DNA from: an uncultured Ferrovum sp.
GTDB taxonomy: Bacteria; Pseudomonadota; Gammaproteobacteria; Burkholderiales; Ferrovaceae
NCBI GenBank assembly: GCA_903863375.1
Contig: CAIPBT010000008.1
Span: forward strand, 1-64,000
Length of the DNA: 64,000 nucleotides
Reading direction: 5' to 3'
Shown here: in pieces, positions 1-64,000 of the stretch
How positions within the stretch are numbered: the first letter of the stretch is position 1
Layout: every line of letters starts with the position of its first letter
Made by a program: the position numbers and the translations under genes
The notes under the pieces: generated by a model
Told to the model about the DNA's origin: nothing
Seen by the model: the letters and a program-made list of their open reading frames with translations, nothing else
The model's database searches: none

Positions 1-109
1 AAGCGCTCGGGACCGCCGCCGGCTGGCGCCGGCCGCGTCCAGCGGCAGTCCCCCGGACTGCCGCTGTCGAACCCGGAGCGGGTTCTCGCACCTACCCACT
101 CGACCCTCA

Positions 110-151
110 CCAAGCAAACAGGCCACCCGATGGGTGGCCTTTTTGCTTGGT
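110..151. terminator. Bidirectional rho-independent terminator
   Basis: accaagcaaacaGGCCACCCgatGGGTGGCCTttttgcttggt: perfect GC stem flanked by A and T tracts, just beyond the 3' end of the tRNA-Ser. Confidence 0.8.
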
Positions 152-152
152 C

Positions 153-243
153 TGGCGGAGAGGGCGGGATTCGAACCCGCGTTAGGTTATTCACCTAAAC
201 ACGCTTTCCAGGCGTGCGACTTAAACCGCTCATCCACCTCTCC
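153..243 (-). tRNA. tRNA-Ser (GGA anticodon)
   Basis: Reverse complement GGAGAGGTGGATGAGCGG...CCTGGAAAG...GGTTCGAATCCCGCCCTCTCCGCCA; class II length with variable arm. Confidence 0.93.
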
Positions 244-396
244 GGAACCCGCGACTATAGCCTAGTGGGGGGTGGCGGGCAAACGATAACGCATCCGCCA
301 AGGCGGCCGCAGGTTGCCGCAGCCGGCGGCGGCTGGCGATCGGCCGACGCCTAACCCAGAACGGCTACCCCGCCCCGCACCTGCTTGCCCGCAAGG

Positions 397-1476
397 TCAG
401 TGTCGGCGCCGGAAGAATCCGCCGAAGCCGGTGCGAAAGCCGAGCAGCACGCCGAACAGCAGCAGAAAACCCAGATGCACGGGCCATACGCCTATCCAGG
501 GTGGGATGCGGCCGGACGCCGTCCACGCCTGCGCAATGCTCATCACGTTGTAGTACACCATGTAGCAGAGGATGGCCGTGGCCAGATTGGCCCCCCGTCC
601 GGAGCGCACGTTGACGTACGACAGCGGAATTGCCAGCAGCGACAGCACCAGCATGCTGACCGGCAAGCCGATGCGCCAGTGCAGCTCGGCCAGATTGTCG
701 AGCGTGGGCTGCGCAAGGATCTGCGCCACCGTGCGGGTCTTGGTATTCAGTTCACCGGCCTTGGCCGTGTGCTGCTCGATGCGCAGCTCTGCCCGCTCGA
801 AGTCGGTGAAATTGTAGTCGGGGGTGCCGGGGGTGCCTTCATAGCGGCGCCCCTGCAACAGCACCATGAAGCGGTCGCCGTTCGCCGCCGTGCGCACGAA
901 GCCCTTCAAGGCCACGGTGATGCCGAGCTTTCCGCCCTGAACCGACTGCACGAACACGTTGTTGACCTGACTGTGCTCGTCGCTCATGGCATCGACGAAA
1001 AATACCTGATCGCTGGTACGTGATTCACGAAACACGCCGGGGCTGATCAGCGAGACATCGTCACGGCTGTCCAGCCGGGCCTGATAGACCGAGCGCTGTT
1101 GCAACGCCCAGGGTGCTACCACCAGGCTCATCAGGGCCACCAGCAGGGCCAGCGGCAGAGCGAAGGACAGCACTGGCCGGATGAACCGGCTGATGCCGAT
1201 GCCGCTGGCAAACCACACCACCACCTCGGAGTCCCGCCAGAGTCGCGAGAGGGTGAGCAACAGGGAAATGAAGACTGACGCCGACAGCACCACCGGCAGA
1301 TAGGTGAGCGCACCAAAACCGACCATGGCCAGCACGGCATCCGCCGCCAGTGCTCCTCCTGCCGCGAGCCCCAGCAATTTCACCACCGATACTGTCAGCA
1401 GGATGCCCAGAAGCGCAGCGGCCACACTCAGGCCGGTCTGGCTGAACTCACGTACCAGGCTGCGGGAAAAGATCAA
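397..1476 (-). CDS. lptF: LPS export ABC transporter permease LptF
   Basis: 359 aa YjgP/YjgQ-type permease, MIFSRSLVREFSQTGLSVAAALLGILLTVSVVKLLG; divergent from pepA, the usual arrangement. Confidence 0.9.
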   Translation of the reverse strand: MIFSRSLVREFSQTGLSVAAALLGILLTVSVVKLLGLAAGGALAADAVLAMVGFGALTYLPVVLSASVFISLLLTLSRLWRDSEVVVWFASGIGISRFIRPVLSFALPLALLVALMSLVVAPWALQQRSVYQARLDSRDDVSLISPGVFRESRTSDQVFFVDAMSDEHSQVNNVFVQSVQGGKLGITVALKGFVRTAANGDRFMVLLQGRRYEGTPGTPDYNFTDFERAELRIEQHTAKAGELNTKTRTVAQILAQPTLDNLAELHWRIGLPVSMLVLSLLAIPLSYVNVRSGRGANLATAILCYMVYYNVMSIAQAWTASGRIPPWIGVWPVHLGFLLLFGVLLGFRTGFGGFFRRRH

Positions 1477-1690
1477 GGCACGGGCTCAGGTTTTGGATAA
1501 GGGAAGGTCGGCTTGGCTGCTTTGACTTTTGCCTTGAGCCAAAAGGATAATCACCGATCGGGATCGTTTGCACGACCCTGCGGTCCGACGAGCACTGACG
1601 GGCGGCCTGCAGGTTGGTGCCGTCATGACACCATCATTCGCCCGGCTCGATCCGAATGCGTGGATTACCTTAAGGTCTCAGGAGATCGTC

Positions 1691-3187
1691 TTGGAATTTA
1701 GCACAAAAGCTGGCACCCCCGAAAAAGACAAATCCGACTGTCTCGTGGTTGGAATTTTTGAGGGCAAAAAGCTCTCGCCGGCCGCAAAGGTGCTGGATGA
1801 CGCCAGCGGCAAGGCCATCACGGCAGTGCTGAAAACGGGCGATCTGGCCAACAAGGCAGGCAGCACGCTGCTGCTGCACAAGCTGTCCGGCGTGGCCGCT
1901 GCCCGCGTGCTGCTGGTCAGCGTGGGCAAGGACAGCACGCTCTCGCGCAAAACTTTCCGCGATGCCCTGCAGGGTGCCTTGAAAGCTGTTGCCGCTACCA
2001 AAAGCGCCAGTGCGACCGTGTTCCTCACGGAACTGCCGGTGGCCGACGACAGCGGCAGCTGGGCGCTGGAACATGCGGTGGTGCTGGCGCAGGAACAGGC
2101 CTACCAGACGCCAAAGCCGGGACGGAAAGAGGATGCCGAGGCGGCGAAAGCACTGACCAGGCTGACCTTCGCCGCGCCGGCCGGGCTGTCTGCCGCCGCG
2201 CAGAACGCGGCCCTGTTGCAGGGTTCGGCAATTGCCAACGGCCAGGATCTGGCCCGTGACCTGGGCAACCTGCCACCGAATGTCTGCACCCCAACCTATC
2301 TGGCTGATACCGCCAAAGGTCTCGCCAAAACCCACAAGCTCAAGGTGACGGTGCTGGAAGAGGCGCAGATGGCCAAGCTCGGCATGAACACCCTGCTGGC
2401 GGTCAGCAAGGGTTCGCGTCAGCCGCCGAAGTTCATCGTGCTTGAATACAAAGGCGGATCGGCCAAGCGCAAGCCGGTGGCCTTGGTCGGCAAAGGCATC
2501 ACGTTCGATACCGGCGGCATCTCGATCAAGCCCGCAGCCGAAATGGACGAAATGAAATATGACATGTGCGGCGCCGCGAGCGTGCTCGGCACGATGAAAG
2601 CAGTCGCCGAGATGAAGCTGCCGCTGAACGTGGTCGGCATCATCCCGACCTGCGAGAACATGCCGGACGGGCAGGCCACGCGCCCGGGCGACATCGTCAC
2701 CAGCATGAACGGCCTGACGGTGGAAATCCTCAACACCGACGCCGAAGGCCGCCTGATCCTCTGCGATGCGCTGACCTACACCGAGCGCTTCGAGCCGGAA
2801 GCCGTGGTGGATATCGCCACCCTGACCGGCGCCTGCGTGATCGCGCTGGGCCACCATGCCTCTGGCCTGTTCGCCAACCAGGATGCGCTGGCCGAAGAAC
2901 TGCTGGCCGCGGGCGAAACGGCAGCCGACCGCGCCTGGCACATGCCGCTGTGGGACGAATACCACGACAGCCTGAAAAGCAACTTCGCAGACCTGCCGAA
3001 CATCGGCGGTCGCGCGGGTGGCAGCATCACGGCGGCCTGTTTCCTGTCGCGCTTCGCCACCAAGTTTGACTGGGCGCATCTCGACATCGCTGGCACCGCC
3101 TGGCGCAGTGGCGCCGCCAAGGGCGCCACTGGCCGTCCGGTGGGGCTGCTCGCGCATTTCCTGATCGGACGGGCTGGTCGCAAATGA
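1691..3187 (+). CDS. pepA: Leucyl aminopeptidase (M17)
   Basis: [16 protein letters not shown] and [15 protein letters not shown] motifs. Likely TTG start at 1691 ((M)[20 protein letters not shown]); ORF is open from 1568. Confidence 0.93.
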
Positions 3188-3318
3188 AGGCCAGGCAGTG
3201 AGGGCGGCGCCCGGCAAGGCCAACGGGTGAAGCCGATCCGGCAACCTTCCGGCAGGATGGGTGACCACCCGGCACCCGGCCGCCAGATCCGCCCCAAGCC
3301 TGCGCGGTGTGGATACCC

Positions 3319-3765
3319 GTGACGGAAATCGACTTCTACACCCATGTCGAGGATCGCCAGCGGGTAACCTGCCAGCTGGTGCTGAAGGCGTGCGCCAGCC
3401 AGATGCGGGTGCTGGTGCTGTTGTCGGACGAGGACCAGGTGGACCGCTTCGATGCCTACCTGTGGAGTTTCCAGCCGCAGTCTTTTGTGCCGCACTGCCG
3501 GCTCGAACATCCCCTGGCGGCGCAGACGCCGGTGCTGCTGACCTGCCGCGAAGACCTTGCGGTGCCGCATGACGAACTGCTGGTCAACCTGCGCAACACG
3601 CCACCGCAGGGCTTTGCGCGGTTCCGGCGGCTGCTGGAGGTGGTCAGCACCGCCGAAGCCGACCGCCTGGCGGCGCGTGAGCGCTTCCGGTTTTACCGCG
3701 ATGGCGGCTACCCCCTGCGTACCCATCAGCTCGGTGCCAAACCGGCCGGAGGCACTGCCGCGTGA
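3319..3765 (+). CDS. holC: DNA polymerase III chi subunit
   Basis: TEIDFYTHVEDRQRVTCQLVLKA...; between pepA and valS; probable GTG start. Confidence 0.85.
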   Translation: MTEIDFYTHVEDRQRVTCQLVLKACASQMRVLVLLSDEDQVDRFDAYLWSFQPQSFVPHCRLEHPLAAQTPVLLTCREDLAVPHDELLVNLRNTPPQGFARFRRLLEVVSTAEADRLAARERFRFYRDGGYPLRTHQLGAKPAGGTAA

Positions 3766-4181
3766 AACGTCGCCCGCCGCACGCCGATGCCCTGCTGGAA
3801 CACATGGAGGACCTGCTGAAAACCTGGCGGCCCGATAGCCTGCAGGCCGACGGCCAGTTCGAAATTCCGCTGCTGACCGACACGGTGAAGGACGCCGCGC
3901 AAGGGATCGGCGACCGCCCCCCGATTCCCGCCGGTGTTACCCGCGAACTGCTGCAGGCCCATCTGGCCGTGGCGGCCGAGCAGGTCATGCAGTCGCTGTA
4001 TCACGAGTTGGCCACCGACCTGGGGGAACACCTGCATGAGCGCTTGCGCCACACCATCGATGGTGCCGTCGACCAGGCCTTGCAGCATGCCTTGAATTCC
4101 CTGCGCCGCCAGATCCTGGTGCGCGTGGCCGACGCACTGACCGAGAGCATCGAAGGGCTGGGCCGTGCCGAACCCTCCTGA
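3762..4181 (+). CDS. Conserved hypothetical protein between holC and valS
   Basis: ORF overlaps holC by 4 nt (GTGA); helical, acidic/His composition; same strand as flanking genes. Confidence 0.65.
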   Translation: MKRRPPHADALLEHMEDLLKTWRPDSLQADGQFEIPLLTDTVKDAAQGIGDRPPIPAGVTRELLQAHLAVAAEQVMQSLYHELATDLGEHLHERLRHTIDGAVDQALQHALNSLRRQILVRVADALTESIEGLGRAEPS

Positions 4182-4338
4182 TGCAATTCCATCGGGACGA
4201 CGGCAACGCACGCTGTCCTGACGCCACCGGGCCAAGCGCTCAGGGCGTGGTCAGCCCCGATCCGCGCGAACCTGCCAGCCTGTGCGGGCCGCAATCCTCC
4301 GCCGCCGAATCCTTTTCGTAGCGAACCGATACTGAATC

Positions 4339-7155
4339 ATGGAACTTGCCAAGAGCTTTGACCCTGCCCCGATCGAATCCTGCTGGTACCCGCGCTGGGA
4401 GCAGCGTGGGTACTTTGTCTCCACCACCGCGGGTACCGCGCCAGCCTACTGTATTCAGCTGCCGCCACCGAACGTCACCGGCACCCTGCACATGGGGCAC
4501 GCCTTCCAGCACACCCTGATGGATGCGCTCACGCGTTTCCACCGCATGTGTGGTGACCGCACGCTGTGGCAGCCCGGCACCGACCATGCCGGCATTGCCA
4601 CCCAGATCGTGGTCGAGCGTCAGCTCGACGGCACCGGCGAGTCGCGCGAGGCGATGGGACGGGAGCGTTTTCTGGAGCGGGTCTGGCAGTGGAAGGAGGA
4701 GTCTGGCTCCACCATCACACGCCAGATGCGCCGCATGGGCACCAGCTGCGACTGGCAGCGCGAACGCTTCACCATGGATGCCGGCCTGTCGCAGGCGGTT
4801 ACCAAGGTGTTCGTGCAGCTCTATGAAGAGGGGCTGATCTATCGCGGCAAGCGGCTGGTCAACTGGGACCCACAGCTGCAGACCGCAGTCTCTGACCTGG
4901 AGGTGGTCTCGGAAGAAGAAACCGGCAGCCTGTGGCACATCCGCTATCCGCTCGCGGATGGCAGCGGCGCGCTGGTGGTGGCCACCACCCGACCCGAAAC
5001 CCTGCTGGGCGACGTGGCGGTGGCCGTGCACCCGGACGACGAGCGCTATCAGGCGCTGATCGGCCAACAACTCACCCTGCCGCTGACCGGCCGTACCATT
5101 CCGGTGATCGCCGATACGTATGTCGATCCCGCCTTCGGCTCAGGCTGCGTGAAGATCACGCCGGCGCATGACTTCAACGACTTTGCGGTGGGCGAGCGTC
5201 ATGGCCTGACGCCGATCGCCGTGCTGACCCGACAGGCCACCATCACCACCGATCCGCCCGGCCCCTATGAGGGCATGGACCGCTTCGCCGCGCGCACGCG
5301 CATCCTGGCAGACCTGGCAGCGCAAGGCCTGCTGGTGGAGACCAAGGAACACAAGCTGATGGTGCCGCGCAGCGACCGCACCCGACAGGTGATCGAACCG
5401 ATGCTCTCCGAGCAATGGTTCGTGAGCACCGCGGGCATGGCCAAGCGCGCGCTGGAGGTGGTGGACCGTGGCGAGATCCGCTTCGTGCCGGAAAACTGGA
5501 CCAGCACCTATCGCCACTGGATGGAGAACATCCAGGACTGGTGCATCTCGCGCCAGCTGTGGTGGGGTCATCGCATCCCGGCCTGGTATGACCAGCATGG
5601 CCACGTCTATGTGGCAGCCGACGAGGCGGCCGCGCTGGCCCAGGCCCAGGCCGCCGGGCGCCCGGATGCCGTGCTGACGCGTGACGAGGATGTGCTGGAC
5701 ACCTGGTTTTCGTCCGCCCTCTGGCCCTTCTCGACGCTGGGCTGGCCGGAACAGACGCCCCACCTCGACACCTTCCTGCCCTCTTCTGTGCTGGTCACCG
5801 GCTTCGACATCATCTTCTTCTGGGTCGCGCGCATGGTGATGATGACCACGCACTTCACCGGCAAGGTGCCCTTCCATGAGGTGTACGTCACCGGCCTGGT
5901 GCGCGATGCCCAGGGCAACAAGATGAGCAAGTCGAAGGGCAACATCCTCGATCCGATCGACCTGTTGGATGGCATCGATCTCGAGGCGCTGGTAGCCAAG
6001 CGCACCAGCAAGCTGATGGACCCCAAGCAGGCGCGCGCCATCGAGAAGGCCACCCGGGCGGAATACCCCAACGGCATTCCGGCGTTTGGCGCCGATGCGG
6101 TGCGCTTCACCTTCGCCAGTCTGGCCACCCACGGCCGCGACGTGAAATTCGATCTGCAGCGCTGCGAGGGCTATCGCAATTTCTGCAACAAGCTGTGGAA
6201 TGCCACGCGCTTTGTGCTGATGAACACGACCGGCCAGGATTGCGGCCTGGACGAGACGCTGCCGGTCACGCTGTCGGTGGCCGACCGCTGGATCATCTCG
6301 CGCCTGCAGCAGACCGAGGCCGCCATGCGCGAAGCGTTTGCCACCTACCGCCTCGATCTGGCGGCACGTGCGATCTATGAATTTGTCTGGGACGAGTACT
6401 GCGACTGGTACCTCGAACTGGCCAAGGTGCAGGTGCAGGGCGATGCGGCCGGCGATACCGCTGCGCAACGCGGCACCCGGCGCACGCTGGTGCGCGTGCT
6501 CGAGGCGGTGCTGCGGCTAGCCCATCCGCTGATTCCCTTCATTACCGAAGAGCTCTGGCAGCAGGTGGCTCCGCTGGCCGGCAAGCTCGCGCTGCAGGCC
6601 GATGGTACGCCGGTGGAAGACAGCATCATGGTGCAGCCCTATCCGCAGCCGGCGCCGGAACGGATCGATGCCGGCGCGCTGGCCGCAATGGCGACGCTGA
6701 AAGATCTGATCAATGCCTGCCGCACCCTGCGCGGCGAGATGAACGTCGGCCCGGCCGAACGCGTGCCGCTGCTGGTCGCCGGCGTGGCCGAGGAGCGCGC
6801 CCGGCTGGCTGGCCTGACCGCTTACCTGCAGGGCATGGCGCGGCTGGCGTCGGTTACCCTGCTCGCGGGTGACCTGCCCGATGAAGGGGCGCCCGTCTCG
6901 GTGGTGGGCGGCCTGCAGCTGATGCTGCAGATCACCATCGACATCCCGGCCGAACGGGAGCGCCTGGGCAAGCAGGCCGAAAAGCTGCGCGCCGAAATCG
7001 CCAAGGCCGAAGCCAAGCTCGGCAACGAGAGCTTTGTGGCCCGGGCCCCCGAGGCGGTGGTGGCGCAGGAGCGCGAGCGTCTGGCGGGTTTCCGCGCCAC
7101 GGTGGCCGAGATCGACGCCCAGTGCGCCCGTCTCGCCGCCAAACAGGCCGGCTAG
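4339..7155 (+). CDS. valS: Valyl-tRNA synthetase
   Basis: 938 aa; [15 protein letters not shown] (HIGH), NKMSKSKGN (KMSKS), C-terminal coiled coil. Confidence 0.97.
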
Positions 7156-7194
7156 ACCCATGGGCCATGACCGGCGGTCCGGGACGGATACCCG

Positions 7195-8022
7195 ATGAAC
7201 GGGCAACACGCCCTGAAGGCCCTCGACGCCTGGCGGGTGGCCCCTGGCGCGACCCTGGATCTGGCCGCCCTGGATGCCGATGCCCACCCCGCCAGCGGTG
7301 GCAAACGGTCTACCGACGAGGCGCGCCTGAAAGATTTGGGAGCCACGCTGGGCGAGCTGCAGGGCCGTCTCTATGCCAACCAGCAAAAAGCCGTCCTGCT
7401 GGTGCTGCAGGGCATGGATGCCAGTGGCAAGGATGGCGTGGTGCGCCGGGTGTTCTCGCAGGTCAGCCCGCTTGGCGTGCGTGCCCACGCGTTTGCCGTG
7501 CCGGCAGGCAGCGAGACCCGTCACGACTTCCTGTGGCGCGTCCATGCCCAGACCCCGCCACGTGGCGAGATCGCCATCTTCAACCGCAGCCACTACGAAG
7601 ATGTGGTGGTGGCAAGCGTGCGCAACCTGGTGCCGGCGCCACAGGTCACGCGCCGTCTGCAGCACATCCGCCATTTCGAACAGATGCTGGTGGACGAGGG
7701 AACGGTGGTGCTGAAGCTGTTCCTGCACCTGTCCTACGAGGAACAGGGCGAGCGCCTGCGCGATCGGCTGGCGACCCGGGAGAAGCAGTGGAAGCTGCAA
7801 GCCAGCGACATCGCCGACCGGGCGCACTGGAAAACCTTCCGACGCGCGTGGGAACGCGCCATCGAAGCGACCAGCACCGACGCGGCCCCCTGGTATGTGG
7901 TGCCCGCCAATTCGCGCTTCCAGCGTGACCTGATGGTGGCCGAACTGATGGTGCATCACCTCGCGGCCCTGCATCTGGAATACCCGCCCGCCACCTTGCC
8001 GCCGGACACGATCATTCCGTGA
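7195..8022 (+). CDS. Polyphosphate kinase 2 family protein
   Basis: LLVLQGMDASGKDGVVRRVFSQVSPLGV, FNRSHYEDV, DRAHWKTFRRAWERAIEATSTDAAPWYVVPANSRFQRDL. Confidence 0.92.
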   Translation: MNGQHALKALDAWRVAPGATLDLAALDADAHPASGGKRSTDEARLKDLGATLGELQGRLYANQQKAVLLVLQGMDASGKDGVVRRVFSQVSPLGVRAHAFAVPAGSETRHDFLWRVHAQTPPRGEIAIFNRSHYEDVVVASVRNLVPAPQVTRRLQHIRHFEQMLVDEGTVVLKLFLHLSYEEQGERLRDRLATREKQWKLQASDIADRAHWKTFRRAWERAIEATSTDAAPWYVVPANSRFQRDLMVAELMVHHLAALHLEYPPATLPPDTIIP

Positions 8023-9308
8023 GTTCGCCAATCCCGGAGCACCCGTCGTCCGGTGCACGCGCCGGCTGGCAGCACGCCGTGCGTGCCCTGCGCCATCGCG
8101 CCTACCGGCGGTTTTTCCTGGCACAAAGCGCGTCCCTGATCGGCACCTGGGTGCAACTGGTCGGGGTGTCCTGGCTGGTGTGGCGCCTGACCCACGATGC
8201 CGCATGGCTCGGCTGGACCGGCTTCGCTGCACAGATCCCGATCCTGCTGATCGCCCCCTTCGCTGGGGTATGGTCAGACCGTTTCGACCGCCGGCGGCTG
8301 CTGCTGGTGACGCAGGCCCTGTCCCTGCTGCAAAGCCTGGGGCTGGCCCTGCTGGTGCTGACCGGCACGGTCGAAGCCTGGCACTGCCTGGTGCTGGCCG
8401 GCCTGCTCGGTTGTATCAACGCCTTCGACACCCCAGTGCGGCAAAGCTTCACCGTGGCGATGGTGGCCGACCGCGCCGACCTGCCCAGCGCAATTGCGCT
8501 GAATTCCTTCATGTTCAACCTGGCGCGCCTGCTGGGCCCGTCGGTTGCCGGCTTCCTGATCAGTGCCTTCGGCGAGGCCGCCTGCTTCCTGTTGAACGGC
8601 GCAAGCTATCTTGGCGTGCTGAGCGTGCTCGCCACCCTGCGCCTGCCGCCCCCGCCGCGGCGGGCCGCCAGCGGTAGCGTGGTGACGGCCCTGCTGGAAG
8701 GTGCGCGGTTTGCCTGGCATCACGCCCTGATCGGCCCCCTGCTTTTCCAGCTGATGCTGGTCAGCGCGCTGATCGCTCCGTATGTGCAGCTGATGCCGAT
8801 TTTTGCCGGGCAGGTCTTTGGTGGCGATGCCCGGACGCTCGGCCTGCTGATCGGGGCTGCCGGGGCCGGCGCGGTCGGTGCCACCGTGATGCTGGCCACC
8901 CGACCGGGTATCCACGGGCTTCCTCGAGTGATTGGCCGGGGCGGCTTGCTGGCCGGGCTGGGGCTGGCAGGCTTTGCCCAATCTACCGTCCTGCCCTTGT
9001 CGATGACCCTGATGGTGGCCGTCGGTTTCGGCATCATCAGCACGGCCGCCAGCGTCAACACCCTGATCCAGAGCCGGGTACCGGATGACAAGCGCGGACG
9101 CATCATGAGTCTGTACACCATTTCCTTCCTCGGACTCTCGCCACTGGGCTCACTCACCCTTGGGCATCTGTCGGCCGCTTTCGGTGCGCCACGCGTTCTG
9201 GCCGTCGCAGGTCTGCTGTGCGCGCTCGGCAGCCTGCGCTTTCTGCTGCGCGCCAGCGCCCTGACCCGGACGCTGGTGCAGACAGGCGCGCAAAAAGAGC
9301 TTGATTAA
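8019..9308 (+). CDS. MFS transporter (EntS/DUF894-like)
   Basis: About 12 TM helices; FFLAQSASLIGTWVQLVGVSWLVWRLT, GVWSDRFDRRRLL; 4-nt overlap with the preceding gene. Confidence 0.88.
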   Translation: MSSPIPEHPSSGARAGWQHAVRALRHRAYRRFFLAQSASLIGTWVQLVGVSWLVWRLTHDAAWLGWTGFAAQIPILLIAPFAGVWSDRFDRRRLLLVTQALSLLQSLGLALLVLTGTVEAWHCLVLAGLLGCINAFDTPVRQSFTVAMVADRADLPSAIALNSFMFNLARLLGPSVAGFLISAFGEAACFLLNGASYLGVLSVLATLRLPPPPRRAASGSVVTALLEGARFAWHHALIGPLLFQLMLVSALIAPYVQLMPIFAGQVFGGDARTLGLLIGAAGAGAVGATVMLATRPGIHGLPRVIGRGGLLAGLGLAGFAQSTVLPLSMTLMVAVGFGIISTAASVNTLIQSRVPDDKRGRIMSLYTISFLGLSPLGSLTLGHLSAAFGAPRVLAVAGLLCALGSLRFLLRASALTRTLVQTGAQKELD

Positions 9309-9442
9309 ATCAGACCTTTTGGCGAGACTCAGTTGACGAATCGCAGGCGCTATTGCGGTGTTTGGCAGGCTGTTGTCGGGGGGTGACAGCCGGTTGACGT
9401 CCAGTTCCGAATCATTGCCGCAGAGCAGAGTTGTCATCCCCG

Positions 9443-10207
9443 ATGAGTGCGACCCAGCAAGTCAGCGAAATCATCACCAGCACCGAGTTGTGTTTTGCCT
9501 TCCAGCCATATGTGGACGCCGTACTTCGCACGGTGGTCGGGCACGAGGCACTGGTGCGCGGTGCACACGGCGAGTCTGCCGACGCCGTCTGGCAACGTGT
9601 GCCCGAGGCCGAGCGGCTGGCTTTTGATCTGCGCTGTCGGGCTACCGCCCTGCGCGAAGCCAAGCGTCTGGGGCTGGACCAGACCGGCCAGATGCTCAAC
9701 CTGAACGTGCTGGCCAACGCCATCGGTGTCCACGGCGAGCACCTGCTCGAAACGCTGGATGTGGCAGTACAGCTGGGCTTTCCCTGCGCTTCCCTGGTGA
9801 TTGAAATCACCGAGGTGGAATATCTCGAAAACCCGGCCGGGCTGCGCGAGGTGTTGCGAGACCTGCGGGGCATCGGTTTTCGCACCGCCATCGATGACCT
9901 GGGCGCAGGCTGGTCGAACATGCTGATGCTGGCGGAAATGCAGCCAGACCTGGTCAAGATCGACCGCACCCTGATCGAGGGCATTGATGCCAACCCGCGA
10001 CAGCGGGTGATCGTTCGCAGCATCAAACGCGCCTGCGACGATCTCGGATGCAGCATCGTGGCTGAAGGCATCGAGGCCGAGGCCGAATCACAGACCCTGA
10101 TCGATCTCGGCATCCACCTGCAACAAGGTTTCCTGTTCTCGCGTCCATGCCTGAACAGCCTAGATCTGACGGCGAGTTTCCCCACCCTGCGCGTGTCGGG
10201 AAAATAA
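9443..10207 (+). CDS. EAL-domain c-di-GMP phosphodiesterase, catalytic motifs intact
   Basis: EALVRG, LNLNVLANA, EITEVEYLE, IDDLGAGWSN, VKIDRTLI, AEGIEAE, QGFLFSRP. Confidence 0.87.
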   Translation: MSATQQVSEIITSTELCFAFQPYVDAVLRTVVGHEALVRGAHGESADAVWQRVPEAERLAFDLRCRATALREAKRLGLDQTGQMLNLNVLANAIGVHGEHLLETLDVAVQLGFPCASLVIEITEVEYLENPAGLREVLRDLRGIGFRTAIDDLGAGWSNMLMLAEMQPDLVKIDRTLIEGIDANPRQRVIVRSIKRACDDLGCSIVAEGIEAEAESQTLIDLGIHLQQGFLFSRPCLNSLDLTASFPTLRVSGK

Positions 10208-10440
10208 TTTCCCGGAACGGCGGCAAACCGCCCGCCTTGATCTACAGTGCAGTGTGTAGTCCGGATGGCGCAACACTCTAAAGTGTGGGTGGGGGTGCTG
10301 CGGCTCGCAGACACCGACCATCCAGCGAAAAACTGGCACCCTGCTTGATAAAAAGGGCTAGCCCATACGCTGGCAAATGCGTTAACCTTTGTTCAATCTT
10401 AAGAGCGGCTCCCTATGTAGGGACAGGCGAGCCGTGTTGA

Positions 10441-11262
10441 GTGCCGCATGATGATGCAGCCGTCCACTTGATGATCTACTCCGAAAACAACGCCACCGCC
10501 GGCTCCCGCATCGCCATGATGGGGTCTGCAGAGACCGCCGGCGCGCGGCGTGGTGCCATTGGCTCTGGCATTCGCCTGCGCAGCATGGTCAACACGGCGC
10601 ACCACCGTACCGTCGCCCATGAAATCCTGATGGAGGTGGAAGGACCGAACGACTTCGAGCGGCATGCCCTGGCGGAAGGTCGCGACGCACTCAGCCTGGA
10701 AGTGTCCCGGCGCGTGGCCGTGGTCCACCGGCTGCTGGAAAGTCATCTGCTGGGCGAGGGACATTTGCTGTTCCTGCCGATCAAGCCCTATCTTCCTGGC
10801 GTTTCCCATCAAGGGCTGGGGCCGATCCTCGATTCCATCGAATCCTGTGCCCTGCCGCCCGACCAGCTGGTGCTGCAGATCGAAGAGGCGCCCGGCCACG
10901 GCGACCTCGAACGGGTACGGTTATTGACCCACACGTTCCGGCGACGGGGCTACCAGGTTGCCATCAGTGGTTTTGGCGGTGGCTTCAACGGCTTGAAGGA
11001 ACTGCTGGAATGCCCGCCTGACTTTGTGCGCCTCAGTGCAGATCTCACCAGCAAACTGCTGGTGGACCGCGCCCAGCGCAGTGTGGTCAAGGCACTGGCG
11101 GGACTTGCGCAAGACCTGCAGCTGCCGCTGGTGGCCGATGGTGTGAATTCGGCCGAGGTGGCCGGGCTGCTCCACAGCCTGCAGATCGTGCTGCAGCAGG
11201 GGCCGCACTATGGCGCCCCGAAAGCGCTGGATGTCGTGATACCAGGTCTCGGTCAGCGCTGA
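10441..11262 (+). CDS. Degenerate EAL-domain protein, probably catalytically inactive
   Basis: Aligns in order with EAL motifs, but DDFG->SGFG, VKID->VRLS, AEGVE->ADGVN. GTG start at 10441 or ATG at 10471. Confidence 0.75.
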   Translation: MPHDDAAVHLMIYSENNATAGSRIAMMGSAETAGARRGAIGSGIRLRSMVNTAHHRTVAHEILMEVEGPNDFERHALAEGRDALSLEVSRRVAVVHRLLESHLLGEGHLLFLPIKPYLPGVSHQGLGPILDSIESCALPPDQLVLQIEEAPGHGDLERVRLLTHTFRRRGYQVAISGFGGGFNGLKELLECPPDFVRLSADLTSKLLVDRAQRSVVKALAGLAQDLQLPLVADGVNSAEVAGLLHSLQIVLQQGPHYGAPKALDVVIPGLGQR

Positions 11263-11610
11263 TCAGCGCTTCTGCAGGAAGAACACAAACTCTGGTCCGG
11301 CGGTATCGGCAGCCAGCAGCGTGTTGCCGGTCTGCCGCGCGAACGCTTCGAAATCGCGGACTGCGCCGGGGTCGGTGGCCATCACCCGCAGCACCATCCC
11401 GCTGGTCAGGCCGGCCAGCCCCTTCTTGGTTCGCAGGATAGGCAAGGGACAGTTCAGGCCCCGGGTATCCAGTTCCAGATCATGGAGCGGCCAGGCCGGC
11501 ACCTGACCCGATGCCGCGCGAGCGCCCTGATCACGGATGCCTCCGCCGCCGTCCGATCCCGCCACCGGCGCCTTGGTGGCAGGCTCCGTGACTTTGCTCT
11601 GATCATCCAT
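11263..11610 (-). CDS. TusA-family sulfurtransferase/sulfur carrier-like protein
   Basis: LDTRGLNCPLPILRTKKGLAGLTSGMVLRVMATDPGAVRDFEAFARQTGN (CPxP motif). Confidence 0.86.
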   Translation of the reverse strand: MDDQSKVTEPATKAPVAGSDGGGGIRDQGARAASGQVPAWPLHDLELDTRGLNCPLPILRTKKGLAGLTSGMVLRVMATDPGAVRDFEAFARQTGNTLLAADTAGPEFVFFLQKR

Positions 11611-12112
11611 CACTGTGTTCCTCGTTCGCCACCGCCTGCAGGCGTCGGGCCATTTCGGCGCGCAGGTTGCGACGGGCGGCCCCCGCCCGGAAGCGCCGGC
11701 GTTGTTCGTCATTGGCGGGCATCAGCGGCGGGATGGCAACAGGTCGCCGGTCTGGCCCCATGGCCACCATGGTGAAGAAGCAGCTGTTGGTGTGGCGCAG
11801 GGTGCCCCCCTGGATGTCTTCCGTGACCACCTTGATGCCAACCTCCATCGAGGTACGGCCGGTGTGATTGACACTGGCCAGGAACGTCAGCAGTTCGCCC
11901 ACATGCACCGGTTGCAGGAAGGTGACCTGGTCGACCGACAGGGTCACACAATAGCTGCCGGCGTAACGCGCGGCACAGGCATACGCCACCTGATCGAGCA
12001 GCTTGAGGATGGCACCGCCATGCACATTGCCGGAGAAGTTGGCCATGTCCGGCGTCATCAGCACGGTCATTTCCAGCTGATGGGCGCGCAGCCCCAGACT
12101 CTCGCGTGACAC
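11603..12112 (-). CDS. Hotdog-fold acyl-CoA thioesterase (YciA-like)
   Basis: MTPDMANFSGNVHGGAILKLLDQVAYACAARYAGSYCVTLSVDQVTF; start uncertain, ORF open to 12235. Confidence 0.87.
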   Translation of the reverse strand: MSRESLGLRAHQLEMTVLMTPDMANFSGNVHGGAILKLLDQVAYACAARYAGSYCVTLSVDQVTFLQPVHVGELLTFLASVNHTGRTSMEVGIKVVTEDIQGGTLRHTNSCFFTMVAMGPDRRPVAIPPLMPANDEQRRRFRAGAARRNLRAEMARRLQAVANEEHSDG

Positions 12113-12161
12113 GGCTTCCCCACGGCGGGCGAGCGTCACACCGGGATAGCCGGCCACCGGG

Positions 12162-12665
12162 TCAGTCGGCTTGCCAGTGCCCACTGCGCCCCCCCTGCTT
12201 TTCCAGCAGCCGGATGCCCTCCATCCGCATGCCACGGTCGACCGCCTTGCACATGTCGTAAATGGTCAGCAGGCCGACCTGAACGGCCGTCAGGGCCTCC
12301 ATCTCGACGCCGGTCTTGCCGACCGTCTCCGCGCGCACTTCGCAGCGCACGCCACAGGTCTGTGGCGGCACGCTGGCGGGATCGGCATCCTGCAACTGCA
12401 ATACGACATCGACGCGCGTGAGCGGCAGGGGATGGCAGAGCGGGATCAGGTCAGCGGTGCGTTTGCTGGCCATGATGGCCGCCAGACGGGCCACGCCGAG
12501 CACGTCACCCTTGCCGGCCTGTCCGCTCCGGATCATTGCCAGGGTGGCGGGCTGCATGACGATCACCCCCTCGGCCACCGCCACCCGATGGGTGGCGGCC
12601 TTGGCACCGACATCCACCATGTGGGCCTGGCCCTGGGCATCAAAATGTGTGAAGACGTCGCTCAA
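12162..12665 (-). CDS. moaC: Cyclic pyranopterin monophosphate synthase accessory protein MoaC
   Basis: [18 protein letters not shown]...[11 protein letters not shown]...[13 protein letters not shown]...MCKAVDRGM. Confidence 0.95.
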
Positions 12666-12755
12666 GCTTCTTTCCTGGAATGGCGCCCCAGGCGCCAGTG
12701 GTAAAGAGTGGTGACAGGCACCTGCCCCTGTCGGCCAACATTGTATGATATCCGC

Positions 12756-14210
12756 ATGAGAAAGCTGCTCACCGCCTTGTTGCTGGCCACGTTGGCATTC
12801 CCGGCCTGTCCGGACGAACTGCCCGAACTGGGAGACACCAGCTCGGCCGCGCTAACGGGCCCGCAGGAGCAGGCGCTTGGCCGCGGCGTGATGCTGGAAA
12901 TCCGCAGCGACCGTGACTACTTCTCTGATCCTTTCACCGCAGATTACCTGAATGGTCTGGGCTACCGTCTGGTCGCCAACGCTGGTGGCGGCGCTCAGGA
13001 ATTCGAATTCTTTGTGGTGCGCGACAGCACCCTCAACGCCTTCGCGCTGCCTGGTGGCTTCATCGGCGTGCACACCGGACTGCTGCTGGCCACGGAAAAC
13101 GAATCCGAACTGGCCTCGGTGCTAGGCCATGAAATTGCGCACGTCACCCAGCACCACATCGCGCGGTCGATCGAGGCCCAATCGCGCAATACCCTGCCGA
13201 TGCTGGCGGCCCTGGCGATCGCCATCCTCGCGGCGCGCAACAGTCCGCAGACCGCCGAGGCCGCTATCGTTGGGTCGCAAGCCGGCATGATCCAGGCGCA
13301 GCTCAACTTCACCCGCGAAAACGAACGGGAGGCCGACCGCCTGGGCATGCAAACGCTGATCAAAAGTGGTTTTGACCCGCACGGCATGGCCACTTTCTTT
13401 GAGCGGCTGCAGAAATACACCCGGTTTTACGAAACCAATGCCCCGGCATTCCTGCGCACCCACCCGCTCACCTACGAACGCATCGCCGACATTGAAAACC
13501 GTCTGCAGGGTCTGCCCTATCGGCCGGTGCCCGACAGTCTGGACTTCCAGCTGATGCGCGCACGCCTGCGCGGCCTGCTGGATGGCCCGCGCGAAGCCGT
13601 GCAGTGGTTTGAATCCCGTGTCGCCGAGGGGGCGGCCGATCCGCTGTCGCCGCCGCAACTCTATGGCCATGCCCTCGCGTTGACGCGCGCCCGCCGCTTT
13701 GCCGAGGCGCGTCAGGAACTGGCGCGACTGCAGCAGAAACTGCCGGATCATCCGCTGGTGCTGCATCTGGCCGCTGTGCTGACCCACGATGAGGGCCATC
13801 CTGTCGAAGCGCTGGCGGCGTGGCGCACCGCCCTGGCGCGTAGCCCGGACAGCCGCGGACTGCACTACGGCTATCTGGAAAACCTGCTTGAGGTGGGGCA
13901 GGCACAGCAGGCCCTGGATTTTGCATCGCAGCGCCTGACCGTGAGCCATAACGACGACCAGCTCTACGAGTTGCAGGCCCGTGCCTATGCCGCACTCGAC
14001 CGGCAGCTGCTGCAGCACCGGGCCCAGGCCGAGGCCTACGTCAACCGCGGCAACATTTCGGCGGCCGTCGACCAGCTGCAGATTGCGCTGAAGAGCAAGG
14101 ACGGCGACTTTTATTCCCTGTCCAGCACGGAAGCGCGACTCAAGGAGCTTCGCGCCATTCTCGACTTTGACCGCCTGCAGCGCGGCGGTCGCCGCAGCCT
14201 GATGCCCTGA
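12756..14210 (+). CDS. Periplasmic M48 metalloprotease with TPR (BepA/YfgC-like)
   Basis: Signal peptide [43 protein letters not shown]-terminal TPR. Confidence 0.88.
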
Positions 14211-14322
14211 CGCATGCCAGAACGACCAGGCCACCCCGAAGCAAAGGACACCGCGGAGGGACCGGGCAGGGGCACCAGAACGGCGAGGTCGGCAACCGCC
14301 CACTGCGATCGGATGCTGGCGA

Positions 14323-15255
14323 TCAGGGCTTCGGCGTCAGATCGCGTGTCTCACCACGTAGCGCGTCGAGGGTGGCCAGCAACAGGCCATGCCAAGGTGT
14401 CCACGAGCGTGACCGCAGGCTGCGCACGCCGGCCCGGGCCGACAATGTGAACAGCCGCAGGGCACCAAACAGCCAGGCCTGACCCGGCCCGCGGGCCAGA
14501 CGCCTGGCCAGGCGCCAGTGCGAACGGTTCATGTGATATTCGTAAAACAGCGAGCCGCGTCGGGCGCTGGCGGCGCCGGCATGCCAGACCACGGCCTGGG
14601 CACAGGCCACCACGCGCCGGCCTTGCCGGGCGAGATGCTCCCCCAGCATGACGTCTTCCAGATAAAAGAAAAAATCGGTATCGAAGAGGTCGGGCTGCAC
14701 CAGCGCCGGCGACAACAGCAGACAACAGCCACAGGGCACCTGTACACAGTCCAGTCCATGCGCTTGGGCAAACAGCAGCCCGGTGGCGCGGTGATAGTGA
14801 TGAAACGGGGGCGGTCCGGCCAGGGTCTGCGGGTCGCGCAGGGCCGGAACCACCACGTCCGCCTGCGCAAGCTGCGGCAGTAGGGTGGGCAGGGCGTCCG
14901 CAGCCAACCACGCATCCGAATTGATCAGCAGCACCGGCCGCGGTCCAAGTTCGCGGGCACGCGACAGGCCGAGCGCCACACCAGCGGCGAAGCCAAGATT
15001 GCGCCCCGGATCAAGCCGGTGGATGACGCCTGCCGGTGCCGGACCCGGCGTGGCGCGGCGGCAGGCAGCCTGCAGCGCTTCCAGCTGCTGCCAGGAGGCC
15101 CCGCCGTCGGCGGAATTGTCGACCACCACCACGTCCGGAATCCCGGCAGCACGCAGCGACTGCAGGCAGGTGGCCGTATGCTGCGGTGTGCGGAAATGCA
15201 GCACCAGACCGATCACATCGCCGGGGGTCTGCGGCGCGGAATCAGGCGCGGTCAT
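14323..15255 (-). CDS. Family 2 glycosyltransferase
   Basis: VVVDNSADGG, NLGFAAGVALGLSRARELGP, LLINSDAWL, FDTDFFFYLEDVMLGEHLARQG. Confidence 0.87.
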   Translation of the reverse strand: MTAPDSAPQTPGDVIGLVLHFRTPQHTATCLQSLRAAGIPDVVVVDNSADGGASWQQLEALQAACRRATPGPAPAGVIHRLDPGRNLGFAAGVALGLSRARELGPRPVLLINSDAWLAADALPTLLPQLAQADVVVPALRDPQTLAGPPPFHHYHRATGLLFAQAHGLDCVQVPCGCCLLLSPALVQPDLFDTDFFFYLEDVMLGEHLARQGRRVVACAQAVVWHAGAASARRGSLFYEYHMNRSHWRLARRLARGPGQAWLFGALRLFTLSARAGVRSLRSRSWTPWHGLLLATLDALRGETRDLTPKP

Positions 15256-16309
15256 GGCGACGGGCGGCCGGAAGATCGGGGTTGCGCGTGGTGGCCTGCA
15301 GACGCGCGCTGCGCAGGCCGTCCACGACGCCCAGCACCATCGCACGCAGCTGCTGCCAGCGCTGGGAATCGATGGCGAGTGTCACGGCAATGGTCAGCAA
15401 CAGCTTGGGCACTGCCCAGACTTTCCACACCAGCGGTACATACTCACAGCGCAGCAATCGCACGGCGTTACGAAACAGAAAGCGATGACGTCGGGCGGTG
15501 CGCACCGGCCACAGACGCCAGCCACCCAGCCAGATCCGGCGGCTGGCGACGCCCATGCGATGTTCGAACACCGCAGCCGGCACCCCAAACAACCGATATC
15601 CCTGGGCCTGCAGCCGGAAGGCCCATTCGGTATCGACGTGATCGATGAAAAACGACTCGGCCAGGCCGCCTGCAGCCTGAAAGCGTGCCACGCTCATCAG
15701 CGTGCCGCTGCCATTCAGGTTGGCGCACGACACCGGCGAGGCATCAGGTGCCGGAAACACCCGTGACCAGCGCCAGCCCTGCGGCTGATGAAAGCCATGC
15801 CACATGCCGGTGACTGGGTCCCAGAGGGCCGGACCGACCGCGCCGACCGGCTCACCCGCCGCCATCAGGGTGTTCCAGGCGGACAACAGCCGCGACACAC
15901 TGCCCGGTTTGGGCAGGCTGTCCTGATCCAGCAGCAGCACCCACCCAGCACCCGCTGCCGCCGCACTGGCCACCCCCTGGTTGAGCGCTGCCGCCAAACC
16001 AAGATTCTCGCGATTGCAGATCAACTGAACAGGTGGGGTCTGGATGCCTGGGGTCTGGTCGCCTGGGATTTGGATGCCTGGGATTTGGATGCCTGGGGTT
16101 TGGGGGCCAGGGGTTTGGGGGCCAGGGGTTTGGGGGCCTGGGGTTTGGGGGCCTGGCAGCTCGGTCAGCAACGCGCGCAGGGCTGCACAGGCTTCAGGCG
16201 GGCTGGCATTGTCGACCAGCACCCACAGGCAGTCCGCAGGAAGGCTTTGCCGCTGCGCGCGCAGCAGGGCCAGATCCGGATGGTGGGTCACCGTGATCGC
16301 CGCCAGCAT
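15242..16309 (-). CDS. Family 2 glycosyltransferase (rhamnosyltransferase-like) carrying an internal 15-bp tandem repeat
   Basis: LVDNASPPEAC, NRENLGLAAALNQGV, LLLDQDSLP, ESFFIDHVDTEWAFRLQAQGYRLFGVP. Confidence 0.87.
   Translation of the reverse strand: MLAAITVTHHPDLALLRAQRQSLPADCLWVLVDNASPPEACAALRALLTELPGPQTPGPQTPGPQTPGPQTPGIQIPGIQIPGDQTPGIQTPPVQLICNRENLGLAAALNQGVASAAAAGAGWVLLLDQDSLPKPGSVSRLLSAWNTLMAAGEPVGAVGPALWDPVTGMWHGFHQPQGWRWSRVFPAPDASPVSCANLNGSGTLMSVARFQAAGGLAESFFIDHVDTEWAFRLQAQGYRLFGVPAAVFEHRMGVASRRIWLGGWRLWPVRTARRHRFLFRNAVRLLRCEYVPLVWKVWAVPKLLLTIAVTLAIDSQRWQQLRAMVLGVVDGLRSARLQATTRNPDLPAARRHDRA
16035..16154. repeat. 8 x 15-bp tandem repeat (minisatellite) in coding sequence
   Basis: Units such as ggggtctggatgcct, gggatttggatgcct, ggggtttgggggcca and ggggtttgggggcct; encodes PG[P/I/D]Q[T/I] pentapeptides on the minus strand. 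Confidence 0.95.
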
Positions 16310-16312
16310 CGC

Positions 16313-17488
16313 TTAGATCCGTCGCGAGGACCTGGCCGCCGCCAACACGGCCAGGCAGGCTGCCGTCAACGCCGCACCCCGTGTTAGCCAGGAAAAGCGC
16401 TCGGCATGGGAGCGGCAGGCATCTTCCTGCAGCCGGGGCAGCGCACCCGCCAGCACGGTCTGTACGGCCTGCGCAAAGCCCGCCGCGTCACCCGCCGCCA
16501 CCAGCAGACCAGACTGCCCGGCGGCCACGGCTTCTGGCACGCCACCAACCGCGTATGCCACCGTCGGGCAACCGGCCGCAGCCGCCTCCAGGGCAACCAT
16601 GCCGAATCCCTCCACATCACCGGGCAGGGCCAGCACCGGAAACACCAGCACATCGGCGCTGGCGTAGGCCAGCTGCAGGGTGTCCTCGTCGACATCGCCC
16701 AGCCAGCGCAGGCATCCGGCCAATCCCGCGGCGGCGGCCGCCGCCGTCACGTCGCCCTGCACCCCCTGATCCGTGGCCTGTGCGGCGTTGACGGCCGCGC
16801 CCCCCACCACCAGCAGGGTCAGGCCCGGATGGTGCTCGAGCAGTCGCGGCAGCACTTCGCGCACGAAGGGTTCCAGCCCCTTGCGTCGGGTGAGACGCCC
16901 GACACTCAGCAGGACCGGACCCTGCAGCTGCCAGGTCTGGCAGAACGCTGCCAGTGCCGCGGTGTTCGGCGCAGCGGGCCGACGCACACCGGGGTGGACC
17001 ACCGTGATCCGGTCCGCCGACACGCCGGCCGCCAGCGCGAGCGACCGGGTGTGCGCACTGTTGGTCACCACATGATCCAGTTGCCGGATGGCGGGCACCC
17101 ACACCCGCTGGTAGACCGGATGGTCGGCGACCACATCCAGACCATGCAGATAGGACATCACAGGCACCCGCAGCAGACGCCCAAGCAGCCAGCCGACCGG
17201 CGCCAGCAGGCCACTGCCACACAGGATCAAGTCCGGTGGCTGTTGCCGCCCGGCACGCCAGGCGTCCCACAGGGTCTGCAGCAGAAACCGCGGTAAGGGG
17301 CGATGCGGACGGGCACTGCAACTGGCACCCGGCGGGGCGTGGGCCGCACATCCAGCCGGGCCAAACAGACTGACCGCAAAGGGTCCGTGCAGCTGCTGCA
17401 CCAGTTCCTGCAACAGCCGCTCCATGCCGCCACGCAGGGGAGGAAAGTTTCGGGTCAACACGAACAGTCGTGGCGGACCAGCCTTCAT
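16313..17488 (-). CDS. GT4-type glycosyltransferase (GT-B fold)
   Basis: LTRNFPPLRGGMERLLQEL...LLSVGRLTRRKGLEPFVREVLPRLLEHHPGLTLLVVGG...EGFGMVALEAAAAGCPTVAYAVGGVPE. Confidence 0.92.
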   Translation of the reverse strand: MKAGPPRLFVLTRNFPPLRGGMERLLQELVQQLHGPFAVSLFGPAGCAAHAPPGASCSARPHRPLPRFLLQTLWDAWRAGRQQPPDLILCGSGLLAPVGWLLGRLLRVPVMSYLHGLDVVADHPVYQRVWVPAIRQLDHVVTNSAHTRSLALAAGVSADRITVVHPGVRRPAAPNTAALAAFCQTWQLQGPVLLSVGRLTRRKGLEPFVREVLPRLLEHHPGLTLLVVGGAAVNAAQATDQGVQGDVTAAAAAAGLAGCLRWLGDVDEDTLQLAYASADVLVFPVLALPGDVEGFGMVALEAAAAGCPTVAYAVGGVPEAVAAGQSGLLVAAGDAAGFAQAVQTVLAGALPRLQEDACRSHAERFSWLTRGAALTAACLAVLAAARSSRRI

Positions 17489-18354
17489 CAGCGGTCGGAA
17501 TCGCGATAGTTGAGCGCCGTAATCTGTTCAGACACCAGCCCGATCAGGAACACCAGCAGGGCGTTGATGAACAACAGGGCCGACATGTTGGTGAAGCGGT
17601 GGGTAGTGACAAAGGTGTAGCCATACCAGCCACAACCCGTCAGAAACAGCAGCAGGCTGATCGGCAAAAAAATCTTCAGCGGCGAATGCAGCGTGCCGAT
17701 CTTGAAGATGATCAGCAGAAAACGCGTACCGTCCCGCCAGATGCGCAGGTGACTGCGGCCGATCCGCGGCGGAGCAACGATCGGTTCGTAGGCCACCGGA
17801 TATCCGGCCCGGAAAAAACTCATCGTGATGGTGGTGGGATAGCTGAAGGTGTTTGGCAGCAGGTACAAAAACCGGCGGAAGCGTTCGGCGCGCACCGCGC
17901 GAAACCCGGAGGTGAGGTCTTCGATCGGGCTTTCCACCATCCAGCTGGCCAGACGGTTGTAGAAGCCGTTGGCCAGGGCGCGATGGGCACCGGCCTGGCC
18001 GGCACGTGCCCGCGTACCGACCACCATGTCGAAGCCCTGCTCCAGCCGGGTGAGCAGACGGCCGACATCGGCGGCGCGATGCTGGCCATCACCATCCATG
18101 AACACCAGGATGGCACCACGCGCGGCGCGAGCACCGGTCTTCACGGCGGCGCCGTTGCCAAGGCTGCGTGGATGGGACAGCACCTCCACACCACATTCCT
18201 CGCACAGCAGGCGCGTGTGATCGGTCGAGCCATCATCCACCACCAGGATCTGGGCTGCCGGCCAGTCGGTACGCAGCTGGGGCAACAGGACACGCAAGCC
18301 TGCTGCTTCGTCGCGGGCCGGGATGATGATGCTCAGGGCAGTCGGTGCGCTCAC
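17488..18354 (-). CDS. Polyprenyl-phosphate glycosyltransferase-like GT2 (DPM1/GtrB-like, C-terminal TM pair)
   Basis: SIIIPARDEAAGLRVLL, VVDDGSTDHT, LGNGAAVKTGARAARGAILVFMDGDGQH, GFRAVRAERFRRFLYLLPNTFSYPTT, two C-terminal TM helices. Confidence 0.88.
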   Translation of the reverse strand: MSAPTALSIIIPARDEAAGLRVLLPQLRTDWPAAQILVVDDGSTDHTRLLCEECGVEVLSHPRSLGNGAAVKTGARAARGAILVFMDGDGQHRAADVGRLLTRLEQGFDMVVGTRARAGQAGAHRALANGFYNRLASWMVESPIEDLTSGFRAVRAERFRRFLYLLPNTFSYPTTITMSFFRAGYPVAYEPIVAPPRIGRSHLRIWRDGTRFLLIIFKIGTLHSPLKIFLPISLLLFLTGCGWYGYTFVTTHRFTNMSALLFINALLVFLIGLVSEQITALNYRDSDR

Positions 18355-20486
18355 GGTGGCAATCCCTTCAATGGTAACGATCCGGCACGTCGGATTTCAG
18401 CGGGCTGGTTGTCCGGATGTTTCTCCTGCGGATCCTGTGCGTGGTGCGGTTCCTGCAAGTGATGCACCTCCTGCAGGCGCTGGGCCAGTTCCCCGCAGGT
18501 ATCCTTCCAGTCGTCGCTGACCGGCACCGCACCGGCACACACGGCCTTTACCAGCGGGCCAGCCTGCACGGCATCGTGGGCGTCGAGCAGCCACGTGGCG
18601 GCCAGCAGGCGCGGCAAGGGCGAGGCGGACGAGGCCTGCTGGGCCGCAGCCAGGGCCGCCAGCGCCTGGGGCAGCTGTTGCTGGGCGTGATGCAGGTGGG
18701 CACGGTAAATGCCGAGCAGGGCCCGGTCGGCCGATTTTTGGACCGGCAGTTGCGACAGTCGGTCGAGCAGATCGCTGGTCCAGGGAATCGGCAAGCCACA
18801 GCGTTGCTCCAGCGCGTCGTTGGCGAGGTGCACGAGCTGCTGCACTTCATACGGACTGAGATAGCGCGGCTGCAGCGTGCTGGCTGGCGCCAGACGGCCA
18901 TCATCGAAACTGGCGCGCGCCAGACAGTCGATGTCGAGCCGCTGCAGGGCCGCCCCCAGGCTGTGCTGGCCAGCCAGAAATCCCTGCGCATCACTGAAAT
19001 GGCCGGCATTGGCATAGCTGTTGGCGAACACGGCCGCCAGCCGCGGCGACGTCGGTTCGGCGGCCAGCAGGGATGGATACAGGCGTTCCGCCGATCCCCA
19101 CAGAAAAGCCCGGTTTGCACAAAGCCCGGCCAGCGCCACCAGCAGGCCGATCAACAGCAGCCGGGATGGGGTCCAGCGCAGCAGCCGGGGGGTGCGCCGA
19201 TTGGCGGCAGACCGGGCAAAGGGCCCGGAGTACAACCACAGTCGGGGCGGCAGCAGGCCCCGCCATGGCAGTGCCGCGCAGAACAGGGTCAAGCCCACCG
19301 ACGGGAAATAGTTGCGATGCTCGAACAGCAACTCAAGCGGCAGTGCGGTGGATTCCAGCAGGTGTCCCACCAGGAACACCAGCAGGCCCAGCGCGGCGAG
19401 CGGCGCGCGCCTGCGCAACGCGAACGCCAGCCAGACCAGCAAGGCCACCAGCAGGATGCCCATCAGCGTGGTCTGCGGATGCAGCCAGTCGAGCGACGGG
19501 CGCAGGCCATCATGGAAAAACCCCAGCAACGAGGGCGCAGGCCAGCACCAGGCCAGCACGTAATAGCCGATGGCCCGCCCTTCGGTGAGCAGGCGCTGCG
19601 CCAGCGTGAAGTCCCGAAAGGCGTAGCCCGGCTGCAGCCACGCCAACAACGGGGCGCGCAGCACGGTGAGCGCCAGCACACCTGGCACCATCAGCACCAG
19701 CGCATAGAAACCAGCCACCAGCCGACGGGTGCGGCCGTCGCCAAAGCCGCGCAACACGGTCAGCTCCAAACAGGCGCACAGCGGCAGCAACAGGATGCCG
19801 TTCTCCTTGCTGAACAGGGCCAGTGGCAGGCACACGAGTCCGGTCACGGCCAGCAGCACCCGGCCGCCCAGAGGACGCTGCTGGGCGAGCAGGCGACGGC
19901 CTTCGGTGTAGGCCAGCAGCCCGAGCAACATGAACAGCGTGCTGAGTTCGGTCATGCGTTGCACGGTGTACAGCACGGTGCTGACCTGCATGGGATGCAG
20001 CAGCCAGACAGCGGTCACGCCCCAGGGTGCCAGCCGGACCGCCCAGCCGTCGCCAGACGGGCCACGCGCGCCGCCGGCGTGCGACACCCGGGCATGCTCC
20101 AGACGGCGCAGGGCGCGCAACCAGGCCAGCAGGATCACGCCGCAGGCCAGATGAAGCAGCAGGTTGTCGAATTTCAGGCCGAACGTCAGGTTGTCGAACA
20201 GGCCGCCGAAGGCCTTGCCACCGTGCAGCCACAGGCTGGCCACAAAGCTCGCCATCGCCACTGGCCGGCCACCCGGGCCGGCCTCACTGTGCAGCAGCGG
20301 CGGCAGGGCATGCCAGTCCGGGCGGCCATGGGAAAACGCCTGCAGCAGAGGCCCCAGTTGCGGATCATCGTCCAGCACCAGTGGCCCGGAAAGACCCGGC
20401 GCAAAACAGGCGAAGGTGAGCAGCAGCAGCACCCAGTTCGGCACCAGGCCATGCCGCAGCCAGGGCAGCAGGGGCAACCGGCGCAT
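18351..20486 (-). CDS. Polytopic GT-C/TMTC-like membrane protein with C-terminal soluble repeat region
   Basis: VLDDDPQLG in first loop; LLHPMQVSTVLYTVQRMTELSTLFMLLGLLAYTEGRR; FSKENGILL; ESTALPLELLFEHRNYFPSVG; paralogue of the next gene. Confidence 0.75.
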   Translation of the reverse strand: MRRLPLLPWLRHGLVPNWVLLLLTFACFAPGLSGPLVLDDDPQLGPLLQAFSHGRPDWHALPPLLHSEAGPGGRPVAMASFVASLWLHGGKAFGGLFDNLTFGLKFDNLLLHLACGVILLAWLRALRRLEHARVSHAGGARGPSGDGWAVRLAPWGVTAVWLLHPMQVSTVLYTVQRMTELSTLFMLLGLLAYTEGRRLLAQQRPLGGRVLLAVTGLVCLPLALFSKENGILLLPLCACLELTVLRGFGDGRTRRLVAGFYALVLMVPGVLALTVLRAPLLAWLQPGYAFRDFTLAQRLLTEGRAIGYYVLAWCWPAPSLLGFFHDGLRPSLDWLHPQTTLMGILLVALLVWLAFALRRRAPLAALGLLVFLVGHLLESTALPLELLFEHRNYFPSVGLTLFCAALPWRGLLPPRLWLYSGPFARSAANRRTPRLLRWTPSRLLLIGLLVALAGLCANRAFLWGSAERLYPSLLAAEPTSPRLAAVFANSYANAGHFSDAQGFLAGQHSLGAALQRLDIDCLARASFDDGRLAPASTLQPRYLSPYEVQQLVHLANDALEQRCGLPIPWTSDLLDRLSQLPVQKSADRALLGIYRAHLHHAQQQLPQALAALAAAQQASSASPLPRLLAATWLLDAHDAVQAGPLVKAVCAGAVPVSDDWKDTCGELAQRLQEVHHLQEPHHAQDPQEKHPDNQPAEIRRAGSLPLKGLPP

Positions 20487-22405
20487 CAGCGCCCGCCTCC
20501 CGCCACGGCCGGCCGCGCCGTCGGCGCAGCGGTCACCGCGCCGCCGCGCGATACCACCTCGCGCAGCACCACTTCGGCATTGCCCAGCATGGCCCATGCC
20601 GCCGGGCTTACCCGGGGATTGGCGTGCAGGGCATCGATGCAGCCGAGCAGGTCTGCGGCAGCAAAATGGCAGCTTCGATCGGCTTGGCAATTCATCAGCG
20701 CTAACACATCCGCCACCATCAGATCGGCCCGCGGGCCAGTGCGCAGGAGTCCCTGCAGTCGCGCGAAGGCATCGGGCGGCGGAACGCAGCCGCCTTCGCT
20801 ACACACCAGAATATAACCGGCCAGGGTTTTTTCCAGGCGCGGATCGATCGCCTGGGCACGGCCGGCCCAGGCGATCGCCAAGGCAAACAGCCGCTGCCGC
20901 TCCGCCGCATCGTGGCTGCTCTCCGCCAGTTCGCCGTACAGCACCGCCAGATCATAAGTTGCATGCACGGACGCCGGATGGTGCAGCACCTCGAGCTGCA
21001 TCATGCCCAGCGGATTGCGCCAGGCGGCCGCGCGGCCGGCCGTGGCAAGGCCGGCGGCCAGGATCAGCGGCAGCAGTACCAGCGCCGCCCAAGGATGCCC
21101 GACCAGCCCCCGGCGCAGCCGGATCAGCGGGGCGGATACCAGCCGAACCGACAGCGGGCGCCCTGGCATCTCGGCGAGCCGGGCCCGCACCACAGCCACC
21201 AGGGCCAGGATCGGCCCCAGCATGCCGAGATACATGCGGTGTTCGTGCATCAGTTCAAGCGGCACCACCGTGCTTTCCAGCATCTGACTGGCCAGCACGA
21301 AGCCCCAGGCCAGGCCCCACCAGGGCGATCGGCGCCGTGCCCACCAGGCGAACACGCTGGTGGCCGCCAGGGCCAGCACCGCCCCTGCCGTACTGGCCGG
21401 TTGCCACCAGCCCTGCGACAGCACCACATCGTCGTGATAGAGCCCAAACGCCGATGGATCGGGCAACACCAGCAGGCGCAGGTACAGCCAGACGATGCGC
21501 GCCTCGGTGAACAGGCGCTGCCCCAGCGTGAACTCGCGGTCGGCAAACCCGGCCACCAGACGCGGCAGCAACCACGGCAGGCTAAGCAGCGCCAGCAGCA
21601 CGGGCAGGTACACCAGCAGCCACATGCCGCGCCGCCACTGCCGGGCGGCCGTTGCGGGCAGGACCTGGGCGCGCAGCACGGTCTGGTCGAGCACCAGCAC
21701 ATAGAGCACCAGCAGGATGCCGCTCTCCTTCGCCGCCAGGGCCAGCGTTCCGCACAAGGGAACGACCGCCCAGGCGAGCCAGGAAACTGCCTGTCCGGCA
21801 CCCAGGCGCTGGCGGATCGTGACGATGCGCCAGAGGGCGAGCAGCATGAACAGGGTGGCGAGGCCGGTCATGCGCTGCACCACATACAGCACGGTGGTGA
21901 GCGTCAGGGGATGGACCGCCCACAGCAGGGCAGCAGCAAAGGCCCAACGTGCGCGTGCGCGGCGGCCGTCGCGGAGAGAAACCGTTGCCACCGGCGGGGT
22001 GACCGACCCGCCCGGCCCCGCGGCCACGTTGTCGGCCAGGGCGAACAGGACATCAGCCAGCCGCCACACTACCCAGGCACTCAGGGCATGGACCAGCAGG
22101 TTGAAGCATTTGAACGGCCAGGGATGCGGGCCGAACCACTGCAGCTGGAGAGCCAGGGTAGTGACGGCCAGTGGGCGGCCGAGCGGACCGGCCCCGGCCC
22201 CGTGCAGCACGGCGGCGAGCGAGCCACGGTGCTCGCTCCAGGCGCGCATCGCGGCGCTGCCGAGCAGATTGGGGTAATCGTCAAACAGGAATGGCCCACC
22301 CAGCCCGGCCCCAAAGGTCAGGAACAGGCAGGCCAGCAACAGCAGGAAGCCGGCCATCCAGAGGGGCTGGCGGGGCGGGCGCTGCGGCGCCGCCAGCGTT
22401 GCCAT
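20486..22405 (-). CDS. Polytopic GT-C/TMTC-like membrane protein (paralogue)
   Basis: FLFDDYPNL; AVHPLTLTTVLYVVQRMTGLATLFMLLALW; AAKESGILL; REFTLGQRLFTEARI; ESTVVPLELMHEHRMYLGMLG. Confidence 0.75.
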   Translation of the reverse strand: MATLAAPQRPPRQPLWMAGFLLLLACLFLTFGAGLGGPFLFDDYPNLLGSAAMRAWSEHRGSLAAVLHGAGAGPLGRPLAVTTLALQLQWFGPHPWPFKCFNLLVHALSAWVVWRLADVLFALADNVAAGPGGSVTPPVATVSLRDGRRARARWAFAAALLWAVHPLTLTTVLYVVQRMTGLATLFMLLALWRIVTIRQRLGAGQAVSWLAWAVVPLCGTLALAAKESGILLVLYVLVLDQTVLRAQVLPATAARQWRRGMWLLVYLPVLLALLSLPWLLPRLVAGFADREFTLGQRLFTEARIVWLYLRLLVLPDPSAFGLYHDDVVLSQGWWQPASTAGAVLALAATSVFAWWARRRSPWWGLAWGFVLASQMLESTVVPLELMHEHRMYLGMLGPILALVAVVRARLAEMPGRPLSVRLVSAPLIRLRRGLVGHPWAALVLLPLILAAGLATAGRAAAWRNPLGMMQLEVLHHPASVHATYDLAVLYGELAESSHDAAERQRLFALAIAWAGRAQAIDPRLEKTLAGYILVCSEGGCVPPPDAFARLQGLLRTGPRADLMVADVLALMNCQADRSCHFAAADLLGCIDALHANPRVSPAAWAMLGNAEVVLREVVSRGGAVTAAPTARPAVAGGGR

Positions 22406-22410
22406 CAAGA

Positions 22411-22436
22411 AAAAACCCCGGCAATGCCGGGGTTTT
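22411..22436 (-). terminator. Rho-independent terminator between pilin and the glyco-operon
   Basis: aaaaCCCCGGCaatGCCGGGGtttt hairpin, T tract on both strands; begins 6 nt upstream of the downstream ATG (22405). Confidence 0.85.
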
Positions 22437-22474
22437 CCAGTGCAGCCAAGATGCGGTCAGCAGCCGGGCAACAC

Positions 22475-22945
22475 TTAACGGCAGTTGGCCGGCAGGTACT
22501 TGGTCAGCATGGTGTTGCTGGCGTTCTTGCAGGACCAGGCCACCGACGTGGTGGTGCCGGCGCCGGTGAAGATGATCGAGTTGGTCGACGAGGTCATCGC
22601 CGAGCTCAGGTTGCCCGGGTGGTAGAGGATGGTCAGCGTGGCCGCCTTCGCGCCCGTGGTGGCGTAGTCGATTTCGCTGACGTACTTGGCCTGGTCGACC
22701 AGGAACTGGCCGGCGGTGGTGCCGGTGGCGCCGGTACTGGCGGCGGCCGGCATGTGGCCCTGGCTGGCGTAGAAATCGGCGATCTGGGTGCGGATCTGGT
22801 CAGCCGAGGTGATACCTTCACTCACCTTCGCGCGGACCGTGTAGTCCTGGTAGGCCGGGATGGCGATGGCGGCCAGAATGCCGACGATGGCCACGACGAT
22901 CATCAGTTCGATCAGGGTGAAACCCTTTTGCAGTTTGCGTTGCAT
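22475..22945 (-). CDS. pilA: Type IV major pilin (type IVa)
   Basis: [45 protein letters not shown]-terminal Cys pair [17 protein letters not shown]. Confidence 0.95.
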
Positions 22946-23088
22946 GCGTGCAGTCTCCGTTGGAAGTGTGTGTTGCCCGAAATCGCGACGCCCGGTCTGG
23001 ATGGCCTGGATCGCAACGCGCTGGCGGGTTGCCCCAGCGGGTCGGATCTCGGCCGGTGTGCCGTGCTGCCGCGTCCTGATCCTCTCCC

Positions 23089-23104
23089 AGCAAACCGCGT
23101 GCCA
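23089..23104 (-). promoter_or_regulatory. Sigma-54 (-24/-12) promoter of pilA
   Basis: Minus strand TGGCAC-gcggt-TTGCT, exact match to TGGCAC-N5-TTGCW, about 145 bp upstream of the pilA ATG. Confidence 0.85.
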
Positions 23105-23304
23105 GCTTCAAAGCGGGAAAATTTCCCGTAAATACAGTCGCTCGCGCCGCCCATGATTCAGTTTTCCTGATCCGGCGCGACCGAATTTGGCAATTTGGGA
23201 CAGGATGTGCCGTAAAAAGGCAGTCTGGCCAGGGCGGCGGCCGTCAGACGAGGAACCGCCCAGCGCGGGTCCGGCAGGAACCGGCCGAACCGGCTGGGCG
23301 GGGT

Positions 23305-25890
23305 TTATTTGATGCAGACCGAGCGGATCTGCACCATGTCAGTAATGCCGCCGAGGACTTTTTCAATGCCGTCCTGCTTGAGGGTGCGCATGCCCTCCTC
23401 CACCGCCACCCCAAACAGCACCGCCACGTTGGCGCGCTCCTGGATGCAACGCTTGACGCGCTCGCTGCCAACCATCAGTTCGTGGATGCCGACCCGGCCG
23501 CGATAGCCGGTGCCGGAGCAGCTGTCGCACCCCACCGCCTTGTAGAGCACGATGTTGCCCTCGGCGTTGGCGAAGCGTTGCCGCCATTCCGTCAGCAGAC
23601 CCTTCATGGCACCTTCCGGATCCGCCTTCCAGACCGGCGAGTACATCAGTTCCTTGGCATATTCGTTGGCCAGCCGCTGCAGTTCGGCCTCGTCGGCGAC
23701 GTACGCCTGGCGGCACTCCACGCACACGCGCTTGGCCAGACGCTGGGCCAGGATGCCCAGCACCGCATCGGCAAAATTGAAGGGGTCCATGCCGATATCG
23801 AGCAGACGCACCACGCTTTCCGGGGCGCTGTTGGTGTGCAGCGTGGACATCACCAGGTGGCCGGTCAGCGAGGCTTCGACGCCGGTGGAGGCGGTCTCCT
23901 CGTCGCGCATTTCGCCAACCATGATCACGTCGGGGTCGGCCCGCAGGAAGGCACGCATCGCCGTGGCAAAGGTCAACCCGGCGCGCGGATTCATCTGTAC
24001 CTGGCGCAGGCCCTTCTGGGTGATTTCCACCGGGTCTTCCGCGGTCCAGATCTTGGTTTCGGGCTTGTTGATTTCGGCCAGACAGGCGTGCAGGGTAGTG
24101 GTCTTGCCGGAACCGGTCGGCCCGCAGACCAGGAACAGGCCGTACGGCTTGACGATGATGTCCTGTAGCAGCGCCAGGTTACGCTCGGATAGCGACATCT
24201 TGGCGAGCGGCAGCGGCGTGCCCGAACTCAGGATCCGCATCACCACATCTTCCAGGCCGCCCGCCGACGGAATGGTAGCCACCCGCAATTCGATGTCGAG
24301 CGGGCCGTAGCGGCGGAACTTGATCTTGCCATCCTGCGGCTTGCGCTTCTCGGAGATGTCGAGATCGCACATGATCTTCAGGCGCGTGATGACCGGATTG
24401 CGGTAGGAGGCCGGAATCTCGATGTAATTCTGCAGCGTGCCGTCGCGCCGGAAGCGCACCAGGGTGCGCGCATTGCCAGGATACGGCTCGACGTGGATGT
24501 CGGATGCGCCCATGCGGTGCGCATCGACGATGATCTTGTTGACCAGCTTCACCACCTCGTTTTCCGAGGCGGCGGTGATGTCGTCGGGATTGAACTGGCT
24601 GGCCTCGTCGGCCGGCTCGTCGCTCAGGTTCTGCAGCAGCTCGCCGATCGGGCTGGCTTCCATGCCCCCGGTTTCGCCGAAAAACAGGTCGAGCAGCTGG
24701 CCGAATTCGCGCTGGGTGGTCACCCGGTACACGATCTCGCGCCGCCCGAATACGTTGCGGGCGCTGTGGTTGGAGCGGACACGCTCGGGGTCCCAGGCCA
24801 CCACGGCAATAGACCCACTGGGCATTTCCTCGACCGGCAGCCAGCCGGAACTCTCCAGGAACTCGCGCTTCAGGTTGCGCAGCAGCTCGGGCGGGCGCAT
24901 CCGGTCGGGTCGGAATCCCTCGTAATCAAGGCCATAGTAGCGGGCCAGGGCGGCACCGATCTGCGCTGGCCGCAGCTGGAAGTCTTCGATCAGCACGTCT
25001 TCCAGGTCGCGCTGCTTGCGTCGCGACGTGCGCGTGGCCAATTCCAGTTCGCCGGAGGTCAGCGCGCCGTCGGTGACCAGATGATCGTAGATGCCGGTGA
25101 TCGGTCCACCGGCGCGGGGGCGCAGCGCGTTAGACAGATGGCGGGCAAATTCGGCCATGCTGCCGACCGCCTCATCCGAGAAGACATCGCCCTGGCGGGC
25201 GTTGATCAGCTGGATCACCCCCAGCAGGGTCTCGCTTTGGCCTTCGGTCTGCTGCAACACCGGCATCACCAGCATCTGCCGGGTGCGATAACCGGTGCGG
25301 CGATCCACCTCGCGCAGAAAGGTGAGGCGCGGATTGATCAGTTTCAGCTCGGCGTCGTCGTAGACGTCGCGGAAATTCATGGTGAGGCGGTGGAAGGCGC
25401 AATACCCGGCGATGCTGGTTTCGGTGATCGGCAGCTTCAGGTCGCGAAAGGTGGCAAGCCCGGTCTTGATGCGCGCCACGATCGACGTGCGATCTTCCGT
25501 CACCACATACACCGTGATGCGGTCAGCCCCAAACAGGTCGCAGATTTCCTGGCCAGCGTCGGCAATCGCGTCTTCGGGACTGACCGCAGCCAGGATGCGC
25601 TCGCCGATCTCCTGGATGCGCTGTGAGCGCGATTGCCGGGTGACCGGCAGTGGCTTGACCAACGGCGTTGCCAGATCGGCGGCCATGGTGCGGCGCGCCG
25701 CCGCGGCTGGGTCGGAGGCCGATGGGGAACCAGGGGCCGGAACCGGCGGCGCGTTCAGGCCGCTCGCCGCCTTGGGCGGCACATTGCCGCCGAAACTGGC
25801 TTTACCGCTGGGGGTGCTGTCTGGCGGCACAAGCGACAATTCTCCCGCGCCGGGAATGAATGACTTGGCCTTACCGATGAAATCGACCAT
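23305..25890 (-). CDS. T2SS/T4P-type assembly ATPase with N-terminal GAF and MshEN-like domains
   Basis: GAF-like region (RIQEIGERILAAVSPEDAIADAGQEICDLFGADRITVYVV); MshEN-like region; Walker A CGPTGSGKTTTLHACL; MVGEMRDEETA; Cys motif CVEC...CDSC. Confidence 0.9.
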   Translation of the reverse strand: MVDFIGKAKSFIPGAGELSLVPPDSTPSGKASFGGNVPPKAASGLNAPPVPAPGSPSASDPAAAARRTMAADLATPLVKPLPVTRQSRSQRIQEIGERILAAVSPEDAIADAGQEICDLFGADRITVYVVTEDRTSIVARIKTGLATFRDLKLPITETSIAGYCAFHRLTMNFRDVYDDAELKLINPRLTFLREVDRRTGYRTRQMLVMPVLQQTEGQSETLLGVIQLINARQGDVFSDEAVGSMAEFARHLSNALRPRAGGPITGIYDHLVTDGALTSGELELATRTSRRKQRDLEDVLIEDFQLRPAQIGAALARYYGLDYEGFRPDRMRPPELLRNLKREFLESSGWLPVEEMPSGSIAVVAWDPERVRSNHSARNVFGRREIVYRVTTQREFGQLLDLFFGETGGMEASPIGELLQNLSDEPADEASQFNPDDITAASENEVVKLVNKIIVDAHRMGASDIHVEPYPGNARTLVRFRRDGTLQNYIEIPASYRNPVITRLKIMCDLDISEKRKPQDGKIKFRRYGPLDIELRVATIPSAGGLEDVVMRILSSGTPLPLAKMSLSERNLALLQDIIVKPYGLFLVCGPTGSGKTTTLHACLAEINKPETKIWTAEDPVEITQKGLRQVQMNPRAGLTFATAMRAFLRADPDVIMVGEMRDEETASTGVEASLTGHLVMSTLHTNSAPESVVRLLDIGMDPFNFADAVLGILAQRLAKRVCVECRQAYVADEAELQRLANEYAKELMYSPVWKADPEGAMKGLLTEWRQRFANAEGNIVLYKAVGCDSCSGTGYRGRVGIHELMVGSERVKRCIQERANVAVLFGVAVEEGMRTLKQDGIEKVLGGITDMVQIRSVCIK

Positions 25891-26086
25891 TGCTTCCTCT
25901 CGAGCGCCCTGCCGGTTCGCGCCCGCTCTTGTGATCCTGATTGACGACCGCCCGCCCCCCCCTGAAACGAGAACCGCTGAATTCTGCCGGACGCAAGCCT
26001 GCCAGTGTGGCGGGGGAATCCTGCGATCGCAAGTCCCGCCACCGTCCTTTTACGGCGAAGCCGGACGAGGATTGAGTCGCCCGAGG

Positions 26087-27241
26087 TCAGTGCTCGAAGA
26101 AAAACTCGAGCTTGATGCCGGCGATTTCCAGCAGGTCGTGGGCAGCCAGGGCCACCGCATGGGCTGGCAGGGGCTGTCCGCGCAGCAGCAGCGGGGTTGC
26201 GCCCTCCACCTGGGCCAGGTGGTAGCCGTCGCCGCGCCGGCTGATCACGGCAACCTGAACGCCAGGTCGGCCAATGGTGGTGAGCGGTTTGCTGATTTCC
26301 AGCACACGGCCTGCCGCCGGACCGTTCAGCACCATCAGCCGGGCCGTTCCGGCATCGCTGGCGGTCGCCATGCCGGGCTGCAGCGCCGGGCTGGCCGATA
26401 GTGGGGCTGGCGGAACCGGGGCTGGCGGAACTGGCGCATGATCAGGCGCCGATAGGGTCTGTCGGGCTGGCGCGACCAGCGGTGCGGTGGCCGCGGATGA
26501 GGGCGTGCTTGGCGCAGGATGGAGGGTTGGCGCAGGCTGCAGGCTTGTTGCCGGCTGCAAGCTGACTGCTGGCTGGGGCCAGCCGCCGGCGGTGGGCAGC
26601 ACAATCGGTGCCTTGTCCGGAAAATGCGACTGCAGCGCCTGCTGGGATTCGAGCAGGGCCGCCAGGGCGCCGCTGGTTTCGTCCGCTGCGGCGCCTGGCC
26701 GGGGCACAGCCGCCGCCATGACCGGCTGGGCGATCGGCACCGAAGGGCCTGGGTACAGCGCAGCCGGCTGCGGCGCAACCGGGCGCGTCACGGCGGGCGC
26801 GACCGACGGTGCCGACGCAGGCAGGCCGCCGGGGCCCGGCCGGTCGGCGAGCGTGGTCGAGTGGACTCCGGCCGGAGCAGAAGGTCTGACCCCACTGATC
26901 GGGCGGTTCAGCACCATGGTTTTTTCGAAGTCGGCTGCCTCACGCGGTGCGACCTGGTCGCCGATGAAGCGCAGGCGGTGGCGGCCGATTTCGATCAGGT
27001 CACCGTTGCGCAGGAAATGCTTGCGCACCGCCGAGCCATTGACCAGGGTGCCGTTGGTGCTGCCGAGATCCTCGAGGAAGGAGTCGTTCAGGATGGTGCC
27101 CACCACAGCGTGCTGGCCACTAACGGCGATGTGGTCCAGCTGGATGTCATTGTCTGCCCGCCGGCCGATCGTGATGCGCTCCTTGGCGATCTCGATTTCA
27201 CCGACCTGGGCACCATCCAGGGTAATCAGCAGTTTCGCCAT
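26087..27241 (-). CDS. FHA-domain protein (N-terminal FHA, Pro/Ala linker, C-terminal FHA-like domain)
   Basis: ITIGRRADNDIQLDHIAVSGQHAVV...DLGSTNGTLVNG; C-terminal ...KPLTTIGRPGVQVAVISRRGDGYHLAQVEG. Confidence 0.88.
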   Translation of the reverse strand: MAKLLITLDGAQVGEIEIAKERITIGRRADNDIQLDHIAVSGQHAVVGTILNDSFLEDLGSTNGTLVNGSAVRKHFLRNGDLIEIGRHRLRFIGDQVAPREAADFEKTMVLNRPISGVRPSAPAGVHSTTLADRPGPGGLPASAPSVAPAVTRPVAPQPAALYPGPSVPIAQPVMAAAVPRPGAAADETSGALAALLESQQALQSHFPDKAPIVLPTAGGWPQPAVSLQPATSLQPAPTLHPAPSTPSSAATAPLVAPARQTLSAPDHAPVPPAPVPPAPLSASPALQPGMATASDAGTARLMVLNGPAAGRVLEISKPLTTIGRPGVQVAVISRRGDGYHLAQVEGATPLLLRGQPLPAHAVALAAHDLLEIAGIKLEFFFEH

Positions 27242-27244
27242 GGA

Positions 27245-28051
27245 TCAGGCCGCCTTGCGCAAGAATTCGTACAGTCGCGACCACCAGGATTCCTGGCCGC
27301 GGACGCGCGCGAGGATCACGGCGATGTTGTCGCGCCCGCCACAGTCATTGGCAGCCTGCACCAGCTGCCGGACGGCCAGTGGCAGATTGTCCTGCAGCGG
27401 CGTCAAGGTTTCGGCGATCACGGCATCGTCGAGCATGTCGGTCAGACCATCCGAGCACAACATGAACACATCGCCTGGGCGAACATCAAAGATCTGGATC
27501 TCGGTATCCACATCTTGCTCCACCCCAAGGGCCCGCGTCACCACATTGCGATTGTGCGAGTGGCGGGCCTGTTCGCGGGTCATGAAGCCATTGCGCACCT
27601 GCTCTTCCAGCAGGGAATGATCGCGGGTCAGGGCCACCAGTTCGCCCCGGCGCAGACGATAGACGCGCGAATCGCCAACGTGTCCAACCACCACGGTGCG
27701 GCCATGAAACACCGTCAGCGCGAGGGTTGCACCCATGCCGGCGCAGCGCGGATCAGTGCGCGAGCGCCCCAGGATGGCAGCATTGGCAGCGTGCACCTGC
27801 TCGTCGATCCAGCGGCTTAGCATGGCGGTAGACACCGGCTTGGCCGACGCAGGGCGGCTGCAACGGGCGTGCAGCCCCTCGGCAACCAGTTCGGTGGCGA
27901 GGGCGCTGGCCACCTCGCCGGCCTGATATCCGCCCATGCCATCGGCCAGCACCAGCACGCCGGAATCCACGCGGTGGCTGATGCTGTCCTCGTTGTGCTG
28001 GCGGACCTTGCCGGCATCCGTCAGGCTGGCGATGTCGAGCGTGTAATGCAT
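27245..28051 (-). CDS. PP2C-type Ser/Thr protein phosphatase
   Basis: ASLTDAGKVRQHNEDSI, LVLADGMGGYQAGEVAS, HVGDSRVYRLR, MLCSDGLTDMLDD, GGRDNIAVI. Confidence 0.93.
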   Translation of the reverse strand: MHYTLDIASLTDAGKVRQHNEDSISHRVDSGVLVLADGMGGYQAGEVASALATELVAEGLHARCSRPASAKPVSTAMLSRWIDEQVHAANAAILGRSRTDPRCAGMGATLALTVFHGRTVVVGHVGDSRVYRLRRGELVALTRDHSLLEEQVRNGFMTREQARHSHNRNVVTRALGVEQDVDTEIQIFDVRPGDVFMLCSDGLTDMLDDAVIAETLTPLQDNLPLAVRQLVQAANDCGGRDNIAVILARVRGQESWWSRLYEFLRKAA

Positions 28052-28067
28052 GCAGGTTTCCCCGGTT

Positions 28068-28110
28068 CCGGCACCTGGTGCCGGTCGACTGATCCGGCAC
28101 CAGGTGCCGG
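28068..28110. promoter_or_regulatory. Pair of perfect palindromes in the PP2C 5' leader
   Basis: CCGGCACCtGGTGCCGG (28068-28084) and CCGGCACCaGGTGCCGG (28094-28110); each has 8-bp perfect arms and they are exact reverse complements of each other. Confidence 0.7.
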
Positions 28111-28301
28111 ATATCTTGAGAATGGGCCGGGACCGCTATGATCCCGGAAGTCCGGGGGTAACCCAGACTTGTGAACAAGTGTACAAATGCTAGGCACATC
28201 CAGAAAAGCCATTTAGAGCAATAATCTTGCGACTTTCCCTACTGCACCGCTTCAAGTCTAGCCGCCCGCATCGCGTCCGGAATTACCTCATACGTGAAGG
28301 A

Positions 28302-28778
28302 ATGCGTAAAGCGCTTCTGTGTGTGGCAGGAATCATTCTCTGCGGTTGCGCCGGACTCTCGCCCTTGCCGGCCAAACCCGAGATCCGGGTGGCGGACTGG
28401 AGGATGCAGCACCTGCGGCTGAGCGATCCGGATGTCGTGCTGGTACTGCAGGTGCATAACCCGAACCGGCTGGCACTGCCGCTATCGACCCTGAGCCTGG
28501 AGGTGCAACTGAACGAGCGCCTGTTCGCGGACGGCCACACACTGGCCCCGATCGAACTGCCCGCCCAGGGCGATGCCTTGCTGGAAGTGACCCTGCACAC
28601 CCGAAGCGACGTGCTGCTGCGAACCCTGGGCGACATGCTGCACGCCCCGGGTGGCAACTTGCGCTACCGGGTGACCGGACGCGCCGTGTTGTCACCCTTC
28701 GCCCTGGAAGTGCCGTTTGACCTGACCGGCAACACCGACTTCGCAACGCTGCTGAAACGACGCCAGCCGACGTCCTGA
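28302..28778 (+). CDS. LEA2-type (LEA14-like) lipoprotein
   Basis: Lipobox ILCGC; VLVLQVHNPNRLALPLSTLSLEVQLNERLFADGHT... LEA_2 pattern. Confidence 0.82.
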   Translation: MRKALLCVAGIILCGCAGLSPLPAKPEIRVADWRMQHLRLSDPDVVLVLQVHNPNRLALPLSTLSLEVQLNERLFADGHTLAPIELPAQGDALLEVTLHTRSDVLLRTLGDMLHAPGGNLRYRVTGRAVLSPFALEVPFDLTGNTDFATLLKRRQPTS

Positions 28779-28918
28779 GTCGTGCCGCCTGCGGTGCCCA
28801 TCCGGCTGCCCGCTAGCGCTGTCAGTCCATCGATCGCCTTAAGTCCACAAATACAGACTTCAGATGGGTTTGGTGTAGTATTCCGCAGCGCACAAACCCA
28901 CCCTAGTCCCAGGTGAAC

Positions 28919-30910
28919 ATGGATTCGTCGAACCCCCCCAAGGTCAGCCTGACGCAACGTTGTCAGAATTTCCTGTTCGGTCCACCGCGGGACCCCCTGG
29001 CGCCGGAAACCCGCCAGCACATCACCCTGATGGCCTTCTTTGCCTGGGTCGGGCTGGGTGCCGACGGTCTCTCATCCTCGGCCTACGGCCCGGAAGAGGC
29101 CTTCAAGGCACTGGGCACGCACACCCACCTCAGCCTCTACCTGGCGCTGGCCACGGCACTCACCGTGTTCCTGATCTCGCTGGCCTACAACCAGGTGATC
29201 GAACTGTTTCCCAACGGCGGGGGCGGCTACAAGGTTGCCACCGCACTGCTCGGCCCCTATGCCGGGCTGATCAGCGGCGCAGCGCTGATCGTCGACTACG
29301 TGCTGACCATCGCGATTTCCGTCGCCAGCGGCGTGGATGCGGTCTGCAGCTCCGGCCCGGCCAGCTGGCAGGGCATCAAGCTGCCGGCAGAGTTGCTGCT
29401 CACCGGCCTGCTGGTGGTGCTCAACCTGCGCGGCGTCAAGGAATCAATCAAGATCCTGACACCCATCTTCTTGGGCTTCGTGCTGACCCATGTGCTGCTG
29501 ATCGTCTACGGCGTAGGGGTGCGCGCCAGCGAGCTTGGCGGTGTGGTGAACGACACCGTGCGCGAGACCACCACCCTTAGCCACCAGATGGGCTGGGTAT
29601 TCACCGCCTCGCTGTTCCTCAAGGCCTATTCCCTGGGCGGCGGCACGTATACCGGTATCGAGGCTGTCTCGAACAACATCAACGTGCTGGCCGAGCCGCG
29701 CGTGCACACCGGCAAATGGACCATGGCCTACATGGCCATCTCGCTCGCCTTCACGGCGGCCGGCATCATCCTGTTGTATCTGCTGTGGCATGCCGTGCCA
29801 TCCACGAATGGCGAAACCCTGAATGCCGTGGTGTTCCGCTCGGTGATCGCCTCCTGGCACCTGCCGGATGGCATCAGTTCGGTGATCCTGACCGTCACCC
29901 TGGTGCTGGAGGGGCTGCTGCTGTATGTCGCCGCCAACACCGGCCTGCTCGGCGGCCCCGCCGTGCTCGCCAACATGGCCGAAGACAAATGGGTGCCGAA
30001 CCAGTTCGGCCTGCTCAGCAACCGGCTGGTCACCAAGCACGGCATCGTGCTGATGGGCCTGACCGCGATCGCCATCCTGTTGTGGAGCCATGGCAACGTC
30101 GACCTGCTGGCTGTGCTCTACAGCATCAACGTATTCCTCACCTTCACCATGTCCTTGCTGGGCCTGTGCATCTACTGGTGGCGTCATCGCGGCGAGAATG
30201 CCCACTGGGTCTCACGTCTCGGGCTGTCGATGGTCGGTTTCGTGGTGACGGGATCGATCCTGATCGTCACGCTGGTCGAAAAATTCTACGAGGGTGGCTG
30301 GGTGACGGCACTGATCACCAGCAGCGTAGTTGGTCTGTGCCTGCTGATCCGGCAACATTACCGCACCACCAGCCAGCAGATGCGCCAGATCGACCAAGAA
30401 CTGGCGGGCAGTCCAGAAGGTCCGGTGGCACATCCCCCGGCGCTGGACCCCGACGCCCCCACCGCCGTGTTCATGATCAGCCGCAGTCGCGGTGCCGGCA
30501 TGCACACCATCCTGTGGGTGCAGCGGCTGTTTCCGGACCACTTCCGCAATTTCGTGTTCCTGAGCGTTGGCGCCGTCGACACCCGCTCCTACGGGGGGGC
30601 AGGCACTCTCGACGAATTGCGCGCCGAGGTGCAGGAAGCCTGTGCCTATTACGTCAATTTCTGCCATCGCCATGGTCTGGCGGCGAAGGCCCTGGAGGCC
30701 TATGGCATCGACCGGGTGGCAGAGCTTAACAAGCTGGCCCTGCAGGCGCGCGATGAATTCCCGAACTGCATCTTCTTCGCCAGCAAGCTGATCTTTGTCA
30801 ACGACAACTGGATGACGCGCATCCTGCACAACCAGACAGCCCTCGCCATGCAGCGCATCCTGCACCTGCAGGGCATGTTCATGGTGATCCTGCCGATGAA
30901 GGTGAACTAG
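28919..30910 (+). CDS. APC-family permease (amino acid/K+ transporter-like)
   Basis: FFAWVGLGADGLSSSAYGPEEAFKALG, NGGGGYKVATALLGPYAGLISGAALIVDYVLTIAISVASGVDA; C-terminal soluble domain. Confidence 0.87.
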   Translation: MDSSNPPKVSLTQRCQNFLFGPPRDPLAPETRQHITLMAFFAWVGLGADGLSSSAYGPEEAFKALGTHTHLSLYLALATALTVFLISLAYNQVIELFPNGGGGYKVATALLGPYAGLISGAALIVDYVLTIAISVASGVDAVCSSGPASWQGIKLPAELLLTGLLVVLNLRGVKESIKILTPIFLGFVLTHVLLIVYGVGVRASELGGVVNDTVRETTTLSHQMGWVFTASLFLKAYSLGGGTYTGIEAVSNNINVLAEPRVHTGKWTMAYMAISLAFTAAGIILLYLLWHAVPSTNGETLNAVVFRSVIASWHLPDGISSVILTVTLVLEGLLLYVAANTGLLGGPAVLANMAEDKWVPNQFGLLSNRLVTKHGIVLMGLTAIAILLWSHGNVDLLAVLYSINVFLTFTMSLLGLCIYWWRHRGENAHWVSRLGLSMVGFVVTGSILIVTLVEKFYEGGWVTALITSSVVGLCLLIRQHYRTTSQQMRQIDQELAGSPEGPVAHPPALDPDAPTAVFMISRSRGAGMHTILWVQRLFPDHFRNFVFLSVGAVDTRSYGGAGTLDELRAEVQEACAYYVNFCHRHGLAAKALEAYGIDRVAELNKLALQARDEFPNCIFFASKLIFVNDNWMTRILHNQTALAMQRILHLQGMFMVILPMKVN

Positions 30911-30976
30911 TCAGGCGATCGCCAGAATCGGCCCGCCGGGCTTGCGGCGGCGGCTGCGGCGACTGCAGTGCCGCCC

Positions 30977-31924
30977 TCAGCGCAGGGCAGTGGCTGGATC
31001 ACCCAGGCTGCTGTGCGCCGAGGAAAACCCGGACGGCAGGCTGGCCTGGTGAACCACGGTGGTATCGACGAAACGCTGGATGTCGTCCAGCACCACATAG
31101 CGGAAACGGAACGGCCGGGCCAGCGTCACCACCATGCGAATGTGATCGATGCCGGGGTAGATGTGCTCTTCCACCGGCGCGCCGAGCACCCGCAGGCGTG
31201 CCGCAAGGTTCTGGGTGTTCTTGGGCCAGACGGTGTTGTCCACGGCGCCATGCAGCAGCAGCAGGGGCGGTGCCCCGGCATGCGCGAAGTGGATCGGCTG
31301 GGTTTCGTTCAGATCGGGGGCGGTGGAAAAGATTTCCTGGATTTCCGGGCCGATGATCGGCAGGAAATCGTAAGGGCCCGACAGGCCGATCATGGCAGCC
31401 GGCCGCACCGGTTGCGGGAACCGTGCCAGATAGCGGGAGTCCAGCGCCAGCAGTGCCGCCATGTGCGCGCCAGCAGAGTGCCCCATCACGATCATCCGGT
31501 TGGCGTCGCCGCCCCATTCGGTCGCGTGCTGTCCGGCCCACTGGAACGCGTCCGTGCAATCGTCCATGAATACCGGCCAGTGTACCCGGGGATACTTGCG
31601 GTAATCCGGGACGACCGCCGTCCAGCCCCGGCTGGTGATGGCCTCGGCGACAAACTTGTACATGTCCTTGCTGCCGCTGTCCCAACTGCCGCCGTGCACA
31701 AACATCACCGTGGGCCGGGGTCCCGGCCCGGTCCACGGCTGCACCGGCACATAGACGTCGAGATGCTGGTCGACGTCGCTGCCGTAAGCCAGATTGGCGC
31801 GCAGCGTGTAGCCGCCAGACGGAATGACCGCGTTCAGCACGTTCACGGCACTGCAGGCTGAGAGCAAGGCCGAACAGGCAGCCAGAAGCATGGCCGCCCT
31901 CGGCACCGGCACCCTCAGACGCAT
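30977..31924 (-). CDS. Alpha/beta hydrolase (esterase/lipase), predicted lipoprotein
   Basis: Lipobox-like LLSAC; PTVMFVHGGSW; MIVMGHSAGAHMAALLAL; catalytic His region IDHIRM. Confidence 0.85.
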   Translation of the reverse strand: MRLRVPVPRAAMLLAACSALLSACSAVNVLNAVIPSGGYTLRANLAYGSDVDQHLDVYVPVQPWTGPGPRPTVMFVHGGSWDSGSKDMYKFVAEAITSRGWTAVVPDYRKYPRVHWPVFMDDCTDAFQWAGQHATEWGGDANRMIVMGHSAGAHMAALLALDSRYLARFPQPVRPAAMIGLSGPYDFLPIIGPEIQEIFSTAPDLNETQPIHFAHAGAPPLLLLHGAVDNTVWPKNTQNLAARLRVLGAPVEEHIYPGIDHIRMVVTLARPFRFRYVVLDDIQRFVDTTVVHQASLPSGFSSAHSSLGDPATALR

Positions 31925-31966
31925 GGCTGTAGCCCCGTCACTGACCCGCCGGCATGCACCATCCGT

Positions 31967-34240
31967 TCAGGCACGCTTCACGGCAGCCAGCGCCGCCAGC
32001 ACCTTGTCCGGCGTGAACGGCACCGACGTCAGGCGGGCACCCGTCGCATCAAAAATCGCATTCGCGATGGCGGACGGCACTACCGCGGCGGAGGGCTCGC
32101 CGGCTCCCCAGGGCTTTTCGTTGGGCCGGTTGATCAGGTGAATCGAGATCTCCGGTACGTCCGGGTAGCGCAGGATCGGATAGCTGGCCCAGTCCAGGCT
32201 GGTGACCTGCGAACGGTCGAATTTCACTTCCTCGATCAGCGTGCGGCTCACCGTCTGGATCATGTTGCCTTCGATCTGGTTGCGCAGCCCGTCCGGATTG
32301 ATGATCTGACCGCAGTCATGCGCCACGTGGCAATGGTCCACGCGTACCTGGCCGGTGGTCAGGTTGACGCTGACATCGACCACCAGGCCGATGTAGGTGC
32401 GCACCAGCTCGTATTTGACGTAGGAGACCCCCCGGCCGCGTACCACCGGGCCGGCCTGGCGCCGGCTGCCCGAGACCGCCGGCGTCCAGCGCGCAAAGGT
32501 GGCGAGCTGCGCCAGCAGGTCATCAGCGCGCGGATCCTGCAGATGACGCCGGCGGAACTCGATCGGATCACGGCCGGCCAGCACCGCCAGCGCATCCATC
32601 ATCGATTCGTTGCCAAAGGTGTTCTGCATGCGGCCCGGGGTGCGGATCCAGGAGGGTCGCAGCGGCGTCTCGGCCAGCCAGTTCACCTCGGTCAGGCGGT
32701 GCGGCACCTGATACTGGATCGCGAAGGATCCCTGGATGTTGCCGGGGGAGGAATCGGCATGGGCGAGATCGGCAAGCTCGGCGGCGACCAGTGCCACGGC
32801 CACGTTTTTCGGGCGGTGGGCCATGTAACCGGTCGAGTGCCAGGCGCTGATCATGCCATCAGCCCCCACCTCAGCCTCGTAATCGAGCAGGGTGGGCGGG
32901 CCCTTCGGATCCCAGCCATGTTCGTCGGCTCGCATCCACTGCACCCGCACCGGGCGCTTCATGGCCCGTGCCACCAGGGCGGCATCGGCAGCCGCGTCTT
33001 CGTGGCCATTGCGGCCATAGCAGCCGGCCCCCGGCAGGTAGACGCAGCGCACCTGTTCGACCGGCAGGGTCAACATGGTGGCCAGCTGCTGGCGCAGCAG
33101 ATGGGTTTGCTGCGAGGCCGTCCACACCGTGACGGCACCATCCGTCCACTCGGCCACCGCGCAGGATGGGCCAATCGAGCCATGCGTGTGCATGGCAAAG
33201 TCGAAGGTGTGGCGGGCACGGCGCACCGGTGGTTTGGCGAGCTCGGCCTTGGCATCGCCGTCCTTCTGCAGCTCGTCATGACTGGCGACGGCGCTTTCGC
33301 GCACATGCTTCCAGAGGGCCGACTGCTCCGGCAGGCCGGCCCAGTCCGTCCATTCGGTCTTCAGGGCGCGGGCGGCCTTGATGGCTGACCATTCGCGGTC
33401 TGCCACCACGGCCAGGAAATTGCCCTCGCGCACCGTGCGCAGGTAGCCGGGAATGGCCTTGCACGCGCTGTCGTCGAACCCCTTCAGCGTGCCACGCACG
33501 CTGGAGGGCCGCACCACGCGGGCATGCACCATGTCGCGCCGGCGGAAATCCTGCATGTAGATGTGCGCACCGGTCACGATGTCTGCAATCTCGGGGCGCG
33601 CGACCGAGCGGCCAACCACCTCGTGCTTGGCCGGGTCTTTCAGCACCGCCTTGGTATCCAGGGCCAGCTCGAGCGGGCCGGCCGCGACCAGTTCCTGGTA
33701 GCGCAGGCTGCGGCCATCAGTGCCCCGGACGCGTCCATTGCTGAAGGTCACCGTGGCCGGATCAACCGACCACTGCTGCGCCGCCGCCCTGCCGAGCGCC
33801 GCGCGCAGGGTGGCCGCAGCCTGACGCAACTGGGTACCGCCATTCTGGATCGACAGGCTGCCGTAGGTGGGTCCCTGGTCGGGCGTCCGTGCCGTATCGC
33901 CCTGGATCAGGTCCAGGCTGTCGAGCGGCATGTCGAGTTCTTCGGCCACCATCTGCGACAGCGCGGTTTTCACCCCGGTGCCCAGATCGACCTTGCCCGA
34001 GAACACTTCCAGGCGCCCTTCCGGCGTCAGGCGCAGGAAACCTTCCACGCGGTCGGCCGGTTTTGAAGGAAACGGGGCGGCCTTGGTCGCCGCCACCGGC
34101 CGGGAAGGCGGAAGGGGTGCCACCGGGAGGGCGCCCGGGCCATTGGCATAGGGCTGGTCGGCAGCATCGGCTGCCAACGGCACGTTAAAGGCAACCAGCC
34201 AGCCACCGGCGGTCTGCAAGAATTGACGACGGGTTTGCAT
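31967..34240 (-). CDS. Molybdopterin-binding hydroxylase/aldehyde dehydrogenase large subunit (IorB-like), Tat-type signal
   Basis: MQTRRQFLQTAGGWLVAFNVPLAADA; YGSLSIQNGGTQLRQAAATLRAAL; VYLPGAGCYGRNGHEDAAADAALVARAMKRPVRVQWMRADEHGWD. Confidence 0.9.
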   Translation of the reverse strand: MQTRRQFLQTAGGWLVAFNVPLAADAADQPYANGPGALPVAPLPPSRPVAATKAAPFPSKPADRVEGFLRLTPEGRLEVFSGKVDLGTGVKTALSQMVAEELDMPLDSLDLIQGDTARTPDQGPTYGSLSIQNGGTQLRQAAATLRAALGRAAAQQWSVDPATVTFSNGRVRGTDGRSLRYQELVAAGPLELALDTKAVLKDPAKHEVVGRSVARPEIADIVTGAHIYMQDFRRRDMVHARVVRPSSVRGTLKGFDDSACKAIPGYLRTVREGNFLAVVADREWSAIKAARALKTEWTDWAGLPEQSALWKHVRESAVASHDELQKDGDAKAELAKPPVRRARHTFDFAMHTHGSIGPSCAVAEWTDGAVTVWTASQQTHLLRQQLATMLTLPVEQVRCVYLPGAGCYGRNGHEDAAADAALVARAMKRPVRVQWMRADEHGWDPKGPPTLLDYEAEVGADGMISAWHSTGYMAHRPKNVAVALVAAELADLAHADSSPGNIQGSFAIQYQVPHRLTEVNWLAETPLRPSWIRTPGRMQNTFGNESMMDALAVLAGRDPIEFRRRHLQDPRADDLLAQLATFARWTPAVSGSRRQAGPVVRGRGVSYVKYELVRTYIGLVVDVSVNLTTGQVRVDHCHVAHDCGQIINPDGLRNQIEGNMIQTVSRTLIEEVKFDRSQVTSLDWASYPILRYPDVPEISIHLINRPNEKPWGAGEPSAAVVPSAIANAIFDATGARLTSVPFTPDKVLAALAAVKRA

Positions 34241-34254
34241 GCTCTGGGACCTCC

Positions 34255-34770
34255 TCAGACCGATTTCGACTTGGCAGCGGCCGGAACCGCGAGGGTGCCC
34301 ACGGCACGCTGGACCGCCCGCAGAACCCGGGCGTGACTGCCGCAGCGGCAAAGGTTGCCGGCCAGGGCCTGGCGCACCTCTTCTTCCGTTGGCCGGGCAT
34401 TGCGCGACAGCAAATCGGCCGCCTGCATGATCATGCCGTTGATGCAGTAGCCGCACTGGGCGGCCTGTTCTTCGATGAACGCGGTCTGCAGGGGATGCAG
34501 GTCCTTGCCGTTGGCCAGGCCTTCCAGGGTGCGTACGTCGTGACCGGCCGCTACCGAGCAGGGGATGCTGCACGAACGTACCGCGGTGCCGTCGAGATGG
34601 ACGGTACACGCCCCACACTGGCCCAGTCCGCAGCCGAAACGCGGGCCGCGCAGACCCAGCTCATTACGCAGGGCATACAGCAGAGGCATGTCGGGATCGT
34701 CGAGGTCGAGTTTGGTGACCTTACCGTTGACGGTCAGCTGGATGACCGTGTGCATCGTACCTTCGGGCAT
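34255..34770 (-). CDS. (2Fe-2S)-binding small subunit (IorA-like)
   Basis: RFGCGLGQCGACTVHLDGTAVRSC; QCGYCINGMIMQAADLL...LAGNLCRCGSHARVLRAV. Confidence 0.93.
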   Translation of the reverse strand: MPEGTMHTVIQLTVNGKVTKLDLDDPDMPLLYALRNELGLRGPRFGCGLGQCGACTVHLDGTAVRSCSIPCSVAAGHDVRTLEGLANGKDLHPLQTAFIEEQAAQCGYCINGMIMQAADLLSRNARPTEEEVRQALAGNLCRCGSHARVLRAVQRAVGTLAVPAAAKSKSV

Positions 34771-34863
34771 GTTTGCTCCTTTGATTGCCGGACCGGCGGT
34801 TTGCCGACAGAATCCGCGTTCGTTGCTGCGATCGAAAAGGCACCGGTTGGTTCCGGCTCCCCC

Positions 34864-35532
34864 ATGGAAAACAATCTGCTCACCATCACCCACGCCATCC
34901 AGCTGGCGGTGGCGCCCGTCTTTCTGCTGACGGGCATCGCCGGCCTGATGAACGTGCTCAGCAGCCGTCTTGCCCGGGTGGTGGACCGTCGCCGCTATCT
35001 GCTGCAGCGCGAGGACGACCGCGCCGACCTGGCCGCCGCCGCGCGCGACCGGCTGTCAGGCCTGGCATCGGCGGGTTTGGGACTGACCGGCACCGGGCAG
35101 CCGGCCTCAGGATTCATGACAGCCGATCCGCCAACGATCAGCACCAACAGCCCGCTGCCGCCCGCGACGAATACCGTTGCAGCGCCAGATGGTGGCATCT
35201 CGTCGCTGACCCCACAAGAGGACCTCGCCCATCCTTCGGAACAGGCGGCCAGACTGCGACGGCAACAGACGGAAGACGCGGAGGAAATCGCCTCCCTGGA
35301 TGACCGGGCACGGCTGATGTATCAGTCGATCTTCTTTGCCGTGTTTGCGGCTCTGATGGTGTGCCTGGTGGTCACCACCGGATTCATCAGCGCCCTCACC
35401 CAGATCGACCTGGGACGTGCCATTGCCGGCCTGTTCATCGTGTCGATGGCCACACTGGTGATCAGCCTGGTGTGCTTCCTGCGCGAGGTCTATGTGGCCG
35501 TGGTTGCCGGCAAGATGCACCGCCGCGCCTGA
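34864..35532 (+). CDS. DUF2721-family membrane protein with Pro/Thr/Ser-rich insertion
   Basis: MENNLLTITHAIQLAVAPVFLLTGIAGLMNVLSSRLARVVDRRRYL...DDRARLMYQSIFFAVFAALMVCLVV. Confidence 0.8.
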   Translation: MENNLLTITHAIQLAVAPVFLLTGIAGLMNVLSSRLARVVDRRRYLLQREDDRADLAAAARDRLSGLASAGLGLTGTGQPASGFMTADPPTISTNSPLPPATNTVAAPDGGISSLTPQEDLAHPSEQAARLRRQQTEDAEEIASLDDRARLMYQSIFFAVFAALMVCLVVTTGFISALTQIDLGRAIAGLFIVSMATLVISLVCFLREVYVAVVAGKMHRRA

Positions 35533-35681
35533 GGCGCCAGGCCGCAGGATCTTTGTCCATGACAGCAGCGGACGGTTTCTGACTGCCGTTTATGTCAATT
35601 TTTGTGCGGATTGCCCGATTTTACTGGTCGGGGGGGACTCATTATGTTTTGATCTGGTCGGTGACATATGAGTTCTAAAGC

Positions 35682-36860
35682 GTGAATTTTATTAGACAAA
35701 TAAGATTTGAAGCCATTTGGTTTCTGATCAGCGCAACGCTGTCAGGCGTTGGCGTCACGATGCTGCCCGGCGCAACGCTGCCGTTGCTGGCGGGCAATGC
35801 CGCCGTCGGCCTGCTGCTGCTGCAGCGCCGGGCGGGTGTGTCGCCCCCCGTGCCGGCAGACGCGACCGACAAGGCGGCCCTCGACGCGGGCACGGTAGCG
35901 CGTGAACTTGCCGCACTACAGGCCTTTGGCCGGCTGATGAATGTGCAGTTGCACGGCGTCAACCAGGTGACCGAAGACGCCGCGCTCGACATGCTGGAGC
36001 GGCTGATGCGCCTGGAACAGCAGGTGGGCACCCTGCAGGGCATGGTGAATCAGGCGTTTGAGCGCGCCCACAACCTGTCCGACCTCGCCTCTCACGAACT
36101 GCGGGTTCAACATCATGCGCTGGCAGAACTGCAGGCCTCGAAGGAGGCTGCCGAAGCTTCGGCCCACGAGGACAATGCCCGGGTTGCCACCGCACTTGGC
36201 CGCATCGACCGACTGCAGGACCTGGTCAAGCTGATCGGCAACATCTCGCGGCAAACCAACCTGCTTGCCCTGAACGCGGCCATCGAGGCCGCCCATGCCG
36301 GCGAATCGGGCCGTGGCTTCCGCGTCGTGGCCGACGAAGTGCGCAAGCTGGCCAATCAAAGTGATGATGCCGTTCGCCAGATATCAGCAGGCCTGGAAGA
36401 GTCTACCCATCAGATCGCCGAAGACCTGCGTCTGCTGCTGGGTGTGGTTCACACCCGCAGCGCCGGCCTTGACCTGAGCGGCGCGCTGCGCGCCGTGCAG
36501 GACACGGAAGAACGCATCCACCACGTGGTGGAGGAATTTGCCGAACTGCGCGCGCAGGCCGGCACCCTCGGGCTGGACTCCGGTAGCAACCGGGCGGAAG
36601 TGGCCAGCGCGCTGGGCCGCCTGCAGGTGCAGGACGTCACCCGCCAGCGCATCGAAAAGGTAGCGCAAGGCCTGGATCTGATGGACGGTCACCTGCACAC
36701 CCTGGAACACCAGTGCACCGAGCCCCGGCCAGTGCTTGAACTGCCTCCCTTCGAAGAAAACATTGCCCGTTTCGAACGCGACTTTGCTGCGGTCGCCGGG
36801 CGTTCCGCCAACCCGCAACCAGGCGGTGCCAAAGCAGCCGATATCATCGAACTGTTCTAA
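35682..36860 (+). CDS. Methyl-accepting chemotaxis-like protein
   Basis: Hairpin signature [49 protein letters not shown]-terminal hydrophobic segment; no obvious periplasmic sensor. Confidence 0.87.
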
Positions 36861-36894
36861 AGCCCGTCCTTTTCCACCGCATCAAGGAAGATCC

Positions 36895-37257
36895 ATGAAA
36901 ACCGTCCTGCTTGTCGACGACTCCCGCACCATGCAACTGAGCATGCGTCAGCTTTTCACCGGTGCCGGTTACCAGGTGCAAACGGCCGAAGATGGCGAGG
37001 CGGCCATGGGGCACCTGAAAGGCGGCCTTCGGCCCGACCTGATCATCACCGACATCAACATGCCCAAGATGAATGGACTGGAGTTCATCAAGGCGGCGCG
37101 CACCCTGGTGCGCTTTGCCCCGATCCTGGCGCTGACCACGGAATCACAGCAGGCCCGCAAGGACGAGGCCAAACGGGCGGGCGCAACCGGCTGGGTGTTG
37201 AAGCCGGTCGACGGCAACGATCTGCTGAAAGTTGCGCAGCGCTTGCTGCCGAACTGA
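36895..37257 (+). CDS. CheY-like response regulator
   Basis: VLLVDDSRTMQLSMRQLF, LIITDINMPKMNGLEFIKA, LTTES, GWVLKPVDG. Confidence 0.93.
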   Translation: MKTVLLVDDSRTMQLSMRQLFTGAGYQVQTAEDGEAAMGHLKGGLRPDLIITDINMPKMNGLEFIKAARTLVRFAPILALTTESQQARKDEAKRAGATGWVLKPVDGNDLLKVAQRLLPN

Positions 37258-37345
37258 ATCCTGCCCGCTGCGAAGCCCGGGCTGCAAAGGCAGACTCCCA
37301 GACCGGCTCACGTCAGCCCGGCTGACGCATGGTCAGGCTTAGGGG

Positions 37346-37420
37346 TGATCCAGCTGACGGGTGATCCAGCTCAGCGGTGGCCCAGCTTAGGGAGTGGGCC
37401 GGCTTACGGGTGGCCGACGG
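37346..37420. repeat. Degenerate tandem repeat of about 16 bp
   Basis: gtgatccagctgacgg / gtgatccagctcagcg / gtggcccagcttaggga / gtgggccggcttacgg / gtggcc. Confidence 0.6.
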
Positions 37421-37754
37421 GCTCCGCCACCGGCTCCAGCCGGTCGGCCAGATAATGATCGATGCCGAAGTAGCTGCCCGGAGCACTGGCATGCGCCATG
37501 GCGCCGGGCGACCGGACCGTTGGCACGGCCGGAACCGATGCAGCGGCGATTGCGCCGTCCACGCCATGCAAGGCACTGATGGTGGCCACACGACTGTCGG
37601 GGATGGGCCGGGCATGGGCAGGGGGCAGCGGCTCGACCAGCGCAGGCGTAGTGACGGCAAGCCGGTCGGGCATTCCGTCGAACGCTCCCGTTACCGGGAC
37701 CAGATTGACTGCACACAGCGCCAGCACGCCGTACCCAACCAATTGCACCTTCAT
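37404..37754 (-). CDS. Hypothetical secreted protein
   Basis: N-terminal signal-like MKVQLVGYGVLALCAVNLVPVTGAF; no recognised domain. Confidence 0.5.
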   Translation of the reverse strand: MKVQLVGYGVLALCAVNLVPVTGAFDGMPDRLAVTTPALVEPLPPAHARPIPDSRVATISALHGVDGAIAAASVPAVPTVRSPGAMAHASAPGSYFGIDHYLADRLEPVAEPVGHP

Positions 37755-38131
37755 TTCCTGCTCCTTGGCGGGGCCCGCCGGGCCCCCTGAACAAACGATG
37801 GATCACCGCACCGCGCCTGATCTGGCGCGTGATTGACGTTCTCTTACTATGATCTACCGCTCGGGGTTTCGCCAGAGTAAAACCAAAAGAATTTTCGTGA
37901 ATTTGCGTGCCCCCGGGCCGGATCGCGCGTGTGCATCCAATCTGCGCGCCTGCAGGCCAGACCTGGCGTAAGAAACTGCCAAAGCGCAGCATCCCACGGC
38001 GCTTCATCGCGCCTGCCTGCATTTCGTCGCGTGCCAGCAACCGTTCGTCGCAAAGGCGTACCCGTCGCAGACAGCTTGCGCGACAGTGTTTCCACGCCAG
38101 CACGGCTGGCACCTCAACGGAGACCACCATC

Positions 38132-38350
38132 ATGACAACCTCGACCGCCCCGCACCTTCCGCGCGAACAACGCGCTGCCGCGATGCGCACCCCGGCCCGC
38201 AGCACCCGCCTGCTGGCCGGGGTGTGCAGCGCCCTGATCACCCTGGCGCTGATCGCCGCCAATGCCGGACTGGCCAGCCACTACCAGGTCAGCCCTCCGC
38301 CGATGGCTGCCGCGACAGCCCTGCTCAACACCGGTATCGTTTGCGCATGA
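38132..38350 (+). CDS. Small one-TM protein translationally coupled to the histidine kinase
   Basis: MTTSTAPHLPREQRAAAMRTPARSTRLLAGVCSALITLALIAANAGLASH...; stop overlaps the kinase ATG (ATGA). Confidence 0.6.
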   Translation: MTTSTAPHLPREQRAAAMRTPARSTRLLAGVCSALITLALIAANAGLASHYQVSPPPMAAATALLNTGIVCA

Positions 38351-39951
38351 AAGCCAACCTGTTTCTGCCGCTGCAGGCTGCCTGGACCCGGCTGACCGGC
38401 CTGTTTGCCCGCAGCGCCCGCGAGGCGGCACGCTGGGCCGGCCGGCAAAGCTGGTCGCGGCTGGCCCTGCTGGGGCTGCTTGCCCTGTTTGCACAGCACG
38501 TGCTGACCCACAACATCCTGCAATGGGATGAAGACTCGGCCAGCGTTCACCATCGCCACGCCAGCCGCCACCCGTCCGGCCACAGCGGGCCGGACAGTGC
38601 GTCGCCGGCCGCGGCCGACCCGGCCAAGCCTAGCCCGGATGCCGCAACCATCGCCAAAACCGAGCCAGGCTCGGCTGAAGAGGTGCACATCGGCTGGGAC
38701 GGCATTACGGTTCGTAGCCGGGAAGGCAGGATCAGCGTGACGAAGGATGGCCCTGCTCCGCCGGTGACAGGCGATGCCGCGCACGCCAAGCTCGCGCAAA
38801 CCAATCCCGCCCCGATCAGTCCCGCTCCAGGCAGTGCCGCTTCAGGCAGTCCCGCTCCAGGCAGTGCCGCTTCAGGCATTGCTGCTTCACGCAGTCCCGT
38901 CCAGGCCAGTCCGGCACAGACCAGTGCCACCCCCAAGGGCATGACGCCGGCAGACCGACCGGATGCGAGAGACGCGGATGCCAAGACCGCAGATGCAAAC
39001 GCCGAGGACGAGGACGAGGACACCACCAGCGTTGACGCGTCGCAACCCACGTGGCGCACCTGGCTGCGGGATGCGCTGGAGGGCCTGGTCCTTCTGGTGA
39101 TCCTGTATCTGCTGGCGGCCCGACTGGTGATGCGTGAGGCGCAGAAATCGGAGGCGCGCGCCACCGTCGCCGAGGCCCAGGCGGCCGAGGCCACCACCCA
39201 GGCCGCGGCGGCTGAAGCCAGCGCCGAGCGCGAAGCCCTGCGTTTCCAGTTGGCGCAGGCACAGCTGCAGACCCTGCAGGCACAGGTGGAACCCCATTTC
39301 CTGTTCAATACCCTGGCATCGGTGGAATATCTGATCGAAACCGACCCGCCAAGGGCGGCCGCCATGCAGCGCCACCTGATCCAATACCTGCGTTCCGCCC
39401 TGCCGCAGATGCGCGATTCCGGCTCGCAGCTGGGTCGGGAGATGGATCTGGTCGGTGCCTACCTGGAAATCCTGAAAGTGCGGATGGAAGACCGTCTGCA
39501 GATCGACCTGGCCGTGCCGGAGGGGCTGCGTTCCGCCGAATTTCCTCCGATGCTGCTGCAATCCCTGGTGGAAAACGCCATCCGTCACGGCCTGGAACCG
39601 AAGGCGGAAGGTGGCATCGTGCGGGTCTCGGCCTCGATCGAAGACGGCGCCCTGGTGGTGGCCGTCACGGACACCGGAATCGGTCTGACGGCAGGCCAGA
39701 AGACGGCCGGCTCCGGATTGGGGCTGCGCAACATCGCGGAGCGACTGGCATTGCTGTACCCGGGTCAGGCCAGCATCCAGCTTGTGCCAAATTCGCCGAT
39801 GGGGGCACAGGCCACGGTCCGCTTGCCCTATCGCGTTGCCTCGACCCCGGTCGGCGCTTCCACCGGCGACATCTGGCCCGCGGGCGAGGTACGATCCGCC
39901 GGCGAGATCCGGACCACCGGCGGCACGCTGTCTGCCGATGGTGCCCCCTGA
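38347..39951 (+). CDS. LytS/AlgZ-type sensor histidine kinase
   Basis: QVEPHFLFNTLASVEYLIETDPPRAAAMQRHLIQYLRSALP; LQSLVENAIRHGLEP; GLGLRNIAERLALLY; two TM helices around a repeat-rich loop. Confidence 0.9.
   Translation: MKANLFLPLQAAWTRLTGLFARSAREAARWAGRQSWSRLALLGLLALFAQHVLTHNILQWDEDSASVHHRHASRHPSGHSGPDSASPAAADPAKPSPDAATIAKTEPGSAEEVHIGWDGITVRSREGRISVTKDGPAPPVTGDAAHAKLAQTNPAPISPAPGSAASGSPAPGSAASGIAASRSPVQASPAQTSATPKGMTPADRPDARDADAKTADANAEDEDEDTTSVDASQPTWRTWLRDALEGLVLLVILYLLAARLVMREAQKSEARATVAEAQAAEATTQAAAAEASAEREALRFQLAQAQLQTLQAQVEPHFLFNTLASVEYLIETDPPRAAAMQRHLIQYLRSALPQMRDSGSQLGREMDLVGAYLEILKVRMEDRLQIDLAVPEGLRSAEFPPMLLQSLVENAIRHGLEPKAEGGIVRVSASIEDGALVVAVTDTGIGLTAGQKTAGSGLGLRNIAERLALLYPGQASIQLVPNSPMGAQATVRLPYRVASTPVGASTGDIWPAGEVRSAGEIRTTGGTLSADGAP
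38818..38877. repeat. Perfect 30-bp direct repeat x2 (plus degenerate 15-bp units to about 38932)
   Basis: agtcccgctccaggcagtgccgcttcaggc occurs twice head to tail. Confidence 0.92.
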
Positions 39952-39967
39952 ACCGGATGGGCAGGGC

Positions 39968-40828
39968 ATGAAGCCTGTGCGGGCGCTGATTGCCGATGAC
40001 GAACGCCTATTGCGGGCGCAGTTGCGCACCCGCCTGCAGGAGGCGTGGCCGGACCTGCAGGTGGCCGGCGAAGCACGCGAAGGCCGGGAAGCCGTGGAAA
40101 TGGTTGCCACCCTGCAACCCGAGGTGGTCTTCCTGGATATCCGCATGCCGGTGCTGACCGGCATCGAAGCCGCTCATGAGATCAGCAGACTGGAGGGCCC
40201 CCCCTGCGAAATCGTGTTTGTGACGGCTTACGATCAATATGCCGTGGACGCCTTCGAGCAGGGAGCCATCGACTACCTGTTGAAGCCGGCGGATCCCGAG
40301 CGGCTGGCCCGTACCGTTGCCCGGATCCGACAACGCCTTGCCCTGCGGCAGGATGCTGCCCTTGCGCCGACGGTGGCGCCACCATCGCCCTGGGCCGCCC
40401 CGGACGGACCGCCAGCGCCAGCACCGCTGAATGACCTGGCCAGCCGACTGGCCGGTCTCGAGGCCCTGCTTCGCCGGCAGCCTGGCGCCGAAGCACGTCC
40501 CACCCACCTGCGCTGGCTTCAGGCCGCGCATGGCCGTTTGCTGAAACTGGTAGCCGTGGATGACGTGCTGTTTTTCCGGTCAGACGAGAAGTACACCCGG
40601 GTGCAGACGGCAGCGGCGGAATGGCTCATCCGCACGCCCCTGCGCGAACTGCAGGATCAGCTCGACGAGACCCAGTTTTGGCAGGTGCATCGCGGCACCA
40701 TCGTGAATGCCCGCGCCATTGAACGCATCGAACGGGACGACACCGGCAGGTTGCAGATTCATCTGCATGCGCACCCCGAAGTGCTGCAGGTCAGCCGCAG
40801 CTTTTCCCACCTGTTCCGGCAGATGTAG
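39968..40828 (+). CDS. LytTR-family response regulator
   Basis: ALIADDERLLRAQLRTRLQ, VVFLDIRMPVLTGIEAA, DYLLKPAD; LytTR domain VDDVLFFRSDEKYTRVQT...FWQVHRGTIVNARAIERIERD. Confidence 0.92.
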   Translation: MKPVRALIADDERLLRAQLRTRLQEAWPDLQVAGEAREGREAVEMVATLQPEVVFLDIRMPVLTGIEAAHEISRLEGPPCEIVFVTAYDQYAVDAFEQGAIDYLLKPADPERLARTVARIRQRLALRQDAALAPTVAPPSPWAAPDGPPAPAPLNDLASRLAGLEALLRRQPGAEARPTHLRWLQAAHGRLLKLVAVDDVLFFRSDEKYTRVQTAAAEWLIRTPLRELQDQLDETQFWQVHRGTIVNARAIERIERDDTGRLQIHLHAHPEVLQVSRSFSHLFRQM

Positions 40829-41978
40829 CGGCATCTGGCAAACGCCGCGCCACCAGCGCGCATCCGGCCAGTCCGGTGGCGAGCACGCCGAGCACCGCCA
40901 GTAACGGCGCATGGCTGCTGACCGGGCCCAGCAGCAGCGGACTGAGCAGCGACCCGGCAGCGCCGAAGGCAGCCACGCGGGCGATGGCATCCGCCGGATG
41001 GTGGCCAGCTTCGTGGAACAGGACAGGGAACAGGCTGGCCAACCCCAGGCCGGCCACCGCCAGGGCAACCAGGGTGACCGGCAGCGTTTGCACCAGCACG
41101 GCCAGCAGCAGCACTGTGGCGCCGGCAGAACAGCCGAGCACCAGCAGCCGTCGCCCGCCCAGGCGCTGCACCAGCCAGTCGCTGAGCAGCCGTCCCATCA
41201 TCATGGCTACGGAAAAAACGGCCACGCCGGCCGCCGCAAGTCCCGCGCTGGCGGACAGTCCCTGGCTGAGGTACAGCGTTGCCCAGCCGGCCAGCGCACC
41301 CTCACAGGCCGACCCCAGCAGACTGAGCCATGCCAGCAGAGTGACGGGGTCGCGGCGGTTGGCCGATACGGCGACGACAGGGTTCGACGGCGGCCCATCA
41401 TCCGCCAGCCAGCCGGCGCCGATGGTCAGCACCACCATCGACAGCAGCCCTGCCCAGCCGAGGGCTGCGGCAAGCCCCAGCGCAAGCGCCGCCGTCAGCG
41501 ACGCGAACAGGGCCGCCAGGGCGGTGCCGACGTAGTACATCGCGTGCAGTCGCCCCATGCGACGCCGACCGGTCTGCCGCTGCAGGGTGAGCACCTGCAT
41601 CTGGGCGGCCACGTTGACCACGTTCATGGTCAGGCCGATGGCAAAGGCCAGTCCGTACAGCACCGGCAGCGCCGGGGCATGCGGCAGGATCAGGAGCAGC
41701 AGGGAATACAGCAGGCCACCGTGTACCAATACCCGACGACTGGACCAGCGCGCAAACACCGGACGCTGCAGTGGATAGGCACAGACGCCCCCGAAACCCA
41801 GGGCAAACAACAGGATTGCCCATTGGGCATTGTCCAGCGCGAAGGCCTGGTGGAATGCCGGATAGCGCGCAAAGATGCTGGACGTGCAGAATCCGAGGGT
41901 GGCGAAGCAGGCGTAGAGGGCGAGGGAGGCAGTCAGAAGGGTGTTCCGGTTGGCCTGAAGGACGACGCTGCCGGTCAT
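40791..41978 (-). CDS. MFS transporter
   Basis: About 12 TM helices; NTLLTASLALYACFATLGFCTSSIFARYPAFHQAF... Confidence 0.8.
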   Translation of the reverse strand: MTGSVVLQANRNTLLTASLALYACFATLGFCTSSIFARYPAFHQAFALDNAQWAILLFALGFGGVCAYPLQRPVFARWSSRRVLVHGGLLYSLLLLILPHAPALPVLYGLAFAIGLTMNVVNVAAQMQVLTLQRQTGRRRMGRLHAMYYVGTALAALFASLTAALALGLAAALGWAGLLSMVVLTIGAGWLADDGPPSNPVVAVSANRRDPVTLLAWLSLLGSACEGALAGWATLYLSQGLSASAGLAAAGVAVFSVAMMMGRLLSDWLVQRLGGRRLLVLGCSAGATVLLLAVLVQTLPVTLVALAVAGLGLASLFPVLFHEAGHHPADAIARVAAFGAAGSLLSPLLLGPVSSHAPLLAVLGVLATGLAGCALVARRLPDAATSAGTGGKSCG

Positions 41979-42045
41979 CGCGAGCGGCCTCAGGGTGCCC
42001 CGTGCCGATTCCGGCGGAGAGCCGTCCGGATCCAGGGGCTCGGAG

Positions 42046-42121
42046 TGGTGGGTCGTGACAGATTCGAACTGTCGACCTACGGATTAAGAGTCCGCTGCTC
42101 TACCAGCTGAGCTAACGACCC
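42046..42121 (-). tRNA. tRNA-Lys (CTT anticodon)
   Basis: Reverse complement GGGTCGTTAGCTCAGCTGGTAGAGCAGCGGACTCTTAATCCGTAGGTCGACAGTTCGAATCTGTCACGACCCACCA. Confidence 0.96.
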
Positions 42122-42236
42122 TCCGGGCATGACGTATGGCTGACAGTGCTGTTGCCAGCCGGATCTTCACCCGCTGATCAAATCCCGGCGTGGGCCAACG
42201 CACCCTGCAACGGCATCAACGAGGAATCACCAAAAC

Positions 42237-42312
42237 TGGTGGGTCGGGCGGGACTCGAACCCGCGACCAACGGATTAAAAGTCCGCTGCTCTACCGACTG
42301 AGCTACCGACCC
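42237..42312 (-). tRNA. tRNA-Lys (TTT anticodon)
   Basis: Reverse complement GGGTCGGTAGCTCAGTCGGTAGAGCAGCGGACTTTTAATCCGTTGGTCGCGGGTTCGAGTCCCGCCCGACCCACCA. Confidence 0.96.
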
Positions 42313-42501
42313 GCCGGCACTGCTACCTGACTTTTCGCGCACCAAGACAAACAATCCGTGATGAACGATCAAAGCCAAGCCCGCTATTATAGGAACTCCC
42401 GACCTGCCGGTCAATGCACCTGCACGCAACGCGCGGCCGGCGGGGGCGTCTGACCGTCGCCGGCCGCCCGGCGTATGGCCACCCGCAGCCACACATGAGG
42501 C

Positions 42502-42771
42502 TTGAAGGCATTCACGAAGGCGCATAGCATTGTTGGTCTGGCCTTCGTTTTATTCCTGATGACCCCTCCCGACACCCGTGTCATGCTCGTCGCCGCCCTG
42601 ATCATTGCCGGGCTGCCGGTGGCCGTGCATGAATACCGCGAACACGCACACCATCGTGCCATGGCGCGCGTGGAGGGTCAGGACGCCCGCTCAAACTGGG
42701 GGGCTGCCAACGCCAACAGCGTTGAACGGGCCGGGCGGCCCGCCCTGCCGGCCGAACGGCCCAGCCGCTGA
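42502..42771 (+). CDS. Small hypothetical membrane protein
   Basis: 89 aa ORF with one hydrophobic segment; upstream of convergent cpoB. Confidence 0.4.
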   Translation: MKAFTKAHSIVGLAFVLFLMTPPDTRVMLVAALIIAGLPVAVHEYREHAHHRAMARVEGQDARSNWGAANANSVERAGRPALPAERPSR

Positions 42772-42775
42772 CGGC

Positions 42776-43768
42776 CTACTTCCGGCCCAGCTTCAGCTTG
42801 GCCTTGGCGGCAGGGTCGCTGTTGGGATAGCGGTTGATCAGGTCTTCCAGGGTTTGCCGGGCGCCGGCCGTGTCACTCTGATCGAGCTGCACCGAGGCCA
42901 GACTGAACAGCGCGTCTGCCGCCTTGGGGCTGTCGGCGTAGGCGTTCGCGGTGGCCTTCAAGGCAGTGGCAGCGGCCCCGTAATCCTTCAGGCGGTAGTG
43001 GCTCATGCCGATCCAGTACGCCACATTCGGACTGTAGATGCTGTTGGTGTAGGTGCGCGCGAACGCCTGGAAAGCCTTGAGTGCCGGACCGAAACTGCCC
43101 TCCTTGTAAGCCCGGTAAGCTTTGTCGTAGGCCGTGCTCTCGGCCACCGATGGCGGGGCGGGTGGCAGGCCAGGTTTACCCTGGGAAACCGCCACCGGTG
43201 GGTTGATCCCGGCCAGCGCCGGCTGGCCGTTGCCGGTTCCAGCGGCACCGTCGCCGGCATTGCCGCCCTCGCCCGCCTTGGCCTGCTCGGCAGCCTTGGC
43301 CGCCGCGCTTTCCAGCACATGTAGACGGGTATCCAGATCGAGGTAAAACTCTTTGCTGCGCTTTTGTGCCTGCTGCAGGTCGTTGGCCTGCACTTCCAGC
43401 TGACCCCGCAGTTTTGCCTGGTCCTGGGCTACCGCATCGATCTGCGAGGCCAAGGCTGGCAGCCCGAGATTGCGCACAGTCTGGTCAAGACGATCGAGTG
43501 CCGCCTGCAGCTTCAGCGTGGCCTGTTGCACCGTATCAATGCTGGTTTCAAGGTGGGCGAGCCGTGCGTCGTCCGCTGCATTGCGCTGCAGGACCTCAGC
43601 CCGCAGGTCTGCCACGGCCTTGCGCGCTTCATCGTCACTGAACAGCCCGGCCCGGGCCGGCAGGGTGACCGTCGTCACGGCGCCCAGCAAGGCGAGCGCC
43701 AGTGGCAGCGAGAACCAACGGCGCCGCAGCGCCCGGGCCGCCGGGAAAGTTGCGAAGGGCATGCTCAT
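42776..43768 (-). CDS. cpoB: Tol-Pal system coordinator CpoB (YbgF)
   Basis: Signal peptide, coiled coil, then TPR AYDKAYRAYKEGSFGPALKAFQAFARTYTNSIYSPNVAYWIGMSHY. Confidence 0.93.
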   Translation of the reverse strand: MSMPFATFPAARALRRRWFSLPLALALLGAVTTVTLPARAGLFSDDEARKAVADLRAEVLQRNAADDARLAHLETSIDTVQQATLKLQAALDRLDQTVRNLGLPALASQIDAVAQDQAKLRGQLEVQANDLQQAQKRSKEFYLDLDTRLHVLESAAAKAAEQAKAGEGGNAGDGAAGTGNGQPALAGINPPVAVSQGKPGLPPAPPSVAESTAYDKAYRAYKEGSFGPALKAFQAFARTYTNSIYSPNVAYWIGMSHYRLKDYGAAATALKATANAYADSPKAADALFSLASVQLDQSDTAGARQTLEDLINRYPNSDPAAKAKLKLGRK

Positions 43769-44352
43769 TCCCCTTGATAGACGAGATCAACGCGACGGTT
43801 CTTGGCCCACGCATTCTCGTCATGACCGGCATCCACCGGTTTTTCCTTGCCAAAACTGCTTGCCTCGATCTGTGCGTCGGCCGCCCCGGACAAGGTCAGC
43901 AGTGCCTTCACCCCCTCTGCCCGGCGCATGCCCAGGGCCAGGTTGTATTCGCGGCTGCCGCGCTCATCACAGTTTCCCTGCACCAGCAGGTGGGCCTTGG
44001 CGTGACGGGTCAGGAAGGCGGCGTGCGCGCTGACCACCGGTTTGCTGTCTTCCGGCACTGCAAATTCGTCAAAGCCGTAGTAAATGGTGCGCTTGCCGAG
44101 GTCTCCCCCCTGACCCTTGGGCGGGAACGGCCCATCCATCGACTCGGCCACCTCCAGCGGCTTGGCCGGGGCAATCGGCTGGGTTGGCGTGACGGCGGCA
44201 GAGGAGGCCGGGGCTGCGGCCGGCTTCACCACAGACGCTTCCGGCGCTGGCGTGGTGCGCACTTCCTCCACCTTGACCGGGGTGGTCGGGGTGCTGCTGC
44301 ATGCAGCAAGGAGGACGGTTGCGACAGCGGTCAATGCGAAAACGGTTTTCAT
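43765..44352 (-). CDS. pal: Peptidoglycan-associated lipoprotein Pal
   Basis: Lipobox LLAAC; IYYGFDEFAV; VQGNCDERGSREYNLALGMRRAEGVKALL (OmpA_C). Confidence 0.96.
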   Translation of the reverse strand: MKTVFALTAVATVLLAACSSTPTTPVKVEEVRTTPAPEASVVKPAAAPASSAAVTPTQPIAPAKPLEVAESMDGPFPPKGQGGDLGKRTIYYGFDEFAVPEDSKPVVSAHAAFLTRHAKAHLLVQGNCDERGSREYNLALGMRRAEGVKALLTLSGAADAQIEASSFGKEKPVDAGHDENAWAKNRRVDLVYQGE

Positions 44353-44441
44353 GGCAGATCTCCAGGAGGGATCGGGCCGGCGCCGGGCCGGCCACGCAAG
44401 CACAGGACAATGCCCGGAATATCCGGACAGGCGGGCCCGGG

Positions 44442-45758
44442 TCAGGGATACGGGCCCCAGGCCGGTTCGTACACGTCGCCAGCCTGGGTGGTGAAGCGCT
44501 GCCGCACGCGACCGTCGGCCGACACCATGGCCAACACGCCCCTGCCACCCACCCGGGTAGCATAAAGAATGATCCGGCCGTTCGGCGAGAAGCTGGGCGA
44601 CTCATCGAGCTGCGTATCGGTCAGCGTCTGGGTCTGGCCCGAGTCCAGGTCCTGCAGCATCACCCGGAACACGGAACCGGACTGCTGCACATAAGTCATC
44701 TTGCTGCCATCCGGACTGATCCGGGGCGAGACGTTATAAGCTCCGGAGAAGGTCAGCCGCTGGGCATTGCCGCCATTCAACGGTACCCGATAAATCTGTG
44801 GGCTGCCGCCACGATCGGACGTGAACACCAGCGCGGTGCCATCCGGCGTGAAACAGGCTTCGGTATCAATCGCCCGGGTCGTCATCACCCGGCGCGGCAG
44901 GCCACTGCCATCGGCAGGCATCACATAAATCTGCGCAATGCCATCCCGGCTCAGCGTCACGGCCAGCTGCCGCCCATCCGGCGACCAGGCCGGGGCGCTG
45001 TTGTTGCCCTTGAAATTGGCCACGGTCTTGCGCTCGCCGGTGGCCAGGTTCTGCACCACCACCGATGGACGGTTCAGCTCGAAACTGACGTACGCCATCC
45101 GTTTGCCATCGGGTGACCAGCGCGGCGAAATGATCGGCTCGCGGGATGAGAGCACGGTCTGTTCGTTGTAGGCGTCGGCGTCGGCCACCTTCAACTGGTA
45201 TCGGCCACCGCCCTTGACAATGTACGCAATGCGGGTGGAAAACGCGCCCCGCTCCCCGGTCAGTTCCTGATAGACCTCATCGGCAATCTGATGAGCGGTC
45301 TGGCGCAAGGCCGCTGGCGCGACCGTGAAGGACTGGTTGATGCGGACGGCCTCGGTCACGGCATCGACCAGTTGCACGCGCAGCTGAAACCGGCCATCGG
45401 CTTGCGGCTGCACGCTGCCGGTGAGCACCTGCCGCGCGTCGCGGGCGCGGAAATCGGCCATGCGGATCTGTTTCGCTTCGCTGGGCAGCGGCACGATGCC
45501 GCTGATGTCCACGGCGCGGAACAGGCCTGAACGCACCAGGTCGGCCTGCACCACCGCCAACACCGGACTGGGCAGCAGGTTCTCCTGTGCCAGCGGCAGC
45601 AGGGCAAGCGGAATCTGGCGCACGCCTTCCGTGGTGATCGCCATGTCCAGTTCGGCCTGCGCTGGGGTGGATACCAGTCCGGCAAGCCCCACCATTCCGA
45701 CCAGCAGGGTCAGCGCCCAAACTTTCCCGATCCGCAAGTGTCGCCTGAATGTCGTCAT
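44442..45758 (-). CDS. tolB: Tol-Pal translocation protein TolB
   Basis: Signal peptide; beta-propeller repeats SPRWSPDGKRMAYVSFE, APAWSPDGRQLAVTLSRDG. Confidence 0.96.
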   Translation of the reverse strand: MTTFRRHLRIGKVWALTLLVGMVGLAGLVSTPAQAELDMAITTEGVRQIPLALLPLAQENLLPSPVLAVVQADLVRSGLFRAVDISGIVPLPSEAKQIRMADFRARDARQVLTGSVQPQADGRFQLRVQLVDAVTEAVRINQSFTVAPAALRQTAHQIADEVYQELTGERGAFSTRIAYIVKGGGRYQLKVADADAYNEQTVLSSREPIISPRWSPDGKRMAYVSFELNRPSVVVQNLATGERKTVANFKGNNSAPAWSPDGRQLAVTLSRDGIAQIYVMPADGSGLPRRVMTTRAIDTEACFTPDGTALVFTSDRGGSPQIYRVPLNGGNAQRLTFSGAYNVSPRISPDGSKMTYVQQSGSVFRVMLQDLDSGQTQTLTDTQLDESPSFSPNGRIILYATRVGGRGVLAMVSADGRVRQRFTTQAGDVYEPAWGPYP

Positions 45759-45849
45759 CTGTTCTCTCCATTTGCCGGCGTGGCCGACCCACCCAGCCTG
45801 ACCGCAGTACTGCCGGGTTCGCCAGCAGGGCCTTGGCCAGCTGGCCGCA

Positions 45850-46652
45850 TCAATGTTCATTCTGAAAGGTCAACCGGATGTCGCGCAGTTCCCGCCGCAG
45901 GCTGACATCCTCGGGCATGGGCAGCGGTTGGGCTGCCAGGATCGCACGCTGCACGGCTTCGTCGTACACCGCCACCCCGCTGCCATGCAGCACATGCAGG
46001 CTGCCATCCAGCACCGAGCCATCCGGCAGCAGCACGAAGCTCACCTGGCACGAGATTTTCGCGGGCACCGAAGGCGGTACGATGGCTTTCTCACGGATTT
46101 GCGCGGCAATCCTATCCTTGGCGCTGGCCAGGGCATTGGCCCGCTGCGTGGTCTGTGCCTGACGCGCCGCATCCGTGCGCAGGTCCTGGTCGAGTTTGCG
46201 CAGGGCCAGGTCGGCCTGCGCCTGTTTCTGTTTTTCCCGGGCCGCCTGATCCAGCCGGCGCAGCGCCTGCTCCTGCCTGGCTTCGCGATCGGCTTCCTCA
46301 CGATCGGCGACGGCTTTGGTGTCGACCGGCTTCGCCGGCTTACGCTTCTCCTCGCCGATGGCGGGCTTTGCAATCGGGGTCGGCTCCGGCGCGGGCGGTG
46401 CCGGCGGCGACAGGGGCGGTGCCGGGGCTGGCGCCTCGCCTGGCAGGGGCACTGGCGGGCTGACCGTCAGGACCGGCTCGGCCGGGATGGCCGCCGGCAG
46501 ACTGTTCCACAATTCCGCCTGAGCCTGCGGCGCGGGGGGGTTGCGCCACTGCACACCCACCAGCAGCAGCAGGGCGAATCCGGCATGCACCCCTGCCGCC
46601 AGCAGGCTGGCGGGCAGCCAGTCCGCCCGGTCCGTTGCGGTGCTGTCGCGGT

Positions 46653-46656
<4 letters not shown>
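45850..46656 (-). CDS. tolA: Cell envelope integrity protein TolA
   Basis: N-terminal TM, long Lys/Ala/Glu coiled coil, TonB/TolA C-terminal domain. Confidence 0.9.
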
Positions 46657-47071
<415 letters not shown>

Positions 47072-47075
<4 letters not shown>

Positions 47076-47770
47076 CGCCCCGGGGCGGGGCTGCTCGCCA
47101 GCTGCCGCTGCAGGATGTTGGAGAATTCCTCGATGAAGGTCTCGAAACGGCTCGCCAGCCGGTCGACCTCATGGGTGTAGCGGTTGTAGGCCACCACTGC
47201 CGGAATCGCGGCGAACAGGCCCATCGCGGTGGCCACCAGGGCTTCCGCAATGCCCGGCGCGACCTGGGCCAGTGTGGCCTGACCGACGTTCGACAGGCCC
47301 CGGAACGCGTTCATGATGCCCCACACGGTGCCAAACAGACCGACATACGGACTGACCGAGCCGGTGGTGGCGAGAAAATTCAGGCTCGACTCGAGCGCAT
47401 CCATGTCGCGCTGGAAGGTTGCCCGCATGGCGCGCCGGGCGCCTTCCATCACCAGGGCAGGGTCGGCACCGGGCGCCCGGCGGGCTTTCAGGAATTCCCG
47501 AAAGCCGGCCTCAAAAATCCGCTCCAGCGCGTCACGCGATGATTCGTCTTTGCTGACCTGCTGATACAGCGTGGTGATGTCGCCGGCATTCCAGAATTCG
47601 TGTTCAAAGGCCGCGGTGGCGCGACGCGCACGCGCCAATCCGAAGCCTTTGGCAAAGATGCTGGTCCAGGAAAACCCCGAGACGGCAAGCAGCAGCGCCA
47701 GGATCAACTGCACCACCACACTGGCGTTGCTCACCAGGGCAATAAAAGACAGATCAGTGTTGGCGTTCAA
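47072..47770 (-). CDS. tolQ: Tol-Pal proton channel subunit TolQ
   Basis: LALLLAVSGFSWTSIFAKG...GTVWGIMNAFRGLSNVGQATLAQVAPGIAEALVATAMGLFAAIPAVVAYN. Confidence 0.96.
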
Positions 47771-47840
47771 ATCAAGGCTCCATGCCGGTTCAGGAGGTCA
47801 CGCACGTGCCGGCATGCCGTGCGCGCAGGCCGCCGGCAGG

Positions 47841-48464
47841 TTACCGGCGAAGGTCGACAGGTTGGCCGGACAGAATGTCCTCGTCGGGCCGCATTTTAAG
47901 CCGCAATTCATCGCCACGGCTTGCTGGCGTGCGCGCGGCGACGCCAGCCGCGCCGCCGGCAACCAGCAACCCCGTCCGCTCGGGCGCCAGGGTCTTGCCA
48001 AGCAGGCCGCGGGCGCTTTGCATGATGCCCGCGGCAACCTGGACGGAGGGCCCCTCCCGTCCCAAGGACAGCCCGGCAAGCAGGCCGAGCGAAGTCAGCA
48101 GCAGCTTGGCGACCGACAGGCGGAACGACACCAGCCCCGTGCGCTCGTCATCGTTCAGCTGCGCGTTCATGGCCGACATCACCTGGGGGATTCCCGAGCC
48201 TGCCGCACCCGGCGCGAAACGGCGGGTCAGGGCGAGGCCGGCCAGGGTGACGACGGGCATCCAGACCAGCGGCAGCCACCAGGCCCACGCGGACACCTGA
48301 AAGAAGCATTTCAGGGCGAGATCACCCAGCCAGTTGAGCACCACTGCGCCTAGTCCCGCAGCCGCGGCGAATGCCATCACCACCAGCCGGGCGTACCAGT
48401 GGTGAGGATCCGACGCGAGGCGCCGGAGTTGTCGCTGTGGCAGGGTGTAACGAAACGGATTCAT
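47841..48464 (-). pseudogene. Truncated CLC chloride channel/transporter gene (5' part only)
   Basis: AAGSGIPQVMSAM (GSGIP) and LSLGREGPSVQVAAGI (GxEGP) present, but the ORF ends after VAGGAAGVAARTP...; the following CLC segments are absent. Confidence 0.8.
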
Positions 48465-48496
48465 GGACCTTGACTTTCCAGACCAGAGTCTGCCGC

Positions 48497-48925
48497 TTAC
48501 GCTGGCGGCAGCCAGGGCTGCAAGGCTGCGAGTACCGGCGGCGGCACCGCGCACGGACGGAAGCGGCTGGCACTGACCGCAACGACCGTGATCTCGCCGG
48601 TGACCAACAGGTGTTCGCCGCAACGGATATGCTGCGCAAACACGATGGCGCTGCGGCGGATCTGACGGATGGCCACCTCCACCTGCAGCAGGTCGGACAG
48701 GCGGGCCGGCCGCAGGTACTCGATCTGGGCGGCGCGCACCACAAACAGGGTGTCGTGCTCGGCGGCCAGCGGACCGTGCTCCAGCTTCAGATGGGACAGC
48801 CACTCGCTGCGCGCCCGCTCCATGAAGCGCAGGTAGTTGGCGTGGTAGACCACGCCGCCGGCATCGGTGTCTTCGTAATACACCCTGACCGGCAAGGTAA
48901 AGGCAGCCGACAGCCCGACTTCCAT
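48497..48925 (-). CDS. ybgC: Tol-Pal-associated acyl-CoA thioesterase YbgC
   Basis: LPVRVYYEDTDAGGVVYHANYLRFMERARSEWL. Confidence 0.94.
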   Translation of the reverse strand: MEVGLSAAFTLPVRVYYEDTDAGGVVYHANYLRFMERARSEWLSHLKLEHGPLAAEHDTLFVVRAAQIEYLRPARLSDLLQVEVAIRQIRRSAIVFAQHIRCGEHLLVTGEITVVAVSASRFRPCAVPPPVLAALQPWLPPA

Positions 48926-49959
48926 CAGAACAGGCGTCCGTCCAGGGGCTCCGGGCCGGTCACCCCGAAATGACGATAGGCTGCCGGCGTTGCCACCCTG
49001 CCCCGGGCGGTGCGTTGCAGGTAGCCCTGCTGGATCAGATAGGGTTCGAGCACGTCCTCGATGGTTTCGCGCTCCTCTCCGATGGCCGCGGCCAGGTTGT
49101 CGATACCGACCGGGCCGCCGCCGAACTTGTCGATCATGGTCTGCAGCAGCTTGCGGTCCATCAGGTCGAGCCCTTCCGGGTCGACATCAAGCATCGCCAG
49201 ACCGGCATCGGCAACGGCCCGGGTCACCCGACCAGAGGAACGTACGTCGGCGTAATCGCGCACCCGGCGCAGCAGCCGGTTGGCAATCCGGGGCGTACCC
49301 CGCGAACGGCGGGCCACTTCCAGCGTGCCCTCGTCGTCCATGTCCATGCGCAGCAGCCCGGCTGAACGCCGTACGATGGTGGCGAGGTCTTCCGCAGAAT
49401 AAAATTCCAGCCGGGCCACAATGCCGAAGCGGTCGCGTAGGGGATTGGTGAGCATGCCCGCCCGGGTGGTGGCGCCCACCAGCGTGAAGGGCGGCAGATC
49501 AATTTTTACCGAACGTGCCGCTGGCCCCTCACCGATCATGATGTCGAGCTGGTAATCCTCCAGGGCGGGATAGAGGATTTCTTCCACCACCGGACTCAGG
49601 CGGTGGATCTCGTCAATGAACAGTACATCGTTCGGTTCGAGATTGGTGAGCAGTGCCGCGAGATCACCGGCACGTTCCAGCACCGGCCCGGAGGTCTGGC
49701 GCAGGTTCACGCCGCACTCCCGCGCGATGATGTGGGCGAGCGTTGTCTTGCCAAGGCCCGGCGGCCCGAACAGCAGCACATGATCCAGCGCCTCGCCGCG
49801 CCGGCGCGAGGCTTCGATAAAAATCTCCAGCTGCTCGCGCGCCTTGTGCTGGCCGATATATTCTGCCAGGCGTTGCGGGCGCAGGGCGCGCTCCAGCGCC
49901 TCCTCCTGGGCGGCAGGCTGGGCGGTGAGCAGACGTTCGGCTTCGATCATGGCGGGCAA
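48925..49959 (-). CDS. ruvB: Holliday junction branch migration helicase RuvB
   Basis: [77 protein letters not shown]. Confidence 0.98.
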
Positions 49960-49977
49960 CAGCTTCAGACGGAGGAC

Positions 49978-50571
49978 TCAATCCACGCGCGACAGCAGGC
50001 GCAGGCTGAGCCGGATGGCATCCTCGACCGCCGTGCCGGCGGGCAGGGCCTTGAGGGCCACGGCAACTTCCTTATCATTGTAACCGAGCGCCGCCAGGGC
50101 GTTGGCGACATCGCCATGACCATTAGCGGCACTGGCCGCCACGGCTCCGGCCACCAGCCCCAGATCGGTATCGCTGAACTTGTCGCGCAACTCGAGCAGC
50201 AGTCGCTCGGCCGTCTTCTTGCCCACCCCGGGCACCTTGGTCAGGCGGCCGGCCTCCTGGCGGGCCACCACCCCGGCCAGCTCGGTCACCGTCAGTCCGG
50301 ACAGCAGGGCGAGCGCCAGTTTCGGCCCGACACCAGCCACCCGCAGCAGCAGGCGGAAGGCATTGCGCTCGGACAGCGTGGCAAAGCCGTACAGCAGATG
50401 GGCATCCTCGCGGATCACCTGATGGGTGTGCAGCACCACCGCAGCCTGCAGCGGTGGCAGGTCGCAGAAGGTGCTCATCGGCACCTCCAGTTCGTAGCCG
50501 ATCCCGGCGACATCGACCAGCACCATGGGGGGTTGCTTGGCGAGCACCTGGCCCTGGATTCTTCCGATCAT
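49978..50571 (-). CDS. ruvA: Holliday junction branch migration protein RuvA
   Basis: MIGRIQGQVLAKQPPMVLVDVAGIGYELEVPM...GVGKKTAERLLLELRDK. Confidence 0.97.
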   Translation of the reverse strand: MIGRIQGQVLAKQPPMVLVDVAGIGYELEVPMSTFCDLPPLQAAVVLHTHQVIREDAHLLYGFATLSERNAFRLLLRVAGVGPKLALALLSGLTVTELAGVVARQEAGRLTKVPGVGKKTAERLLLELRDKFSDTDLGLVAGAVAASAANGHGDVANALAALGYNDKEVAVALKALPAGTAVEDAIRLSLRLLSRVD

Positions 50572-50602
50572 GCTGAGCATCCTCGTGATGGACAGGGGCC
50601 GG

Positions 50603-51127
50603 TCAGCGCCCCTTGCGCAACCGCATCCCGGCGGGCAGGCGGCTGTTGGCCTGGGTGGCCCCGCTGTGGGCATGGCAGATGGCGCAGGCGAGCGCATCGG
50701 CCGGATCGGCTGCCGGCGGTTTCAGCAGGGACAGCAGCCGGCGCACCATTTCCTGCACCTGCACCTTGTCGGCATGACCATGACCGACCACCGCCTGCTT
50801 GATCTGCAGGGCCGTGTACTCGGTCACCGGCAGCTGGCGGTGCACTGCCGCGGCAATGGCAACCCCGCGGGCCTGTCCCAGCAGCAGGGTGGATTGCGGA
50901 TTGACGTTGACGAACACCTGCTCGATGGCGACCTCGGTAGGCAACTGCTCATCCAGGACCTGCCCCAGGCTGCGGAACAATACGCCCAGGCGGTCCGGCA
51001 GGCTGCCCTCACCGCTGCGGATGGCACCGCTTGCAATGTAGGTCAGGTGGTTGCCCTGGCGCTCGATCACCCCATAGCCGGTCACGCGCAGCCCCGGATC
51101 GATGCCCAGAATGCGCGTGGTGGTCAC
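50603..51127 (-). CDS. ruvC: Crossover junction endodeoxyribonuclease RuvC
   Basis: [42 protein letters not shown]; probable GTG start. Confidence 0.96.
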
Positions 51128-51167
51128 GGTGTTCAGCCGACGATCACCGCCGTGGTGGTCACCACGT

Positions 51168-51893
51168 TCAGTCGGCAATTACCGCATTCGTGTAGACCTC
51201 CTGGACATCATCGAGCGCCTCCAGCGCATCGAGCAATTTCTGCATGCGCAGGGCATCCTCGCCCGTGAATTCGGTGTCGGTGGATGGCTTCATGGTCACC
51301 TCGCCGAATTCCGGCTTGAAGCCGACCTTCTCCAGCTGGGCGCGGATGGCCGAAAACTCGTAGGGCGGGGTGATCACCTCGATGCTGCCGTCGTCGCTCA
51401 CCACCACATCGTCGGCGCCGGCTTCCAGGGCCACTTCGAGCAGGGCGTCTTCGTTGGTGCCGGGTGAGAACACCATCTGTCCGCAGTGCTTGAACAGGAA
51501 GGCGACCGAGCCGTCCGTGCCCATGTTGCCACCATATTTCGAGAAGGCATGCCGGACATCCGCCACGGTGCGGGTGCGGTTGTCGGTCAGGCAGTCGACC
51601 ATCACGGCCGCCCCGCCGATACCGTAGCCCTCGTAGCGCACCTCTTCATAGTTCACACCCTCAAGGTCTCCGCTGCCGCGCTTGATGGCGCGCTCGATGG
51701 TGTCCTTCGGCATGTTGGAATCGTAGGCCTTGTCGACCGCCAGTCGCAGCCGCGGGTTGCTGGTGACATCGCCGCCGCCCATCCGCGCCGACACGGTGAT
51801 CTCCTTGATCAGACGGGTGAAAATCTTTCCCCGCTTGGCGTCGGTCGCCGCCTTCTTATGCTTGATGTTCGCCCATTTGCTGTGGCCGGCCAT
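51168..51893 (-). CDS. yebC: YebC/PmpR family protein
   Basis: [37 protein letters not shown]. Confidence 0.97.
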
Positions 51894-52006
51894 GAAACCC
51901 TCTGTTCTACCGTGGCAAGACCCGCAATGTTACCATCGGGCCAGCACGCGACCAAAAAGACGCAGCCAGCCAATGGCGAGGCGCGGATCCAGGCGGAGAG
52001 CAAAGG

Positions 52007-52612
52007 ATGGGTGGACGGCAAGGCGAACGGCGAGAGCAGATCCTGCAGACGCTGGCAGAGATGCTGGAAGCGCCGGAAGGCGAAAAGATCACCACAGCAG
52101 CGCTCGCCGCCCGCCTCGCGGTTTCGGAGGCAGCCCTCTACCGACACTTCGCCAGCAAGGCCCAGATGTTTGAGGGCCTGATCGGCTTTGTCGAAGAAAC
52201 CCTGTTCACGCGCATCAACGTGATCGTGCAGCAGGACCAAAGCGGCCTGCACCAGGCCGCCGCGATCGTGCAGCTGCTGTTGGGGTTCGCGCAGCGCAAC
52301 CGCGGTATGACGCGCGTGCTGGCCGGACACGCCCTGGTGCACGAGCATGAGCGCCTGCGTACCCGGGTGAACCAGATTCATGACCGCCTGGAAGCCACCC
52401 TGCGCCAGTGCGTGCGGCTCGCCATCACCGCGGGTGAACTGCCGACCGAACTCGACAGCAATGCGGCTGCCGCGCTTCTGCTGGCGTGGGTGGAGGGGCG
52501 CTGGCAGCAGTTTTCCCGCAGCCAGTTCCGGCGCGAACCCACCGCCAACTGGGACATGCAGTGGCAGGTGCTGCTGACCGGGCTGCGCCTCGCCACCACC
52601 GTAACGGCCTGA
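52007..52612 (+). CDS. slmA: Nucleoid occlusion factor SlmA (TetR family)
   Basis: REQILQTLAEMLEAPEGEKITTAALAARLAVSEAALYRHFASKAQMFEGLIGFVEETLFTRIN. Confidence 0.9.
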   Translation: MGGRQGERREQILQTLAEMLEAPEGEKITTAALAARLAVSEAALYRHFASKAQMFEGLIGFVEETLFTRINVIVQQDQSGLHQAAAIVQLLLGFAQRNRGMTRVLAGHALVHEHERLRTRVNQIHDRLEATLRQCVRLAITAGELPTELDSNAAAALLLAWVEGRWQQFSRSQFRREPTANWDMQWQVLLTGLRLATTVTA

Positions 52613-52838
52613 GCACTGCGCTCCTGATCAGCAGCAGGGACCAGATGCGCCGCCTGCCGACAGAAGGCTGGTTGTAGGCAACCAGCCCTGCAGCAAAACA
52701 ACCAACCCGGGCGCGAACGCCTGCAGCATTTGCTGCACCGCCCCATGCCTGCGGCACCGACGTGCGCGGCCAGGGCCGGGCATCGGCCTGCCGGGCATCC
52801 AGCGTCAGCAAAAAACCGGCAACAAAACAGCGCCCTGG

Positions 52839-52870
52839 AAAAAAAACGGGCAGTGCCGAAGCACCACCCG
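52839..52870 (-). terminator. Rho-independent terminator of the sigma-54 two-component operon
   Basis: Minus strand CGGGTGGTGC-TTCG-GCACTGCCCG followed by TTTTTTTT; 10-bp stem with a UUCG-type loop. Confidence 0.87.
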
Positions 52871-52960
52871 TTGGAAATGACAACACATTAGGAGGAGGGC
52901 TGAATCCATGCTGCGGACCCTCGTTGACTTACATAGCAAAAAGCAGGCCAATTTCCCAGG

Positions 52961-54451
52961 TCATTCGTATTCGCCACGATCGTCCGGATCAGCGGCCCCT
53001 TCCCCGCCGAGTCGATATTTGTTCATGCGATAGCGCAGGGTCATGCGGGTGACATCCAGGCGCCGGGCGGCTTCCGAGATGTTGCCATCCGTCACTGTCA
53101 GCGCGTGCTCGATCAGCAGGCGTTCAGCCTCGGCCAGACTGAGCTCCAGCCAATTACCGCCCGGCGCGGGCAGCTCGACGGGCAACAGGGGTACGGCCTG
53201 CGGCAGCGACAGGGCAGCCGGCGTGATGGCGCCCTGCTGCGAGAGCAGCACCGCCCGTTCGACCAGGTTGCGCAGTTCGCGGACATTGCCAGGCCAGGGG
53301 TAACGACGCATTGCGCCAAGTGAATCCGCCGAAAAACCCGGGTCATGCAGGCCATAGCGTCGGGCGGTGGCGTTGGCGTAATGCCGTGCGAGCAGCACGA
53401 TATCCTCGCCGCGTTCGCGCAGGGGGGGCAACACCACCGACAGCACATTGAGGCGATAATACAGGTCGGAGCGGAAGGTCCCCTCCCCGCTCATCCGCAA
53501 CAGGTCGCGATTGCTGGCGGACAGAAACCGCGCTGCCACTGGCCGTTCACGCACCGAACCGACCCGGCGCACCCGCCGCCGCTCGATCACCGCCAGCAGC
53601 TTGGCCTGCAGGTCGAGCGGCAGTTCGCCAATCTCGTCCAGAAACAGGGTGCCATCCTCGGCCGCCTCGATCAGGCCGGCCCGCGCCCCGGCCGCCCCGG
53701 TGTAGGCCCCCTTTTCGTGACCAAAGAGTTCCGCCTCGATCAGGTCGCGCGGCAGGGCGGCGCAATCGACGTGCACAAACGGTGCCTTGCGGTTGGCACT
53801 GGCCTGGTGCAGCAGGCGTGCCACCACATCCTTGCCACTGCCGGTTTCGCCCTGAATCAGCACCGATGGCGGAATCACGCCCGGTCCGGCGAGTTGGGCA
53901 ATCTGGCCGATGCGCGATTTCAGGTCCAGGATCGCGGGACTCTCGCCCACCAGCAGGGCCCCTTCCAGCGCCCGGCTGTCACGCTCGCGCGAAAAATCCA
54001 GTCGGTCACGCAGGCCGGCGCTGCGCAGCACCCCCTCGACGGCCAGCATCAGTTCATCGAGGTCGATCGGCTTTTTCAGGTAATCGGCCGCCCCCTGCTT
54101 CATGGCATGGACGGCATCCTCAACCTCGCCGAAGGCCGTGAGCACCAGCACCGGCACCGGAGCGCCTTCCGGATTGCGCGACAGCGCCCCCAGGGCAGTC
54201 AGTCCATCCCCATCCGGCAGGCGCAGGTCGAGCAGGATCAGGTCGGGCTGCAGCCGGGCCGCCATGGCGAGGCCATCCTGCAGCAGACCGGCATGGCTGA
54301 CCGCGAAGCCGGCACGTTCGAGCCGCCGGCTGACCGCCCGGGCAAACAGCGCCTCATCTTCGATCAGCAGCACCTGGCGGGAAGGCAACAGGGTGGCCTG
54401 ACCGGCCTCCGATGCCATCTGCCCGGTAGGTTCTCTCGCAATCATGGGCAA
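52961..54451 (-). CDS. Sigma-54-dependent response regulator (NtrC family)
   Basis: Receiver [42 protein letters not shown] (GAFTGA variant); Fis-type HTH. Confidence 0.94.
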
Positions 54452-55902
54452 GGTATCCAGAACAGCGCTTCAGTGCCGCCCTCGGGTCGCACCTGGTAAC
54501 GCAGGCCCCCATCGTGCACTTCGCTCACTTTCAGTGCAAACGGGATGCCCAGCCCGGTGCCAGTCCGCTTGGTGGTGCGGCCCGGCACCACCGGATCTCT
54601 CGGCATGCCGGTGACGCTGATGGTCCAGTGCAGGCCGGGGCCGTGGTCACGGATCAGGAACTCCAACCGGCCCTCCTGACGCCGCAGCGCCACCTCGACG
54701 GTTTCCCCGGCCGGGGTGGCTTCCAAAGCGTTGATCAACAGGCCATGCAAGGCCTGCTCCAGCAGGTCGGCATCGAACAACGCGACGGATACGGCAGGGG
54801 GGGCCAGGCGCACCAGGTCCACACCCCGTTGGGTGAACTGTGGCTGCACCAGATCGAGCAGCGTGGCCAGCAGCTCCAGCGGGTTTCCCAAGCGTCGCTC
54901 CGCCGCGAGGGGGTGCAGGTAGGACAGCAGCGACGCCGTCCAGCGCTCCAGCCGGTCCGTGGTCTTGATGATGCCGACCAGGCCGTCCCGCACCTCGCGG
55001 TGCAGGGTCTCATCGTCAATCACTTGAGCGGTGGCGCGGATGCTGGCCAGCGGGTTGCGGATGTTGTGCGCCACCATCGGCACCAGCGCCCCGAGGGTTG
55101 CCTGACGCTCGGCGCGCAGCAGCGCAGCACGGCTTTGCTGCAGGTCATAGGCCATGGCGTTGATGGTGTCGGCCAACTCGACCAGTTCACGCGCTCCCTC
55201 GCGTGGCACACGATGCGCCAAGTCCCCGGCCGCCAGGATGCGGGTGGCCTCTTGCAGGCGCGAAAAGGGTTTGACCACGGCCTGCACGAGAAAGCGCCGG
55301 GTCAACACCAGCAAGGCACAGGCTGCCAGAAGCGGGATCAGCAGCAGCAGCGGGGTGGCCGCAGCCAGCCGGGCCAGCCGGGCCTGCAGGCGATCCTGTT
55401 GCAGCAGGAACAGGCGGTCAACCTGCTGAAATGCGGCTTCATAAGCCTGCAGGCCGCCGGCCTCCAGATCGGTGTCGAAAATCCGCTGCAGCACCCGTCC
55501 CTCGGGTGGAATCGGACCGAACGCAATCGCATCGGTGCGGGTATGGATCTCGTGATAGGTGCGCTTCAGTTCGCGCACGGCTGCCTGTTCTTCCGCACCG
55601 GCCGCATGCTCGGCCAGGCGGCGCAGACCATCGTCAATCCGGCCGCTGTACAGGCTGTACTGCGATTGGGCATTCGGATCATCCAGGAACGTGGTGTCGA
55701 ACAGTTCCTTCATCTGCCGGTACAAGTTGCCGCGCATGGCCTCGACTTCCTGCACCATGCCGGTCACGCGCAGCGATTCACGCGAGGCCTCCTGCCACAA
55801 CCCGACCGCACCGGCCCCCAACACCGCCGTCAGGGCAACCAGCGCGAGATACAGCGCGGAATACCGCAGGGTCAGGTCGCGCAGGGAACGTGGCGAGGAC
55901 AT
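54442..55902 (-). CDS. Sensor histidine kinase (HAMP, HisKA, HATPase)
   Basis: Two TM helices; HAMP-like region; H-box VAHNIRNPLASIRATAQVID; ATPase motifs LINALEA, GTGLGIPFA. Confidence 0.9.
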   Translation of the reverse strand: MSSPRSLRDLTLRYSALYLALVALTAVLGAGAVGLWQEASRESLRVTGMVQEVEAMRGNLYRQMKELFDTTFLDDPNAQSQYSLYSGRIDDGLRRLAEHAAGAEEQAAVRELKRTYHEIHTRTDAIAFGPIPPEGRVLQRIFDTDLEAGGLQAYEAAFQQVDRLFLLQQDRLQARLARLAAATPLLLLIPLLAACALLVLTRRFLVQAVVKPFSRLQEATRILAAGDLAHRVPREGARELVELADTINAMAYDLQQSRAALLRAERQATLGALVPMVAHNIRNPLASIRATAQVIDDETLHREVRDGLVGIIKTTDRLERWTASLLSYLHPLAAERRLGNPLELLATLLDLVQPQFTQRGVDLVRLAPPAVSVALFDADLLEQALHGLLINALEATPAGETVEVALRRQEGRLEFLIRDHGPGLHWTISVTGMPRDPVVPGRTTKRTGTGLGIPFALKVSEVHDGGLRYQVRPEGGTEALFWIPCP

Positions 55903-55989
55903 GGCGGAAGTCTAGCAGAGCGCACGAGGCATGCTAAAATCGAGGTCTAGATACGTCCTGATCACGCTTTTCGAAGGCATTGCATCAAC

Positions 55990-56412
55990 ATGGTCGACCA
56001 GACGCTGAAGCAATTTGCACAGTATGTCCCCAAAAAAGGGGAGGAATACATGAACGAGCGTCAGCAGGCCCACTTCCGCAAGCTGCTTGACGGCTGGAAA
56101 GGCGAACTGAGTCACGAAATTGACCGTACCGTCCACACCATGCAGGACGAGGCGACGATCTTTGCAGACCCCAACGACCGGGCCAGCCAGGAATCGGACA
56201 TGGCCCTCGAACTGCGCAATCGTGACCGCGAGCGCAAGCTGATCAAGAAGATTGACGAGACCATCGCCAAGATCGAGTCGGGCGATTATGGCTACTGCGA
56301 AGCCTGTGGTGTCGAAATCGGCCTGCAGCGCCTGCAGGCCCGCCCCACCGCCAGCAAGTGCATCGACTGCAAGACCCTGGAAGAGCTGCGCGAGCGCCAG
56401 GTCGCCAAGTAA
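55990..56412 (+). CDS. dksA: RNA polymerase-binding protein DksA
   Basis: YMNERQQAHFRKLLDGWKGEL...FADPNDRASQESDMALELRNRDRERKLIKKIDETIAKIESGDYGYCEACGVEIG...CIDCK. Confidence 0.96.
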   Translation: MVDQTLKQFAQYVPKKGEEYMNERQQAHFRKLLDGWKGELSHEIDRTVHTMQDEATIFADPNDRASQESDMALELRNRDRERKLIKKIDETIAKIESGDYGYCEACGVEIGLQRLQARPTASKCIDCKTLEELRERQVAK

Positions 56413-56779
56413 TGTCGCCCGGCAGGGGCTGATACTCCTGCCTTCACCTAGCCAGCACGTCTGTGACCTGCAAGCGCACATAGCGAATGTTGAGGGTGTG
56501 AATCTCGTCGGCGCGCAGCACAAAGCGCGCAAAGGGTGTGGCGTCGGGTAGGTTACCTTTCGGTTGCTGGAATCACGTGCGCAACAGGAAACACGGCAGC
56601 AGGAAAGCGGAGATCACTGCCGCCGGAGACGCCAGATTCATGCGTCAGGATCGGACCTGGATCACGCCCAGCTGAGAATGCTGCGGCCGCCCGTCCAGCT
56701 GCACGATCAGCGGGTGCGCCGATGCCCGCCGGCAGTGTGACCGCTGCCGAGAGGCTTACTCGGCAGCAGCCCGCGAGGC

Positions 56780-58897
56780 TCACTCGGCAGCTGGCGTTGC
56801 CGGTGCTGCCGGCGCTTCGAGCAGCGCCTTCATGCTGAGGCGCAGACGGCCTTTTTCGTCGGCCTCCAGCACTTTCACGCGCACCTGCTGGCCTTCCTTC
56901 AGATAATCACCCACCTGATTGACCCGCTCGTTGGCAATCTGCGAAATGTGCAGCAGGCCATCGCGACCGGGCAGCACGCTGACGATCGCCCCGAAGTCGA
57001 GCAGCTTCAGCACGGTGCCGTCATACACCTTGCCCACTTCGACATCGGCGGTGATTTCGAGGATGCGCTTGCGGGCGGCCTCACCGGCTTCCATGCTCAG
57101 GCAGGCGATGTTGACCGTACCGTCGTCGGTGATGTCGATAGTGGTACCGGTTTCTTCGGTCAGGGCACGGATCACCGAGCCCCCCTTGCCGATCACGTCG
57201 CGGATCTTTTCCGGATTGATCTTGATGGTGATGATGCGTGGCGCAAAACTCGACAGTTCGGTGTTGGCGCCAGACTGGGCGGCATCCATGATCTTCAGGA
57301 TGTGCAGACGCCCCTCCTGGGCCTGCGCCAGGGCAATGCGCATGATCTCTTCCGTGATGCCCTGAATCTTGATGTCCATCTGCAAGGCGGTAATGCCGGC
57401 GGTCGTGCCTGCCACCTTGAAGTCCATGTCACCAAGATGGTCTTCATCCCCCAGGATGTCTGTCAGCACGGCAAACCGGTTGCCTTCCTTGATCAGGCCC
57501 ATGGCCACCCCGGCCGTGTGCTTGCCAACCGGCACCCCGGCGTCCATCAGGGCGAGCGAACCCCCGCAGACACTGGCCATAGAGCTGGAACCATTCGATT
57601 CCGTGATTTCCGACACCACGCGGATGGTGTAGCCGAAGGCTTCCGGCGTGGGCAGCATGGCCACCAGGGCGCGCTTGGCCAGGCGGCCGTGACCGATCTC
57701 ACGGCGCTTCGGGCTGCCAACGCGGCCGGTTTCTCCCGTCGAGAACGGCGGGAAGTTGTAATGGAGCATGAAACGCTCCTTGTACTCGCCCTGCACGGCG
57801 TCGATGATCTGCTCATCCCGGCCGGTGCCCAGCGTTGCCACCACCAGCGCCTGCGTCTCGCCCCGGGTGAACAGCGCCGAGCCGTGCGTGCGCGGCAGCA
57901 CGCCAGTACGGATGGTGATGGGACGGACCGTGCGCGTGTCCCGGCCGTCAATGCGCGGCTCGCCGTCCAGGATCTGGCTGCGCACGATGCGGGCTTCCAG
58001 GTCGCTGATCATGCCCTTCACGCGATTGACGAAATCAGGATGGGCATCTGCCGGGATCACTTCCGACTTCACGTGGGCTACGATTTCGTGGATGCGGCTG
58101 GAGCGCGCCTGCTTCTGACGAATCTTGTAGGCTTCCTTCAAGGGCAACTCTGCCAGTTCCAGGATACGCGCCACCAGGGCAGCGTCTGGCGCCGGTGCAG
58201 ACCAATCCCATTCATCCTTGCCGGCTTCGTCGGCAAGTTCCTGGATCAGGGCAATCACCGGCTGCATGGCCTGATGACCATGCACCACGGCGCCCAGCAT
58301 GATCTGTTCGGACAACTCCTGGGCTTCCGACTCCACCATCAGCACCGCGGCCGAAGTGCCGGCCACCACCAGGTTCATCTGGGAGGTCTTGAGCTCGGTG
58401 GTGGTGGGGTTGAGCAGGAACTGGCCGTTGGCGTAGCCAACGCGCGCGGCGCCGATGGGGCCGTTGAACGGCACACCAGCCAGGGCTACAGCGGCCGAAG
58501 CACCGATCATCGCCGGGATATCGGGATCGATTTCCGGGTTCACCGACAACACCGTGGCGATCACCTGGACTTCGTTGTAAAAACCTTCCGGAAACAGCGG
58601 GCGCAGCGGCCGGTCAATCAGGCGCGATGTCAGCGTTTCCTTTTCGGTGGGGCGTCCCTCACGCTTGAAGAAGCCGCCAGGAATGCGGCCGCCGGCATAA
58701 AACCGTTCCTGGTAATCGACGGTCAGCGGAAAGAAATCCTGACCCGGCTTGCTGTCCTTGCGGGCCACACAGGTGACGAGCACCACGGTGTCGTCGAGCG
58801 ACACCATGACGGCGCCATCTGCCTGGCGGGCAATTTCGCCAGCTTCCAGGGTGAGCGTATGACGACCGAACGGGATCGATTTGCGGATCGCTTGCAT
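56780..58897 (-). CDS. pnp: Polyribonucleotide nucleotidyltransferase
   Basis: PNPase RNase PH domains plus KH and S1; [38 protein letters not shown]. Confidence 0.97.
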
Positions 58898-58981
58898 GTA
58901 AGTACCTCGGGATGCCGTCGCGCGCGCGGGGCATGGGTAGAACCCGGGGGACGAAGCCAGCGCGCAGCAGACGTGAAAATG

Positions 58982-59004
58982 AAAAAGGGCGGCTGATGCC
59001 GCCC
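58982..59004 (-). terminator. Hairpin terminator/attenuator between rpsO and pnp
   Basis: Minus strand GGGCGGC-atca-GCCGCCC-TTTTT. Confidence 0.85.
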
Positions 59005-59018
59005 CCACTCAGGCGCGC

Positions 59019-59288
59019 TTACTTGCGCAGGCCCAGACGCTCGATCAGCGTACGATAGCCCGGCATGTTCTTGCGCTTCAGGTAGTCCAGCAGGCTGCGG
59101 CGCTGGCTGACCAGGCGAAGCAGGCCGCGACGGCTGTGGTGATCCTTGACGTGGATCTTGAAATGTTCGGTCAGCTCGTTAATGCGGGCGGTCAGCAGGG
59201 CAACCTGCACTTCCGGCGAACCGGTGTCAGCAGGGGTGCGGCTGTAGTCAGCGACAATCTTGGCCTTTTCCGTGGCGGTAGCAACCAT
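59019..59288 (-). CDS. rpsO: 30S ribosomal protein S15
   Basis: [58 protein letters not shown]. Confidence 0.98.
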
Positions 59289-59388
59289 ATTCAACTGCTC
59301 TCCAATGCGTTCTTTCTTGGGTAATCCAGGATATTAACCCAGAATCCGACGGCGTTCAAGCCTACGGGCGGGCGACTGGCTGCCGATG

Positions 59389-60075
59389 TCAGGCCGACGC
59401 GACCACGCTGCGGACCTGCTGACGAAGCTCAGGATCGTATTCCAGATAGCGCCAGAGCAACCAGGAAGCGGCGGATGCAAAGGGGGTCCACGGGGCAGCC
59501 AGACGGCGCAGTTCAGCGGCTCCCATGGGGCCGCCCTGCCCGAACAGGCTGCCGGCACCAGCGCGCACGCCAAGGTCGGCAACCGGCAGCACGTCCGGCC
59601 GCTGCAAGTGAAACATCAGATACATTTCAGCAGTCCACGCTCCGATGCCGCGAATGGCGGTGAGTTCCGCCACAACCTCGGCATTGTCCCGTTGGGCCAG
59701 CGCCGCCGCCGAGAAATCCGGGGCCGAAAAATGGCGAGCCAGCGCCTGCACATATTCAGCCTTGCGCTCGGACAGGCCACAAGCGCGCAGATCCGGTGCA
59801 GCCAGTTGCAGCACGGCGGGCGGCGACAGCAAGCCGGCACCGTCAGGATCCACCGCCGTCAGCAGGCGCTGCCAGACGCTGCTCGCAGCCTTCACCGAGA
59901 TCTGCTGACCCACGATGGCGCGCGCCAGCGATGTGAACGCATCGCCGGGGGCGCGCCACGCCGCGGCGGTGGCCAGCCGGTCAATCTCGACAAACACCGG
60001 CGCTACCTCGCCGAGATGCTGCAAGGCCTGTGGCCACCACACCGGGCGGGGCAGTGCCACGCTCACCTGTCCCAC
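59389..60075 (-). CDS. DNA-3-methyladenine glycosylase II-like (HhH-GPD)
   Basis: FTSLARAIVGQQISVKAASSVWQRL...LTAIRGIGAWTAEMYLMFHLQRPDVLPVADLGVRAG. Confidence 0.9.
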   Translation of the reverse strand: MGQVSVALPRPVWWPQALQHLGEVAPVFVEIDRLATAAAWRAPGDAFTSLARAIVGQQISVKAASSVWQRLLTAVDPDGAGLLSPPAVLQLAAPDLRACGLSERKAEYVQALARHFSAPDFSAAALAQRDNAEVVAELTAIRGIGAWTAEMYLMFHLQRPDVLPVADLGVRAGAGSLFGQGGPMGAAELRRLAAPWTPFASAASWLLWRYLEYDPELRQQVRSVVASA

Positions 60076-60252
60076 CTCAATGGCGCGCGGCTGCCAGCGG
60101 TTGAACCATAGCGAACAGCGCCGCCGCCGGCTGCGCCGGACTCAGCCGGCCGGCCTTTGACCGGAGTGCGGTTGACCGCACTGGGGCCAACCGGCGCCGG
60201 CAGGAAAGCGGCTGGCACAAGCGCATCACTTCCAGGCCTGCCCTGCCACTGG

Positions 60253-61107
60253 TCAGGATCCGGCAGCAGGCCGGACCGAAGCCGCCAGATTGGTGCCGGG
60301 ATCCAGCTTGACCGCCGTCCGGAAGTGCAATTCTTGCGAGTCGATCGCTTCCACGCTCAGTTCGCCGGCCCCATGCGGCACAAAATAAAAGCGGAAATTC
60401 GGATTTTCGCTGATCGAGATGTCGACTTCGGCGGTCAGCACCCGCCGGTCGGCATACGACACCTGAATTTCGCGCACAAAGTGCGCTGGGGTGTAATTGC
60501 GGGACAGTTGGTCCATCGCCAGTCCGGAATCGTTGGGATGACTGATCATCAGCTGCGCCAGAACCGGCTTGTCGACTTCGGCAACGCCATCCACCTTGAC
60601 CTTCATGCGACCGAGCGAGGCTGCCGCCTCGGCTGGATCCTTACCGGCCGGCGCCGAGCATCCGCCCGAGGCCTTCACGAAGCGGCTGACCATGTGAAGG
60701 CTGCCGTCATTCAGTTCAGCTACTGCCCGAATCAACGTGTATTCATTGACGCGCACCCGCGTTTCGATGTCCGCACGACCACTGTCAGGGGTGTACGTGA
60801 AACTGGCTGCCACGGGCGACGGGTTCTGATCGATGATCAGCCAAGCCTTCTGCACGAAGCGCTGTGAGCCCTGCTCGATTCCAGTGTGGATGCCGATGGG
60901 TACCACCGCCGCATCTTCAGCGCGGTTCGGCGCATCCAGACGGAGCAAATCGGCCGAGGCCTCTTCGATCGGTCGATCCTGAAACAGGCTGGCGCGGATC
61001 TTGGCCCAGGCTTCGGGGTCGGAGGCGTGCGCCAGGCTGGCGGCACTGCCCAAGACCAGCACCAGGGCCGGCATGAAGCGCCGCATCAATGGCATTAGGT
61101 TCCACAT
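60253..61107 (-). CDS. Quinoprotein dehydrogenase-associated SoxYZ-like carrier
   Basis: Signal peptide; SoxY-like VRFVKASGGCSAP region followed by SoxZ-like domain VKVDGVAEVDKPVLAQLMISHPNDSGL. Confidence 0.8.
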   Translation of the reverse strand: MWNLMPLMRRFMPALVLVLGSAASLAHASDPEAWAKIRASLFQDRPIEEASADLLRLDAPNRAEDAAVVPIGIHTGIEQGSQRFVQKAWLIIDQNPSPVAASFTYTPDSGRADIETRVRVNEYTLIRAVAELNDGSLHMVSRFVKASGGCSAPAGKDPAEAAASLGRMKVKVDGVAEVDKPVLAQLMISHPNDSGLAMDQLSRNYTPAHFVREIQVSYADRRVLTAEVDISISENPNFRFYFVPHGAGELSVEAIDSQELHFRTAVKLDPGTNLAASVRPAAGS

Positions 61108-61273
61108 GGTGGATTGCTCCTGCTGATTTTCTTATCGGACTGGCCACTGTATCGGCTCAGTCTACATATCTGCTTAGTCTCACCGCCTTGGCTGCCTGAC
61201 GTCAAGACGCTGGCGCACGCCGTACGGACCACGGCACACAGGGGGGGCCGACGCCGGTGCGCTGCGGTCAGGT

Positions 61274-62224
61274 TCAGTCCTCCCATTCCAGCTCAGCGAA
61301 GGCGGCCGTGACATTGCGGCGGTGATACAGCTCCACCAACTGCCATCCGCCGGTTGGTGCCGGGCTTTGCGCCACGGTTTCGGCCAGCGTCCGGCCGCCC
61401 TTGAGGGCGGCGCGCACTTCAGTTGCCAGCTGCTGCAGGTACCGCTCCTGCGCCTGGAAGGGTTCGGATCCGTTGCCCGGCGGCCCATGTCCCGGCACTA
61501 CGGGACCGTGCACCAGCGTGCGCAGGATGGGCAGGATGGCCAGCCAGCCGCGCAGGCTGCCGTCGATCACCGGCAGATGACCGACGAACAGCAGGTCACC
61601 CGTAAACAGGGTACCGGACAGGTCATCCTGCACGGTGAGGTCGTTGTCCGTGTGCGCCGTTCGCCAGGTGCGCAACTGCAGGTGGCGTCCGCCGAGATCG
61701 AGGACCATCTCGCCATCCACCAGACGGTCGGCCGGAACGATGGCGGTACCAGCCGCCTGCGCACCCAGCTGGCTGGCCTGTCGGGTCAGATACCCGGCCG
61801 CGCGAGCGGCCAATGACTTGCCTTGATGCACCGAAGACACAAATTCCGCTGGCTCTGTCCGGAAGGCGGCGTGACCGAGCAGATGATCGGGATGCATGTG
61901 GGTGGCGATCACGTAACACACCGGCAGGGTGGTGTGCAGACGGATGGCAGCCAGCAGGGCAGCACCGACCTGCCGACTGCCCCCGGTGTCGATCACCGCC
62001 ACGCAGCGACTGCCGACGACAAACCCGAGGTTGGCAAGATCGCCGGCATTGTCAGCGGCAAAGTCGCCGATCAGACCAACATGCACCCATACGCCCGGGG
62101 CAATTTGCTGGACGGACAGGGGCGGCAGTGGTGGCAGGACCGCCGGCATGGCCTGCGGGGACGCTGCGGGCAGCAGCAGCGCGCACAGCAGGCCCGCCGC
62201 CCAGCGCCGAGCGGCGCGCATCAT
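61274..62224 (-). CDS. Metallo-beta-lactamase fold hydrolase (quinoprotein relay system type)
   Basis: Signal peptide; VIATHMHPDHLLGHAAF (HxHxDH); WRTAHTDNDLTV; GDLLFVGHLPVIDGSLRGWLAIL; VVPGHGP. Confidence 0.85.
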   Translation of the reverse strand: MMRAARRWAAGLLCALLLPAASPQAMPAVLPPLPPLSVQQIAPGVWVHVGLIGDFAADNAGDLANLGFVVGSRCVAVIDTGGSRQVGAALLAAIRLHTTLPVCYVIATHMHPDHLLGHAAFRTEPAEFVSSVHQGKSLAARAAGYLTRQASQLGAQAAGTAIVPADRLVDGEMVLDLGGRHLQLRTWRTAHTDNDLTVQDDLSGTLFTGDLLFVGHLPVIDGSLRGWLAILPILRTLVHGPVVPGHGPPGNGSEPFQAQERYLQQLATEVRAALKGGRTLAETVAQSPAPTGGWQLVELYHRRNVTAAFAELEWED

Positions 62225-62613
62225 ACGTCGTACTTGATGTACCGGAAGCGTTGATCGTCTGTCGGTGTACCCTCCAGCGCGCCGGCGGGGTCGAGCCCGG
62301 GCTGCCACTGGATGACTTCCTCGATCTTGCGCGCCAGCTCAAAATCCTTGTCGGTGATGCCTTTGGCGTGATGGTTCTGCAGTTTCACGATCACAAAGGC
62401 ATACGAGACGGCCAGATCAGGATGGTGCCAGGCGGCCTCGGCCAGATGCGCGACGGTGTTCACCACCATCAGCGTGCCCTTCCAGCCTTCGGTGCGATAT
62501 TTGCGACGGATCCAGCCGTTTTCCAGGGTCCAGTGCCGCAGCGGCCCGACCAGACGGGCTGCAATGTCTGCTTCGCTGTAGGCAACATCTGGTTTACGTT
62601 CCATGACAGTCAC
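62221..62613 (-). CDS. Pterin-4a-carbinolamine dehydratase-like protein
   Basis: HWTLENGWIRRKYRTEGWKGTLMVVNTVAHLAEAAWHHPDLAVSYAFVIVKLQNHHAKGITDKDFELARKIEEV. Confidence 0.87.
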   Translation of the reverse strand: MTVMERKPDVAYSEADIAARLVGPLRHWTLENGWIRRKYRTEGWKGTLMVVNTVAHLAEAAWHHPDLAVSYAFVIVKLQNHHAKGITDKDFELARKIEEVIQWQPGLDPAGALEGTPTDDQRFRYIKYDV

Positions 62614-62621
62614 TCCTTGGA

Positions 62622-63431
62622 TCAGCTGAAACGCAGGATCTCGCCTTTGCCATCGGCTGCCCGGTCACCCACCAGACGCCGAACCGGGCGGACCTGGTCG
62701 GCCAGGCCAGCAAATTCGCCGCCCAGGGCACGCCAGGAACGGAACAGCAACTGGACAATCGGCAGGGCATGGGTACCACAGTCGGCAAAAGTCGCATCCA
62801 CCGCAACCGCGCCGCGGACCATCAGCGATCCGCGCCGCATGCCGTAGCCAGCATGCGCTCCTGCGCCCTGCAGCGCCAGCACGGTGCCGGCCAGCATGCG
62901 CGAACCGGCATACGCACCGAGACTGCCTGCCACCAGGATGGCACCACGGCGCATCCGGTCGCCACACCGCGCCCCCGCATTGCCGTATACCACCACCTGG
63001 CCACCCGCCATGCCCTGCATGGCACCGGGCAGGGCACCACCGAGGTAATCGCCGGCATTGCCGCCGATCGTGATGGTTCCCCGACGCAGGGCCGCGGCGG
63101 CAAAGGCGGCCACATCGCCGGTGACGGTGAGCGAACCACCAGTCATGCCCTGCCCCAGATAAGCCCCGGCGTGGCCATCCACCCGCAGCGTTCCGCCAGC
63201 CAGTCCTGCGCCGATACGATCCACCCGGGAGAGGTCACCCACCAGCACCAGGTCCTGCGCGTCATCGCCTGCCAGGGTGAACAGGTCGCCCAGGCAGACA
63301 TCCTGCGTGTCGATGCGCAGGACCAGCTTTGGCAGGTCTGCCAGCGCTTGTGAGAGCAGGGCGGGCAGCAGAGGCGAGAGGTCGAGCCGACCCGGGAGCG
63401 TCTCGCGCAGGGTCAGGGTGAGCGCGCTCAT
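62622..63431 (-). CDS. fhcC: Formylmethanofuran dehydrogenase subunit C
   Basis: GltB_C/FmdC-type Gly-rich beta-helix repeats (GGTLRVDGHAGAYLGQGMTGGSLTVTGDV...GTITIGGNAGDYLGGALPGAMQGMAGGQVVVYGNAG). Confidence 0.9.
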   Translation of the reverse strand: MSALTLTLRETLPGRLDLSPLLPALLSQALADLPKLVLRIDTQDVCLGDLFTLAGDDAQDLVLVGDLSRVDRIGAGLAGGTLRVDGHAGAYLGQGMTGGSLTVTGDVAAFAAAALRRGTITIGGNAGDYLGGALPGAMQGMAGGQVVVYGNAGARCGDRMRRGAILVAGSLGAYAGSRMLAGTVLALQGAGAHAGYGMRRGSLMVRGAVAVDATFADCGTHALPIVQLLFRSWRALGGEFAGLADQVRPVRRLVGDRAADGKGEILRFS

Positions 63432-64000
63432 GCGGCACCTCCGGCACTGGGGGCAGCAGGCGGCGCAGCGGTGTCTTCGAGAATGCCGCGCAGCGGAAAG
63501 TGGAACTGGCCGAGCTTGCCACCATAGTTGCCCGCCGACAGGGCGATCACCCCTTTTTCGCGACCGCGCGCGCAGACGGCCTGCATGCCAACCCGCATGG
63601 CCACCCGGATATCCTCGGCCGTCAGGCCGTCGATCACGATCTCAAGACAGCACCCCGCCTCTGGTGGCAGTTCGGTCTTGACCACACCCCGCAAGGTGGG
63701 ACAGAAGGCATCATTGGTCGAGGCCGGCAGGGTCTTGTAGCGCGACCCCACCTTGCTGCCGGAGCGCACCACCCCGCCCGGAAACGGCATGATCACATTG
63801 GGCACCCGGCGCATGCTCTCGATGGCGGCTTCAGCGGCTGCCAGGGCGGCCGCACTGTCTGTGGTCAGGATCAGGAAATTGCCGCCGCCCACGGCGCGTA
63901 CCATGCGGGTGGTTTCCTCGCAGACGAATTCCCCATCCATCACCGGCACCCGCCAGAAACGGCGGCCATCGACCACCTTCGAGGCCTGCCAGCCGTCGCC
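63428..64000 (-). CDS. fhcD: Formylmethanofuran--tetrahydromethanopterin formyltransferase, partial (runs off window end)
   Basis: ...GDGWQASKVVDGRRFWRVPVMDGEFVCEETTRMVRAVGGGNFLIL...VPNVIMPFPGGVVRSGSKVGSRYKTLPASTNDAFCPTLRG; frame open to 64000. Confidence 0.9.
   Translation of the reverse strand, partial: GDGWQASKVVDGRRFWRVPVMDGEFVCEETTRMVRAVGGGNFLILTTDSAAALAAAEAAIESMRRVPNVIMPFPGGVVRSGSKVGSRYKTLPASTNDAFCPTLRGVVKTELPPEAGCCLEIVIDGLTAEDIRVAMRVGMQAVCARGREKGVIALSAGNYGGKLGQFHFPLRGILEDTAAPPAAPSAGGAA

Follow-up and report, generated by a model that had tools for sequence, protein, structure and literature searches.

A PilB-like ATPase with a GAF domain that probably displaced canonical PilB as the type IV pilus extension motor in many betaproteobacteria, with proposed control by cyclic nucleotides and phosphothreonine

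Second messengers influence type IV pili in different ways, with cAMP affecting pili via transcription and c-di-GMP affecting some motors via their MshEN domain. In Pseudomonas aeruginosa, the cAMP of the Pil-Chp/CyaB/Vfr pathway acts on transcription through Vfr (PMC11656802). The locus described here is predicted to share the cAMP control of type IV pili with that pathway, but with the motor as the direct target of the cyclic nucleotide. MshE and c-di-GMP-binding PilB proteins are extension motors with an N-terminal regulatory layer for a second messenger, a design that we also predict for our ATPase; they bind c-di-GMP via MshEN, whereas the sensor in the protein studied here is a separate GAF domain. 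That domain shares sequence class, fold and contact residues with the GAF domains of CyaB2 and of PDE2, PDE5, PDE6 and PDE10, which control a cyclase or a phosphodiesterase, while here the GAF sits on a putative pilus motor. Canonical PilB has the same MshEN and T2SSE core and the same tetracysteine motif, and our protein (the GAF-ATPase) would work in the same pilus machine, with PilC as its proposed partner; it differs from PilB by the extra GAF domain and by a core that is about 31 aa longer (425 versus 394). Acinetobacter baylyi TfpB, a second extension ATPase, works beside PilB (PMC11656802). Like TfpB, the GAF-ATPase is predicted to be a phylogenetically distinct extension motor for one pilus, but PilB is absent from many genomes that carry it. 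In the open-licence PMC literature, searches for PilB together with GAF, CHASE2 or FHA turned up no account of this protein.

The window, that is, the whole 64,000-nucleotide stretch of DNA that was analyzed, is part of contig C8 of a 3.25-Mb assembly (G000; 226 contigs, 97% complete), whose closest matches are betaproteobacteria. The initial annotation had described three successive minus-strand genes for a PP2C phosphatase, a dual-FHA protein and an ATPase with GAF, MshEN and Walker/tetracysteine motifs, and gene calls and Pfam place all three as described (Table 1). In the T2SSE core of the ATPase, Walker A (GPTGSGKT) and two CxxC pairs are conserved across 46 orthologues. Pfam and alignment also bear out the uneven pair of FHA modules: an intact N-terminal FHA is followed by a DFEKTM motif containing T108, a Pro/Ala-rich linker and a C-terminal FHA-like module that is degenerate yet itself conserved in 82 orthologues. 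The PP2C protein scores above the curated Stp1/IreP cut-off (NF033484; 238.2 versus 230 bits). What the annotation overlooked is the type IV pilin gene 359 nt downstream of the ATPase, a place that it also occupies in two congeners and several more distant loci. As a whole, that first reading is supported where it predicted small-ligand control of a pilus-type motor, now narrowed to a GAF of the cyclic-nucleotide class; the evidence speaks against the separate main pilB for which it left room.

Table 1. Features of the window discussed in the text
Feature	Position in window	Strand	Basis
Family 2 glycosyltransferase	17488..18354	-	Pfam Glycos_transf_2; same neighbours in relatives
Multi-TM TMTC-like protein, 640 aa	20486..22408	-	Homologues after pilin, before GT2 in L023, L048, L064
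Type IV pilin, 156 aa, prepilin N-terminus	22475..22945	-	Pfam Pilin and N_methyl
PilB-like ATPase with N-terminal GAF, 861 aa	23305..25890	-	Pfam
ATPase domains: GAF aa 105-256, MshEN aa 329-408, T2SSE aa 441-855			Pfam
GAF domain of ATPase, aa 86-262, cyclic-nucleotide class	25105..25635	-	PDB sequence searches, AF2 model, Foldseek, conservation
FHA protein, 384 aa	26087..27241	-	Pfam; alignment of 82 orthologues
PP2C-type Ser/Thr phosphatase, 268 aa, with intact metal-site motifs	27245..28051	-	Pfam PP2C_2; alignment of 79 orthologues

The NCBIfam model that fits the ATPase best is that of PilB (TIGR02538), at 470.7 of the 675.65 bits of its cut-off, whereas the canonical PilB of a relative reaches 862.7 bits. 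An identity with TfpB (NF053534) was rejected at 373.9 of 850 bits. The core trait of PilB, a T2SSE domain with Walker A and two CxxC pairs, is present, and among solved structures PilB and PilF match the core first. In the tree, the GAF-ATPase clade groups with canonical PilB and not with the bacterium's own GspE, a weaker point given the long branches. While PilB sits in a corC-pilB-pilC-pilD cluster, the GAF-ATPase belongs to a signalling operon, and its gene does not adjoin pilC: in the window's genome, pilC-pilD lies on C223 without an ATPase, and among relatives the only exception is a chimera in genome G067. Because of this location and the score below the cut-off, we place the protein outside the PilB equivalog family.

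No canonical pilB above the TIGR02538 cut-off is present in the window's genome. Five T2SSF platforms (PilC on C223 and those on C34, C2, C157 and C4) stand against five assembly-type ATPases (on C34, C2, C157 and C4 and in the window), and four ATPase-platform pairs are adjacent, including that of a GspE above its cut-off on C34. PilC is thus the sole unpaired platform and the window's ATPase the sole unpaired ATPase, and together with the absence of any above-cut-off copy this speaks against a separate main pilB; the idea of an extra motor beside a main PilB was rejected because of that absence. As the initial annotation had stated, the window offers no partner genes of the pilC or pilM type, and the entire contig lacks a T2SSF or PilM match. 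A search for PilM, PilO, PilP and the PilQ secretin found all four encoded together on C85, pilD adjoins pilC, and C76 carries two PilT-type ATPases. The window's ATPase is very probably the extension motor of this bacterium.

The same substitution recurs among relatives. We mapped GAF-ATPase, canonical PilB (above the TIGR02538 cut-off) and PilC in 100 genomes, including drafts, many of them fragmented. Sixty-three are pilC positive; 24 of these carry only PilB, 21 only the GAF-ATPase, 15 both and 3 neither. The GAF-ATPase is found in 36 of the 63 pilC-positive genomes versus none of the 37 without pilC, and in 21 of the 24 pilC-positive genomes that lack canonical PilB (Fisher P = 1.8e-4, or 4.8e-4 when collapsed by family, both ignoring phylogeny). 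Two of the three genomes with neither motor (G032 and G081) have a below-cut-off ATPase directly beside pilC. In the third (G078; L194), corC-pilC-pilD has lost pilB and there is no GAF-ATPase, so that another ATPase can apparently serve, with candidates at L263-L265. Within the window's own genus, three species have only the GAF-ATPase, G003 has only PilB, and a further species lacks both motors as well as PilC.

The pilB slot itself documents the loss. The usual gene order is ffh followed by corC-pilB-pilC-pilD (L183-L185), and corC-pilC-pilD without pilB occurs in the window's genome and in G001, G002, G047, G055, G051, G054, G043 and G089; where the corC-pilC gap was checked by tblastn, no trace of pilB was found in it. 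Two genomes that carry the GAF-ATPase still contain decayed pilB: in G095 the gene has suffered an internal deletion as well as a frameshift, and in G033 about the last 150 codons are all that is left. In G067, the slot is filled by a chimera (L187:3171-5096, minus strand). Its N-domain shares 58% identity with a canonical PilB; its core shares 79% with the GAF-ATPase of the same genome and falls inside the GAF-ATPase clade in the tree. Displacement of canonical PilB by the GAF-ATPase is well supported by genomics.

The ATPase has orthologues in a wide range of betaproteobacteria (588 loci confirmed, 80 of them kept), including species of Nitrosomonas, Azospira, Noviherbaspirillum and Massilia, and the commonest operon reads CHASE2-Ser/Thr kinase, PP2C, FHA protein, CHASE2-class III cyclase, MBL-fold protein, GAF-ATPase and GAF-HD-GYP protein. 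Counted over the 82 loci with enough flanking sequence, the ATPase is accompanied by the MBL-fold gene in 73, PP2C in 67, FHA in 67, GAF-HD-GYP in 62, the CHASE2-cyclase in 57 and the CHASE2-kinase in 54. The MBL-fold protein resembles class II cAMP phosphodiesterase and carries the HxHxDH motif, and the HD protein has the HD-GYP signature, HHExxDGxGY(P), and a GAF domain whose first matches are the GAFs of PDE5 and CyaB2. In adenylate cyclases, the lysine of the KYxGD motif specifies adenine; of the 78 operon cyclase sequences, at least 42 have this motif. Some relatives' loci continue after the operon with a pilin, a TMTC-like and a GT2 gene. Two relatives show variations on these themes. 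In Nitrosomonas europaea, the position downstream of the GAF-ATPase that GAF-HD-GYP occupies in other loci is taken by a GGDEF protein (L076:12613-13431, plus strand). Near another GAF-ATPase is a second sensor-motor fusion of 806 aa (L034:16154-18574, plus strand), consisting of a response-regulator receiver, MshEN and T2SSE.

In the window and two congeners, the locus is reduced to PP2C-FHA-ATPase-pilin (the contig of G001 stops after the pilin). Since the PP2C-FHA-ATPase arrangement is kept in these congeners and both partners accompany the ATPase in most of the related loci, we do not regard it as due to chance. No CHASE2 domain is found in the window's genome, so there is no relocated CHASE2 kinase or cyclase, and no MBL or GAF-HD-GYP orthologue was detected there with single-protein queries from another genus, which diverged copies could escape. 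The sole class III cyclase of this genome is a REC-cyclase on C126 (L140:8343-9605, plus strand), with Asn at the position of the adenine-specifying Lys.

By sequence and modelled fold, the GAF of the ATPase belongs to the cyclic-nucleotide class. Its profile finds CyaB2, a cAMP-binding protein, best in the PDB (2.2e-38), followed by the GAFs of PDE5, the GAF-HD-GYP protein 4MCW, PDE10, PDE2 and PDE6; sensor-kinase GAFs appear only from 1.4e-7 on. A Foldseek search with the AF2 model of the GAF (pLDDT 92.5) returned the same set; the full-length AlphaFold model, whose ATPase core is poorly predicted (mean pLDDT 69.6), was left out of the evidence. The residues of CyaB2 that contact cAMP are listed in PMC4411481. 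By alignment, they correspond to R124, T126, I141, D196 and T199 of the ATPase; the first four are identical to those of CyaB2, and T199 replaces N359. R124, T126, D196 and T199 are invariant in all 114 sequences (the window, both congeners and 111 other orthologues), and position 141 is I, V or L. The NKFDE motif is retained only in part: N230 and F237 are invariant, and K, D and E do not stay in register. The contact Arg, Thr/Ser and Asp are also kept in homologues of about 40 to 44% identity that belong to other families within the class and phylum, several of which likewise adjoin GAF-HD and CHASE2-cyclase genes.

Ligand binding by this GAF is a prediction, and in relatives cAMP is the favoured candidate because of the GAF matches, the contact residues, the KYxGD cyclase, the MBL and HD proteins and the GAF of the GAF-HD protein. 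The case is weaker for the window's genome because its only class III cyclase has Asn in place of the adenine-specifying Lys. The c-di-GMP motif model NF053729 does match the ATPase on C157 of the same genome; it has no match in the window's ATPase, and c-di-GMP binding by the MshEN domain of the latter is therefore unsupported by this model.

Control of the motor by threonine phosphorylation is plausible given the intact FHA and PP2C, the conserved motif of the FHA protein and the CHASE2 kinase beside most relatives' genes. FHA residues G26, R27, S41, H44 and N63 are invariant in 82 orthologues, T108 of the DFEKTM motif is conserved at 0.98 in the same set, and the PP2C motif residues are conserved in 79 orthologues. 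The cognate kinase is missing from the locus: the initial annotation saw no Ser/Thr kinase in the window, and indeed the whole contig has no Pkinase match. The genome search that it called for revealed four such matches elsewhere, none of them with CHASE2; the one nearest to the catalytic domain of the operon kinase lies on C34 (38% over 268 aa). Another of the four is a PP2C-kinase fusion on C149 (L145:7318-9003, minus strand). Phospho-control of the ATPase, like the target of the FHA protein, is a matter of inference.

Considering these data, we propose, with a probability of about 0.7, that the GAF-ATPase is a PilB-displacing extension motor of type IVa pili under cyclic-nucleotide and phosphothreonine control. 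In this model, a PilB-like lineage with a GAF at its N terminus would have displaced canonical PilB in many betaproteobacteria, and its members would act as PilB-type hexamers on PilC. Nucleotide occupancy of the GAF domains would control the motor, in one direction or the other, via the MshEN layer. In relatives, a CHASE2 cyclase of the adenylate type would make the ligand, the phosphodiesterase-like MBL-fold protein would remove it, the GAF-HD-GYP protein would tie c-di-GMP breakdown to that ligand, and the CHASE2 kinase/PP2C/FHA set would add phosphothreonine control. In the window's genus, because the locus is so reduced, the ligand and the kinase, if any, would have to come from elsewhere in the genome.

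A less probable reading is that the ATPase extends the pilus but that, in this lineage, its GAF has become a structural relic or has a different ligand. Regulation would then come from phospho-signalling alone (FHA/PP2C with an unlinked kinase), or there would be none. The locus has lost its cyclase, MBL and HD-GYP genes, which the searches described above did not find elsewhere in the genome, and the genome's own REC-cyclase is atypical. Compared with the rest, the window's genus also has the more divergent GAF (46% versus 63% among the others); the corresponding values for the ATPase core are 68% and 76%. However, all contact residues are kept in all three congeners despite the divergence of the remaining GAF.

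The genome contains several further GspE/MshE-type ATPases, and G078 illustrates that pilB can be lost where no GAF-ATPase is present, which could mean that the window's ATPase serves another machine, T2SS-like or an accessory pilus, and that a paralogue such as an MshE-like ATPase extends the pilus. We judge this improbable, as each of the other assembly ATPases adjoins a T2SSF platform, and the strict co-occurrence with pilC, the pilB remnants, the G067 chimera and the neighbouring pilin all point to type IVa pili. That the absence of pilB is an artefact of draft genomes is more improbable still, to the point of being negligible: many genomes are indeed fragmented, that of the window into its 226 contigs, but the corC-pilC junctions are complete within their contigs and show no trace of pilB, and G046 (a single contig) and G051 (three contigs) are both 100% complete.

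The preferred reading, a PilB-displacing motor gated by nucleotide and phosphothreonine signals, points to a small signalling molecule as a direct switch of pilus building. If it is right, the cyclic-mononucleotide sensor fused to the motor represents a third, direct route of pilus control. We would give even odds to the broader proposal that a cAMP/cGMP-gated motor with a fused GAF repeatedly displaced PilB in betaproteobacteria, along with an operon for making, degrading and sensing the nucleotide that is coupled to c-di-GMP turnover and Ser/Thr phosphorylation. A practical consequence is that genome surveys which rely on canonical pilB as their marker would misassign the extension motor of many betaproteobacteria. 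The G067 chimera and the remnants of pilB can be viewed as an experiment of nature in motor replacement.

The genes beyond the pilin also merit mention. The 640-aa TMTC-like protein, which has no Pfam match, and the family 2 glycosyltransferase are probably tied to pilin modification. In total, two multi-TM TMTC-like proteins lacking Pfam and NCBIfam matches occupy 18351-22408 (minus strand), between the pilin and glycosyltransferases, and possibly take part in pilin glycosylation. Elsewhere in the window (42046-42312, minus strand), a tRNA-Lys (CTT) gene adjoins one for tRNA-Lys (TTT).
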